Assembly: GCA_009760855.2 (NCBI GenBank)
Contig: WPIO01000151.1
Location: forward strand, 336,501 to 400,500
Source of the DNA: Cristatella mucedo
Lineage: Eukaryota > Bryozoa > Phylactolaemata > Cristatellidae
DNA: 64,000 nt
Direction: 5' to 3'
Shown in pieces: positions 1 to 64,000 of this stretch. The translations under genes were made by a program, and so were the position numbers. Below the pieces are notes generated by a model. The model ran no database searches and was not told the origin of the DNA. It worked only from the letters and a program-made list of their open reading frames with translations. How positions within the stretch are numbered: position 1 is the stretch's first letter; the number at the start of each line of letters is the position of its first letter.

Positions 1-1081
1 TACTAGTTAGTTCCAGTCTGGCTTTAGTGCTAATCACTCCACAGAATCAGCATCGCTTAGGGTATAAAAGACCTACTTAGGAAAGCAGACATGGGTAGAG
101 TATCTGTGTTTTTTTGCTCGATCTATCGTCAGGTTTTGGTACTATCGATCGCAAAGTTCTTCTAGAGTGCCTCTCATCTCGCCTGGGCATCACTGGCACT
201 GCTCTGCAATTGTTCAAGTCCAATCTCAGTGGGAGACTCCAGAGTCTTGACGTGAATGAGCGAAGATTATCTGAGGTACGTGTGATATATGGGGTACCTC
301 AGGGCTTCGTGGTAGGTCTGGTTCTTTTCACGGTTTATACTCTCCCTCTTGCTGATGTGATTTCCAAACGCAATCTAGTCTTTCACTGCTACGCGGATAA
401 CACTCAGTTGTGCCTTTGCTTTGATCTCTCCGAGCCCTCCGGCAGGTCTATTTCTTTCAATTTCCTTGCTGAGTTCATCGGTAACGTCCACACACGGACG
501 GCATCAAATATTCTTAAATTAAATTATGATGAAACTCACTTAATCTCTATGACCAACCCAAGTGCGATTGAGAAATTCGAAAGGCTAATGCTAAAAATTG
601 GCTCTGCCAGCATATCTCCTTTGAATCTGCACCAAATCTGGATGTCATGTACCAAAGAGACCTTTCTTTAGACGCCACATCAGCTAGACAATCAAGTCTT
701 CCTTCTTTCAGCTACCTACCATTGCTAAAATTTGCGTTTTTTTAGAGAGGGATACCAAATCTAAGCTGATCCGTGCATTTGTGCCATCACGTCTCGACTT
801 TTATAACTCACTGCTTGCTGGTCTACCAGTACGTGTAATCAGCTGCTTACAGCTGGTGCGAAACTCTGCACCTAGTGTTGTCTGTCGTGAGCGTCCCTGC
901 TGCCACATGACACCACTTCTCGCCTACCTGCACTGGCCACTAGTCAAGCAACTAATTGACTTTCAGGTTTCGTAGCTCATCTTTAAATTCCTTTATGCTT
1001 TCGCTCCAGCCTATCTATTGGATCTACTGCCTAACCAGGCCAAGCGTCGTACCGCCAGCTTTTTGGAAACCAACAGTGTAC
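1..1081 (+). mobile_element. LINE-A (CR1/L2-like) reverse transcriptase remnant, 5' part
   Basis: Translated pieces in shifting frames give reverse transcriptase signatures: a GVPQG block near 288-305, a YADN version of the YADD catalytic box near 391-402, and the C-terminal LHWPLVKQ block near 928-950. Several stops and frameshifts make it inactive. LINE-B interrupts it at 1082 and it resumes at about 1566. The true 5' end lies outside the window. Confidence 0.85.
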
Positions 1082-1565
1082 TAAAAGAGCAAAGTTCTTA
1101 CGCTGACCCACAAGGCCCGCCAAGGCTTTGCTGCTTTGTACCCTGCTGAACTGCTGCATCAGTTTCAGCCTCTTCGCACCCTCAGGTTCTGTGTGGACAA
1201 TAAATTAGCTGCTCCATTGCTCCGCCTAACGACTATTGGCGACAAATTTAGCTCCGTAGGTCTTAAACTGTGGAACTCACTTCCACAATTCCTAGGCAAC
1301 GAAAACTACTCTTCTGCTGACGCCTATGGTTCACGTATTTCCAATGGTCATGAGCTGCTAATTCCATGCTGTTCACTACCTCAACGGCTCTCCTGACTCA
1401 GCTATGCTTTCCACTATCTGCTTGTTGCGTGAGACGAAGCCTGTTGGTTACCAAATGCGTACAGGAGCTTAGGCTGTGTATGTCCTATACGAAAATCCCC
1501 TGCCTCACACCCACATGGTCTTTATGGCTTTGTGGAGTTACAGACAGAGATACAGTACATTACAT
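1082..1565 (+). mobile_element. LINE-B 3' fragment nested in LINE-A
   Basis: The sequence from the C-terminal reverse transcriptase region (LWNSLPQFL near 1272-1298) to the typical LINE-B 3' end, GTTACAGACAGAGATAC followed by ACATT units, sits inside LINE-A. The LINE-A reading continues right after TTACC at 1565-1569. A short TAC occurs on both sides and may be what remains of a target duplication. The copy is 5'-truncated. Confidence 0.75.
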
Positions 1566-1960
1566 TACCTATACCTCGTACAAATCTCAAGTCCTGCGGA
1601 AACCATGCATTTAGTTTGTATGCTCCCAAAGCCTGAAACTCATTCCCGACGTCCGTCACGACATCCTAAGACTTAACAACTTTAAAAAACGAACGTATCT
1701 ATGAAACCATTTAGCGAGTCCCTGTGATTCGTCCTTTATGTGCCTATGCGTGCTGACACTGTTGCACGACGATGATAACCACACTTGCATGCTGACCCAG
1801 TGCATGTCTACCTTATGTAATTTTTGTTGTGTATCAAGAATGACGAGCATATCAAGCATATCACATCAAACATGTCTCACCGCTTGATCGTGTTTTCTTT
1901 GCAGCTACTGCAAAACACATAGAATGAGATTGAATTATTTGAGGGTGCTTTATAAAATGT
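1566..1960 (+). mobile_element. LINE-A 3' part (continuation after nested LINE-B)
   Basis: It resumes with TATACCTCGTACAAATCTC and carries the end of the LINE-A reading (APKA-NS-P block near 1621-1655). The 3' untranslated region follows, with TGTGATTCGTCC near 1721 and the degraded terminal stem-loop before 1960. No (ATT)n tail is left. Confidence 0.75.
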
Positions 1961-3597
1961 ATAACAATTATAAGTAATGCCATTATTGTTTTGGCGGCCA
2001 GTAACTTGTGGCGATTCAGATGCTTATTTTATATCATGGTCAATAACAGAACAAAATTCTCATAATACTGAACGTTTGTCCCCCTAGTCCCCCTCCGATG
2101 CTGCTAAGATTGGGATTAAGCTTCCATAGGGAGATTTCAAATTCAGGAGCCCTGTTGGAGGCAGCTGTAACAAATAATGCATGTAAAAGATACTAGTAAA
2201 AATATAATGGACAAGTAAATGAAAGCGATTTTGAAAGATAGCTGGTTAAAGCATTTAAATAGATGCTGAAGTTCACAATAGAGTGAGATGTAAAAAACAC
2301 TTTGGGCTACAGAGACATTTAGTTTAATAAACAAAACAAAGTCCTCAAGTCTGGTGCTGTAATGCACAGCTACGACAACCAATACTAACGAGGCGCACTC
2401 TTCGAGTCATGGGTGGCCCATCATAGAGGGTCCAATAGTGGACTCAGGCAAGCCGAACAATAGCATAGCTTTACAGTGGGCTGCATTTTGACAGCTCAAA
2501 TAGAATTCTGAGCACTTAATAATACCTCCATGTTCTTACACAAAGAATTGTGTATCGGCTTATGAACTGCCGTCTTTACCCCGGAAACAGGTTACATAAC
2601 GACGCTAGGCCTTACTTCTAAGCGACCAATAACTTTAAAAAAATCAGCTGAAAAGACCTATTGCATTGGCTTCGCATGAGCACTGGTTTGGTAAAAATGG
2701 CAGAGCTCAGCAGCAATCATGAACCTCCATAGCTCAGACGCAAGGCCATTCAATACCGGTAATGGTGCTTACTCAGTGGAACTCAAACCGCAAATGTCTC
2801 AGCTGGTATTGACATCGTTTTCAACCAAATTTTGAGTAACATCGTCTATTATGTCCTCTTTGGCACTTTCTTTGTCCAACTGCCTTTTTTGAATACAGTT
2901 TGAATTAGCACCTAACATGTTTCAGCCGCTCAAGGCCTCTAACTTACATTTACAGCCATTCAAGGTCAAGGACGGACCACCACAATTGTAGCTTGGTAGC
3001 TTACTCCCGATTACGAACACGCAAACTCATTAACAAAGTGCTCCAAAAAATTAATAGCTAGCAACTGATTGGAAACCTAAAGCCGACGCCACACGCTGAG
3101 CCCCAATCGGAAAGTATTATTTACAGGTCAATAGATAGAACACTGTACTGGCGGTCTAGGAATTTTCGAGATTGCTTTCAGATTGGTGCCAAAATATTCT
3201 AACAGGGGCGCTCAGTCGAAAGGCAGATGAGCTCTAGTCACTTTTTGAAATAAATGCATGAAAGTTGGCTGATGAATACTCTGCTTTTCACTTATTGGGT
3301 ATTTTAATCGTCGCTTGCTTTTAAGTAAACTGTTTCGGATCATGCAGATCTGGAAAGGCCTTCGAAGTTGCTTATGAGAAGTAAGTTGATAATATTCTCT
3401 GCACGGTTAACTAGGCAACTTCAGTAGAGCCGCACACAAGTTAACAGCTATTTAGCATACCCCTATTCACAATAAGTGTCTGTCTGCTGCCAAATATGCA
3501 GCAGCACTTGTTAGTGTCAAACTTGAGCAGGTGATAAGACGAGCAACACACAAATCAGAGTTCGTCACTGTTCATTTTATTCTCTGTCTCTTTGCAG
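1961..3597. other. Intron sequence upstream of the first visible exon, no feature seen
   Basis: This stretch has stops in all frames, no recognisable protein, no RNA gene and none of the repeat families described here. It belongs to the intron ahead of the domain I S6 exon. The pyrimidine-rich acceptor tract is at its 3' end (3573-3597). Confidence 0.5.
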
Positions 3598-3732
3598 CTA
3601 GTTCGTGTGAAAGGACCATATGTCGTCTTCTACTTGCTGCTTCTGATATTTTTTGGTGCTTTCTACGTCATAAACCTCATTCTAGCTGTCGTACGAAATG
3701 CGTACGGAACAGAGGCTAGCGAGGAGGCTCGG
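3598..3732 (+). CDS. Channel exon: domain I S6 and start of I-II linker
   Basis: The 45 codons start right after a TTTGCAG acceptor and end at a GTAGGT donor, phase 0 on both sides. Residues 10-32 form the pore-lining S6 helix of domain I, with FGAFYVINLILAVV matching the sodium-channel pattern FLGSFYLxNLILAVV, including the conserved asparagine. The last residues (TEASEEAR) begin the acidic cytoplasmic linker. The usual VAMAYEE after S6 is here VRNAYGTEA, a modest divergence. The exon begins just behind the domain I selectivity filter, so that filter residue is upstream of the window. Calcium channels differ at this S6 (GxFFVLNLVLGV), so the Nav family is the better match. Confidence 0.9.
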
Positions 3733-5565
3733 GTAGGTACAATGGCAGGAGCAGCAGCACTGGCCATCTGCACTTTTGATTTTCGCGTGCCTTAGGGTTA
3801 CTCAATAAACATTGCCTCCATTAGATAGGCCGGCTGGTAGCCTTGATACTAAAAGGTATGCTCGTGATCATCCCCTCAAGCTTGTTATGCAACCTCACGA
3901 TGCAGACCGGCTGCCGATTTCTTTCTTCAAAACTTAACCGAGACCGTAATGCTGCCACGTTACTAACCGCAGCTGCAAGCGGCACATTTTCTGTAGAGTA
4001 ATAGTGTCAAAAACCAAATAATTACTAGAAACGGTAGTGTAAGCATGCTGACGACGAGCGAACAGTTACAAGCTTCATCTGACGTGGGAAAGAGGCAAAC
4101 TGAAGCAATGATTGCCTATATGTCAGTACCCTTCCCTAGTGACTAGCCGAATTGATGCTGATTATACCAAGCCGTAGACAATCATGGCTCAGTCTCTCGG
4201 TTGAATTCCTTCGCCTTGCTATTCCCACCCTTGCAATCGCCATTCCCCCACGCTACTGTCTTCCCCCAACTCAACTCACCGACATATTTTAAGTTGTACC
4301 TTCTTTGTCTGCAATCTAGCACATCTGTGAACTCTTTGAAGTTCTCAAGCTGCCACCTCATACCAGCAGCTTTCTATGACGTTTTTCAACATGCTATTCC
4401 TTTGAAGATGCATTGCAAAGAATAATGCAATGCTTCGCCGTGCTGACGTGATTTACAAAACTGGGAGAGGCAGGTGAATCCATCTAATAAAGCGTCAGAA
4501 ACGGATGTACATACAGATTGGCGAACTGGTCACCAAAGCAAGCTACAAGCTGTTACCAGTATAAAAGAACGTGAGAACTTATGTGCCGAGCCTTTCTTGT
4601 GGTTTCAGTATTCTCCCGCTAGAATAGAAAGTCTCTCGTCCGTTTTCTCCCTTGCACATATATTTTATTAAGATTTCAGATTCTCTAAACTGGTCCATCA
4701 AAACTGACCTAAGCTCGACAAAGACTGTTAGCTTGTGCTTTAAGATCCGATCAATGTTCAATATTCATGACATTTGTAATGAGCTGACCCATAACAATAA
4801 TATCTGTGAAATAAAACTGATGAAGCTTCCCGCCATGGATTTTTTAATTACGAATATTTAACATAACACGTTTCCTCAATAAACATTTCCTAAGGTGCAC
4901 ATAAGGTGCAATATTGAATCGTAAGGCATTTTCTGAGATATTATGCTTACTATTTAATAGGTTTAAAATAATAATTTGAAGAGTTCTGGAAAGAACCACC
5001 ATGCAGCCATATGTTTACTAGTTCATTGGATACACCTCGTATGTATATTATCAAGTGCATTATTATTATCTGAGTAGAATAAGTCAAGTTCCGCCTTCCA
5101 CGATCCTTGGCTTCCGGCTCTGCTCAGCCAGCGGTGACATCCTCATAAGCTGTGGAAAATTGTTCAATCATAGCACTATAACGATTCAGCCATGTAGAGT
5201 AACTTGAAGTACATATTACTTTGAAAATCCATAATATTTTTCACTTAGACATATGCGGGAAACTAGCAAAATTCTACTAAGCCCATCGAATCTCCACTCG
5301 ATATTTTCCTCGGGTACCTTGCAAAGCACTCTCCACAGCAGAACAATTCTATATTGATCTATGCGTCATAATGAAAGAGCGTTTTCCCTTGAAAACCTTG
5401 CAAGATGTCACTGCAAAGGTGACTTAGGGTTTCAAGAACGGCAAGCATCGTCTTTGTGTGCGATTTTAGGTACGGCGACTCAGCGTATCCGAAAAGAAGC
5501 TACGGAAAAAATTGCTTGGGAATTTTGTGTCCAGCGGCTGATGCTCAGGCTTTGCTTCGTTTTAG
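3733..5565. other. Intron, no recognised feature
   Basis: This is a low-complexity-poor, AT-rich intron. The reading frames in it are short and look random. No copy of the local LINE or SINE families is visible. It ends with TTTTAG in front of the microexon. Confidence 0.5.
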
Positions 5566-5586
5566 ATCGTTGCTGAGGAAGAAGCG
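5566..5586 (+). CDS. Channel microexon (21 bases) in the I-II linker
   Basis: Seven codons (IVAEEEA) lie between CGTTTTAG and an excellent GTAAGT donor, phase 0 on both sides. They link the end of the previous exon (SEEAR) to the start of the next (EEAARAKRN). Together these give the acidic, coiled-coil-like stretch that follows domain I S6 in sodium channels, where alanine/glutamate-rich sequence such as AEEEEAAEEE is normal. Skipping the exon would keep the frame, so it could be an optional cassette. The evidence is the phase, splice sites and composition; no transcript is available here. Confidence 0.7.
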
Positions 5587-6377
<791 letters not shown>

Positions 6378-6638
6378 GAAGAAGCGGCTCGCGCTAAGAG
6401 AAACGAGAACACGGCACTACTATTCGATCCGACAAAGCTGAAAGAGCGACTGTCGTCACAGCAGCATTCGGCCGCCGATGCTGCAAGCATTGTCAACGCT
6501 CCGACCGCTGAAAGTAGTAGTACAGTCAAGCCGTCGACGGCGACGGTTGCAACGCCTCCTCAGATTGTCATCAACGATGGCTGCTCGCTGCTACAACCTG
6601 AGGATGGGGGACAGAGGAGTGCAGAATTCGACGAGCAG
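6378..6638 (+). CDS. Channel exon: cytoplasmic I-II linker
   Basis: The 87 codons are phase 0 at both ends, between a TTGCATAG acceptor and a GTACTC donor. The reading starts EEAARAKRNE, continuing the charged helix after domain I S6, then turns into a low-complexity Ser/Ala/Thr/Pro segment (residues 25-65) and ends with an acidic QPEDGG..EFDEQ stretch. I-II linkers of sodium channels are long, variable and cytoplasmic, and often carry regulatory phosphorylation sites; several SS and TV motifs here could serve, but that is inference. The first ten residues are the best evidence that it belongs to this gene. The rest is not conserved enough to identify alone. Confidence 0.75.
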
Positions 6639-7371
6639 GTACTCGTGGGAGTTCGGGACAGATGTGGCATTGAACCAAGGGGTTCGCTTACTCTCTGCCC
6701 AATGAGCTTGTATGCCGATGTCTATCCTAATGCAGCATATCCTCAATTCCTGCTGCACACCTGGGCGACTTTTGCGGTACTTGCTGCTCTACACCACTAA
6801 ATCTGTAGATTCCCCTTCAGCGGCTAGCTGGTTGTTCGATTCAGCAGTTCACTTACAAGCAGCAGCATATAGGGAAGCACAGAGCTTCACATTGCCACTG
6901 ATGAAGTTATGCTAATGTTATAAACACGACGTAGTGGCTCTAAAAATTGACGTATCTACCAAAATCACTAGATCACAATGGTTCCATGCCATGCAGCTTT
7001 TGACAAACTAATGAGACCGCAACACTCAGATAGCACGTCGTAGTAGCAGCCATCGATTCACTCCAGTACACCTTCTATAGTAGAGTGCGAAAATAATCTA
7101 CAACACCACGCATTACGAACAAGTATATGCTCTTAGCACTTATACAGGAGCCACGTCTGTACAGTTAAGAGACTAGATCGCAGGCAGATTATTGAAAAGC
7201 TTGGTTTTTACTGCCACATCAATGCACGAGTATCGAAAAAACAATATTTCAACTAGCCTTAATTAACTTAAATGTGAGCCCTTATCATTATAATTTGATA
7301 ACTAATAATACTGAAAGAGTAATGCAGGTCAGATTACACTTTCAGCAATGTGACACTACAAAAACTCAGGC
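6639..7371. other. Intron, no recognised feature
   Basis: Only short random reading frames are present; no family copy is visible before LINE-A remnants begin. Confidence 0.5.
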
Positions 7372-7900
7372 TTGCTCACGAGGATATTTCATTTAAATTG
7401 GTCCACTCATTGCGGTATCCAGTCAGGACTTATGTAACTCACTGCTCTCATGTCTTCCAACCTGTGCTATAAAGTGCTTACCGTTGCCACAAAAGCTCTG
7501 CAGCCACGTTATCTGTTGCGTAAGTCGCTGCTGCCCTGGTACACCACTTCTTGATGAGCTACACTGGATTCTTATCAAGCTGCTTATCGACATCGCAGTT
7601 ACGCAGTTACATACGCAGTTACGTTATTAAATTGTTGGTTCTTTATTGTTAATTGTTGGTTCTTTAATTCTTTATTCTCTAGCTTCAGCCTACCTACGAG
7701 AGCTACTCCCCAACCCTAGCATCGCATCACGCACTGTTCAGACTCAAATCCTATGGCGACGTGCCAAATCTATCCTAAGTCTTTTCCAGCCCTTGATTGT
7801 AGTTCGTATGCACTCAAAGCATGGAACTTACTCCCGACTACCTTCACTGCATTATCTGGTTGACGACATTAAAAAAGGCTAAAACGTACCCCTCCGTGGT
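7372..7900 (+). mobile_element. Highly degraded LINE-A copy
   Basis: It follows the LINE-A C-terminal reverse transcriptase order: a block near 7430-7450 equivalent to CNSLL, the equivalent of LHWLPVK near 7560-7580, and AYLRELLPNPS near 7690-7720. Local tandem slippage at 7604-7675 breaks it. It is far more diverged than the copies that follow. Confidence 0.65.
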
Positions 7901-7904
7901 TACA

Positions 7905-8447
7905 AAGAGCTACATGTGCACCTGCCACAACTTATAAATGCCTTGCTGGCCTACCAATATGTGCAGTCCTGCGATTACAGCTGGTGCAAACCTCAGCAAC
8001 TAGGCTTGTCATTGGTGCGCGTCACAGTTGCCAAATCATACAACTTCTCGCCGACCTGCACTGGCTACCAGTCAAGCAACGGATCGACTTCAAGGTCTTG
8101 TCGCTCACTTTTAGGTCACATCATTCTTTAGCTCAAGCTTATCTCTCAGATCTACTCCCCCGCCTGGCCAAGCATTGTACCACTAGCTTTTCGAAATCCA
8201 ACAGTTTACCAGTACCTCGTATAAACCTCAAATTCTGTGGAGACCCTGCATTTAGTTCGTATGCTCCCAAAGCCTGGAACTCACTCCTGACTTGTGTCAG
8301 AACATCATCTGACTTGACCACATTTAAAAAGAACTTAAAAACACCTATTTAGGACAGCATTTAATGGGTCCCTGTGATTCGTCCTTCATGTGCTTATGCG
8401 TGCTGACACTGTGCATGCTGCCACGTTTTATTGAAATACTGACAATC
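7905..8447 (+). mobile_element. LINE-A copy, C-terminal RT region and 3' UTR start
   Basis: The frame at 7984-8352 reads [19 protein letters not shown] and ends NLKTPI, the typical C-terminal domain of CR1/L2-type elements. The 3' UTR begins with CCCTGTGATTCGTCCTTCATG at about 8371. The copy is cut off near 8430 within TGCATGCTGCCAC. Confidence 0.85.
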
Positions 8448-8454
8448 GCAGCTA

Positions 8455-9440
8455 GGATTGATTAAGATAGAAATAACTTATTAGTTATGGGTAAACTAAA
8501 TTTGGTTCGGAAATGGGAAAGGCACTAAAAATCTAAGAATCTAACACTAAAATCTAAACACTAAAAATTGGCTCAGGCAGCCTATCTTTTGTTAAATGTC
8601 TGCGAAATCTAGGTGTCATTTTCCAAAGTGAAATTTTATTAGACGACCACATCAGCTCGGCAATTAAGGCGGCCTTCTTTAAGCTACATAACATTGCTGC
8701 AACTTGGGCTTGTTTAGATAGCAATATGACAGCTTAGTTGGATCGTGCATTTGTGACATCCCGTCTTGACTTCTGTAACTCACTGCATGCTGGACTACAG
8801 GCACGTGCTATCAGGCGATTACAGCTGGTGCGAAACTCTGCAGCCAGGCTTGGCTTTCGTGAGCGCCAAAGTTGTCACATCCCACCACTTCTCGCCTACC
8901 TACACTGGCTACCAGTCAAGCAACGGTTCGACTTCAAGGTTTCCTCGCTCACTTTCAGATACCTTCATTCTCCGACTTCAGCCTACCTATCACAACTACT
9001 GCCCCACCAGGCTAAGCATGGTACCACCCACTTTTCAGAAACTAACTATTTCATTATACCTCGTACAATCTTCAAATCCTTTGGAGACTGTGCATTTAGT
9101 TCGTATACTTCGAAAGCCTGGAACTCACTCCCGATTTGCGTCACGACGTCTGCTGACTTGATCGGATTCAAAAGGAAATTAAAAACACATCTAATTATGG
9201 CAGCATTTAGAATGTCCCTGTGAGTCGTCCTTTATTTGCTTATGTGTGCTAACACTGTTGCATGATGCCACTAACCACACTTGCATGCTAAACCTGTGTA
9301 TTTCACCCCTAAACATGCTATTCATGTTGTTTCTTTCAAGCTTGATACCTCTTACTCTTTGATCGTGTCTCCTCTGTAAAGCGCCAAGAAAGAGATTGAG
9401 TTATCTCAGAGTGCTTTATCAAGTGTATTTTAGTTATTTT
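8455..9440 (+). mobile_element. LINE-A copy with 3' end
   Basis: It begins in the segment after the YADD box (ATGGG-AAA region near 8487), with small internal tandem slippage at about 8525-8570. It runs through RLDFCNSL (8762-8790) and LHWLPVKQRFDFKV (8908-8945) and finishes with the terminal stem-loop near 9390-9420. Together with the previous copies it forms a head-to-tail cluster of three. Confidence 0.85.
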
Positions 9441-9881
9441 TATTATTAATTACCAGCATTAAGTATCCACACAGACGTAATACAGCCAGTGTATATACTA
9501 ATTAAAGATAAATCTTCCGTCTGCTTGCAGTGCCTCAAATTTTTTAATGGCACCGACATCTTTTAGAGACTAATATGTCCTAAGTTGATTAAAAATCTTC
9601 GTCGTAGCAATGCATGAACTAACAGTTAACACTAGAGGGACGCCGGATGTGGTAATTGCAGAATTTTTTATTGCGCATCTATCTCTTATTTGACTAGAGA
9701 ATACTCAGATGGATTTTATGCTTCTTTCAAAAATTTGGAGAAGTTAACAACAATGGGAAAGCACACTGTGATTAGGTCTGCAGATTGGCTATCAGTTATC
9801 GAGGACGAACATTCTTAAGCACCCCTTAAATAGCCGGATACAATTTCGCTCTACTTACCCTCTTATTGCTCTACTTTATAG
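9441..9881. other. Intron, no recognised feature
   Basis: Nothing recognised. It ends in the pyrimidine-rich acceptor CTACTTTATAG of the next channel exon. Confidence 0.5.
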
Positions 9882-10098
9882 CTCAAATTGGAGGCAGTTT
9901 CAAGTCGAAGCATGTACCATTTGAACGTTGACGGCGATCGCGACAAAGAAAGTGCAAGTCCCACTCCAAGCCACTTAAGCGGGACAGAAGACGTGGACGT
10001 CGAGATGATAGCCGAAGACATATCTTCTCTCGATAACCGGCATAAACGCTACTTGCTGCAAAAATTTGCCACGCTGTGGCTAAACAAGATCAAGTCTG
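9882..10098 (+). CDS. Channel exon: I-II linker, distal part (3' end uncertain)
   Basis: The frame LKLEAVSSRS..DVDVEMIAEDISSL..LLQKFATLWLNKIKS is open from a clear acceptor at 9881. It is acidic and Ser-rich in the first half and amphipathic at the end, as expected for cytoplasmic linker. Two donors are possible: GTAACT after 10098, leaving one base over, or GTGGGA after 10151, phase 0. The second adds GNWQLRRKKLFIAEHCTL. The phase of the next exon fits the second donor with an acceptor at 14664 or 14715, but its match to consensus is weaker. An unseen small exon between them would also solve the phase problem. Linker sequence is not conserved, so the assignment rests on position, splice signal and coding character. 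Confidence 0.6.
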
Positions 10099-10151
10099 GT
10101 AACTGGCAGCTTCGTCGAAAGAAACTATTTATTGCTGAGCATTGTACTTTG

Positions 10152-10914
10152 GTGGGATTTGTTGGTTGAGCTTAGAGTCAGCAGGCTGTCCGTATGTTGC
10201 AAGCTAGGTTTTCTCAGAGACACCGGGCGAGTGACATCTCCAAGCGTGCAAGGTCTCGCTTATAATACTTGTCGCCCTAGCACCGGGATGCAAGGCAAGC
10301 GAATTGCAGAAGCAGCTACTAGCACACCCGATTTGCACGATAGCAGCATACAAGATCAGATGTGCTGTCAATACCTAAAAAAAGATCCACTCTCCTACTT
10401 GAAAAATCCGGCTTGATTTTAACTACAGCCACTAGTTGTTAGTAAGTCAAAGTAAGTAGTGATAATTTAATTATATATAAGTGAGAACCGCACTCGATTT
10501 GGGCCGGGCAACAACTGAATTGATTACCAAATGTGTCGAAACCTTATTGTATAAATCGAACCTACAGACTTTATTTAATCCTTGTGGTAGCTGTAACCAC
10601 GTCTGGTAAGAAGACGTCTGCTGTAATAAGCTGCTGTTAATTCGATGCAAAATTTACATTCTTGAGATTATTTTTCGTGAGGAAGCTTACATTTTACCAT
10701 TGAAAAAATTGTGAATGATGAAAATGGTGTGCTCCATGACAGCCTGCACTGACGGTTCTGAGTTTGCGTCAATATGGAAAAGCAAAATCCCAAACAGACT
10801 TTTAAGCCACTCAAGATCAGTAATTATGAAACTTGTATCATGGTACGAATAATACCGATAAGCATGCGAATATTTATTTTTATTTTACTCCTGAATTATA
10901 TGTGTGGTGTTTGC
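10152..10914. other. Intron, no recognised feature
   Basis: No repeat family or coding similarity is visible. Confidence 0.45.
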
Positions 10915-11045
10915 AGCCCTGGCTTGCAGACCTGCAGAGTTGAAGTACTCGCCTTTGGCGACCAAGGCATTGGGCTCGAGGCTGCCGGAATATTTTAAGT
11001 TCCTTAATAGATATTGAGTTCTTTTAGGGTGCAATGCTAAAAAAT
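10915..11045 (+). mobile_element. Degraded SINE-1 copy
   Basis: It contains GGGCTCGAGG, the B-box-like block, near 10971-10981. After this comes TAATAGATATTGAGTTCTTTT with the closing GGTGCAAT, which corresponds to the SINE-1 3' stem-loop. The head is poorly preserved. Confidence 0.5.
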
Positions 11046-12639
11046 ATGTATTTACTGCAGTAGATATGCGGGATATTAAACCCGCAACAGCGGTGCTTTT
11101 TTCCGACCAATAAAGCAGCTGCCTACTTGATCTACATTGCAGTTCACAACTTGACATAGGGCTAGTGACCAACTCAACTTTTGGAAGCCTCAACCTAGAT
11201 TCCGTAGCCTCCAAAAGTCTGCTAGTGATCTGACTGGTGCAAGGCCAACGTGCCACTTACCAAGCAGGCTACTTAATCAGCCTCCCGATAGAAGTTAACA
11301 TTTTCCTTACAGACGTTGGAGCACTAGTAAATGTGTACTTCGTACCTGAACCCTCAGTTGCAGCCGATCGGCCAGTGCTAAACAGCCCTAATAATTCAAA
11401 CCAGCCGCCGTCTTGCATTGAGAGCCTCCTTAATTGCTCGTGTTAACTGTTCGCTCACTAAAAACCAAGGGGCTACTTATTCGCGACCAAGTTGTGTCGA
11501 GGCATTTCTTCTGAGCAAGATATGGATGGCTTCGTGTTCTGTTGGTTGCATATCTGAGACCATTTCGGCTATTTCCTCATTCTTTCAGATAACGTGGTTG
11601 GACGTGACGGGTGATAGAGAGCTGTCGTTGGCTCGTGAATCACTTGGATATAATACCTGTCGTTTCTCAGACGAGCTATCTTTTGAATTGTTTGTACTTT
11701 ATTAAACAATGTGCCTCTCATAAGTACTACCTGCTTACCTACTTCTAGCTGTCTAACCTTGTTTATTCGAGATGTTTTTGGGGCCTCACTAAATTATTCG
11801 TTATTGAAAGGTCTATATTGAATTATAGAGACTTTAAAGTTGATGCTGAAGACTGTTGTAACCGTTACAAACACTCATTTTCTTGACTGAGAACTTCGGC
11901 TTTGGCAATTAAGCTTGTCATACAACTCCTACTGGTGGCCACGTTCTAGATCTGATGAGCAAACAAGATGTCAGCCCCATGGATCTTATCTTGTTGCTTG
12001 AAAGCTTAAGATCCTTGATCATTGCACTCAATCTTTTTCACTATCTCTGTACCGTCATATGTCTGTAATTGCCTCGTCTTCTTGGTAAGCCAGCTTATTA
12101 ATCAATGGTATGGAGAAATTATTAAAATACTTTGTAATTCATGTTTTTAATCTGTAGAAAGACTCAGCCGGCAGTCACACAACCCACATTGATGCAGTAA
12201 ACTCGAACCTTGAACGTGCTCAAGAAGAGATAACTTAGCTAAAACTTTCCCTTTACCAAGTAATGGATATTTATTTCAATTTACCGAAATACTTTAAAAG
12301 TTGCATTGTCTTGTAAAGCCTAGGCTTGAGCACTACTTTAAAAAATCTGGGTGATGACGATCTAGCCAGTTTTTTTTAACACTTCACATCTGCACCTAAA
12401 AAGCGATCCAGTTTTTCCTTGAAAACTGAGTTCTGTTAGACAGACCCAGACAAAATTTATAAAACGTTGAATAGATTGATCGCCATGTCTGGCGTATCTT
12501 GCTACTTAGTAAAAAAAAATCACTGTTCGGCAAATAATTCTTTCTGCCTTTATCCTTGACATAATTGCATGTATCTATGACTCCACAAAGTCACTCACGA
12601 CCAAAGTAAATGTCTAGTAGGAATCTGCGATTTTCATTG
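11046..12639. other. Intron, no recognised feature
   Basis: Mostly unassigned AT-rich sequence. A weak LINE-B 3' end in antisense may sit at 12568-12600 (ATGACTCCACAAAGTCA). Confidence 0.4.
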
Positions 12640-14170
12640 AGAAATTTTCCGAGGTTTTTGTATTTGAAGCGCCACTTTAGTAACGCTTGTAAGAACAAAC
12701 ACTACTTCTTAAAGACTCTATTGCTTTCCTCTTATTTTCACCGGCGGATAAGTATAATCCAACCATCACCATATTTTTAAATCTTCTCTGGATAAAGACA
12801 TTGTCCCAAAGTCTCTCAATTCTACCATCGTTCAACCAATATTTGAAAATATGTGTTTGAATTCAGACGTCCCACAAAACTAGAGTCTTGTTTGCTTCTT
12901 AATTTGCGTCAAACAATTTTTGAAAATATTATCTCTAGGCAGCTCGTAGAACACTTATAAAATGAATAGTCAAAATAATTTCATTCGTGATTAAAAAACC
13001 TTATTCCACTGAAACTGTTCTCCTGTGTGTGACCAATGACATTCTAAACAGCGACGATGATGGTAATGTTATTGCGCTGACCCGGATCGATCTTTCAGAT
13101 GCCTTAAACACTATCGATCCAGCTTGATATGTAGGCTTGCTTCGGCACTAATGACCCGGTTAAAATAGTATTTGTCTGATCGCATTCAATCCGTATCGTC
13201 TGGGGGTTGGGTCTCATTCACCAGACCAGTCGCCTGTGGAATCACGCAAGAGTTCGTCCTCGGTCCTTTGGTGTTCTCCATTTACACTCAACCTCTCGGA
13301 AAAGTCATTCAAGCTAATGGAGTAGGCCGTCACTGTAATTCTGACGATAGTCAGCAGTGTTTGTCATTTAAACTGTCAAAATCTCCTGCAACAATTGATA
13401 AACTGAATACTTGGATAGCAAACATTTAATCCTTGATGTTGGCCAATGTCCTTAAATAAAACAATGAAGCAATCCTACTGATATTCAAAGTGAATCAAGC
13501 CGTGCTGCTTGATTAAGAGAACTTGAGCTCTTAATATGGTGCCGTCTTGAGACTAGCACCCTGTGCTAGGAATTCAGGTGTCCGTCTTCGGTGACTGCTT
13601 AAACTTTATAAACTCAGTAGGAATACTTCCTCAATAGCTAATCGTCCCGCTCAATCCCTGTCGAATTGAGGACCGTCTACCCCAGAGGTTGCTAAAAAAA
13701 ATCAAATTAGACCAAAATACCAATTTTAAATTATGATCCGTCGTTCAGTCGAGACGTCAACTGGACTACTATCTTTATATTTTGAATTTGCTGTCGAAAA
13801 AACCATTAGACCTCTGGAGCTTGTTATTTATATAGTTGCAAGGTTAGTCATCTAATTGCAGGGATTAAGCAGCGTTTATACCTAGTTGAACTGCTGCACC
13901 AGTTCTCTATTGACAATAATTCAGCTTTTCCGTTAATAGGCAAAGAGCTATAGTATCAGCAGCTGTTGCTCTGAAGAGTTTGAAAATCACTTCTAATATT
14001 TCTAGGCATCGATATCAAGTTTTCCTACTGCCGACTGTGGGAAATTCTTTCCGGCATTCTTCAGCTTCAACTTGAAAGGTTATCACTTCTTCGATAGTCC
14101 TGCTGACTCGCTATGGTTTTCACTTTCTCTTTGTTGCCTGAGATGTAGTCTGCTAACTATCCTATGTTTA
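12640..14170 (+). mobile_element. LINE-B copy, RT region, degraded
   Basis: It runs collinear with the 25685-29143 copy read on the opposite strand. It has the segment before RT (near 12650-12790), the LSDAL..ID palm block near 13090-13130, LGPLVFSIYTQPLGKVI near 13257-13310, and the HQFSIDN / LWEIL C-terminal part to about 14150. Many frameshifts are present and the 3' terminal ACATT end is missing. Confidence 0.75.
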
Positions 14171-14658
14171 TAGATAGCCGTTTAGCCATTATGGGGGCTG
14201 TAGAAAACACACACTCATAACGCTAGCTTAGTTGTTGGAGTACCAGAAGGAGGTACCTTACATCACACGGAATTTTGCATGATCAGCAGTTCTATGTTAG
14301 TTCAAATTATATTGTCAATTCAATTTTTCATTTAACTAAATCTCATATTATATTAGGCGCTGTAGAATTCTATTAACCTAATAATGTGCATCTGACAAGC
14401 TATGTTTCTAGTTAAATTGGGGCAATGAAATATATTTATTTCCAAATTCCGATTTGAGCATAGATAGAAACTAGTACAGCCATAGTGAATATGAAGCAAG
14501 AGCAATTTATTCAGACAAATGAAAACTTTAATATATTCATATTATGCAGAGTATTTTTCTCAGTTAGAAAATCGGCAAGATACAGGTGCGATTGGCACTC
14601 TGGTCACAAAAATGTAGCCGGACACAGGAAGTGCTGTAGCCATTGCTGAGAAACATGA
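14171..14658. other. Intron, no recognised feature
   Basis: Nothing recognised; an in-frame stop at 14656 limits how far upstream the next exon can begin. Confidence 0.45.
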
Positions 14659-14664
14659 TTTAAG

Positions 14665-14976
14665 GCATGCAGTGTATCACTTGGCCTACTGGTATTTTAC
14701 CCAATGTACCCGGAGGTCGATACTTCAAATCTGAGTTCTTCCGATATTTTAGAGGACGATCAGCTAATTGATAGAAACTGCACGGGCTGCGGGAAAATTG
14801 GTTTTAACGGTTATCATGACTGGATCAAACTGCAGAACATGGTTTTCAAGGTCGCAACCGACGGCTTGTTCGAGCTTTTTGTTACTCTGTGCATTGTTGC
14901 AAATACGGCAGTAATGGCCAGCGAATTCGATAGCATGACTGAATATCACCGCACTGCCAACGAGATCGCCAATCAG
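14665..14976 (+). CDS. Channel exon: domain II S1 (5' border uncertain)
   Basis: From about residue 50 the frame reads DWIKLQNMVFKVATDG and then the S1 helix LFELFVTLCIVANTAVMA. This closely matches the domain II start of sodium channels, where the pattern is PFVELxITLCIVxNTLFMAM. It ends in ANEIANQ at a GTAACC donor, phase 0, and joins directly to VFTWIFTVE in the next exon. The N-terminal half is an acidic, Ser-rich linker (SNLSSSDILEDDQ) with a CTGCGK motif. The start is unclear: acceptors are possible at 14664 (phase 0), 14672 (one base over) and 14715 (phase 0). The upstream stop at 14656 rules out a longer exon. Confidence 0.85.
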
Positions 14977-15944
14977 GTAACCAGCGGCAGCGAATGAAAG
15001 CTCTTCTGAATAAGACAGCCTGCTTAACTCTGGAGGCTCTGATCATGACTAACAACCCGTTGCCGTCCTATGAGCACTTTACTTTACTAGAATAACAGCT
15101 GCTATATTTGGGTAGTGTGATAGCCAGAATAAATACAAGCGCGAGCCTCTGTTTTTCGCCGTTCAATTGACTAATTATTTTCTCTCTTTACTTTGCTGGG
15201 TATTGATTAGCTCCTAACTTTTTAACTTTTTTAACTGAATGTTTTTGAACGAGCCGTAACGAGAATTCACTAATTTGGGCTGCGGTCTCGTGGTTACTTA
15301 TGCTAACAAAAAGCAGCCTAATTGGAAGCTAAAAGCACACTGAGAAATTATCTGAGAATCCTACATTCATTTTATGTTTTCGATGAACCGTTTGCTTGCC
15401 CTTGGATCCTTTAGCGGAACCCCTGTCTCCAATATTTGAGCCCGAGTCTCTCTTATCCCCGTCCTCATTAGTAAAACGGAGGTTATGTTGTCTTAGGAAT
15501 CTCTCTCTCTCTCTCTCTCTCTCTGAAACTACAAAAAATTAAAAATTTCCCGAAATTTCCATTACAATTTAAAGCTGCTTTCAAAATGCGTACGGCAATC
15601 AACAGACTTTCTCAGACAGCACAAAGAAACAGACGAATAGCTAAAATTAGGAGGACACTCGTGGCAGTAATTTGCATCGGATTAACATACTATGGGGCCG
15701 CTAGAAAACACGTGCCTGAGTTAGCAGCACGAAGTTTTCCGTATCATTCTGTAAAGCAATTTGGAAGCGTATTCTACGATCTTGAATCGACGATAATGGT
15801 CTGCAATCACCGACCATCAACTGCAAGAATGAAACAGCCAATTTCTTGTCTGAGAGGCATGATGAATCTGAAACTGATGGCAAAGTTCAGTTGGGCATAA
15901 AAGAGCCAATGCCATAGCAGAATTTGTGGGTCACATTAAAAATT
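14977..15944. other. Intron with a short (TC)n run
   Basis: A (TC)n run lies at 15501-15523. A 104-codon frame at 15586-15900 has no recognisable domain and is probably chance. Confidence 0.5.
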
Positions 15945-16110
15945 AAAAAGTACTTGCTGATTTATTATCCTTTTTTGTGTAGCCTTTACGACTATCACCA
16001 CTGCTTGCACCGGCAGTAAAGGATGGCCAAACACAGGATTGCATCCCACGACCTCTGAACCGAAGTCATGAAAAGCAACCGCCCTACCTAGTGTTCCATC
16101 ACCGCTCGCG
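15945..16110 (-). mobile_element. SINE-2 copy, antisense
   Basis: Read on the minus strand it gives a tRNA-like head (ACACTAGGTAGGGCGGTTGC) and a B-box region GAGGTCGTGGGATGCAATCC. The family body follows (GCAAGCAGTGGTGATAGTCG) with the AAAAAAGGATAATAAATCAG end. It aligns along its whole length with the sense copy at about 55850-56025. Confidence 0.75.
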
Positions 16111-16299
16111 AAGAGTAAGAATTTAATATATGCCTGAATAAGTAAGAAGTTACCTGAGTGGACTCAGTTCTCCTTTATCACAATGGCCACGTGACTGAAT
16201 ATTTTAAAATAATTGGCCGTCTTTGCATCATATTCATCAATACCATTTTTTAATTGGTACTGGCTTCTTTTAGTAGTCCTTACAATACTGGTTCAACGT

Positions 16300-17560
16300 T
16301 TTCCAGGCATAGACCGAACTAGGGAGGTAGGACACTCTCTTTAGTCAGCCAATGTAGTCAAGTAGTTCCTGACATGGGCGGCAATTGAGCACGATGTCTA
16401 GCTGTGATGCAAGCTCACTTGTGTGTGTGCCTAGTTGGTCTTGAGAATTGGAATCGCACTTTTAGTTCGCTTTACAATTTTAACACTCATTATGATGAGC
16501 ATTTGATAATAGTCCCAGCGTAGCACTGCCAACTGAAAGAGCATAGTCGCTGACTACAAATTAGTTCGTTGGCGGTTTCAAGTAAGTTGATCGATTTTAT
16601 CATGCTTAGTTTCGGATTAACATCCAGGAGCGAATATCTGCTTGGCAAGCATTCAGTTTATAACCCTCAGTAGCTTATTCTGATTGCTTGAATGACAAGT
16701 ACAGCTGGATGTCATCGGCGTATAAGTGATACTGGATATCATGGCCGGAATTACTTTTCGAGAGCCTCTTTTTCAAGGTAGAACGTCGAAGGTCAACGAA
16801 CAGCCCCTATAGAACTTGATGGACAATTGGTCTGCTATATGTAACTTGACCATCATATGGCATAGACTGAACAAGATCGGACAAGTGGGACTCGAATTAC
16901 ACCATAACCTAATCTGGGAGACTGTGGCTCACAATCTTATAAGTAAGAAAGTGTAATCAATAATATCAACGACAGCTGTTAGATCAAGCAAAACCCGAGC
17001 AGCAATGATTCGTCATCTTTGCAGCCCAGAATGTCATCAGTGTCACGTAGACAAATAGTCTCAGTAGGAAATCTTCACTCGGTAATTTCTTTTTCTTTTT
17101 GACACGACACAGACTGGATAAGATCTACACAGTACCAGACTTTAATCGCACTAGAGCCTCGTATAACAGACTAGTGATTATTTTCTGAAAAGTTTGGTTT
17201 GCAATAAATATTTCTGGCTGATAGATCAAGCTGGACCACCATTGTGAAATCACATCATAGTTTCTACCTGATTTCATTGGTCACAGAATAGAGACCGGTG
17301 TCAGTTGGATGGAATTGCTTATTTTGTGACAGTTGGTTTTTGATAAAACACTTTACCCATGAGATCCATAAGCTGCATGCCAAAAATATGTTCCATTTCC
17401 ATGGAAAGCAAGAAATAAAGTAGACTGGCTATATATTGCTGTGAGAGGACCAGTCTCAATTTAGGCACTTTGCATCTAACATCAAGAGAACCACTCGCTG
17501 AGACTCAATTTAAAAGCGACGTCTATTTTTCAAACAAGCGCACAAAAGCACACAGAAAAA
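16300..17560 (-). mobile_element. Divergent non-LTR reverse transcriptase remnant, antisense
   Basis: On the minus strand, the stretch around 16690-16735 translates to QYHLYADDIQLYL, an intact-looking YADD catalytic box. The region near 16960-17000 resembles the first palm motif (LxDLTAAxDxIDH type). The element is related to LINE-B but more diverged, with many stops. Its ends are not defined. Confidence 0.6.
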
Positions 17561-20239
17561 GGGCAAATTCACTTGCTTGAAATAGAATCCGAGCGTAACA
17601 GGTGCGTCTCTAGCTGCCTTTCGCGATACGAAGTGGATCATGGTGATGACACGAGCAGGGAGAACATTACAGACTTTTCATGGAAGAAAACTTGTAGTAC
17701 GGTTTCCGAAAGGTTTAGTTTTAGTGTGAGGAACGGCCAGGTTACTCGAGGCCAAGAAGCTGGTGACTAAGCACTGCTTTAGAAGAGCAAGGAACTTCTC
17801 GAGGTAAATGAGCTTTTAGTCTCATTTTAGCTGCTAAATGAGGGTGAACCTACTACTGATAGGCTAGAGAGTGGATTTTGAATTGGGTAGCCAGTGAGGC
17901 TCGAGCAGTGGTGATGTAATGCTCATCTTCCTCGTTGATGACAAGACATGACCGGTAAGCTGCCGAGCTTCGTTTCAGCTGCAGATAATTAAGGGCACTG
18001 ACCGGCAGTCCTAAATAGAACGAACGGCAGAAATACAGCAGGCAATACAGGAAGCGAATTGGTAAGAGTCCTAAACTTGCTCGATCCTAAGCAAAATTGA
18101 TGTTTAGAAACGCTCTCCCAAGTTTCCATTTGGATCACTTACGTTCCAATTATAAAATATCTTCAAATACCTGTGGCATTGCAGTACAGTTCTTATTCTG
18201 TTTGTGCCGAAGTTTGGGCTGGCTTTCTCAGTAAGAAAAAAAGGGTAACTAGTTCCACAGCCTCATTTATGTAGCCACAAAAAAGCTTAAACGGCTACCA
18301 CAAGCGCTTTCTGTGGGCAATTATGGATAACCCACTTAATGACTCGAACCCAAGCCTGTGCCGTGAAGAGCAAGCCCCTTACCCCTGGGTTAAGACCCGT
18401 GCATCATGCCTATGCTCATTACGGCAAGAGACTATTAGATGTTGACAATTTATTAAGATTAAAAACTTCAGCAATCATATGCAACATTATTTTGATGCAA
18501 ATGACCCTATTAGTTTCACTCGTCGTAAGTATAATACATGTTCGTGTATCAAAGCGTTGTAAACCACTAAAAATATGCTTTTTTCATTCGTGACACTCTC
18601 TCACCGTCAAAGCACTCCGATTTATTTTTGTATAGCTACACTTGGGATATTGCTCTTAATAGCAATGCCATTAGTTCTATTGTATTTACGATTATTTAAT
18701 TAGCTAAAGGTGTTTGCCTGAAGTATTTAATAGCTGCACAGGTCAAACGTGTCAGCAATCAGTAGCAGCTTTTCGAATTTTTGGTTCGGAATTTCCTCCC
18801 CAATTGAGGTGAATTTTTTTACTTCCCGTCCTAAGATAGTCATCTTGTATGGTTCTACATTTGAAAATTACTGTGGGGACTGAATTGCAGCCATGGCTAA
18901 TGCCACACTGGCATCCACCCATTTCGGCATTTGCGAGTCAGTGCATCTACTGAGCCGAGGCGAGCCGCCGGAGTCCATTCACATTCTTCGTCAAGCTGAG
19001 CAGGCCTATCAGTCAGTGCGTAAGAATATTCTCAAACTAAGCAGACCTGCATATGCTTTGTGGTAAATACAGTCTCAGTCAACGGCCACAGACGACATTG
19101 CCATTTGGTAACACTGGATCATAGCATCACCTTAAAGTGCAGGCACCTTACAGTCCAGGCCATCGGTTCGAATCGTGTGGAAGCTAATTCTGTATTGCCC
19201 ATGCAAGTACTCGTATTCACTGGTGCTTTTCACCTGAAGTTTAACCATAAATGATCTTTTAAGCTATGCTTCCAAACTAAGTAAATTCACAAGAAGTATA
19301 CTCAGGTAGGCGATGCGAAACCATTCCCCCTTCCTGTGCTAAACTGTCACTCAATTAATGCAGAATACATTTCTTCTCAGTGTAATTGTGAAAAGCTTTT
19401 TGCTGTTCAGAATGTGACAATGCTTATTAATAAACATGGAAGAGATTTGCTACCAATAGTTTCACTTGTCTGTCAGGCGCTTCTATATTTGACATTTGGT
19501 GGAGATGAGGATAAATCCCTAGTTGATCAGTTGCAGCTGGTCTGTGAAATAATGAACCAATTGCCTAGAATGATGCAATTGCTTAGAATGAGCCGCGGCA
19601 GCAGGTTACCCGTGCTCTCGATCACCGAAACCCCGGCTATGGGGGAAGGATAATTCATTCCAAATCTATTACTTCTAGGGCCGGCACACTGCCATGCAAT
19701 CAGTTTCTGATCAACTTGGCTTCCTTTTCAGTTTATTTAAAGCGGATCAAAGAGATTCGGGTTGTTTTCGGGTGATATGTAAATGCTTTATGTTTATCAT
19801 CACCATTATTTTTATCATTATCGTTCCTATCCTAATTGGAAAAATGAAAAGCAACTTCGATTCTCCGCGAAAGCTGGATATGATGTCCAAAATTTCACAT
19901 GCTGAATGGCCTCAATGAAACAATGAAATACTGTAAGACCTTATAGGTATATGGGCCAATTAGTTTGATTAGAGTACGAAAACTGAGGCATTTATACAAT
20001 ACTATGCATTGCACTCATCATTCTCAGCTGACATTCACACAGATTGATTCTTCGTATGGCCAGGTCAAAAATACGAAGAGACATCTGACAATATGACCTA
20101 ATACCGGCAAAATCAAGCAGTACTGGCGATTCAGGTCTCAAGACCCAAATATGGCAAATTCTGATCTTCCGGCAGCCTAGTCAGAAGCTACCAACTTTTT
20201 ATTAGAGTACAGCCAGCCTAGCCTCGGTCGTGGCCTGGT
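17561..20239. other. Intron, mostly unassigned
   Basis: A possible very old SINE-2 copy lies near 19095-19215, with GGTTCGAATC and TTGCCCATGCAAG in the right order. A 105-codon frame at 19336-19653 shows no known domain. Otherwise nothing is recognised. Confidence 0.4.
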
Positions 20240-20545
20240 AAGTTCAATCTCCTAGCACATAGGTGATCAACGCATGGCAGAACTGAGCTACCAAGAACTG
20301 CTGTCTTGCTGCCTACTGGGGCATAACCTTTCGGGTCGTCCTGAGCTGCTACTCCCAAGCTAATCACTTACTTGAATTTTCCCCTGTCAGCTATACGTCA
20401 CACATATCTCTTTGATACGGGGCTAAATCATGTTGGTTACCCAGCACACATCAAAAGCCGCCTATGCTTTATTTGAGCTCTAGAAAACTGTCCAGCATTA
20501 CGGTGCGTAGTCCGCGTGGCTTCGTGGAGTTACAGATACGATGCA
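20240..20545 (+). mobile_element. LINE-B 3' end fragment
   Basis: It contains the degraded 3' UTR of LINE-B and its terminal signature CTTCGTGGAGTTACAGATAC, followed by a single ATGCATTA in place of the ACATT units. Confidence 0.6.
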
Positions 20546-20970
20546 TTAGATTCCTCTAGAATTAAAAAACGGTCCTTCTTCGCATCAAATGAGAGTAGCT
20601 TCCTAATGGTAACTCGTGCACCGCTGTTCAATGCAGAAACGTTAGCACATGCATTATTATTCATATTTTTACAAGAAATGAATTATGTTGGTTTCCTTGA
20701 ATGCATCACTTGAAGCTCAGGCTTTGCTTGCACTCTAGAAAACTCACCAGCAAACTGATAGTTAGCACTCGTGTTTTTTGAAGTTATAGAGACTAATATA
20801 GATTAGTTTTTTGGGATTAAGGAAGTTTTTATTTCCCGGAAATCAGAATAATTGAATACTGTGATGCAGGAAAAGATGGCCGATGCTGTGAAACTTAAAA
20901 ATTGTTGAATAGCTGCTCCTATTTGCGAGAAAGAAGCAGAGCTAACATCGTCTTTCTAATTACTTTGTAG
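20546..20970. other. Intron, no recognised feature
   Basis: Nothing recognised; it ends in the acceptor TTACTTTGTAG. Confidence 0.45.
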
Positions 20971-21174
20971 GTATTTACGTGGATTTTTACCGTGGAAGCT
21001 GTCCTGAAAATTATAGCTCTCAGCAAGGAATATTTTAAGAATACCTGGAACTTATTGGACCTGATCGTGGTCATATTCAGTCTGCTGGATTTCATATTCG
21101 CATATGCCCCTTTAAACCGTGCAAATAAGAAGAGCATGAAATCGGTGCTAAAAATTATGAAAATATTCAGGCTG
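20971..21174 (+). CDS. Channel exon: domain II S2, S3 and first half of S4
   Basis: The 68 codons are phase 0 on both sides, with a GTGAGT donor. It opens with [17 protein letters not shown], matching S2 of sodium channels with its conserved acidic residue (VFTGIFTAEMxLKIIA). [16 protein letters not shown] then fits S3 with the conserved aspartate. The exon ends inside the S4 voltage sensor at [11 protein letters not shown], where K/R residues occur every third position. The intron that splits S4 falls right after IFRL, and the following exon supplies LRIMKLAQSW. The S3-S4 loop ([12 protein letters not shown]) is unusually basic. Confidence 0.95.
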
Positions 21175-23337
21175 GTGAGTGGCGTTCAGCGAGCTATGCG
21201 ATTCTGACATGGCGGCAACTGCGAAAATCAGGCTCTCGCTGGAATTCACGTCACTGACATTGTGGCCACTAAGTACGTCTCTATGGGCCGTTGAGCTGGG
21301 CTGAAGATTAAAAAAGCTCAAGGCATCGACCCAGGAATCGCGAGGCTGGTTTTTTTAAGCTGCAACACAAGAGTGTCTGCACAGCTAGTCGTCTTAGCTT
21401 TCCTATGTACACGTGGAACCCGGGGGCTTGCTAGTAATTTTCTTAAGTATAATTTGTCTTCCGATTGGCTAAACTATTGTGTGACAAAACTCGAGAGAGT
21501 CGATTAACGCCAGTGACTCGAGTGAGGCCATCATAAGACAATGGATGTTGATCTTCTCGAGTAGTGGGACAATTTACAACTAAATAATGAGTATACGTCA
21601 ACAAAAACTCGAAAGCTCAGCTTTATTTTGTTATGATGAGTATGTCTCTCAATAGCGAACACACTTTGAGTACATGCACTCAACAGTATTAAATACTGTG
21701 TATTGTCTCGCCTGCAGACTGTCATAGGTGACGAAAATCTTCTCTGGCACACGACAGATATGCCGAACTTTGACTCTCTAGCGTCGGCGGCTCGGCAAGC
21801 GATTCGCTCGGGGCACACTGCAAAACTCGATAATGCTATGGTAGTTACCTGGTTTCACAGCCAGTACTAGATGACAAAGCAATCACCACGTCGAGAAGGT
21901 CAAAAGACTTACATTTTATCAGCTCTATCTGCCATATACTAGAAAACCCTCAAGTAGCTCTAGACCTAAAGTAGGCATCTCAAATGAGAAAATATTCATA
22001 GGATTATGATTATGTAGAAGGCTAGCAGCCTTCTACATAATCATATTTATTTTGAGATGGAGACACTATTGCCAGCCTTGAATGTGAAAATTGAGTTACA
22101 GCACGGAACTAGGGGAAGGACGCCTCATGGAATGACACTTGGAGAAATCAGTTCAGGTAGGGATGTTACTTTAGCCATCGACTCACATTAATTTGCAGAT
22201 TTGTGTTCCTAACAAATAATATGGAAATGAGGCTGTAAGAGCACCGCACAAATCGTAAGCTAAGGAGCTGTCGATGCATTGCTTCAGGTCACCCAGCGTC
22301 CTCTTGCTCGAGCAATGAGTGACTAGTCTAACTTGACATTGATCAAGCGTAGTGCTATTCCGTGGGGCCCCTATTAAGATGTGCCAAGAGAATGAGCTTT
22401 CTATCGGCAATTAAACCCTAACAGCATGCCACGCAATTCTCGACATCGACCTTGACTCTTTTGCCGTGACTGATACAGCATTTAAATCAACTGACTTTCC
22501 AACCAACCGCGGCCGATGATGATGCCACTTCCTCGGTTTATTCTTTCTTTTGTAACACGAGGTTTGTAAGAATTTGTTTTGAATAAAAAATGTTCACCCA
22601 GGGCATTGCTAGATTCTAAGCTACTTGCAGAGCCTTAGAAGCTATCCTTCAAATCTGATTACTGAGCATCTCCGTGGTCGGCTAAAATTTGAGGATTTCA
22701 GATCGGAGTAAGGTTTCGTCTTCCACAAATCTTACCTTCCTAGTACTGGTTTATCTCAATATTCACTTTAATAAGCCAATTTACTCTCTGTGTGCTAAAT
22801 CTTGCAATTTAGCTTATTCCTTTACTCTAGCAAACTTTCGTGCATGGGCCCATCTACATAAAAAGATGATCGGATATTCTGCCACAATTCAACACTCAGC
22901 TCATACTCTTATCACTGTGTACACATCTGACTACATCCTAATCTCTATCTCTCTGACAGCCTTTCTATGTCAGAATCTTGTCTTTGAATCGCAATACCTA
23001 AGGAAGCTTGATATTCTGAAGCGGCCCAGCATGAGCATTTTCCTCACAGCATCTATTTAATTCTTGGTCTGATTAGCCCACCATGGCATAATGTTGCAAG
23101 GGTCGCTTGTTAATGTTCTTGATTAGAGCTCTCGTCTAATTTGGCACATCGCAGCACTCGCCAAGAGAGCCTATGGTTTACTGAAGACAGTTAATTGGCC
23201 AAGATAGGCTGTGGTTTACTGCAGACTTTAAACCAGCTAGTAATTTTAAGCTTAAGCTTTAAAAAGCATACAATCAGGACTGCCCTTCGATCGACTGCTG
23301 GCGGAAATGAATTTTTTTCGTCTCAATGGTCCATTAT
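21175..23337. other. Intron with a hairpin, otherwise unassigned
   Basis: Apart from the inverted repeat at 21976-22059, nothing is recognised. The 123-codon frame at 22689-23060 has no known domain and ordinary AT-rich composition. Confidence 0.45.
21976..22059. repeat. Near-perfect hairpin (inverted repeat)
   Basis: The inner arms TATGATTATGTAGAAGGCT (22005-22023) and its exact complement (22027-22045) are separated by three bases. Outer arms CATCTCAAA (21976-21984) and TTTGAGATG (22051-22059) also pair. The gap between outer and inner arms is 20 bases on the left and 5 on the right. It does not match the repeat families described here. Confidence 0.85.
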
Positions 23338-23460
23338 AGCTAATAACAATAATAATAATAATGCACATGATAAAGAGCCCTCGGAGAACTCAAGCTCTTT
23401 CTAGGCGCTTTGCATTTGCCACAAAGGGAAACGCGATTGAATGATGAGCTAAGTTGGTAG
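23338..23460 (-). mobile_element. LINE-A 3' end fragment, antisense
   Basis: The (AAT)n tail is followed by the antisense terminal stem-loop (GAGCCCTCGGAGAACTCAAG .. CTAGGCGCTTTGC) and the ATTTGCCACAAAGGG block of the 3' UTR. Only the last 120 bases or so are kept. Confidence 0.85.
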
Positions 23461-23670
23461 GTATTACAAAGTGGTAAAATGGTAGCTAAGGTCGAGTTTT
23501 GCTTTTGGAAGAGCATCACGAAGTCACGTCTGTACAATTTCAAGATATTGTTGGCAAACATCAGGCGACTCATCAACTGCAATTCACCAACACCCTTCGG
23601 GATTCTCTCTGCGATCCAGCCGTCACTTTTTTTTTTAGCTTTTTTGTTATTTAGCAAGAGAGACAACGTC

Positions 23671-23780
<110 letters not shown>

Positions 23781-23865
23781 ATCATATCCTCAATGTGACG
23801 GGCACGTACGCATTTCAGGGTATCTTCGTCTGTAACCTGTGCGTGCGATTATATGTCCTCTTCAG

Positions 23866-24095
23866 TTGCGCATCATGAAACTGGCTCAGTCTTGGTCGAC
23901 GCTCCGCTCGTTGCTCGAGACCATCTTCTCAACGATTAGCGCCCTGGTCTACGTCGCCTTGGTTCTCTTCATCATCCTTTTCTTGTTCGCCGTGCTGGGC
24001 AGTCAGCTGCTCGGCGATGGCTACAACAACTTCGACTACATCCAAAGAGGACTAAATACGACATATGTTTACGACTATCATGGATCAATGCCTCG
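23866..24095 (+). CDS. Channel exon: domain II end of S4, S4-S5 linker, S5, pore turret
   Basis: The exon starts phase 0 after CTCTTCAG and ends with two bases of an arginine codon at a GTAAGC donor. LRIMKLAQSW completes the S4 sensor; sodium channels have LRVFKLAKSWP here. The linker STLRSLLETIFSTIS and the S5 helix LVYVALVLFIILFLFAVLGSQL follow. The extracellular turret is short and contains an N-glycosylation sequon (NTT at about residue 65). The conserved PRW that opens the pore helix is split across the next intron. Conservation of S4-S5 is high, so assignment to domain II is firm. Confidence 0.95.
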
Positions 24096-24207
24096 GTAAG
24101 CGGAGCCGCGTCGCCTGCCTTCTCTCTCCCTTTGCATTGGGCCAGTGCCTGCACTAGCTAAAACTTGTTCGATATCCCATCTAGTTTGGTAACCTGTTTT
24201 TTTTTAG

Positions 24208-24367
24208 CTGGAATTTCATCGACTTCCCACATTCCCTATTGGTCGTCTTTCATGTTATTTGCATGGCTTGGATAGAATTGTGCTGGGACTGCATGAACGC
24301 CAATCCTGAATCTAAATACCTTTGCCTGATCATCTTCATCCTGACGCTGGTTTTGGGGCAATTTCTG
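24208..24367 (+). CDS. Channel exon: domain II pore loop and start of S6
   Basis: After a T-rich acceptor (TTTTTTTTAG) the exon completes the split arginine and reads WNFIDFPHSLLVVFHV, the domain II pore helix of the Nav family (RWNFTDFMHSFMIVFRV). The filter segment follows as ICMAWIELCWDC. Sodium channels, including Nav2 types, have LCGEWIExMWDC here, so the Gly-Glu pair is replaced by Met-Ala, although the flanking C, WIE and WDC are conserved. The exon ends within S6 (ILTLVLGQFL) at a GTGAGT donor, phase 0. The preceding intron, 112 bases, is the shortest in the gene. The substitution is visible in plain sequence and is not caused by a frameshift. Confidence 0.95.
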
Positions 24368-25684
24368 GTGAGTATAATTTTATTCGTGCCATCTTACGAT
24401 TGATTCCGTGGCTTCAGCTGGTAATATTATGACTGGGTGAGTTTGCCTAGCCATCTAGCTGGTTATTCTCAAAAATTGCAGAAAAAATTAGTGCTGGCCC
24501 ATCGTGCATTCATTTTCTGGATAGTGCTCATTCTAAGCGACTTCCAAATTAGTGCCACTTTTTGCTCCTGTTTGAAGCCGTCAAATTAGGCTAAACCTAT
24601 GCATTCACTGAGCGGGGATACTTTATGGGTGGTAAATTGTACAGCTTTTCTGAAGCACATATATTAATTACTTGGTGAAACCCTTAAACGACCGATAGCC
24701 AACAATCATCAGCTGTTGGAATACTATGCTCCGCTCATGTTAGTTGCATGGGGTGCTGTGTGGACTTTGACAATCGTTAGAAAAAATATCAGAACCTCTC
24801 TGGCACCAACGAGACCTCAATAACCCTGTGTTGAGGTGTAGGTCTCATAGAGGTCGAGCCATTGGGTCGTGTACAACAACTCACATTTCATACATCTCAC
24901 TGAAAGCAGGATCATAGCCCTCAAGGCTCCATTGTCCCCAAATAAATTTCCACATTTTTCTTACTCGAATTTCCATAACCAATTCCTTTACTTACCTACT
25001 CGTATTTTTACAATTTTACTACTCAAGAGCTCACATAGACACAATTATGAAACTGCCTATTTGAATTCGAGCAATTCTGTTACACCCCCCCCCCCGTACT
25101 CACATGCGTGCCATTCTGCATTTACCGTTCTCAAATTAATGCGACTCTGCCAATCGTGCTCTAGTACTCACACAACTCTCCAACTTGCTTGCTCTCACTC
25201 ATGCAGTTCTGCTAATTGCATTCCAGCTCGTGGGAATCTTCCCGATCCTTATAAAAAAAATGAGTAGTGGCCCGTCGTGTGTTTTTGGAAACCTATTTCT
25301 TTTAGAACCACAGGAAAGTTGTAAACTTTAAGAAATCTCTTTTGCCCCTCCACCCGGCCATTTTTGAAACTTTCCAGAAAGTATAGCTAACTTCTTGCGT
25401 AAATGGTTTTGCAACTCCTTGAAGCCCGTTCAGCCATGCAGCGAGCGGACTTAAAACTCGTGCACTTAAAAAACGTACAGCTACTAGCTGATGCGCATCC
25501 AATGGAGAAACCCTGCACAAATACGACGAACGATCACTAATGCTAATGCAAACCATCTCTTGAAAACCTGCACGCTTTTTTTAAGGAAGAAAGATTAAAG
25601 ACTCACACATGCCTACTATCATAACAAAACAAAGCACATACCGTCCTCTAATTAATCACAGCTCTTTATGGACCCTTCGCAAGG
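24368..25684. other. Intron, unassigned
   Basis: No repeat family is recognised. A run of 13 C lies at about 25083-25095. The 132-codon frame at 24869-25267 is rich in Ser/His/Pro without a domain and is not supported as a gene. Confidence 0.45.
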
Positions 25685-28600
25685 AATGTATGCATCTCCG
25701 TCTGTAAGTCTGCTAAGCCGTATGGACTATATGGATGTTACGCAGCGGAGTTTTGTAAAGGGCGCTCACATCCTAAAAGGCTTTCGGTAAACATTCGGTA
25801 GCCAACAGACTTAATCCCAAGCATCAAAGAGAAAGTGGGAAGCATATCAGAGTCAGAAGAGCAGTTGAGGTAGTGAGTAGCATGGAAGGAGCAGGTCAGG
25901 AACACCGGAAAGGATGAGTCATAGTCGTCTGCATTAGAGTAGCTGTCATTCCATAAGAATCGTGGAAGCGATTTCCTTAGTCTAGGATCTGCAAGCTAAA
26001 GCTTCTGTCTCCAACGGTCGTTAAGCGGAGGTATGGAACAGCTAACTTATTGTCCTTACGGGACCTGACGGCACGAAGAGGCTGAAACTAGTGCAGAAGT
26101 TTAGCTAGGACGGAGGATATGGAGGAGCCAAGCCATGGCGGGTCTTGCGGGTCAGCTAAGAACTTGGCTCGTTATCCGTTGATCAATCGTCAGCCATCCT
26201 AGCTCTTTTAGGAAAAAATCCACGGGTTCAAATCTTTGGGAATTGAAAACTAGCCTTGCAGCCTCATTCATAGCTATTTGCAGTGGTCTACTTGCTTTTA
26301 TTGGTAACCCAGCAAAAGGAAACTACAATAATCAAGCTGAGACAGAACTAAGGAGCTAGTCAAATCCTTTGCTAGCCTCTGTGAAAGACAGCTCATAATC
26401 TTAGACAGGGATCAGACTGTATGACAAGCTGTAGAAGCAGTCTTCCGAATGAAGCTTTTAAAATCTAGGCTGCTGTCAAAAATACACATACATTTCGAGC
26501 ATGTGGTAATGGTCGCACGACGGCATCACCTATTACAAGAGCGAAGTCTTTTAATATAGCCGCAGGCATATGGTGTCCTATGAGCGGCTATTCAGCTTAC
26601 GGTCATTTAGTTTCCAGAGGTTTTTCGACATCCTGGATCGAATTTCGGCAAGGCAACGGTTCAGTTTATTAGTTGCTCCATCTGATTCCGACTTTTGAAT
26701 GGCAAATACAGCTGGGTATTGTCAGCATAAAAGAGATATCCTATTCTGTGGCTCCTGATAACTTTTTCCAGAGGTTGATTATGAATGGAGAACAACACGG
26801 GACCGAGGACGGACCCTTGAGGGACTCGATAGTTGACCCGCCTCGAGCGGGAGACCTGAACCCCAAGCGACACTGATTGAACTCAATTATGCTAGTACGA
26901 TTTAAACCACGCCAGTGCTTTGTACGCGAGGCCGATCGTTGTTCTCAATCGTTATAGTAGGACACTGTGGTCAACGGTTTTAAAGGTAGCCGGTAGATCT
27001 AGCAGTGTTGTGGCAGTGACATTCGTGCAATCGTTGTGGCATAGGATGTCATTGGTTACACGGAGGAGAGCAGTTTCAGTGGAGTGCTGCCTCTTGGACT
27101 GCGATCAAAGTTTTTCTGACATTTTATTCTTTTCAATGTGTGCAACCAGCTGCTCAGTAGCAATTTCTTTAAGAATCTTAGACACGAAAAGAAGAAGGGA
27201 AACTGGGAGATAGTTTGCAAGGACTTGTATTTTTAATCCACGCTATTTGAATTATTGGTTCTAACGATTGCCAATTTGAAGAACTTGGATACAACGTTTT
27301 CCAAAGAAGCTCTAAAAATCTTGGTTATGGCATGGATAAGTTGGTCTGACAGTGAAGACCACAGAAATGATGGTATAGAGTCTTCAGGAGACGAGTTCTT
27401 TTTACAAGACCTAATTAAGGTAGACACATTGCATGCAGAAACCTCGAAAAACATTTAAGGAGGATCGCAGGCTGTGTTTCCACAATTGCTTTACATGGAA
27501 GGGGCTTTATGGTGGCAAAAATGGGCACAATAATTTCAGTAAAGAAAGCTGAAAAATATTCTGCTGAACCATGATTATACGGGAGTTGAACCTCTAAGCC
27601 TTGGCCAGTCAATTGTTTACTGTCTTATATATCTGTTTTGGGTCCGACTGGCAGGTATTCAATTTTAGAGTGATAAAGTCTTGGATTTGTTAAGCTTCCG
27701 GTTGTAAACTCGAAGGAAGTCTTTGAAATTGACTAGATCTGCATCCGACCCTTATTTCTTAAAACAACGTTCAAGCCTGAGCTTAGCACAGTCCATGTTT
27801 TGAAGTTTGCTTCGTAAATTGAAAGGAATCTCTGCGATAGTACACGGACAGAACGAGCCGGAGAATGCTTGTCAAGAGTCCTCCTAAGTGCCACGTTCAC
27901 TGCATCATTGAGAATTTCGAGGCTGTAGGTCGAGCCTGGTTGCAAAGCAAGAAGACCTGCATCACAAACGGATTTCAAAAATATGTCTACGTGAATGCTT
28001 TTTAAGCTGCATCGCTGGACGAATTCGACATTACTCTGTCCAAACAAGAGAGCGGGAACAGTAAACGAGACCGAACGATGATCCGAGAGGGTCAAGTGAC
28101 ATACCTTACGGTCAGTGGGGAAGACATCCTTACTGAGCACGAGATCTAGAATGTGGCCACCAACATGGGTGGTGTAATTAACTTAATGAATCAAACCAAA
28201 ATTCTCCAAGCATTCAAGAAATGAGCATACCTGGCTGTTGACAGGATTGTCAACGTGAATACTGAAATTTTTAGCGATCAGTAATGGCCTGTCACACACA
28301 AGTGTTTTAGCGAGGAACTCCGAAAACTTCTCTATAAACAAGTTTAGACAGCCAGAAGGTGGTCGGTATATCACAGCACTGAGAGGCATTGTCTTAGATA
28401 AGGACCTGATTGCAACTGATTCAAATGATTGCAAAAAGCTGCACATCTTGTAGCTAAACGATTCACTCACAACCATTGCGTTCCGTCTTTAGCCTTGTCA
28501 GAAGGCGTAGACTGATAAAATGAAAACCCAGTTTAAGTAATCCCAGCTATAAAACTACTGGACCAATGGGTCATATGAGTTTCAGCAAGCTGAAATTCAT

Positions 28601-29143
28601 CTAGCTTCTCCTGGACCACCTGATCGCTGATAAGTAACCGCTTGGTTTTAGCGAGCGGGCATTTATTATGCGGAATTTAAGAGACTCCCATAACTGAGCG
28701 CCGCCAATGAAGTGGCTTGCTTTCAAGTTGACGTGTAGTCGGCCTGGCAATTGCAGGCCCTTCAAATTTGAATTGAACCTTAGTAAAGGCCGCCGTTCGA
28801 CGTTTCACAAAATGCTGAGGCACGACAGGTGAGCTGCTACCGCAAAGAGTGCTATTCAGTGCTTTTAACTTACGGGTCTTGGGTTTGATAGTCGACCTGT
28901 TGATAGGGCGAACGCGTGATTCAGAGAGGTTCTCACTGACCTGCCTATAAAAGCCCGCCGGTAGGTATCGACTAATGGCGACATTTCTCCTCATGCTAAG
29001 CAGGTCCTGTTTTCTGTAGTACCTACGAGAACAGTTCATAAATAGAAACAGCGAAGATAGAAGCAAAATATTCGAAGGTAGCACGGAGAAATCAGGTAAA
29101 GGTCCACACCAAGCTAGGAGTCGCCCGAGGCCACTCTCTAGTT
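25685..29143 (-). mobile_element. LINE-B, near full length, antisense, inactive
   Basis: Read on the minus strand, the 5' end is near 29143 (TAGAGAGTGGCCTCGGGCGA). The first reading frame (28677-29150) has no known domain. An AP-type endonuclease follows (about 28150-28640), with IYRPPSG and a CDRPLLIAKNFSIHVDNP block that corresponds to the GDFN catalytic region but has lost the Gly-Asp (GD). Then comes a reverse transcriptase with YRVPQGSVLGPVLFS and FYADNTQLYL (26661-26873). The 3' end at 25685-25720 carries ACTTACAGACGGAGAT, without clear ACATT units. Stops and frameshifts break it throughout. At about 3.4 kb it is the most complete element in the window. Confidence 0.85.
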
Positions 29144-29289
29144 CGTGCAAGGAAGACTTTTGTTGGGAAAAAGCCCATAAACTGTAGCGATCCAGCTACG
29201 ATGCATGCCTTCATATGATTAAGTTGCAGGTATCTCGTGTAATACTACAAAACCATTGACGACTAAAACTAACGATTAGCTACAAAAGT
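29144..29289. other. Spacer between two LINE-B copies
   Basis: Short unassigned sequence, AT-rich, between the 5' end of one LINE-B copy and the internal break of the next. Confidence 0.5.
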
Positions 29290-30632
29290 TTTAAAAAAAT
29301 AAGTTACTTCAAAAAAAAGAAGACCCCGATTTCTTGAAACGATGTTCCAGCCTGCGCTTAACACGGCGCATCTTAAGGAGTTTTCTTGTAAATTGAAAGC
29401 AATCTCGACGACTTTGAACACGGATAGAGCGAACGGGAGCATGCTTGTCAAGAGCACTCCTGAGTGTCATGTTCATCGCATCAGTGAGGGTATCGAGGCT
29501 GCCGGTCGAGTCTGAATGCAGATCAAGAAGGCCTGCATGACAAACAGATTTCAAAAACTTGTCAATGTCAATGCTTTGTAAGTTACGTCGTTTGGCAAAT
29601 TCGACATTGCCCTGCACGTACGAGGGAGCAGGAACAGTAAACGAGACCGAACAATGATCTGAGATGGTCAGTGGTGAGGACATCCTTAGTGATCACGAGA
29701 TCTAGAATGTGGCCACCGACGTGGGTGCTATGATTAACGTGTTGGGCCAAACCAAAATTCTCCAGTCAGTCATGAAATGAGGGGACCTGGCTGTTGCTAG
29801 GGTTTTCAACGTTGATATTGAAGTGTCCTACAATCAGTAACGGCCTGTCACACACAAATATTTGAGCGAGGAACTCTGAAAACTTCTCTATAAACAAGTT
29901 TAGACAGCCAGAAGGAGGCTGGTATATCACAACAGTGAGAGGCATTATCATTGATGAAGACCTGATAGCAACCGATTAAAACGATGACCCATGCGAGAAA
30001 CTGCACATTTAATAGCCAAGCGATTCGCGAACAGCAATTGCAACCCGCCACTAACCTTGTCAGAACGCATGGACTGATAGAGTGAGAACCCGGGTGGGGT
30101 GGTCTCGGAATCACAGCTACTGGAACAAGGCGTCATCCAGGTTTCGGTAAGCAGAAATGCATCTAGCTTTTCCAGGACCACCTGATCGCCGATAAGTATA
30201 CCCTTGGTTTTTAGCGAGCGGACATTTAGTAGGTGGAATTTAGCAGGCTGTCCAACAACTGGGCGACTGGGATGAAGTGGCTTGTTCGAATTTGAATTGG
30301 ACCTTGGTAACGGCCGTAGGACGACGTTTGGCAACGTGCTGGGCTACGGCGGGTGGGCTACTACCGAAACAAGTACTATTCAGCGCTTTAAACTTACGAG
30401 TCGTAGGTTTGATAGCCGAGCTGTTGATAGGGCGAACGCAGGATGCCGGAAGGTTCTCACTGACCCGCCGGTAGGCGACATCGCATCTTATGCTAAGCAA
30501 GTCCTGTTTTGTGTAGCATATCCAAGGACAGCTCAAAAGTAGTTACAGCGAAGATAGCAGCGGAATACCCGAAGGTATTGAGAAATCAAGTAAAGGTCCA
30601 CACCAGGCTAGGAGTCGCCCGAGGCCGCTCTT
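29290..30632 (-). mobile_element. LINE-B 5' half, antisense, 3'-truncated
   Basis: It is the same element as the neighbour at 25685-29143. The minus strand begins near 30632 at the same 5' border (CTAAAGAGCGGCCTCGGGCG). The first frame follows (30240-30536), then the endonuclease with LLNVRSLKTKG, LLTETWMTP, VIYQPPSG and VGHFNINVENP; this copy keeps more of the catalytic region than its neighbour. The copy stops in the middle of the element. Losing the 3' rather than the 5' part is atypical for LINE insertion and implies a later deletion or rearrangement. Confidence 0.8.
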
Positions 30633-30644
30633 TAGCGCTAGGAG

Positions 30645-30895
30645 GGCCGCATTTCGTTGGCCCTGTGATTCGTTCTTCAAGTGCTTATGCGTGCCGACTT
30701 CGTGCATGATGCCACTAGCCACACTTGTATGCTGACCCCGTGCATGTCACCCCTAACCATGTTATTCATGTCTTTAATCAAGAATGATACCACCCACTAT
30801 TCGATCATGCTTCCTTTGCAGCAAATGTAAAGCATCTAGAAAAAGATTGAGTTCTCTGAGGGCGTTTTATCAAGTGTATTAGTACTATTATATTT
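30645..30895 (+). mobile_element. LINE-A 3' UTR fragment
   Basis: It starts near the GCATTT..CCCTGTGATTCG border and runs through TGCTGACCCCGTGCATGTC to the terminal stem-loop and TATTAGTACTATTATATT tail. Confidence 0.85.
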
Positions 30896-32240
30896 ACTAC
30901 GGAACACCAAGCTCTGCTGTACGGCCGCTCATCTCACTCGGGTATCACTGGTACTTTCCTGCAATGGTTCAGGTCCTATCTTGGTAAGAGGCTTGAGAAT
31001 AATGACGTGAATTCACAAAGATCATCCAAGTAACCTCTTAAATTCTGGGTACTTCAGGACTCGGGGCTTGGTTCCATTCTTTCACGGTATATATTCTCCC
31101 TCTTTCCATGTGATTATGAGGCACATTCTGGGCTTTGGCTTCTATGCAGATGACACCCAGTTGTACTTTTATTTTTATCTCTCTCTCTGCCATCGAGCAC
31201 GTCGAATCCTCTCAACTTGCTTGCTGCATGCATTGATGACATCCACACATGGATTGCAGAAGAAAAATTCTAAAATTGAGCGATGATAAAATGAGTTTAG
31301 TAGTTATGGGCGAACAACGTGTGCTCCAGAAATTGAAAGGGTTGACTGTCAAGAGTCGGCATCGCTGGCAAATTTCCTGCAGAATCTTAATGAAATCTAG
31401 CTCTCCTTTTCAAAGAGACGTTGCATTAGACGACCACACCAGCTCCACCAATAGTTCTTTCAGCTATAGAACATCGCCAAAATTCGGGCTTGTTTAAACT
31501 GGGATACCGTACCTAAATTGGTCCGAGAATTTGAGACACACCGTGTCGACTTTCGTAATTCAATGCCTCCTCGTCTATTGGTCTGGGCAATCAGGTGCTT
31601 AAATTTGGTGCAAAAAGTTTTAGCTAGGCTTGCCTGGTCTGAGCATAGCAGTTGCCACATCACATCTTTCTCGCTGACCTGCACTGCCTTTCAGTCAAGT
31701 AGTGTATCGACTTCAAGGTTTGTCACTCACTTTTAGGTCCCTTCATTCTTTGGCACCAGCCTAACTATCAGCTCTAATCCCTAACCATGTTAAGTATCGT
31801 ACTACTCCCTTTTAGGAATCCAATCGTGTACCTATACCTCGTGCAAACCTTAAACCCTTTGAAGACCGTACCTGTAGTTCATATGCTCTCAAAGCGTAGA
31901 ACACACTTGCGACTGCCTCGCGACATTCCCGGACTTTACCTAATTTAAAAAGAATTTAAAAACCCATAAATTGATCACAGGTTTTAGTGAGTTCTAGTGA
32001 TTCTTCCTTTGTATGCCTATTCGTGCTAATACTATACATGCTGCCACTAACCAAGCTTGTATAATGACCCACGGCATGTCACCTCTAACGAGGTTTAGCT
32101 TGATGTTATTGAGCATGCTACCACTATCCATTCGATCATTATTCCTTTGCAGCAAATGTAAATTTCCTAGAGAGATAATAAGTTTTCCTGGTGATGCTAT
32201 AATAAATGTATTAGTATTACCACTATTATTTTATAAATTA
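30896..32240 (+). mobile_element. LINE-A copy, RT to 3' end
   Basis: It has the palm region ([13 protein letters not shown] near 31135-31170, an intact YADD), the DFRNS block, the LHCLSVK-like block near 31680, and a 3' UTR ending in a degraded stem-loop and ATTAGTATTACCACTATTATT. Frameshifts and stops are frequent. It directly follows the 3' end of the previous fragment, head to tail. Confidence 0.8.
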
Positions 32241-32242
32241 TT

Positions 32243-32400
32243 TCCTCCACGAGGTGCTAGCCGTTCACAACCAGGGTCGTGTGTTTGACCCCGGAAGAGG
32301 CTGATCCGTGTTTGCCAACTGCAAGTGATGGCGATTGCCCAGAAGGCTCTTCAGCCGTTATAAATGAGGCTTTTAAATCTTCTTACCTTTTTTGTTGACA
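32243..32400 (+). mobile_element. SINE-2 copy
   Basis: The head has GCTAGCCGTTCACAACC and the B-box-like GTGTGTTTGACCCCGG. The body CCAACTGCAAGTGATGGCGA and end TAAATGAGGCTTTTAAATC match the SINE-2 copies at 15945-16110 (antisense) and 55850-56027. Confidence 0.7.
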
Positions 32401-32511
32401 CGGGGCGTGAGGATTTCGCCCCAACCCCTCAGCTACGAGCCAAGTGGACCGTGAGCTCATTTTAATTTTTGGAGCGTTAACTATTGTTCGTCAAAAATGA
32501 TGCCGTTGTAG

Positions 32512-32860
32512 ATGCTCAACCTTTTCCTTGCATCTCTTCTGGATGCATTCAGCGGTGACAATGTAAAGAAAGAGAAAACGGTAAAACAGGAAAGCAAACT
32601 AAAGAAGAGCTTGATGCGCATTAAGCACTGCTTCAAAAAATCCTCCGGTGCATCATCAAAGAGATCTATTACCCCTGCAAGCTTCTTCAGCGATCGGAAT
32701 TCTATTGCTGCTAGCAAGATGACCATGAGGCGACCATCTTTAATCAAAGTTGAAGGAGCGCAGGTGGTTAACGAGAGTCATGTGTCGATGAAAAGTGGAC
32801 TGCCGCTAGATGCATCGCTTGTCCTTCAAGCCAAGAGTCAGGCATCCATGAGGAGTTCAG
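32512..32860 (+). CDS. Channel exon: domain II S6 end and II-III linker start
   Basis: It starts phase 0 after CCGTTGTAG. MLNLFLASLLDAF completes S6; sodium channels have VLNLFLALLLSNF, so the helix and its conserved asparagine are kept. A strongly basic cytoplasmic segment follows (KKEKTVKQESKLKKSLMRIKHCFKK, given here only as a position: residues 19-45), then Ser-rich sequence with MRRPSLIK, a good basophilic-kinase site (RRPS) by pattern. It ends with one spare base at a GTGCGT donor, which completes an alanine codon with the next exon. Kinase regulation is inference. An 8.1 kb intron full of LINE copies separates it from the pore exon. Confidence 0.92.
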
Positions 32861-32934
32861 GTGCGTATAAATAAATGAAATTGTGGGTTATTAATAACAT
32901 TAATAATCTGATAATGATTTTACTTTTGCATCTG
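32861..32934. other. Start of intron
   Basis: Short AT-rich sequence with no feature. Confidence 0.5.
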
Positions 32935-33255
32935 ATTCTCAGAGCACATTATCACTTTCTGGACACCTAACCTATGCTCAAAAATAATCATGATCGAACA
33001 GCTGGTGCACAGTGTCAATGAGGGTAATGCCGTTAGAGGTGACATGCACAGTGCCAGGATATGACCATGGTTTTTGGCTACATGCACAGTGCCGGAACGC
33101 ACAAACACTTAAAGGAAAACGACAAGGACCCATAAAATGGAATATAAACATTAGCGCCAGTAGATTTTTTAAATTTCATCAATTCAGGGATGTCAATACT
33201 TCAGTCGGGATTGAGTCCACGGCTTTGAGAGCATATGAACTACTTAAGTCACTGT
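32935..33255 (-). mobile_element. LINE-A 3' fragment, antisense, degraded
   Basis: The blocks GTGACATGCACAGTGCC and ACATGCACAGTGCC are the antisense 3' UTR. TTTGAGAGCATATGAACTA near 33223-33242 is the antisense APKAW region. Confidence 0.65.
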
Positions 33256-33436
33256 ATTAGGTATTACTGCCTAATTGACCTTACTGATATTCACATTGGC
33301 GGTCAGCCTTATGCATCCGCATGCTGCTTGTTTGACAGTGATGTCCTTCCACGAATGTGAAATTAATATTTATGGCTGGTCATCATACTTTCTTCCAATC
33401 GCACTAGCCTGTAGCCATCGAATGGAAGGCAAATGC

Positions 33437-33545
33437 ATTTATTGATCGAGGTCGTGGGCTTGAGCCCAGTGTCATATGCAAAGCTCCTGAACAGAAATTT
33501 ATGTTCTCTTACAGCCTTATACAAATGGCATATATATAATTTTAT
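33437..33545 (+). mobile_element. SINE-1 fragment
   Basis: GAGGTCGTGGGCTTGAGCCC is the B-box region. It is followed by the AAGCTCCTGAACAG..TTCTCTTACAGCCTTAT relic of the SINE-1 3' stem-loop. Confidence 0.65.
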
Positions 33546-34073
33546 ATTACCTGAGCTAATTCCATGACAGGTTGGGGATGACGCTATTACGATTTCCGAT
33601 TGAAAAGTAAACCTCTTTTTTGGGAGTTGTGAGTAATATCGACTGATGCACCAGGTAACTTATCTGGTAATTGGTATAGATTTGAAACATAATAAGGTGA
33701 CTTTATATGGTTACTTGGTAAATGCAGCGATAAAGACTCATTCCGGAACCAATTCTTGAGCATAAGATGAAGCTACTAAGGCAGGGCACACTCACATATT
33801 TGCCGTTGAACAGGCACTGCTGGAAGGACTGCATTACACGCGCCTAGCTTGTTGGAATCGAATATTTTCGTTATGTTCCTCCCATTGGGAGAGCCTCGCA
33901 GGGAGGATTATAGTAGGTTCATTGGGTCAGGTCCTAACGTCATGCACTGCGGCTGCTACATTCCCTCGACCTACATGATCTATCGTTCACAAAGAGGGTA
34001 AAAGACACAGCCAAGATTAGATAATGGTTTACTGACCTTTAATGTTATTGGCACACACACGAGCGCACACACA

Positions 34074-34121
<48 letters not shown>

Positions 34122-35344
34122 ATCACACACACGAGCTCGCACAAGCCTGCTTGATGTGTGTATGTATATGTCAAGCTTTGTGAGCAATTTTTTCAGTGTG
34201 TTTGAGATCATGCAAACCTTTTAGGTTCTGCAACATGAGTTGTGGTTCATTTTAGAATTACCTTCGATTGATATTAAGAATCTACATAAATATCTCAATG
34301 CAGCCTTATAGGTCATTTAAGTTGTATCTACTGACACTGTTTTACAGGGAAAGGGGCACTCTAACTCATGCTGTACCTTTCGTATATAGAGTCTGCGGGT
34401 GGCTCGTGTCGGCTTTACTACCCCTTGACTGCTGTTTGCAGCTCGTACGAGACAGTAACATATGGCCCAATCCTTCAAATAAATATCAGCTGGAACACTT
34501 CCTACGAAACATTTATAAGACGAGTGCCTCGCCTAAACTAGTAAGATTGAAGCTTACTCTTAAGCCTGATTTAGACGACAATTCTTGCTTCCTACCTACC
34601 TGAGTTTTACTGTGGTCTTCCGGTTTGTATGAGGAATGCAGTCTTGCTCCAAGTGTGGCTTCTTATTCGCTCCGCCACTGAGCTTTCATGGGTTATCAAA
34701 GGCATTTCTCTACGGCCAGGCTTCGTTAACTCTATTAGCGGTAGAATAAAAACTGTCCGCTATAGCCTTTATCGCTCGCCGCCTCAGAATCCGATTCTTA
34801 AACTCCGAAGTTGGCCTGGCCTGAACGGCGTATATGATTGGTCACTTACCAAGTCATGGCTGTAAGAGTAGAACCGGGTTTGGCTACTGAGTCTTCGCTA
34901 AGTCTCCACCTAAGTCTGGACCACCCCACTGTGTTGACGCATACACCGACAGCTCACTCGAGTACGTTGGAAGCAAGACTCGCCATCTAAGCCAGGCTTT
35001 CAATTCGTCATGTGCACTCCTCCCAATAGTAAGAGCAGGCTGCTCGTAATTTAACTTCCTAGCTTTGCCTTTACTCGCTTTAAGAGACGTACACCACCAG
35101 CCCATTCCTATGACGGCCCGAAATACGCTGTAGCTGCAGTTCGTATCACTTATTTGCTCGCAAAGAGGATGCCGAGTAGCGTTATAAGGGTGAAACGGAT
35201 GCAAACGCCGACCAGCACGAGCTCGCGAGTAAGCTTCACTAGAATGCACAACCAGCCATCTAAACACTATTTATTATTCATAGTGACTTCGCGAAAGACC
35301 ATTTAGTGTTTGCAAAGCCGTGGCAGCACTGGCTAGCAGTAGCA
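33546..35344. other. Intron, mostly unassigned, with (CA)n
   Basis: It includes a (CA)n microsatellite at 34051-34132. The 127-codon minus-strand frame at 34884-35267 shows no known domain. Nothing else is recognised. Confidence 0.45.
34051..34132 (+). repeat. (CA)n microsatellite
   Basis: An imperfect then perfect CA run of about 80 bases. The frames through it (Cys/Val or His/Thr repeats) are artefacts. Confidence 0.95.
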
Positions 35345-35430
35345 ATTCGCCGTAATAATAATAATAAAAATAATAATGCCCTTGATAAAGCGCCCTAAGA
35401 GAACTTAATCTCTCTCTAGGCGCTTTAAAT
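35345..35430 (-). mobile_element. LINE-A terminal fragment, antisense
   Basis: The AATAATAATAATAAA tail and the antisense stem-loop GCGCCCTAAGAGAACTTAATC..TAGGCGC are present; the 5' part is absent. The (AT)n array begins about ten bases past its end. Confidence 0.8.
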
Positions 35431-35436
35431 AATTTT

Positions 35437-35439
<3 letters not shown>

Positions 35440-35518
<79 letters not shown>
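35440..35518 (+). repeat. (AT)n microsatellite
   Basis: A pure AT dinucleotide run of about 79 bases adjoins the LINE-A fragment. Confidence 0.95.
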
Positions 35519-35521
<3 letters not shown>

Positions 35522-36073
35522 CGATGGTATGGAAACAAAACAAGCTCACAATTTATTGACTAAAGAATATCTAAAGCTTACCTGTAAGCGTTCCATTTTT
35601 AAGTTCCAGCCCATTTTTTCAACAAGAAATACACGTTTTGTATCAGGTTACTCATCGGAAAAGTGAAAGAATGAGCAAACTCATTTTTAAAGGTCCTGCA
35701 TCGCCTCAATGAATTAAATCCCTGCAATATGTAGACATATTAATTGTTTAGCTGACTTGCAGCTGGCGGCAAAACCAGTACATTTTCTTCGAACTATTGT
35801 GGTGGCATATTATGGTCTTATATTCCTTAATTTAAAATTGTTTTGAATAGGCACCACTGTTTTTAGCTTCTCATGAATTATTTTATTCACAGCAGTTCCT
35901 TACGGATCAATATGATGATGCCATTGTTCTAGAAGTAACTGAACGCGATTTTAAGACTCCTATGTGCGAATTTCTCAAGATGCTTAAGCTTGCATGATTT
36001 ATTCCAATACGTGTCCCTCTATCACAAGTCGAAGAGTACTAGTCCGGTGACAATGTTCAGCTATGTGTTTCAG
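35519..36073. other. Intron, no recognised feature
   Basis: Unassigned AT-rich sequence ending in the acceptor TATGTGTTTCAG. Confidence 0.5.
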
Positions 36074-36207
36074 CAACCCCGGTACAAGCCTTGAGTCGCC
36101 CAGAACTCACTCAGCTTGGTCTAACTACGGATCTCATAATCGACGGCAAAGAGACCGCTGCTCTATCGGTGACGACTAAAGCTTCGAGTGGCGTCCTGCA
36201 CAAAACG
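36074..36207 (+). CDS. Channel exon: II-III linker
   Basis: The first two bases complete an alanine codon begun at 32860. The 44 codons that follow (TPVQALSRPELTQLGLTTD..LHKT) end phase 0 at GTATGC. The sequence is Thr/Leu/Ser-rich cytoplasmic linker without a named motif. It is assigned to the channel by exact phase agreement with the previous exon and clean splice signals. Confidence 0.75.
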
Positions 36208-36530
36208 GTATGCGACAGCAATGTCGTAAAAGTGATGACCTTTGAATATAATAATTCATTATTAGCAGTAAAGTTGATTGTTCTAACCATTTAAGTTGCA
36301 TTTTTTACTAATCAACAAGCTTTCTTCTACCTATTCCTTTCTCGCATTCATGGCACACTAAAAGCAGCCATTAAATATTTTTGAGGCAGAGAGTAATACT
36401 CACATGAAGTTGATTGGCTGATTGAAGTCTGTAGTGCGATATTGATTGAGGTCAAGTTTGAGATTGATGCATACTAATCACCTGCTTGTGTTTTACTTTC
36501 ACATTGCTGGTTGGAAAGTAGCTCGATCAG

Positions 36531-36588
36531 GTACACCTCAAACTGTGCCGGACTCTGCAACAATCAATACGGCAACATCGGCTGACTG
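36531..36588 (+). CDS. Tentative channel exon in the II-III linker (58 bases)
   Basis: The open stretch lies between GCTCGATCAG and the donor GTATAC. Two frames are open. The frame that fits phase 0 from the previous exon begins VHLKLCRTLQQ and leaves one base, which fits an acceptor at 36700. The other frame, GTPQTVPDSATINTATSAD, looks more like channel linker but does not match the phase of the exon at 36207. The exon is supported by splice signals and by the fact that skipping it breaks phase for the two best following acceptors. Confidence 0.45.
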
Positions 36589-36700
36589 GTATACTTATAT
36601 TCTATTGGATTGATTCTGAACGCTAATCTACTCAGCAATTTTCATATATTTAAATTCACTGAAATATCAGTTCACGTGTTGTGCATCCTCAGCTCATCAG

Positions 36701-37039
36701 GAACTGAGGAGGTCAGGCAAGCTTGCTGTTATACGCAAAAGGGTTTCAAACACGTTATACGTTTTAAGGACCCCGAGATTTCTGCAATGAATCTGCAGAA
36801 CATCGAGCAGGCCTTCCAGACACATCGCGACCACTACGCAAGATTTGAAAGCGCCGTCGTGGCGAGCCAGCTCGGCACGAGTCCAATGCTTCGAGGACCA
36901 GTCATTATAGCTGAGGACTTTTCGGATAACCCGGATGTCCGCAAGACGATATTCCTACACGGCGGCACGGATGCTGCTGACGGGGACATGATGGAGAGCT
37001 CTTCTGAGGATGAAGAAGAAAACGCGGAGCAGCAAGAAG
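36701..37039 (+). CDS. Channel exon: II-III linker, acidic segment (5' border uncertain)
   Basis: The frame TEEVRQACCYTQKGFKHV..NLQNIEQAFQTHRDHY is open and polar. Towards the end it holds a dense acidic cluster (MMESSSEDEEENAEQQE) with casein-kinase-like SxxE/D patterns. It ends one base past a codon at GTAGTA, and that base fits the next exon. The acceptor may be at 36692 (one base over) or 36700 (two bases over); the second agrees with the preceding tentative exon. II-III linkers of sodium channels are cytoplasmic and variable, so the protein motif alone would not identify it. The minus-strand frame across it is a shadow. Confidence 0.75.
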
Positions 37040-37267
37040 GTAGTAAACGATCTCTTTGTGGACCTGCTGATCGTGTGCATGGCCAGCCGTATGCAGTATG
37101 ACATGCTGACACGTCAATCTTTAATGCTCTATATATCCCTTGTTTTACTCGTACGTCCTTTGTCAAATAAGTAATGGAGGAATGATACAGCAATCATTAT
37201 GGTCATTTTGCTCACATTTTGACTTCATGCCTTTTAAGAATCCCAACAACCACCGTGGCTCGCAAAC

Positions 37268-37402
37268 GCTGGATGATAATAATAATAATAATAATGTACT
37301 TGATAAGGCGCCCTCAGAGAACTTAATCTCTTTCTAGGCGCTTTACATTTGCTGCAAATGGAAATGCAATTAAATGGTTAGCAAAATCATGCTTGAAAAA
37401 CA
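37268..37402 (-). mobile_element. LINE-A 3' end fragment, antisense
   Basis: It runs from the AATAATAATAATAATAATG tail through the antisense stem-loop (AGGCGCCCTCAGAGAACTTA) and the GCTGCAAATGGAAATG block. It breaks at about 37402 into a sense copy. Confidence 0.85.
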
Positions 37403-38236
37403 ATCCTCTCGTTAGACGACCACATCAGCTCCACAGTCAAATCTGCCTATTTTCAGCTTCATAACATTGCTAAAATTAGGGCTTGTTTAGATAAGGATAC
37501 CACGTCCAAGTAGGTCCATGCATTCGTGACATCCCGTCTCGACTTCTGCAACTCACTGCTTACTGGCCTACCAGCATGTGCGATCAGGCGATTGCAGCTG
37601 GTGCAAAACTCTGCAGCTAGGCTTGTCTGTCATGAGCGTCGCAGTTGCCACATTACTCCACTTCTCGCCGACTTGCACTGGCTACCAGTGAGGCAACGGA
37701 TTGACTTCAAGGTTTTGTCGCTCACTTTTAGGTCTCTTCATTCTATGGCTGCAGCCTATCTTTCAGATATACTACCCCCATCAGGCCAAGCATCGTACCA
37801 CCCGCTTCTCGGAATCCAATAGTCTGGAAATACCTCGTACAAACCTTAAATCCTTTGGAGACCGTGCATTTAGCTCGTATGCTCCCAAAGCCTGGAACTC
37901 CCTCCCGACCTGCGTCAGATCATCCCATGACCTGACCACATTTAAAAGAAACTTAAAAACACACCTATTTAGGACAGCATTTAGTGGGTCCCTGTGATTC
38001 GTCCTTGATGTGCTTATGCGTGCTGACACTGTGCATGCTGCCACTAACCACATTTGCATGCTGACCCTGTGCATGTCACCCCTAACCATATTATTCATTT
38101 TGTTTGTTTTTCAAGCATGATTTTACTTACCATTCAATTGCATTTCACTTTGCAGCAAATGTAAAGCGCCTAGAAAGAGATTGAGTTCTCTGAGGGCGCT
38201 TTATCAAGTGCAATATTATTATTATTATTATTATTA
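37403..38236 (+). mobile_element. LINE-A copy, well preserved C-terminal RT and complete 3' end
   Basis: The frame at 37526-37822 reads [19 protein letters not shown] and [20 protein letters not shown] +1 shift near 37790 leads to RAFSSYAPKAWNSLPTCV and ends KTHLFRTAFSGSL at about 37997. The 3' UTR and the stem-loop GTAAAGCGCCTAGAAAGAG..GAGGGCGCTTTATC lead to (ATT)n at 38213-38236. This is one of the youngest-looking copies, but it is 5'-truncated and frameshifted. Confidence 0.9.
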
Positions 38237-38446
38237 AACACAATGGTTAGGGGTGACATGCACAGGGTCAGCATGCAAATGTGGTTAGTGGCAGCATGCA
38301 CAGTGTCAGCACGCATAAGCACATCAAGGACGAATCACAGGGACCCACTAAATGCTGTCCTAAATAGGTGTGTTTTTAGGTTCCTTTTAAATGTGATCAG
38401 GTCAGGGGATGTTCTGACGCAGGTCGGGAGGGAGTTCCAGGCATGA
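38237..38446 (-). mobile_element. Inverted LINE-A segment, mirror of the neighbouring copy
   Basis: It is nearly identical, in inverse orientation, to about 37890-38090 of the adjacent sense copy. It shares that copy's private base (CCTTGATGTG instead of CCTTCATGTG). The stem-loop and tail are missing. It abuts the (ATT)n tail of the sense copy. Confidence 0.85.
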
Positions 38447-38795
38447 TGCTATGCAAACGTTTTCCCTCCAGCAGTTTTCAGTTCCACGATTGCTGCAAAA
38501 ACATGCTGCATACAGTTGGTGCTGTACATTTGTGTTCATTAAGTCGTTATTTAAATAAGTTTAAAAATTTACAAACTAGGCGTCATCTGCTGTTATCACA
38601 TTAAGGGTCTCCGCCTCAAAACGGAAGCGGGCATGATCGATCATCGCTAAGCGCACTCACTCACCGGCTCTTTTTGTTCAGCTTCGGATGACAACACATG
38701 GGAACTTGTAATGAAAGTATACAATCAGCAGGCCTCGTTCAGTGCGTTCTGCGCTTAGTAAAAGATAAACACAATACGTTTTCATAACCCCATCA
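38447..38795. other. Intron, no recognised feature
   Basis: Nothing recognised. Confidence 0.45.
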
Positions 38796-39660
38796 GATCA
38801 TGTAATCTCTCCCCAGGCGCTTTATGTAAGCTGTAAGTGAAGCATGGCTATGTGGCATGTGGTAACTTTCAGTGTCCACCTATAAAATTTGGTTATAGGT
38901 AGCATGCACAGAGTCAGCATGCATAAAGAACAGAGACAAATTCACGTTTAAGTAGGCAATGCTGTGAGGAAAAGGTGCATTTAAGCTTATTTTTTAATGT
39001 TGTCATGTAAGGAGATTTTCCGACGTCAGTCTGGAGTGAGTTCTAGGCCTTGGAGCCTACGGACTACAGGCATGATGTCTGGAGGGCTTGAGGCTGATCT
39101 TAAAGTCATTATTTAATTTAAGTCTAATGAGCAGATTTTACGTCGAAAATCCTGGTATGGAGTTGTTCTGGAATCTAGGGTGGAGCCTGAGAATGAAGGC
39201 ACCTGCTGATGTAAAAACCTTGCGAAGTCATAAGCTACTTCATTAGGAGCCAATGCAGCTCTTCGAGAATGTTTCAATGTGGCACCTGCAATGCTCAAGA
39301 CCGACTAGCATCACTGAAAATTTTCACATTAACTGTAAGCACCTGTTGCATTGGTTTAGAAAACTGAAAGCCGTTAGCTACAGAAGTTGAGATGATATGT
39401 CACAAATGCATGGAACAGCTTGGATATGGAGTCCTTGTCTAAGCAGGCCCGAATGTTTGTGGTTTTGCTTCGCAGAAAGTATGTCTGCTTGACTTGGGAG
39501 CTGATGTGTTCGTCTATTGAAGAGTCACTTTAGAAGATGACACATAGATTTTTTACAGATGCTATCGGAAGTTTGCTGACAGAGCCAATTTAGATTATTC
39601 TCCTTATTAATTTATAGATCAACATGAGCTTGCCCATAACTTGTAAGTCAGTTGCATTGG
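38796..39660 (-). mobile_element. LINE-A copy, antisense, old
   Basis: It runs from the antisense stem-loop (CTCTCCCCAGGCGCTTTATG) through the 3' UTR (GTAGCATGCACAGAGTCAGC) and the C-terminal region to the AAATTGTAAGTC / CCCATAACT block near 39640. It is strongly diverged. Confidence 0.75.
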
Positions 39661-39824
39661 TCATTTAATTAATTAAAGTCTTCCGTCATCTTCGTTTATA
39701 TGTCAGCCATATAAGCCAAATTGGATTTGAGAACTTTTGATTTTGTTAACATGCTTGAAGACTAGGAGAAATCAAAGCATATGTATGCATGTATGTACGT
39801 GTTTGTGTTTTTCTCTATGTCTGT
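39661..39824. other. Short unassigned spacer between LINE copies
   Basis: Possibly the far end of the LINE-A copy; no firm match. Confidence 0.4.
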
Positions 39825-40205
39825 AACTCCACAAAGCCACAAAAACTAAGTGGGCGTTCAGCAAGAGAGTTTTTTTAATATCCAACTCAAAGCCTCAGTG
39901 GCTAATAATAAAAAAGTGAGGGATTAGTTAAGGTGGTAAGTAGCATGGAAGTAGCAATTCAGAACCTCTGGAAATTATTTGTCATTGGAAGCAGTATGGG
40001 AGGTCTCGTTGTATAAAAATTAGGAAGTGAGCTCCACAGTCTAGGACCTGCAAAGAAAAAGCTTTTCTGTAGCCAATGGCTTTTAAGCTGAGTAACTGAA
40101 CAGCTCATTTTGGTCCGAAGAGGACCCGAGGTTACATGTAGGCAGAAACTAGTTCAGCAGCTCAGCTAGGTATGGAGAAACCAATTCATGGCACGCCATT
40201 TGGAT
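39825..40205 (-). mobile_element. LINE-B 3' fragment, antisense
   Basis: It begins with ATGTCTGTAACTCCACAAAG, the antisense 3' end. It continues through the AGTAGCATGGAAGTAGC and GAGCTCCACAGTCTAGGACC blocks that also occur at 25860-26000 and 51650-51760. Confidence 0.8.
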
Positions 40206-40206
40206 C

Positions 40207-40830
40207 AGGATAATAATAATGCACTTGATAACGCACCCTCAGAGAACTCAATCTCTTTCTAGGCGCCTTACATTAGCTGCAAAGCAAACACGATCGAATG
40301 GTGAGTGGTATCACGCTTGATAAATAACATGAATAACATGGTAAGGGGTGACATACACACGGTCAACATGCAAGTGTGGTTAGTGGCAGCGTGCACAGTG
40401 CCAGCACTCGTAAACACATAAAGAACGAATCACATAAACCCACTAAATGCTGTCATAAATAGGTGCGTTTTTAAGTTCTTTACAAACGTGGTCAAGTGGG
40501 TCATGACCCAAGTCAAAAGTGAGTTCCAGACTTTGGGAGCATACGAACTAAATGCATGGTCTCTAAAGGATTCGAGGTTTGTACGAGGTATAGGTAAACA
40601 GTTATATTCCGAAAATTGGGTGGAACGATGCTTAGCCTGGTTCGGGAAGTAATCTGATAGGTAGGCTGAAGCCAAAGAATGGAAGAAACTATGAGTGAGT
40701 GACAAAACCTTGAAGTTGATCGGTCGCTTGACTGGTAGCCAGTGCAGGTCAGAGCGAAGTGGTGTGACGTGTCAACTGTGACGCTCATGACAGACAAGCC
40801 TATTTGCACTGATGATTTCCACCAGCTGTT
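40207..40830 (-). mobile_element. LINE-A 3' part, antisense
   Basis: The tail AATAATAATGCACTTG, stem-loop, 3' UTR and C-terminal reverse transcriptase region are read on the minus strand (RTNLESFRDHAFSSYAPKVWN near 40560-40610). It is broken by a frameshift near 40700. Confidence 0.85.
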
Positions 40831-41350
40831 AGCGCCTGAACTTTAATAAGACTTTTAACGTAACTAAGAACTACAAACTTTAGCACAAATTCAACTTTTC
40901 TGAGAACTGTACAAAACGTTTTCGATTCCATTTAGTGCCCTTTTATTTCAGACGTCCCTCCTACCTCAGAACTAGCGAACGAGGCATAGTACAAATCAGG
41001 GGAGTAGAGAGAAAAATAATAAGGACGTTGCATGGTGAAAACTGTTAAGCGACCACAAAAGAGTGACTTTAAGCACTTTTAAAATTTAGAAGCACCTGTG
41101 AGTACCTGTGTATAATTTCGTCATATTTGGGAGGGCAGTGGAAAGCACGTATTTTGCGAACTGGCAACTAACTGTGAGTTATGTCATTTTCAAATCTAGG
41201 GCATTCACCAAAACTATCCGCTGTCACTTTTTTGCATGCAATTTTTATCTAGCCATGACAAACGGCTACAGCTTGACTGTACTGTTCTGGCTTCCTCGTT
41301 CAGCTGCCATTGAACACTTGAAGAAGTGTACCTGCAATACTGTGCCTCAG
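40831..41350. other. Intron, no recognised feature
   Basis: Unassigned. It ends with the tandem acceptor CCTCAGCAG of the next channel exon. Confidence 0.45.
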
Positions 41351-41537
41351 CAGAGCCAGAAACGTCGCGTCTCTTTGTCGCAGGCACAAAGGAGGAAGAG
41401 GAAGAAGTTGACGACCGGGTGAGGAAGATGAAGGAAGTAGAGCAAAAAGCCAGGGAAGCTGATCAGGGCGAGTTGCAGAAGACGGCCACAGGAGAGGTCA
41501 TTGTGCCAAGTTGCTGCTTCGCCGTATGCTATACGAG
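41351..41537 (+). CDS. Channel exon: end of II-III linker, Cys-rich approach to domain III
   Basis: The frame EPETSRLFVAGTKEEEEEVDD continues as a heptad-like charged helix (VRKMKEVEQKAREADQGE) and ends EVIVPSCCFAVCYT plus two bases. These complete a serine with the next exon. The run KEEEEEVDDRVRKMKE could form a short coiled coil. The acceptor is a CAGCAG tandem (41348-41353), so one alanine may be present or absent, with phase kept in both forms. A longer exon starting at 41304 is excluded by a stop (TGA at 41311). It lies just before domain III S1, as expected for this gene family. Confidence 0.85.
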
Positions 41538-42009
41538 GTAAAAGAAAATTTACTAGCAAAGATGATGTATAACTCCGCTCACTGTCAGTTTGTATTGACA
41601 TCTGAAAAATCCATGTTTTGAAGAATATGCTCAATGAGATGGAGCCTCAGCTAGCGGTTGAATTATGCCAATAACATCTCCTCTGTCTACGAGGCTTCTG
41701 AAATGCTGTGCACTAAAGTGCAACACCCAATGTCACTATCAGAATTGACTCGATAATAACGGGAACGGAACAGCGAAGAGTACCCAAGTGCTAAGAAAAT
41801 GAGGAGAACTAATGAATATGAAAAAATACTGGAGCGTAAAACCTCTCTCAAGCTCATTGAATGATTAAGATGCCATGAGTTGCGATTATCTGGGAATCGG
41901 TTGATTCTCACGTGTTTTTCTAAATTCTTTCCGTACTCATGTTTCTATTAGGCAGAATTTTTTTATGGTTTACTGCACGTTTAGCGTTTACATGCAAACT
42001 TTTCAAGCC
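41538..42009. other. Intron, no recognised feature
   Basis: Nothing recognised. Confidence 0.45.
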
Positions 42010-42145
42010 CAATAGACGGACATGATATTACTCACCATTCAATTGCTTTTCCCTTTGCAGCAAATGTAAAGCACCTAGAGAAATTGAGTTCTCTGAGGGT
42101 GCTCTTTATCAAGTGCATTCTTATTATTATTATTATTATTACAGA
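42010..42145 (+). mobile_element. LINE-A 3' end fragment
   Basis: CATGATATTACTCACCATTC, GCAGCAAATGTAAAGCACC and the stem-loop are followed by (ATT)n. Only the last 130 bases or so are kept. Confidence 0.85.
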
Positions 42146-42149
42146 CGGC

Positions 42150-42465
42150 CCGAACACCCAAGAACGTGATAGCTGTGGCTATTTTGAGATTTTTGTGGTT
42201 AATGCATCAATGGCATCAATTATTTCGTTTTAGTTCCTCCTGCAGTCAGTTTATGGCCAGTAGAGTGAGTGGCCAGCAGAGGTTATTACGACACTGCAGT
42301 TGGTTTATTTCTTGCTGCAATTTATGGCGGGGATATTTAAGTAATGGGTGGCAGAGGCCAGGGAGTTGCGACGTGGGTGCAGAGCGAGATGGTGGCGTAC
42401 AGGCACCTGCAGAATACGTGTGAATAAACGCCTTTGAGCTAGCTTCGGTGTTCTGAATGGTGCAG
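42150..42465 (+). other. Possible solo LTR or other regulatory repeat
   Basis: This 300-base block is richer in GC than its surroundings. It has a TATA-like GGGGATATTTAAGTAA near 42331 and a polyadenylation-like GTGAATAAACGCC near 42420, ending near TGGTGCAGCC. That order (promoter-like, poly(A) signal, end) resembles an LTR. There is no second copy in the window and no clear flanking duplication. Confidence 0.25.
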
Positions 42466-43321
42466 CCTACCTGCCGTTATTGAGAATGTCAAACTAAAAT
42501 AGCGACGTTGGTTCAGGTGTGCAGCGATTTCCACAGAGCACTATTGCCCCGATCCTCACTTCACTGGAGATTTTAAACCTATGGAGCAACTCTTTACCCA
42601 CAGCACTAAATGGCTATGCCAGGACCGTGCACGCCTACACACAAGCATAATAACACAAAATGCTATTCGTGAGCCCTATAGGTCAGTATACGGTGGCATC
42701 TGGTCTATGTTCCCCGAATTTTATTGGTATCTAACTCTATCTACCAAATTGTATGTATATGTTGCTGGCTCTCCCTGCCTCAAGAGCCGCACCGTAGAGG
42801 ATGTACCAGTGTGCTGAGATAGGAAGGGCTTAGGATGAACCGGGAGGTGTGTAATTTCGGCCTGCTATCCACAGCAGGGGCTGATTGATGTCGGCTTAAC
42901 TATCAACCTTGGCCATAACTTAGTCCAAAAAGAATCATCGGGAATTTTGTAGACATTCAATAAGGACTCAGTTGCTCACCCCGTGGTCGAGTAAAACTAG
43001 TAATTCTTTACTGTAATTTTTCGAGGCGCCGGCACATATACCACTAAGCTCTTACCCAAGTGTATTGGCTAGCTATTAAGGAGTGATTCGACGCTTCTCT
43101 GAAGTGATTGTCTGATGAACGTAAGTTCTAAGGAATTTTGCTAAGGTCAAGTCCTTTAAGTTTCCCTGTTTTTTCTCTGCATTTAAAACTTATAGTATCT
43201 TACTTACGTAACCGGTTTGATATTGGCACAATTATTAGCCATCTGTTTAAATGCTGGGCGGCCTAGACGGCTGCCAGGCAATTTAGTGTAGCACTATGAG
43301 CTGTCTGTCTATCTTTTACAG
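42466..43321. other. Intron, no recognised feature
   Basis: Unassigned; ends in the strong acceptor TCTATCTTTTACAG. Confidence 0.45.
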
Positions 43322-43625
43322 CTGCACATGTTGCAATACTGTGTGCACTACAAGATGGACTGATTTCCGACAGGTGTGCCTTAAGATCTGCACTAATTCC
43401 ATTTTTGAATGGTTTATCATGGTGATTATCATACTAAGTAGTCTTACGCTAGCCCTGGAGGATGTGTACCTAGAGCAAACACCAGTATTGGAAACCATTC
43501 TGACTAATACCAACTTCGTCTTCACAGCAATCTTCATAATTGAGATGACGGTCAAGTTGTTTGGGCTGGGATTCCAAAAATACTTGACATCTGGCTGGAG
43601 CTTACTGGATGGGGCGATAGTCACG
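43322..43625 (+). CDS. Channel exon: domain III S1, S2 and start of S3
   Basis: The first base completes a serine codon; 101 codons follow and end phase 0 at GTAAGT. It opens with a cysteine-rich stretch (CTCCNTVC), then QVCLKICTNSIFEWFI leads into S1 (MVIIILSSLTLALEDVYLE). Sodium channels have FxxFIVFMILLSSGALAFEDIY here. S2 is NFVFTAIFIIEMTVKLFGLG with the conserved acidic residue, and S3 begins WSLLDGAIVT. The FED/LED motif at the end of S1 is typical of domain III of Nav. Order and spacing with the next exon (S3-S4) are exact. Confidence 0.95.
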
Positions 43626-43765
43626 GTAAGTGCAATGCAAGATCGCCTGCTCGCAAAGAATGATTAAGCAGCGACCCCTGTTTGCAGCACATTGCTGACG
43701 TCACAAGCCTGTTCAGCTGTTCAGAGCCACTCAGGCCTTGTTTCTGCTCGAGCCATGGCTTTTCG

Positions 43766-43866
43766 TACACACATACTCACGCACACAAGCGCGAAAACAC
43801 ACAAGTATACACACAGACACACACACACACACACACACACACAAGCGCTCGTGCGCCCACACACTC
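43766..43866 (+). repeat. (CA)n microsatellite
   Basis: An imperfect CA array; frames through it are Thr/His repeats and not genes. Confidence 0.95.
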
Positions 43867-44961
43867 GTGTATATATCCTCTTTATTTCAGCTAACGTCTT
43901 CACTCAAAATCTCTCTTAGATTATGTACTCATTCTTTGAACTTTTTATTTTTTTATATAATACCCAATTACAGCCAAATTTATCCCACGGGCCAGTAGTT
44001 CTTCAGTAGCTCCACTTTCACTTCACCAAGTCTCATTTGGCATTCACATTGTTGAACATGTTACCGTCTACATATCATTGTGAAGTGATTTTACTAGGAA
44101 TAGCTATTAAAACAAATGCAAGTCGCGCCTAGTACTCACGGAACTATAAGCGCTCTAAAGCGATTAGAACTAAAGGAAATGAAATGTTAGCTTATTAAAC
44201 AGCCTGGTATACTTAGTGGTCGATCAGATTTGGTGACTTTCACAACGATTCACAGAGAGGAAGTAGGAATTTTCTGTTGCATGACTCAAACCGACGACCA
44301 GTGTTGCGAAGTGCTAACATAATATCACTGTTCTAATACCATTTTTAAAACGAATACAAAATGCACTAGGCATTTACGAACAGTTGCGTAGCTCCTTTAT
44401 GCTTGGTAAATAAAATATTTTCGGAGCTTCCTTTTTATTCTGCTTGCAAATTGTGATTACCATGAGCTGGGGTCTTAGGCGTAGTGATTTTTTAGTAACT
44501 GCGAATTGATGTGCCCTGTTGAGCTTGCTTAACCATTAGCTCACGGCATTTCGACTTGATAAGCGGGGCTTAAACAGAATAGCTTCTAATTTCACTTACC
44601 TCACACAACAGCTAATTTCGTTTGAGCTATATCCCTTTATGAACTTCGTTTACCGTTAAACTAGTTTTTAAGATCTCGCATTGCTAGGTTGGTGAAAATT
44701 AGGATTTGTATTTAATTGTACAAAAAATACTCTCGGAGCACTGGCTCAGTCAAAACGAGTTAGAGGAAGGGCCGGACTTTTATTTGTATGTAGTTTAAAG
44801 TAGTGCGTAGGTTCTTGATCTCCTGAGGTTTGTAGGCTGATCATTTGAGTTATCCTTATTGCGATAATCCCTGAGGCAGCTTTTTTGCCGCAATGACTCG
44901 ACTGCTGACAATAAATGTTACGACATAAGTGAATTAGTCAGAATCCCTATCGCCATCGCTC

Positions 44962-44982
44962 TGCCTCTACTCTCACTCTCAC

Positions 44983-45036
<54 letters not shown>

Positions 45037-45128
45037 TCTCTCTCTCTCTCTCCATCTCACTCTCTTTCTATCTCACTATCTTTCTATCTCTCTCTCTATC
45101 TCTTTCTATCGCTCTCTATATCCCTCTC
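44962..45128 (+). repeat. (TC)n-rich microsatellite
   Basis: A long polypyrimidine array with CTAT interruptions ends about 165 bases upstream of the S4 exon acceptor. It is on the coding strand, so it resembles an extended pyrimidine tract. Confidence 0.95.
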
Positions 45129-45295
45129 TTGGTTTCTCTTAGCTCTTAGCTCTTGCTCACGGATTGAAATTCTAGACACAGATAAAAGTTTGACCGTTGA
45201 AGCCATGCTCCATTCTTAAGCGTCAATCAGCAGCCGTGATACATACCACTTGTCTGCGATTATAGCAAGAGCTTGTTTCGCTGGTTTCTTTTCAG

Positions 45296-45421
45296 ATATC
45301 CATTGTTGACATAATTATGAGTTTAATCCCAAACCTGAGCAAACTCACATTTCTCAAAGCCCTGAGGACGTTTAGAGCCCTTCGTCCTCTTCGTGCTGTC
45401 TCTCGATGGGAAGGTATGAAG
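45296..45421 (+). CDS. Channel exon: domain III S3 end and S4 voltage sensor
   Basis: The 42 codons are phase 0 on both sides, between TTCTTTTCAG and GTAAGG. ISIVDIIMSLIPNL finishes S3 and the loop. [21 protein letters not shown] is the S4 sensor and S4-S5 start, with positive residues at every third place. It matches the canonical [20 protein letters not shown] nearly residue for residue. The PLRA..SR..GM signature is specific to domain III of the Nav family. The minus-strand frames over it are shadows. Confidence 0.97.
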
Positions 45422-46284
45422 GTAAGGTCATTAGGGCACGCACTCGAAGCTCCTGATATGAAAAACCATGCGGTCTGCTTGACTGCTTGATGCCAAATCC
45501 ACTGCATTTCAAACTATCGTGATTCTTATCGATTAAAATCATCATTATACCACCGAGAAGAAAAGGGCACAGTAGTGCCAACAAAAGGACGGCTTAGGAT
45601 GAGATAGAGAAAAGCTATGTAAATTAAAGTCCTAATACAGGAGTTCACACCTCATTGGTATTGCACGTGATTATGTATTGTACTAACGACATCATTCATC
45701 TGTGTGATACCTTCCATTGATTCTTTGAAGTCAGCTAATCGTGGCACTATTACATGTTTCCCTTACAAGCCCAGCGGTCGCACTATTTTAGCAGCTTAAT
45801 TTTGATTAACGACGCCAATCAATTTTACTTGTGTAATTATTTATCTATAATAAGGCTTTAAAGTAAATTTAAGGATTTATAATAAATGTCAAAAGAATAA
45901 TTAATCAATTTATCAAGATAAGAAGCTTACACAACAGTCGATGAATCTGGATAACTCTTAAATATCAGTCGGTAGCTCCGAAGCCAGTCTCTGAAGGAAA
46001 ACTCTGCTCCAGTTCCCCTATTATTGCCAGTCGCAAGTTCAGTGTCATGTCTAGAGAGTTGTAGCTACTCAAAAGTATTTAAAAAAATTAAAATTTTAAT
46101 AACAAGAATATTGATACTTTAAAAAACTTTGCACACTTAACGGTAGCTGAAAAGGAAGGATACCAACTACTTTATTATAACAGCATTCACAGCTTTAGAA
46201 CCCATGAGCTCTTAAAATGACAAAGCATGCTAATACAGCATAAGCTAGCACCAGATGCAATTTTAGTATTTTTTTAATGTCTCA
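45422..46284. other. Intron, no recognised feature
   Basis: Unassigned AT-rich sequence. Confidence 0.45.
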
Positions 46285-46600
46285 ACTTCGTCGGGATGTG
46301 ATGTCAGTCTGCATACAGTTCCAGGGTTTCAAATTCAAAAGGTCTGAAGGAATGGTATCTAAGGGATCTCACTTTAGTAATAGGTACAGCTAAGTGATAG
46401 GAGTTAGAAGAGCGTGGGATGCGACTACGGGCCAACTGAGTAACTCGATCGATGAGATTAGATTGGTCAGATCAGAGCGATCAGATCTGAGCCTGAGCAA
46501 AGGCAAGAAAGAACTGAAGTATCGGCCAAAGAGCCCAGAATCAGTATGGAGCTTGACATTGTAGAACTTTTCAGTTGATCTTCAACCATCCTCTTAACTA
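46285..46600 (-). mobile_element. LINE-C fragment, antisense (weak)
   Basis: Blocks such as AAGGTCTGAAGGAATGG and TAGGTACAGCTAAGTGATAG recur, diverged, at about 58290-58350. That points to a third family whose protein region is too decayed to name. Confidence 0.4.
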
Positions 46601-46765
46601 TATTTGGTCATCACAATATCAAGTGATCTTTGCACGGTGCTCTCGTATGTATTTTGCTTTGCCAAAATCAGCTTAAGCAAGCAATACAAGCTCGGAGATG
46701 TCATTGCCGCTTAAACTTACCCCCTGGATTATTCGCCCCTTTTTCCCAGTACGACGTTCCTAATT

Positions 46766-46905
46766 ACCGCCGAGCTGGTTTGGTCCAGTGGTTAAGGTGC
46801 TCGCCCCCGACTAAGGACTGGCTGAGGTCGTGGGCTCGAGCCCGGAGGCATATATGAAGCGCCTGAATAGAGATTAAGCTCTCTTGGGGCGCAATAAATA
46901 CAAAT
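46766..46905 (+). mobile_element. SINE-1, best copy (tRNA-like head, LINE-A-like tail)
   Basis: The head has an A-box-like TGGTCCAGTGGTTAAGG and a B-box-like GGGCTCGAGCC inside GAGGTCGTGGGCTCGAGCCC, spaced as in RNA polymerase III promoters of tRNA genes. The tail GCGCCTGAATAGAGATTAAG..TCTCTTGGGGCGC folds like the LINE-A 3' stem-loop, and AT-rich repeats follow. It is not a tRNA gene, because the acceptor stem does not close. Mobilisation by LINE-A enzyme is inferred from the shared tail. Confidence 0.85.
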
Positions 46906-47000
46906 AATATAAATAATATAATAATATAATAAATTAATAAAATAATAAAATAAATAATAATATTATTATTAATAAATAAAATAATAAATACAAATAAATT
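46886..47000 (+). repeat. A/T-only low-complexity array (AAT, AAAT)
   Basis: Irregular AAT/AAAT units continue from the SINE-1 tail; probably expanded from it. Confidence 0.85.
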
Positions 47001-47644
47001 ATATTTAGCTTCAAGCCCTCTCATTTTGGCTTCATCGCCAACCTCCTATCCCAATCTAGGAGGACTGGTCCTAAAAAATTAATAAAAACAACGTTTTCCT
47101 TGAATTGTTCTCTGAGATAACTAAAGCTACCTTCTTACGTATTTTATTGATTAGCTTCTCTCACGAAACTAGAAAAAATCTGGTAACCTCTCCGGTGTAC
47201 AACTGATCTTATTAAGGCCTTTCAGGTAATTTGAATTATTTAGCTCTCTCGGCTAGCCCTTTCGAATCTCTCGGTGGAGTTTGGCACCTTGAGCTTTCAC
47301 ATTAATCGTGTTGCCTTTAATTTCACCTGAGTATTACCAGAATATCACTGTCACGGTTTAGGTAAAACAATAGCAGAACCATTCACAGTATAGGCGATAC
47401 ATGAGCGGCGACCGGCCATCCCTTGAGCTTTTAAGAATAATGTGCCTCTCTGAGATCATTTTGACATCAGATCATTTCGCAGTTTGTAATCTCCCTGTTG
47501 CTCATTGATCTAACCTTCATTGCTACTCCAGTGTAACGTAATATTACCTGAGCTTGTATCCCCTTCAAACTGCGATTACCTTCTGATTCTCAATTTGTAT
47601 TACGATTTGTTCAGTTAGAAAAATACCTACCTTTCTCACTAACC
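47001..47644. other. Intron, unassigned
   Basis: Nothing recognised. Confidence 0.45.
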
Positions 47645-47820
47645 TACACCCTATGGGTAAAATTAGCATCACTCTGAAACTGGAAACCCTCGATTCTAAA
47701 ATTTGCCCATACAGCGCTTTTCTTCTACTATCTGCGGGAAATCTGAGTGTCCTTTCAAATATTCTTTCACGAAGTGATCAAATAAGCTCCATAGTTGAGC
47801 TTGCCTGATTCCAATTGATC
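47645..47820 (+). mobile_element. LINE-A fragment, sense, internal
   Basis: The segment after the YADD box (CCTATGGGTAAAATTAGC, then GCGGGAAATCTGAGTGTCC) is diverged but in the right order. It stops where an antisense copy begins. Confidence 0.6.
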
Positions 47821-47821
47821 A

Positions 47822-49925
47822 TGATAACGATGCATTTTATATAAGGCCCTAATATAACTCAGTTTCTTGTAATTAGTATTATATTTGCTGCAAAGGAAGC
47901 GCGATTGAATGGTTAGTGGTGACATTCTCTGTGACAACAAGCGTAACTTTGTGATGGGTGACATGCAGATGGTCAGCATCCAAATATGGTTAGTCGCTGC
48001 ATGCAGTTTCAGTACGCACAATCAAATGAACATACTAAATGCTGTGTTAACTAAATTCGTCTTTAGTTTTCTTGATGTGGTAAAGTTTGATGATGTCGCG
48101 AAGCTAGTCGGATGTGAGTTCCAGGCTTTTGAAGTATGCTAACTAAATGCACGGTCCCCGAAGGATTTGAGGTTTGTACGAGGTATAGGTAAACGGTTAT
48201 ATTCCCAACAACGGCTAGAACGATGCTTAGCTTGGTGGGGGATCAGATCCGATAGGTAGGCTGGAACAGAGGAATGAAGGGGCTAACAAGGGAGCAACGA
48301 AACCTTGAAGTCAATCCATTGCTTGACCAGTTGCCAGTGCAGGTCGTCGAGACGTGGTGTAATGTGGCAACTGGGACGCTCACGAGAGACAAGTCTAGCT
48401 GCAGAGTTATGAACAATGTGTAAGCACCTGATTGCACAGGCCGGTAGATGAGCAAGAGGTTAGTTACAGTAGCCGAGACGGGATTTCCCAAATGCACGGA
48501 GTAATTTAGATTTGTTATCCCCGTCTAAGCAAGCCTAGATTTTAGAATTGTCATGTAGCCGAAAGTAGGGAGACTGAACCGTAGACCTGCTGCGGTCGCC
48601 TAATGAAAGGTCACTTTGGAACGTGAAGAATTGATTTTTTTCCGATTCAATAGGGTATCGGCAGGCAGAGCCGATTTTGAACTTTATCCTTTTCAATTTC
48701 TGAGTTACACTTGGTTTGCCCATAAGTGATAAGCTGCTTTTATCATTAAATTTAGGAAACTTTGCTGCTATCAATGTGCAGATGCTACCAATACCTGCAG
48801 CAAGGAAGTGGAGAGAATTGACGTTGGCATGGGTTTACAGGGATAAAAGCAAAGGTACAACTTAGTGTGATCTGCATGGAATAATTGAAACCCTAGATTG
48901 CGCCTGGCAATCACGTCACCAAGAGGGAGAGTATAAATCGTGACAAGAGCTGTGCTAGCACAGAGCGCTGAGGTACCTCAATACTTACGAGGCTCCTCGT
49001 GCCTCGTTCCATCGGTGTCTATTCACATCCGTACTCTGAAGTCACCTACTGAGATAGAACCTGGACTTTTTTAATGCAGTGTCAGTCATGGCCAGGCGAG
49101 ATGAGCGGCACTCAAGAAGGACTTGGTGATCGATAGTATCAAAAGCTGCCTAAAGATCAAGCGAAACAAGCAGAGAGGCTCTACTTAAGTCTGAACCTTA
49201 AGTAAGCTGTTGTACACCCGAAGCAATGCTGACTCTACGAAATGATAAGCTTTAAAACTAGAGTTTAACTTACTAGCAAGGTTTGACTTTTCAAAATGCG
49301 AGTTCGGCCTGTCTGCCACGATTCGTTTCACTGTCTTTGATAGGAAAGTTTTAATGGAGATTTGGCGAAAGTTGCTCAATTTCTTTTGGTTTAGTATTGC
49401 TTTCGTGAGTAGCGGCCTGACAACAACCTTTTTGAAAAGTTTTGAGATTTGACCTGAGGCTAATGATATATTTATGAGCTACTTATGCATGGAAGCAGCA
49501 GATCTATGTACCGTAGAAGAAGGATCGTAGAAATTAGGTCTAGAGGACTAATCTTCTTCTTTGACTGGTATATGAGTTTCAGTTCGTGGAGGCCATTTCT
49601 GGCCTCCATGAACGTAAACATTGAGGTGCTGCTTGGAAATGAGGGACAGGATTCTATGTGGTGGTGGCAGGTACTCCTGTTAGGAACTCTCTGATCTTTT
49701 CTATCTGTTTGACAAAGAAATGACGGAAGTGATCTGCTAGATCATCACAGGGATCACTAGGTAAGGATTTCACCTTAGAGCAGATAAGGATACGGTGTAT
49801 TGTAGACATCAGCATTTTTGGATTGTGCATCTGCGAATTGGCTTACTGTCTTATAGAATCTAGACTTGGCACTTTCTTAGGATAGATTGGTAAGATTTAC
49901 AGTGTGCATTTCATTCCCTCAGAAT
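47822..49925 (-). mobile_element. LINE-A copy, antisense, long, inactive
   Basis: It runs from a worn stem-loop at about 47825-47885 through the 3' UTR, the C-terminal reverse transcriptase blocks (48170-48420), the palm region with the YADD box decayed (near 48860), and upstream sequence to about 49920 (GACAAAGAAATGACGG). The minus strand has many stops. Confidence 0.8.
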
Positions 49926-49934
49926 CCAATGGGA

Positions 49935-50120
49935 GCTGAACGACTGCAGCTAGGGCGGGGGACTGTCTGGCTAACCCCCCCCCCGGCCCTCCCCCAGCTC
50001 GTCAGCAGTCCTGACCCACCCTTTCTTCAGTGGGCTCGAGCCTCGTGGCATATGTAATACGACTGGATATATATTAAGTTCTCTTACGGCATTGTGAAAA
50101 TGACTTATATTTCTTATATT
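49935..50120 (+). mobile_element. SINE-1 fragment with C-run
   Basis: CAGTGGGCTCGAGCC and the tail TATATATTAAGTTCTCTTACG match SINE-1. A C-rich stretch (49976-49997) replaces part of the head. Confidence 0.6.
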
Positions 50121-50230
50121 GTATACGTTTACTAACTTTTGATATACCACTCACCCACACTATGCGGATTAGGTGGGAAACAACTTATTCCACGCTATCG
50201 GCTATCAACCTGCTGTGTGCTTCGTTGTAG

Positions 50231-50602
50231 ATCGTGGTGAACTCTCTTCTGTTTGCGATGCCCGCAATCTTCAATGTGCTGCTTGTGTGTATGTTATTTG
50301 GGTTGATATTCTCCATCTTGGGAGTGCAGCTCTTTGCCGGGAAATATTACGCCTGCTACGACCCAGAAAACGACCCTTCGTCACCGATCGTCAATGACCG
50401 TTATTGGTTACCGTTATATAATATGTCGGGTCATTATACGAACGTCACCGACATAATATCGTGCTTGAATCAGGACTACACGTGGAGAAATAGACTGGTA
50501 AACTTTGACAACGTGATTAACGGATACATCGCCCTCTACCAATTGGTTACTTTCGAGGGCTGGATGGAGCTTATGCAGTCTTCAGTCGACAGCAAGGACG
50601 AG
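50231..50602 (+). CDS. Channel exon: domain III S4-S5 linker, S5, turret and pore loop
   Basis: The 124 codons are phase 0 on both sides, between CTTCGTTGTAG and GTAACT. IVVNSLLFAMPAIFNVLLV is the S4-S5 linker and start of S5, and LIFSILGVQLFAGKYYAC ends S5. Sodium channels have [20 protein letters not shown] and IMGVNLFAGKF. The turret carries two glycosylation sequons (NMS, NVT) and paired cysteines. The pore helix NFDNVINGYIALYQLVTFEG places glutamate where Nav1 has lysine (TFKGW). Nav2-type invertebrate channels and calcium channels carry glutamate here, so domain III suggests a Nav2-like or calcium-permeable pore. The exon ends DSKDE and joins exactly to the S6 exon. Confidence 0.97.
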
Positions 50603-51384
50603 GTAACTCTCCCAAAAGGAAACCATCTGTGTGGTCGCCAGCAATGATTGCTGATTAGGTTACCATGTCATTGCTAGAGTGAGATTTGAAGTTATTTCTT
50701 GTGTTCTCTCTACTTTATCTGTAGATTCCTGCCTAAATTTTCTTCTGAACAAACCCATCAGGAACATGACTAAGTATTCGACCCCATAAATGACACCTGT
50801 ACCAGTTATTGATTTAACCGTAGTGTTACTTCCGGATTTTAGAGATTTTAGAGATTTTGAGAGATTGGTTTTAAATCCGTGAAAGACGATCTCTTTTTAT
50901 TTTGCAGCTCAACTAGTTTTAATGCGATCAATCTAATATAATTGTATGTAAGCTTTTTCTTGTCGTGTTGTTTTATGTTTCAGGTGCTAAAAACATTTAT
51001 TACTAAAATGGCACTCGATGAAGTATTTGAAATTATGAAAATCATGATAAATTGGTTCTCCTATTTTGAGACTCAATTGCTTAACCAAGTATCGCGTCCG
51101 AGACAAACCACTAAATCTATAAGCAACCATTTAATTTATCGTAATACCTCACCCCCTCTAAAATTGGTGTCCAACTTTACATAGCAAATGTACTGTTCAC
51201 TAGCCGGCTGAAGTCGGTAAAATTTGTTTGCTTACCACCAATTTAGTGACAGGATTTAAGACGCATACATTTTTAGTGAGTGAATAGACCGTTGACTTGT
51301 ATCTCGAGGTACAGGAGCATCTCCTATTGGAACTTCGTAAATGCGATTATCTAGCTCGTCATAGAGAACTCACGATTGCTATAG
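50603..51384. other. Intron, no recognised feature
   Basis: Unassigned. A frame at 50942-51184 starts near an acceptor-like TTTCAG but is not part of the channel. Confidence 0.5.
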
Positions 51385-51452
51385 GTGTACAATTTAATTT
51401 TAATACTTGCATTTTCTACTACCAGTTTGAGGTTCATACGAGGTATGGGTAA
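51385..51452 (-). mobile_element. LINE-A fragment, antisense, 3' flank of nested LINE-B
   Basis: TTTGAGGTTCATACGAGGTA is the antisense of the TACCTCGTACAAACCTCAA block of LINE-A. It ends in GGGTAA (51447-51452), one of the two flanking repeats. Confidence 0.75.
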
Positions 51453-52637
51453 TATAATGTATCTCCGTCTGTAACTCCACAAAGTCATAAAGACTTTGCG
51501 AGTGTTACTCAGATGAGTTTTGCATAGCACACTCACTGCGTAAGCCTCTTTCGGTATGCGTGCGGTAGCCAAGGACTTCGTCTCAAGCAACAACGAGAAA
51601 GTGGAAAGCATAGCAGAGTCAGGAGAGCAGTAGAGGTAGTGAATATCATGGAAGTAGCAGCTCAGGACAGCTAAAAAGGATGAGCCATAGTGGCAATAGT
51701 AGAGTAGTTGTCGTTGCTTAAGAATTGTGGAAGCGAGTTCCACAGTCTATGACCGGCAGAGCTAATGCTTCTGTCGCCAACGGTCTTTAAGCAGAGGAAT
51801 GAGACAGCTAATTTATTGTCCACACAGGACCTGAGGGCGCGAAAAGGCTGAAACTTGTGCAGCAGTTTAGCTAATTAGGTAGGAGCCAGGTCGTTGCTGG
51901 CCTTGTGGGTCAGGGTAAGAACCTTGCTCTGAATCCGTTGGTCAACCGACATCCATCTTAGATCTTTTAGCAAAGGAGACACGTGCTCAAACTTCTGAGA
52001 CTTGAAGACTAGCCTTGCGGCCATATTCGTAGTCAGCTGCCGCGGCCTAATTGCTTTCTTTGGTAGCCCAGCCAAATGGGAATTACAATAATCAAGCCGA
52101 GACAGAACTAAGGAGCTGGTTACCGTTTTTTACAAGCCACTGTAGAAGAAAGCCTCTAACCTTGGATAGTGATCGGACGTGATGGCTAGCTGTAGAAGCA
52201 GTCTTCTGAATTGAGCTTTTAAAATTGAGGCAGCTGTCAAAAACAACACCTAAATTTCGAACTTGTGGTGATTGTCGCACAACAGCATCACCTATTAGAA
52301 GATCGAAGCGTTTTAATCCAGGAACACGCTGAGGGAGTCCTATGAGCAGCAGTTCGATTTTATCGTCATTTAATTTCAGGAAGTTTTCCGACATCCATGA
52401 TCGAAAATCGGCAGGGCGAGCATTCAATGTTTCAGTTGTGGCAGCAGATTCCGACGGCTTGAATGGCAAATACAATTGAGTATCGTCAGCATAAAAGTGA
52501 TATCCTATTCCGTGGGCCTTAATATTTTTTCCCAGAGGTTGGGTATCAACGGAGAACAGCAATGGACTGAGTACAGTCCCTTGAGGGACTCCACTGGTGA
52601 CCCTTCTCGTATGTAAGACCTGACCCCCACCCAACAC
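51453..52637 (-). mobile_element. LINE-B RT and 3' end, nested in LINE-A, antisense
   Basis: On the minus strand the frame at 52092-52637 reads [20 protein letters not shown] and [18 protein letters not shown], an intact YADD box, and ILNARPAD-type thumb sequence. The C-terminal part follows, then the 3' end GTTACAGACGGAGATACATT (near 51455-51475). GGGTAA occurs on both sides (51447-51452 and 52638-52643) as a probable target-site duplication. This is the best preserved LINE-B reverse transcriptase, 5'-truncated. Confidence 0.85.
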
Positions 52638-53675
52638 GGGTAAACGATTTTATTTCTAAAACGTATTGCTACTATGCTTGGCCTGCATGGGGATTCGATC
52701 CGATGTGTAAACTGTAGCCAAAGAATAAAGGGACCTAAAAGTGAGTGACAAAACATTAAAGTCGATGCGCTGTTTGACAGGGAGACAGAGCAGGGCAGCG
52801 AGAAGTGATGTGATGCTGCTACTGTGAAGATCACGACAGACAAGCCTAGCAGCGAAATGTTCCACCCGTTTTAAGCTTCGGATTGCACAGGCCAGCAGAC
52901 TAGCAAGCAGTGAGTTACAGAAGTCGAGACGGAATGTCACAGATGCATGGACCAAATTTGGTGTCCCTGTCTAACTAAGACCACATTTTAGCAACGTTAT
53001 TAGCTAGAAAATAGGCAGACTTGACTGTGGAGGCGACGTGGTCGTCTAATGAAAGGTCGTTTTGGAACAGGATAGATAGATTTGGTACAGATTCGAGGGA
53101 AATGTGCTAGTAGAGCCGATTGAGAGCTTCAATCCGTCCTATTTCTGAATCACACTTGGTTTTCCCATAACTAGTAATTCGGTTTCATCATTCGATCTAA
53201 GAACATTTGCTGCCTTTGCCGTGCGGATGTTATCAATTCAGAAGGAAATTGATGCAATTCGACGATCTCGAAGGATAGCAGGGATCAAAGCGATAGTACA
53301 AATGAATGTGATCTCCGTAAAAGTGAAAGAATAGAGTGTGCTTGGGAATCACATCGGCAAGAGGGAGAGTATAGACCGTTAAAAGAACTAGACCTAGCAC
53401 AGGGCCCTGAGGTACCCCATATTTAAGAGGTTCCTTGGTGACCTGTGTCCATTTACATAAATACTCTGGAGTCTTCCAGTGAGATAGGACCTGAAACCTT
53501 GCAGAATAGTGCCTGTAATGCCTGGGTGAAATGAGGAGCACTCAAAAATGACTTTGTGGCCATCAGTACTAAAAGCTGCCGAAAGATTGAGCAAACCAAT
53601 CAGTGAGGGTCTACTTTCCAACCTGCATTCCTAAGTAAGTCGTTGTAAATCCGAAGCAATTCTGACTATGTGCAG
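52638..53675 (-). mobile_element. LINE-A, antisense, 5' flank of nested LINE-B
   Basis: It continues LINE-A past the insertion: CAAGCATAG..TTTTAG on the minus strand, then [19 protein letters not shown] near 52880-52940. The decayed palm region lies at 53290-53540 (GVPQGPVLGLVLLTVY) and upstream sequence runs to the junction at 53675. Confidence 0.8.
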
Positions 53676-55738
53676 GGATTTGGTCTAAAACCAGACTGGA
53701 AGTTATCATCCAAAATGCTGATGTCAACGATCAACCATCTCCTCAACTGCTCCCAGAATAGCTCCTTACCTGATGATCCTAGTGAGGATCTAGCCGATCG
53801 CTTCTCTCGATTCTATGTGCAGAAGATAGACAAGATCAGAGTCCATCCCTGCAATGACAACATCCCCACTGCAATGTTGTTCCCCAATTCCTGGCTGCAC
53901 CTCAATGTCTACATTTAAGCAGGTCACTAGTGATCACGTCCTGAAGTTCATATCCCAATCAAAGAAGACAACAAGTCCTCTGGACTCTATTCCCACTGTC
54001 CTGTTCCTACGTTGCATTGATCTGCTGCTGCCATGCATAACTAATATCATTAAAATGTCATTAGCCTCAGGTCATGTCCCAGCACCTTTCAAAGGGCTGT
54101 AGTCAAACTTGTTCTCAAGAAAGCGACAATAGACGAAGAAAACTTGAGCAACTACTGCCCAGTCTCCCTTCTACCAGTCCTATCAAAGACACTGGAACTG
54201 GTCGCGGCGGACCAGCTGAACTCATATATCGAAACTTCAAACCATGCTAGTAAGCTCCAGTTTCGCTTTAGAGGTAATCATTTCACAGAGTCAGCATTGC
54301 TTAGAGTATACAACGACCTACTTGGGAATCCAGACATAGGTAGATTGTCTTTGCTTTTTTTGCTTGATCTTTCGGCAGCTTTTGATACTATCGATCACAA
54401 AGTTCTTCCAGAGCGCCTCTCATCTCGCCTGGGCATCACCGGCACTGCTCTGCCATGGTTCAGGTCCTATTTCAGATAGAGACTCCAGAGTATTGACGTG
54501 AATGGACAAATATTATCCAAGGTACCTCTGAAATATGGGGTACCTCATGCCCCGTGCTAGGTCCGACTCTTTTCATGGTTTATACTCTCCCTCTTGCTGA
54601 TGTGATTGCCAAGCACAATCTAGGCTTTCACTTCTATTGGGATGACACTCAGTTGTACCTTTGCTTTGATCCCTCCCCGCCTTCGAGCACCTCAAATTCT
54701 CTCAACTCTCTTGCAGATGAATTGATGACATTTGTGCATAGATGGCCGCAAAATTTCTGAAACTAAACGATGATAAAACTAAGTTATGGGCAAACGCAGT
54801 GGAATTCAGAAATTAGAAAGGCTGACGCTCAAAAGTGGCTCTGCCAGCATATCTCCTGTTGAATCAGCTCGAAATATAGGTATCATGTCCCAAAGTGACC
54901 TCTCGTTAGACGACCACATCAGCTCCACAGTCAAATCTACCTACTTTCAGCTACATAACATTGCTAAGATTTTGGCTTGTTTAGATAAGGATACCACGTC
55001 TATGTTGGTCCATGCGAGCGTAACATCCCGTCACGACTTCTGCAACTCACTGCTAACTGGTTCTACTGGCATGTGCGATCAGGCAATTGCAGCTGGTGCA
55101 AATCTCTGCAACTAGGCTTGTCTGTCGTGAACGTCGCAGTTGCCACATCACACCACTTCTCGCCAACCTGCACTGGCTACCAGTCAAGGAACGGATAGAC
55201 TTCAAGGTTTTGTCATTCACTTTTAGGTCACTTCATTCATTCGCTCCAGCCTATCCCTCAGATCTACTTTCCCACCAGGCCAAGCATCGTACCACCCGCT
55301 TTTCGGAATCCAACAGTCTACCGATACCTTGTACAAACCTCTAATCCTTTGGGGATCCTGCATTTAGTTCGTATGCTCCCAAAGCCTGGAACTCCCTCCA
55401 GACTTGCGTGAGAACATTCCCTGACTTGACCACATTTAAAAAGAACTTAAAAACAAACCTTTTTAGGACAGCATTTAGTGGGTCCCTGTGATTCGTCCTT
55501 CACGTGCTTATGCGTGCTGACACTTTGCATGCTGCCACTAACTACATTTGCATACTGACCCTTTGCATGTCTCCCCTAACCATGTTATTCATGTTGTTTT
55601 TTCATCAAGCATGATATTACTTACCATTCAATCGCATTTCCTTTTGTAGAAAATGTAAAACCCCTAGAGAGAGAATAAGTTCTCCGAGGGTGCTTTATCA
55701 AGTGCATTATCATTATTATTATTATCATTAGAAAAGTT
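53676..55738 (+). mobile_element. LINE-A copy, longest sense copy, inactive
   Basis: Frames in sequence give the region upstream of RT (53670-54102), the RT N-terminal part NYCPVSLLPVLSKTLELV (54144 onward), LLFLLDLSAAFDTIDHKVL, a decayed catalytic box ([10 protein letters not shown] near 54631-54660, tryptophan for alanine), [17 protein letters not shown], and the 3' UTR, stem-loop and (ATT)n-like tail to 55730. At least five frameshifts and stops are present. The endonuclease is missing, so it is 5'-truncated. Confidence 0.9.
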
Positions 55739-55849
55739 TAAAGTTTCTATCTGTCAGTTCGGCTGGCCTGCCATGACTAGTTCCAGTGCTACTGATAGGA
55801 GCGGTAGAGTTTAGTCCGGGGGATGTTCCCAAAGTTCTCTTGATCTAGT

Positions 55850-56027
55850 GTTGTGTTGGCACACTAGGTAAGGCGGTTGCTTTCGCAACCTCGGTCCCGA
55901 GGTCGTGGGTTCGATTCCTGTGGTGGGCGATTCTTTATCGCCACTGCAAGTGGTGGTGATAGCCGTAAAGGCTCTGTTGTCGCTATACAAAAAGAGGCTG
56001 TTTAATCAGCTAGGATTTTTTTTGAGT
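55850..56027 (+). mobile_element. SINE-2, best copy
   Basis: The tRNA-like head CACACTAGGTAAGGCGGTTG has a stem GGTTGCTTTCGCAACC resembling an anticodon arm. The B box GGTTCGATTCC follows, in GAGGTCGTGGGTTCGATTCC. The body has CCACTGCAAGTGGTGGTGAT and the end is GTTTAATCAGCTAGGATTTT. It is inserted in an antisense LINE-A. The 3' end does not resemble LINE-A. Confidence 0.85.
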
Positions 56028-56368
56028 CCAGGCCTGACTGCAGCTTCTTTGAAAGGTGCTGGGACATGACCTGAGGCTAATGACACAATTATTATTTTAG
56101 TTATGAATGGAAGCAGCAGGGTGTATACTTTTCGTAGACGCAGGATAATGCAATTAGGGTTGAGATGACTAGTTATCTTCTTTTATTGTGATACGAGCTT
56201 CATGGCGTGATCATTTCTGGCCTCTTTGAATATAGACATTAAGGTGCAACAAATGAATTGAGGGTCAGGATTCCAGATGGGTTGGTGCCACCAAGGGACG
56301 GACCCCCTGATCTTGTCTATCTTGTTGACAACGAAACTAGGAAAGCGATCAGCTTGATCATCGCAATC

Positions 56369-56400
56369 TGTATGGTTTACAGACTGAGATACATTACATT
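56369..56400 (+). mobile_element. LINE-B 3' stub (32 bases)
   Basis: TTTACAGACTGAGATACATT plus ATT is the LINE-B terminal sequence. The uninterrupted LINE-A at 49740-49770 lacks it, which shows an extremely 5'-truncated insertion. Confidence 0.7.
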
Positions 56401-57080
56401 AGGTAAGGATTTCACTTTGGAATGAATAAGAATACGGTTGATCATAGGCATCAGTATTTTTTAATTGTGCATTTATGAATCGGCATTTTATTTTGATAAG
56501 AGCTATACATGGTCTTTGCTAGGATATATTGGTACGATTTGCCGTATTCCTGGTATGCCTACGATGGACTGTCAGTCCTGAATTTTCGTATGCTTTTTCA
56601 AGATTGTGCTTAGTAGACCATCCTAGTTTAATATCTGCAGTAAACCATGGGCGATCTATGCGAAGTTGCACAGTCTTCATAGTCAGAGGTTCAAACTCGT
56701 CCAGTATGTCTGCAAGTGTCGTGTTGTAGCAATCACCTAGTGATGACAGGTTAGGTCAGAAATGGGATTGAGTAGCAGAGGCGAAACAGACATTTCCAAA
56801 CGGACAGCATAGATGTCAATAGTCTTGGGGTTTCGCTATTCACATATGAATTTAGACGAAAACGATGGCACACATTGTAGGCTGAATTATATCTTTATGT
56901 GGTCAGATAACCAGAATTTGGTAACAATCGGTGATTTTAGCCTGCAGTTGTAGGAGAAAATTTGGTCGAGTGCACGACCCTTGATGTTAGTACGGCCGTA
57001 CACATGAGCCATATGAGACGAAGAGTGAGTCACTGCATGAAATTCGGGGCTGAAGGCGTCAGCTGTATATTTAATGTAAT

Positions 57081-57298
57081 GCTTATGCGTGCTGACACTG
57101 TGCATGCTGCCACTAACCACATTTGCATGCTAACCCTGTGCATATCACCCCTAACCATATTATTCATTTTATTTGTTTTTCAAGCACGATTTTACTTACC
57201 ATTCTATTGCATTTCCCTTTGCAGCAAATATAAAGCGCCTAGAAAGAGATTAGGTTCTCTTACGGCGCTTTATTAAGTTTATTATTATTATTATTATT
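57081..57298 (+). mobile_element. LINE-A 3' UTR and tail
   Basis: CTTATGCGTGCTGACACTGT through the stem-loop TAAAGCGCCTAGAAAGAG..TTACGGCGCTTTATT to (ATT)n. It begins abruptly at the end of the antisense copy. Confidence 0.85.
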
Positions 57299-57299
57299 A

Positions 57300-57360
57300 A
57301 TGTAATGTATCTCATCTGTAAATTCACAAAGTCATAAAGACTACGCGAGTGTTAATAGAC
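57300..57360 (-). mobile_element. LINE-B 3' stub, antisense
   Basis: ATGTAATGTATCTCATCTGT followed by AAATTCACAAAGTCATAAAG is the antisense LINE-B end. It is joined directly to the LINE-A (ATT)n tail. Confidence 0.75.
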
Positions 57361-57824
57361 ACTTAAGGCATTGCACTATGGTCAAACAACACACAGGTAG
57401 GATTTTAACAGGTCTTTGATGCATCGGTTTCCATGCAAAGTGTCCTTGAGAACTTTGATTTTCGGAAAGGAATTCTGCAACAGACAAGAAACGCTAGTAG
57501 CGCTTGGCGTCAGGAGGTGAAAACTTTAATAGTGCTCTAAGAGCAAAGGCCGTGCTTTTGCAGAGTAGATGCTAATAGATCCACTTCTAATAAGTTCCGA
57601 GGAGCAGTGACACTCAAATGCTTTGAATATTAGTCGCTGTAGTTGGTTTTTCTCTGCCCCACTTGGCGGCTCCCTGGAGAGTGAAGTTAAGCGGACAATC
57701 AAGCGAGTAAGCAGATAATGCGAAGCACAATCGTAGCATCCACTACCGCCCTCGAGAGCAAGTAGCATGACTAATAAAACAAAGGCCACGAGGATTGGGT
57801 AACTGCTCAATTTCCCCTGAATAA
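57361..57824. other. Intron, unassigned
   Basis: No recognised repeat. A 94-codon minus-strand frame (57526-57810) has no known domain. Confidence 0.4.
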
Positions 57825-58500
57825 CAATAATAATAATACATTTTTATAGCGACCCCGGATAATGCTGTTTCTTTTTAGGCACTTTGCATTAGCTCCAAGG
57901 AATGGCTAAAAAATGAACGGTCGTCCAGATAAGGAGCTTCGTTAGGTAGGGAGCTTCTGTATTTAGGTGCATTGTAGCTGCAAGCACGATCCCCGGAGGT
58001 TGAGAATAATAATGATACTCATAGATAATGCGCAGAATATTCTAGTAGAACTCACGCTCTGCCTAAGCACTTTGCTAATACTGGTAAAGGAATGCGTCAA
58101 TCTGTAATTAGTAGAATGAAGCGTCAGATTGGGTAGCACAGTAAATAAAATGTAAGTGAACGGAGTAAGAAAACGCTGCCAGGTACATGTGGGAGTTTAG
58201 CTTCCTTTTTTAATTTTGTACAAGTCGTGAGGTGTCTTGCGATCAATCAGTTCTGATTCCCAGGCTTAGCGAGCTTACGAACTGGAGGCACTTTCTCTAA
58301 ATTATCTGTGGTTGATTAGAGGCACAGCTAAATGAAAAATGTCAGAGAAGTGGGTGCTGCAACCATGAGCAGTAGGTAAATAGAAAGAAGGTATGCAAGA
58401 GCAAGTAAGAAAACACCTAAACTCGGGGACAAGGCCTATAAATCCATACACTCTTTTTGTAAGTTACTAGTGTCAATTTTGAGATGCCGTCTAATGGGGC
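57825..58500 (-). mobile_element. LINE-C fragments, antisense (weak)
   Basis: AATAATAATAATACA with a stem-loop-like GCGACCC..TTTAGGCACTTTGC resembles the LINE-A end but is diverged. A second such end lies at 58008-58075. Sequence from 58200 to 58400 matches the fragment at 46285-46600. Confidence 0.4.
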
Positions 58501-58839
58501 AGTTGTTACTTTCAAGACCGGCTGACACAGTTTCGAGATTTTTCTACCACTGTAAGCGTGTTTATTGCTCGTTCTTTAACGAAATGAGTCTGCATAATGT
58601 AGGCAATTCTATTTACAGCAGCGGAATTTTCCAGCTATTAAGTAATGGCCACGACCTACACAGACAGCTCCGTGGTATAGAGCGAAAATCTGGTTGAATT
58701 CCACTGCCGACTCTGGAAGCCCGACTGACTGCCACTCTCAATGCATCGGTTTTTATGCAGATTACCGCATAATCGGTTCCTAGCCGCCACACTTAAGGAA
58801 CCACAAATAATTCAAATCAGTTCTTATTAGTGATGCTGT
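58501..58839. other. Intron, unassigned
   Basis: Nothing recognised. Confidence 0.4.
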
Positions 58840-59718
58840 TGTGCAACCATCACCACGTGCTTGAAATTTAGGTGCCGTTTTTGACTGTGGCCTAATAACT
58901 AAATGCTTCATTCAGAAGACTGCTTCTACACCTTGCTATCAAGTCCGATCATTATCTAAGATTAGGAGTTGTCTTCCACGGTATCTTGCAAAAAATTACC
59001 AAGCTCCTTAGTCTTTTCTCGGCTTGATTATTATAATTCCCTATTGGCCGGGCTACCAAAAAGGCAACTAGGCAACAGCAGATGGCTATGAATATGGCTG
59101 TAAGATTAGTTTTCTATTGATACGGCTGCAAGGCTAATTTGCAAGTCTCCGAGGTTTGACAACGCGTCTCTTGGGCTAAAAGGGCTAGGATGACTGCCAA
59201 TTGATCAAGGAAACAGACCGAAGCTCTTACGTTGACCGACAAGGAAGGCCACGGCTTGGCTCCTCCATACCTAGCTGAACTGTTGCACCAGTTTCAGCCT
59301 CCTCGTGTCTTCAGGTCCTGTATGGACCATAAATTAGCTGTTCCATTCCTCTGCTTATAGACCGTTGGCGACAGAAGCTTTAGCTCTGCAGGTCCTAGAC
59401 TGTGGAACTCGCTTCCACGATTCCTATGCAGTGACAACTAGTCTCCTGCTTCCGACAGTGGCTCATCCTTTCCAGCGGTCCCGAGCCACTGCTTCCATGC
59501 CAGTCGCTACCTCAACTGCTCTCCTGACTCTGGTATGCTAAAAACTTTACCTTTACTCCGTTAGATGAAGTCGGTTAGCTCCCAAATGCGTACCAAAAGC
59601 CGCCTTGGCTTTGAGCGACCTATATAGCACTCTCCTACGTAACACCCACATCGTCTTTGTGGTTTTAGGAGATTGACCAAGAATAACCGTTATAAGCGGA
59701 GATACAATACATTACAGC
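58840..59718 (+). mobile_element. LINE-B 3' half, sense
   Basis: It carries the region after the catalytic box (AGAAGACTGCTTCTACA near 58915), the YNSLLAGLPK-like block (59020-59060), LWNSLPRFL (59400-59430) and the 3' UTR ending in AGATACAATACATTAC. Several frameshifts. Confidence 0.8.
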
Positions 59719-60300
59719 AGTCGTAATCTGGCTGAATTAGCTAGCTGCCGCTTCAACACAGGTTTGAATAAGTATCCAGCCAGTGGGTAACAATTCGCAG
59801 TTCTCAGATAACCTTAGTGCTTCTGAACGGAAACTCTAGAAAACTAAAAAGAGATTACTTAGTAAACAGGCTAGCAGTGCTGTCACCGGGCATGTATGAA
59901 AAATTCTCATCTATTTGGTTCTTGAGCCCCTGCGGAAGTATTGTTAATGCAAATGCGTACTCAGCGAGTAAATCACTATCGTAGTCTTTTCATTCTGACA
60001 ATGGGTTCTTTGGGTGATCCAAGATAAGTGATGCATAACCAGTACAAAGCAGCTCTGCTATTTGAGCTTATTGGTGATTTACTGCTGCGACAGTCTTCCT
60101 CCACCCTTAAGACCCTTACATAAAGGTATGATACCCGTCTGTTAAGCAACATTTTTCTGTGTGCCTGTTCCCAAATCTACTTTCAAAATACACCTAAGAC
60201 GCCGGCGTAATGCCTCGACAGAGGGGCCATTACAGTGCACTGTCTTGAACAGCGAGGTGTACACTCTGTCTCATGCATTGGCGCCTCGTTGCTTTTCTAG
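59719..60300. other. Intron, no recognised feature
   Basis: Unassigned; ends in the acceptor GCTTTTCTAG. Confidence 0.5.
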
Positions 60301-60438
60301 ATTGGACTGCAGCCGACACCGGAGAACAACCTAAGTTACTATGCTTTCATCGTGGTCTTTATATTTATTGGGTCATTTTTCTCACTGAATCTGTTCATTG
60401 GTGTCATTATCGACAACTTCAACATGCTAAAAAAGCAG
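60301..60438 (+). CDS. Channel exon: domain III S6
   Basis: The 46 codons are phase 0 on both sides, between TTGCTTTTCTAG and GTGCGT. After [16 protein letters not shown] comes the S6 helix [20 protein letters not shown], then [10 protein letters not shown]. Sodium channels have [20 protein letters not shown] and FNxQKKK, one of the most conserved parts of the family. The next exon should carry the III-IV linker with the inactivation gate (IFM or MFMT motif), but no such exon appears in the remaining 3.5 kb. The intron therefore continues past the window. Confidence 0.97.
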
Positions 60439-60559
60439 GTGCGTATGGCGTGAGCTTTTCTCGGGGTCAACCATGACTTCCACCGTGAGTAACGTGAAGA
60501 GGCCAAAGTACTAGATAACGTGGACTATTTTCTTGTCCTCACAGCTCAACAGCAACAAG
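60439..60559. other. Start of the final, unfinished intron
   Basis: No feature is seen before LINE-B begins. Confidence 0.5.
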
Positions 60560-60692
60560 TTAATTGGCTGCCAAAGACTTACCAAAAGCTGCTTCGGATT
60601 TGAGTGTGCTACTCAAAACTCCCCTGCCTAATACTACCTCGGTCTTTGTGACTTTGAGGAGCTACAGACGGAGATACTCTGCACTGCCCCAC
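60560..60692 (+). mobile_element. LINE-B 3' end fragment
   Basis: CCAAAGACTTACCAAAAGC..GGTCTTTGTGACTTTGAGGA and GCTACAGACGGAGATACTC are the final part of LINE-B. The ACATT units are lost. Confidence 0.75.
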
Positions 60693-61170
60693 TTCTGCCA
60701 AGCTTCATCACCTCCCAATAAAGTATTGAATCAACTTCAAGATCTTCTCTTTATGGCATACATGTCTCTTCATGCTCCTTCACCAGCCATGACCTATCCG
60801 ATCTCTTGGTTCTGGCTTCTGTAAACATCTACAATGACTGTGCACTATTTAAGCCTCGGCTAAGGCCAATCTGTTCATCTTTGCTTCCCATGAACTTGTC
60901 TACGCTGACCCTGTGTGCTTTGCGTGCTTACCTGTGCATTGTGCAGTGCATTTTATTAGCCAGGGGTACGACTAAATGGTATCCCAGCGGTTATACTTTG
61001 GATATTTTGCATGATTTATCTAAGCTTGATAACGTTCACGTAATCAAACCTTGATTAACTATTGCTTCCGTTGCAGCAAAGTATACGACGACTGGAAGAG
61101 CATTGTTATTTTTATGGAGCAATGCTGACAATCCTTTTTTATTATTATTAATTTTATTATTATTTGTATC
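60693..61170 (+). mobile_element. Degraded LINE-A-like 3' region
   Basis: The order CTGACCCTGTGTGCTTTGCG, GTTGCAGCAAAGTATACG and TTTTTATTATTATTA resembles a worn LINE-A 3' UTR and tail. The similarity is weak and another related family is possible. Confidence 0.4.
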
Positions 61171-61289
61171 TATAGCTCAGAGCTACTCACTTCAAGTGAG
61201 CTACCACATGGGCACCTGCTAGGTGATTGGCGTTGCCTCTACTTCCAAGTCTTCCCAGTAATCAAATAGTTACAGCCGATCACTGCAAC

Positions 61290-62040
61290 AGCCCTCCCTA
61301 CCACCGGTCGTGAAGCTGGGTAGCCCAACTGAGCAGTAAGTCTCCTGATCCAACAACGAACACTTTTTTGGCAGTAATAGCCTCGCCCGAGCCTAGTCTT
61401 ATGAAGTCAGCAGCAAGCATAGTCCGGCGGTCAGCAGAGAGGGATCTAGCCGTCTTCCCCTTCCCCTCATCCTCAGGTAACCCGTATGTTCCAAGCCTGT
61501 ACAGTTTCTGCATTGTCGAGTGACTTTTCATTCCATACCGACACGACAGTTGGCGGCATTTTTTAGTAGATAGATGTCACCATAGATGCCACTAATGCGT
61601 GGATTTGTGCTGCATTGCCGAGTCATCTGCCGAGACCCAATGCCTGCACCTCAGCGGCTCGGGGAGAGCCCCCGGAGTAGGAATCCGGAATAGGCAATCT
61701 CATCCCTGGTAGGGCCTGTAGGGCCTGGGCCTAATGATCGTGGGCTCCTGTAATCCACGTTCTCTCGCAATCTCCCGCATCAGGAGTCCATGTAGATACT
61801 CTCTAGGCACTTTACGAATAGCCAACGAGTGCCGGTCTCTCCGTTTTTTCGCATTAAGAGCGAGTCGACCGGTCTCGACCTCGACTCTGCACGTTGGCCC
61901 AGGCTTGCTCAGCCGTGCAGCTGCCGTCACTGGACTCGTCCTGTTGCCAAATGCCCGAAAACTAGAGGATTAAATTGCTCTGGTCGGTGCATGTTGACCT
62001 TGGACATCCTGAGCCACGGTCATTACATCGTGGTTAATTA
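61290..62040. other. GC-richer block of unknown origin
   Basis: Base composition is clearly richer in GC than the surroundings. Minus-strand frames at 61298-61531 and 61700-61930 are rich in Arg/Leu/Glu without a recognised domain. The 77-codon one contains LPEDEGKGKTARSLSADRR. It may be part of a further mobile element; no terminal repeats are visible. Confidence 0.3.
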
Positions 62041-62054
62041 GGCACGACTACAAC

Positions 62055-63415
62055 CTCTACCTTTGCTTTTGATAGTATCGATCATAAATTTCTTCCAGAG
62101 CGCCTTTCATCTCGCCTGGGCATCACTGGCACTGCCCTGCGATGGTTCAGGTCCTATCTCAGTGGAAGACTCCAGAGTATTGACGTGAATGGACGGAGAT
62201 CATCCAAGGTACCTCTGAAATATGGGGTACCTTAGGGCTCCATGCTAGGTCTGGTTCTTTTCACGGTTTCTACGGTATATATATCACTCTTGCTGATTGC
62301 CAAGCACAATCAAGGCTTTCACTTCTATGTGGATGACACTCAGTTGTACCTTTGCTTTGATCCCTCCCAGCCTTCGAGCAACTCGAATTCTCTCAACTCA
62401 CTGGCAGCATGTATTGATGACATCTTCACATGGATGGCAGCAAATATTCTTAAACTAAACGAGGATAAAACTAACTTACTACTTATGGGCAAATCAATTG
62501 TGATTCAGAAATTGGATAGGCTGGCACTAAAATCGGCTCTGCCAACAAATCTCCTGTTGAATCAGCTCGAAATATAAGTCTCATGTTCCGAAGTGACCTC
62601 TCGTTAGATGACCACATCAGCTCCACAGTCAAATCTGCCTACTTTTAGCTTCATGACATTGCTAAAATTCGGGCTTGTTTAGATACAGATACCACGTCTA
62701 ACTTGGTCCATACATTCGTGACATCCCGTCTCGACTTCTGCAACTCACTGCTTACTGGCCTACCGGCATATGCAATCAGGCGATTGCAGCTGGTGCAAAA
62801 CTCTGCAGCTAGGCTAGTCTGTCGTGAACATCACATGTCCACATCACACCACTTCTTGCCGACCTGCACTGGCTACCAGTCAAGCAACGGATTGACTTCA
62901 AGATTTTGTCGTTCCCTTTTAGGTCACTTCATTATTTGGCTCCAGCCTATTTCTCAGATCTACTCCCCACCAGGCCAAGCATCGTACCACCTGCTTTCAG
63001 AATCCAACAGCCTACCAATACCTCGTCCTAACCTCAAATTATTTGGAGACCGTGCATTTAGTTCGTATGCTCCCAAAGCCTGGAACTCCCTCCCGACTTG
63101 CGTCACAACATCCCTTGATTTGACCACATTTAAAAAGAACTTAAAAACACACCTACCTTAGGACAGTATTTATTGGGTCCCTGTGATTCGTCCTTCATGT
63201 GCTTACGGCTGCAGACACTGTGCATGCTGCCACTAACCACATTTGCATGCTGACCATGTGCATGTCACCCCTAACCATGCTATTCATGTTGTGTATCAAA
63301 CATGATATTACTCACCATTCAATTGCATTTTCCTTTGCAGTAAATGTAAAGCGCCTGGAAAGAGATTGAGTCCTTTGAGGGCGCTTTTATCAAGGGCATT
63401 ATTATTATTATCATT
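62055..63415 (+). mobile_element. LINE-A copy, RT to complete 3' end
   Basis: It has LGITGTALRWFRSYLSGRLQ in one frame near 62118-62175, a catalytic box FYVDDTQLYL (valine for alanine) near 62320-62350, [19 protein letters not shown] near 62718-62775, then RAFSSYAPKAWNSLPTCV near 63050-63105. The 3' UTR, stem-loop and (ATT)n follow. It carries several frameshifts and is 5'-truncated. Confidence 0.88.
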
Positions 63416-63689
63416 TGTTCATCTTGAGCACTTTCTTATTAGCACTGCTGTATTCCAGCAACTTGTTTCGTTCGGCATTAGCCGGGCAGACGTTTTCATC
63501 ATTACCGTGTTTTGCATTACCCAGTCTTATTTAATTCTTTTGTTATTATCTCTGGCTATGTGTTGTTGCTTGAGGACCCACTGCACGATATTTTGAAGCT
63601 AATGCTTAGCGCTGCAGAGCAATTTTTCAGACTCTGCAAAATGCCACTGCCTTTGCATGCAATTTGGCTCATAAAATATGCTGTCCAGT

Positions 63690-64000
63690 CGTGAGCTCAG
63701 AAATTGGAAACCTTATTGTTCGAAATAGTTTAGGCCAGTATGTCTCCTGTAGGATCTTAACTAAGTCCGGGTGTCCAGTTTGCAAGTGAGATTCGTGAGA
63801 TGACCCTATCAGCTCCGAACTAAAGTCCGCCAACTATCTACTGCGTAACGCTGCAAAGATTTGGGCTTACAATGATAAGGATAACTCGTGAAATTTCGTC
63901 CATGCATAAGTGATATCCTGTCTTAACTTCTGTAACAATCTATTCACAAGTTTTCGACCAGCACAATAAATCGATTACAGCAGATGTACTACTGTACGGC
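63690..64000 (+). mobile_element. Degraded LINE-A copy running off the window
   Basis: Blocks GAGATGACCCTATCAGCTCC, ATTTGGGCTTACAATGATAA and TCCTGTCTTAACTTCTGTAA occur in the LINE-A order of the segment between the catalytic box and LHWLPVK. Strongly diverged. Confidence 0.7.

Follow-up and report, generated by a model that had tools for sequence, protein, structure and literature searches.

The four-domain cation channels of animals are described as using, with hardly an exception, a small set of selectivity rings (PMC3557258, PMC4436565, PMC10120453, PMC5095125). For Nav channels the first two ring positions are stated to be constant, with Asp followed by Glu or, in cnidarians, by Lys (PMC3557258, PMC6259924). 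Given that cnidarian sodium channels carry DKEA and the NALCN channels of several phyla EKEE (PMC6259924, PMC3557258), the view taken in a first-pass annotation of the DNA described here, that domain II is always acidic in known channels, does not hold. Nav channels without the Lys (DEEA) are reported not to be sodium-selective (PMC6259924) and Nav2 is called calcium-selective in other papers (PMC4436565, PMC5095125); the Nav2 channels of an oyster and a copepod are DEEA (PMC5295241, PMC3929608). In Nav channels Trp is stated to follow directly after the domain II filter residue, with no beacon Asp (PMC10120453, PMC6259924), and the domain II outer-ring Glu (Na beacon) is stated to be always present (PMC6259924), while two domain III turret cysteines are given as common to all 4x6TM channels (PMC4436565).

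The consequences of removing the domain II glutamate have been described for E755A in Nav1.4, a single change in a DEKA channel. Conductance was lowered by 30% and in simulation water took the place of the side chain (PMC4537306), and tetrodotoxin affinity was 6412-fold lower, which was the costliest of the three inner-ring changes listed, K1237A giving a 641-fold loss of block (PMC2852835). In Nav1.5, Arg893 of the domain II pore helix is said to bond Glu898 and Glu901 (PMC12960491; also PMC8600069), a model in PMC11083067 did not show the Glu898 bond in the native channel, and R893H alone left no detectable current (PMC12960491). In NALCN the domain II pore exon is duplicated in several phyla (exons 15a/15b; PMC3557258). 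An animal Nav channel with a neutral domain II residue is not listed in the excerpts covered on channel filters, and open-access PMC yielded no paper in which a sodium-channel filter reads DAEA or DSEA (two papers that came up for DSEA concern drug repurposing, judged by title and abstract), although an earlier description elsewhere is possible.

The window (the whole stretch of 64,000 nucleotides that was analysed, C57:336501-400500 of a host assembly of 572 Mb in 688 contigs) holds on its plus strand the middle of one four-domain cation-channel gene, which extends from domain I S6 to domain III S6 over 57 kb. The following features of this gene were located (window positions):

3598..3732, + strand: exon, domain I S6 (LVRVKGPYVVFYLLLLIFFGAFYVINLILAVV...), from tblastn with Nav domain I and consensus splice sites
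14764..14976, + strand: exon, domain II S1, 5' boundary uncertain (tblastn; donor CAG/GTAACC)
20971..21174, + strand: exon, domain II S2-S4 with gating charges (tblastn; acceptor TTTGTAG/GTA, donor CTG/GTGAGT)
23866..24095, + strand: exon, domain II S4-S5 and start of the pore loop (tblastn; acceptor CTCTTCAG/TTG, donor TCG/GTAAGC)
24208..24367, + strand: exon, domain II pore helices and filter, the subject of this report, 160 nt (profile match, splice sites)
24260..24271, + strand: CMAW filter, codons TGC ATG GCT TGG, with Ala at the high-field-strength position of domain II
32512..32860, + strand: exon, domain II S6 and start of the II-III linker (acceptor GTTGTAG/ATG, donor CAG/GTGCGT)
43322..43625, + strand: exon, domain III S1-S3, 5' boundary predicted (tblastn; acceptor picked by pyrimidine tract, donor ACG/GTAAGT)
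45296..45421, + strand: exon, domain III S4 (tblastn, splice sites)
50231..50602, + strand: exon, domain III S5, turret and pore, with two turret cysteines
50552..50563, + strand: FEGW, with Glu at the domain III filter position (position counted by hand)
60301..60438, + strand: exon, domain III S6 (tblastn, splice sites)

Splice sites were canonical in the eight window exons with both ends resolved, and four exons of domain II and three of domain III could be joined and read in frame. The frame is intact across the filter site, as had been claimed from the letters alone. Both pores (domains II and III) were matched by Pfam Ion_trans. The window is part of an animal chromosome, with a GC content of 43%, no N bases, long introns, dinucleotide repeats and reverse-transcriptase-like fragments (the latter judged by eye), and Rfam gave no match in it at gathering scores. 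Long dinucleotide-type repeats lie at 23671-23781, ending about 85 bases before the domain II S5 exon, and at 44965-45129, ending about 165 bases before the domain III S4 exon.

The domain II filter of the window gene reads Cys-Met-Ala-Trp, as the first-pass annotation had reported, in place of the Cys-Gly-Glu-Trp of known sodium channels. The pore exon was the sole match above the inclusion threshold among 2874 six-frame window fragments (E=1e-15) for a profile built solely from the domain II pores of three other Nav channels, and its best match among solved structures was domain II of Nav1.5 (E=2.7e-9). It is bordered by the acceptor TTTTTTAG/C and the donor CTG/GTGAGT, and at its junction with the preceding exon (23866-24095) the split codon CG/C gives Arg, reading ...MPR/WNFIDFPHSLLVVFHVICMAWIELCWDCM. 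The flanks had been called conserved, which applies with a restriction: of 31 columns invariant in the three reference pores the window gene keeps 17 and changes 14, including the two filter columns. Any Gly-Glu codon pair differs from ATG GCT in at least 4 of the 6 bases, and a single base-call error is therefore no explanation. The intron 3' of the pore exon is about 8 kb long. Within it, at 27842-30660, a number of blocks are repeated some 1.5 kb downstream with 74-83% likeness, as if a stretch of about 1.3 kb had been duplicated; the pore exon itself is not among these direct repeats.

When the whole host assembly was searched, the pore exon was found in seven places, one per gene (8 of 8 candidates scored), with four on C57 and one each on C244, C210 and C332. 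The four genes on C57, g1 (114.5 kb), g2 (218.7 kb), g3 (the window gene) and g4 (491.7 kb), are all on the plus strand, and the window gene is thus the third of four tandem four-domain Nav-type genes. Its domain II S1 exon is matched by g1 and g2 across the same 71 residues. The filters of g1 to g4 are, in that order, TMDH, TMDH, TMDR and TMDH in domain I, CGSW, CMSW, CMAW and CMSW in domain II, FEGW throughout in domain III (the glutamate that had been assigned to this domain in the window gene is indeed there) and VAGW, LAGW, VAGW and VAGW in domain IV. With Asp in domain I, Glu in domain III and Ala in domain IV of all four genes, the selectivity rings are DSEA, DSEA, DAEA (window gene) and DSEA, and the domain II residue is small and neutral in every one. 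The Gly that precedes it is Met in g2-g4.

In domain I of the array, Met stands before and His or Arg after the Asp, and the corresponding residues in the host's Nav1 genes read TQDF and NQDY; the TMDR of the window gene places the positive charge of an Arg beside the filter. Between g2 and g3 a decayed fifth domain IV copy with four stops was seen at C57:302221-302653, which indicates that the array has lost members too.

C210 and C244 each carry a separate DEKA Nav1 gene with CGEWIE in domain II; multiple Nav1 genes are reported from a copepod (PMC3929608). The gene on C332 (matches near 13284447, 13262953 and 13244657) is a divergent Nav-like gene on a very long branch, with LGEYTD in domain II and TTGEW in domain IV, and judging from these two domains, from which its filter is known, it is not a plain DEEA gene. 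Matches on C343, C550 and C77 were Cav-like by eye only. The best candidates scored with exons of all four pore loops, in an assembly that may be incomplete, included neither a further intact Nav gene nor one with a DEEA (Nav2) ring. With no DEEA gene among them, the array probably occupies the place of Nav2 in this genome.

Judged by sequence, the window gene classes as a Nav-type four-domain channel, nearest to Nav among the solved four-domain channels. The spliced domain II matched Nav1.5 with E=3.9e-67 and the best Cav with 9.3e-56, and the domain III exon matched Nav1.6 with 7e-29, Cav1.2 with 6e-28 (a small margin over Cav) and NALCN with 4.7e-13 at best. In all four array genes the domain II filter is shortened, with Trp directly after the filter residue and without the beacon Asp, the domain II outer-ring Glu (WIE) is kept, and two domain III turret cysteines are present. 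The array genes were also compared with each named class. A plain Nav2 (DEEA) has Glu in the domain II filter, where the array has S, S, A and S. They are not Nav1 (DEKA), as domain III has no Lys (Glu in 4/4) and there is no IFM-type latch in the window gene or g1, and they are not a cnidarian DKEA channel, as Ala or Ser is found in place of Lys in the domain II filter. Asp in domain I and Ala in domain IV set them apart from NALCN with its EEEE, EKEE or EEKE ring. For Cav1/Cav2 an Asp after the domain II filter residue (TGEDW) is the rule given in PMC4436565, and in the array Trp follows directly.

The voltage sensors that were read are charged, and the domain IV S4 arginines are retained in the array. 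At the place of the latch in the III-IV linker, ALL (ALLT) was found in the window gene (C57:402359-402463) and TLL (TLLT) in g1 (C57:149793-149897) instead of IFM, and fast inactivation has probably been lost in these two channels. The outer ring of the array is not whole, with Gln in domain III of g1 and Asn in domain IV of all four genes. The same Asn is present in the host's own Nav1 genes, and human and fly Nav1 have Asp at this position. In the domain II loop, a Met ahead of the filter residue is also found in domain I of Cav channels (TMEGW) and an Ala at the filter residue in domain IV of Nav channels (SAGW); since each occurs in other domains of the superfamily, the Met-Ala loop can probably fold. 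In the pore helix of domain II, g1 has Arg at the counterpart of Arg893, where g2, g3 and g4 have His. A second pair, Arg878-Asp1430 in Nav1.5 numbers (stated in PMC12960491), is present in the window gene (positions counted by hand), and in g1 both partners are lost together, the spliced codon being Pro and the Asp gone (by eye).

All 24 array exon sequences compared were open (seven exons in g1, g2 and g3, three of which also in g4). The NG86 dN/dS values were 0.172 for g2-g3 (657 codons, seven exons), 0.149 for g2-g4 (400 codons, three exons) and 0.195 for g3-g4 (402 codons, three exons), which bears out the earlier statement that the locus is not decaying, here among the three paralogues g2, g3 and g4. 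These values are based on five of the ten window channel exons plus two exons outside the window, three of these seven being used wherever g4 was involved, and given that the five other window exons (domain II S2-S4 and S6; domain III S1-S3, S4 and S6, all matched in g1) were left out, gene-wide values may be higher. Between g1 and the other three genes synonymous sites were saturated (pS 0.77-0.79, pN 0.21-0.23). Low dN/dS together with this saturation makes the neutral domain II filter look ancient and maintained by purifying selection. The pN of the domain II pore exon was the lowest of seven exons for g2-g3 (0.091) and the lowest of three for g2-g4 (0.078), and it was the highest of three for g3-g4 (0.067; the others 0.053 and 0.017). 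Between the window gene and g4, dS rose from 0.09 for domain IV to 0.30 for the pore of domain III and 0.42 for that of domain II, a gradient that would fit gene conversion at the 3' end.

In a small tree of the domain II pore and domain IV, with the host's own genes and Nav1 pieces as outside references, the array was placed apart from all other sequences with a support of 100, and within it g2+g3+g4 had 89 and g3+g4 85. The four sequences suggest an order in which CGEW changed to CGSW, then to CMSW together with the pore-helix change from Arg to His, and last, in the window gene, to CMAW by a change from Ser to Ala; the path from Glu to Ser may also have led through Ala.

Taken together, an explanation that we consider fairly probable is that of a four-gene Nav2-like array with a D-(S/A)-E-A ring, in which an old neutral domain II residue is held by purifying selection in a voltage-gated channel of weak selectivity. 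In the simplest case the domain II glutamate would have given way to a small neutral residue ahead of the array's expansion, and the position would have stayed neutral under purifying selection since then. The product would most likely be a voltage-gated, weakly selective cation channel, in which Asp of domain I and Glu of domain III would form two carboxylates opposed across the filter, water would occupy the place of the lost domain II side chain and the domain II outer-ring Glu would continue to draw cations in. Lacking the IFM latch, the channel would inactivate slowly or not at all, and tetrodotoxin and other site-1 toxins would block it weakly. The loss of sodium selectivity that had been suggested as possible does not follow from the domain II change, since E755A is said to cost Nav1.4 only 30% of its conductance (PMC4537306) and the domain III Glu already groups the channel with the Nav2 type. 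A bolder version, in which a separate two-carboxylate channel class took the Nav2 place in this lineage and multiplied, being voltage-gated, non-inactivating and Na/K-permeable with a filter outside the standard Nav, Cav and NALCN sets, is conceivable and is put forward tentatively.

With His as the counterpart of Arg893 in g2-g4, the array pore may be non-conducting. The Nav1.5 result might not carry over to the array, given that Glu898 is still present in R893H Nav1.5; its counterpart is also lost in the array, which might either tolerate losing it together with Arg or have a silent pore. A channel with hardly any conduction might act as a voltage sensor or scaffold and have lost the Arg-Glu-Glu cluster once ion flow was no longer needed. 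The substitution that abolishes the Nav1.5 current (PMC12960491) is indeed present in three of the four array copies and the inactivation latch is gone too in both copies read, but a relaxation of the domain II pore exon is not evident (with pN highest there only in g3-g4), none of the four genes has lost the outer-ring Glu of domain II, the Asp of domain I or the Glu of domain III, and g1 retains the pore-helix arginine, and we regard this explanation as unlikely. It is improbable that the domain II glutamate was lost through selection for resistance to site-1 toxins (tetrodotoxin, saxitoxin). The 6412-fold loss of block in E755A (PMC2852835) would suit such a cause, whereas CGEWIE is retained in both of the host's DEKA Nav1 genes, which would be the normal targets, and with Glu and no Lys in domain III the array channels would already bind weakly, as the 641-fold effect of K1237A indicates (PMC2852835).

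An alternative Glu-bearing domain II pore exon might be spliced in, which would make the CMAW exon one form only, and a search for such an exon matters since NALCN splices alternative domain II pore exons in several phyla (PMC3557258). The 8 kb intron would give room for it, but no second copy of the exon, with CGEW or otherwise, was found in the window by blast or by the profile at maximum sensitivity in six frames, none was found in C57 20-220 kb (which contains the whole of g1 and g2 to just past its pore exon, with 5 kb of N included), and the seven genomic matches among the candidates scored fall one per gene, which makes this possibility very improbable. An early pseudogene or an assembly error is hardly credible. 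Copies in this array do die, as the decayed domain IV copy illustrates, but all 24 array exon sequences that were compared are open and dN/dS is 0.15-0.20, the exons of the window gene have canonical splice sites, and four copies share the neutral state of domain II. We conclude that the filter is a real variant of a presumed Nav2-like channel, kept by selection and departing from the stated ring rule.

A four-gene family with a neutral second position under purifying selection breaks the stated Nav filter rule. The alanine and serine versions side by side constitute a natural experiment on the minimum number of carboxylates of a Nav pore, and the array also bears on a possible joint evolution of arginine and glutamate in domain II.

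Several described channels resemble the array in part. Single-protein queries, which reach close relatives only, gave 5 pattern matches in viral and 69 in prokaryote collections, and none was confirmed as a relative. The four-domain channels of oomycetes (A/G/K/E and S/S/K/E) have a neutral domain II residue, Gly or Ser, but they lie outside the animal Nav channels and their domain III residue is Lys (PMC5824947). Natural non-standard Nav-type filters are found in aphids (DENS), in human Nax (DENA; PMC4332693) and in Ciona CiNav1b (DETE; PMC8192821), but in the excerpts covered these keep the domain II Glu, which is the residue lost in the array. In the cnidarian Nav2.5 (DKEA), as in the array, domain II departs from Glu while domain III retains it, but the cnidarian residue is Lys and that of the array a neutral Ser or Ala; the present genome moreover has DEKA Nav1 genes and a mitochondrial code that is not cnidarian-like, which makes a cnidarian channel very improbable here. 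The codon usage of its mitochondrial contig C688, read against COI (AGA/AGG as Ser 3/5, ATA as Met 8/8, AAA as Lys 1/1, TGA as Trp 8/9), fits best with the invertebrate code and argues, in part from few codons, against a cnidarian, echinoderm, hemichordate, tunicate or vertebrate host. A lancelet would also be compatible, but given the DEKA Nav1 genes the host is most likely a protostome. The Nav2 channels (BSC1/DSC1 type, DEEA) share with the array the four-domain Nav build, Asp in domain I, Glu in domain III, Ala in domain IV, the lack of a lysine, the domain II outer-ring Glu and the Trp directly after the domain II filter residue, whereas the array differs from them in having Ser or Ala for the domain II Glu, in its tandem arrangement of four genes and in the change of the pore-helix Arg to His in three of the four.
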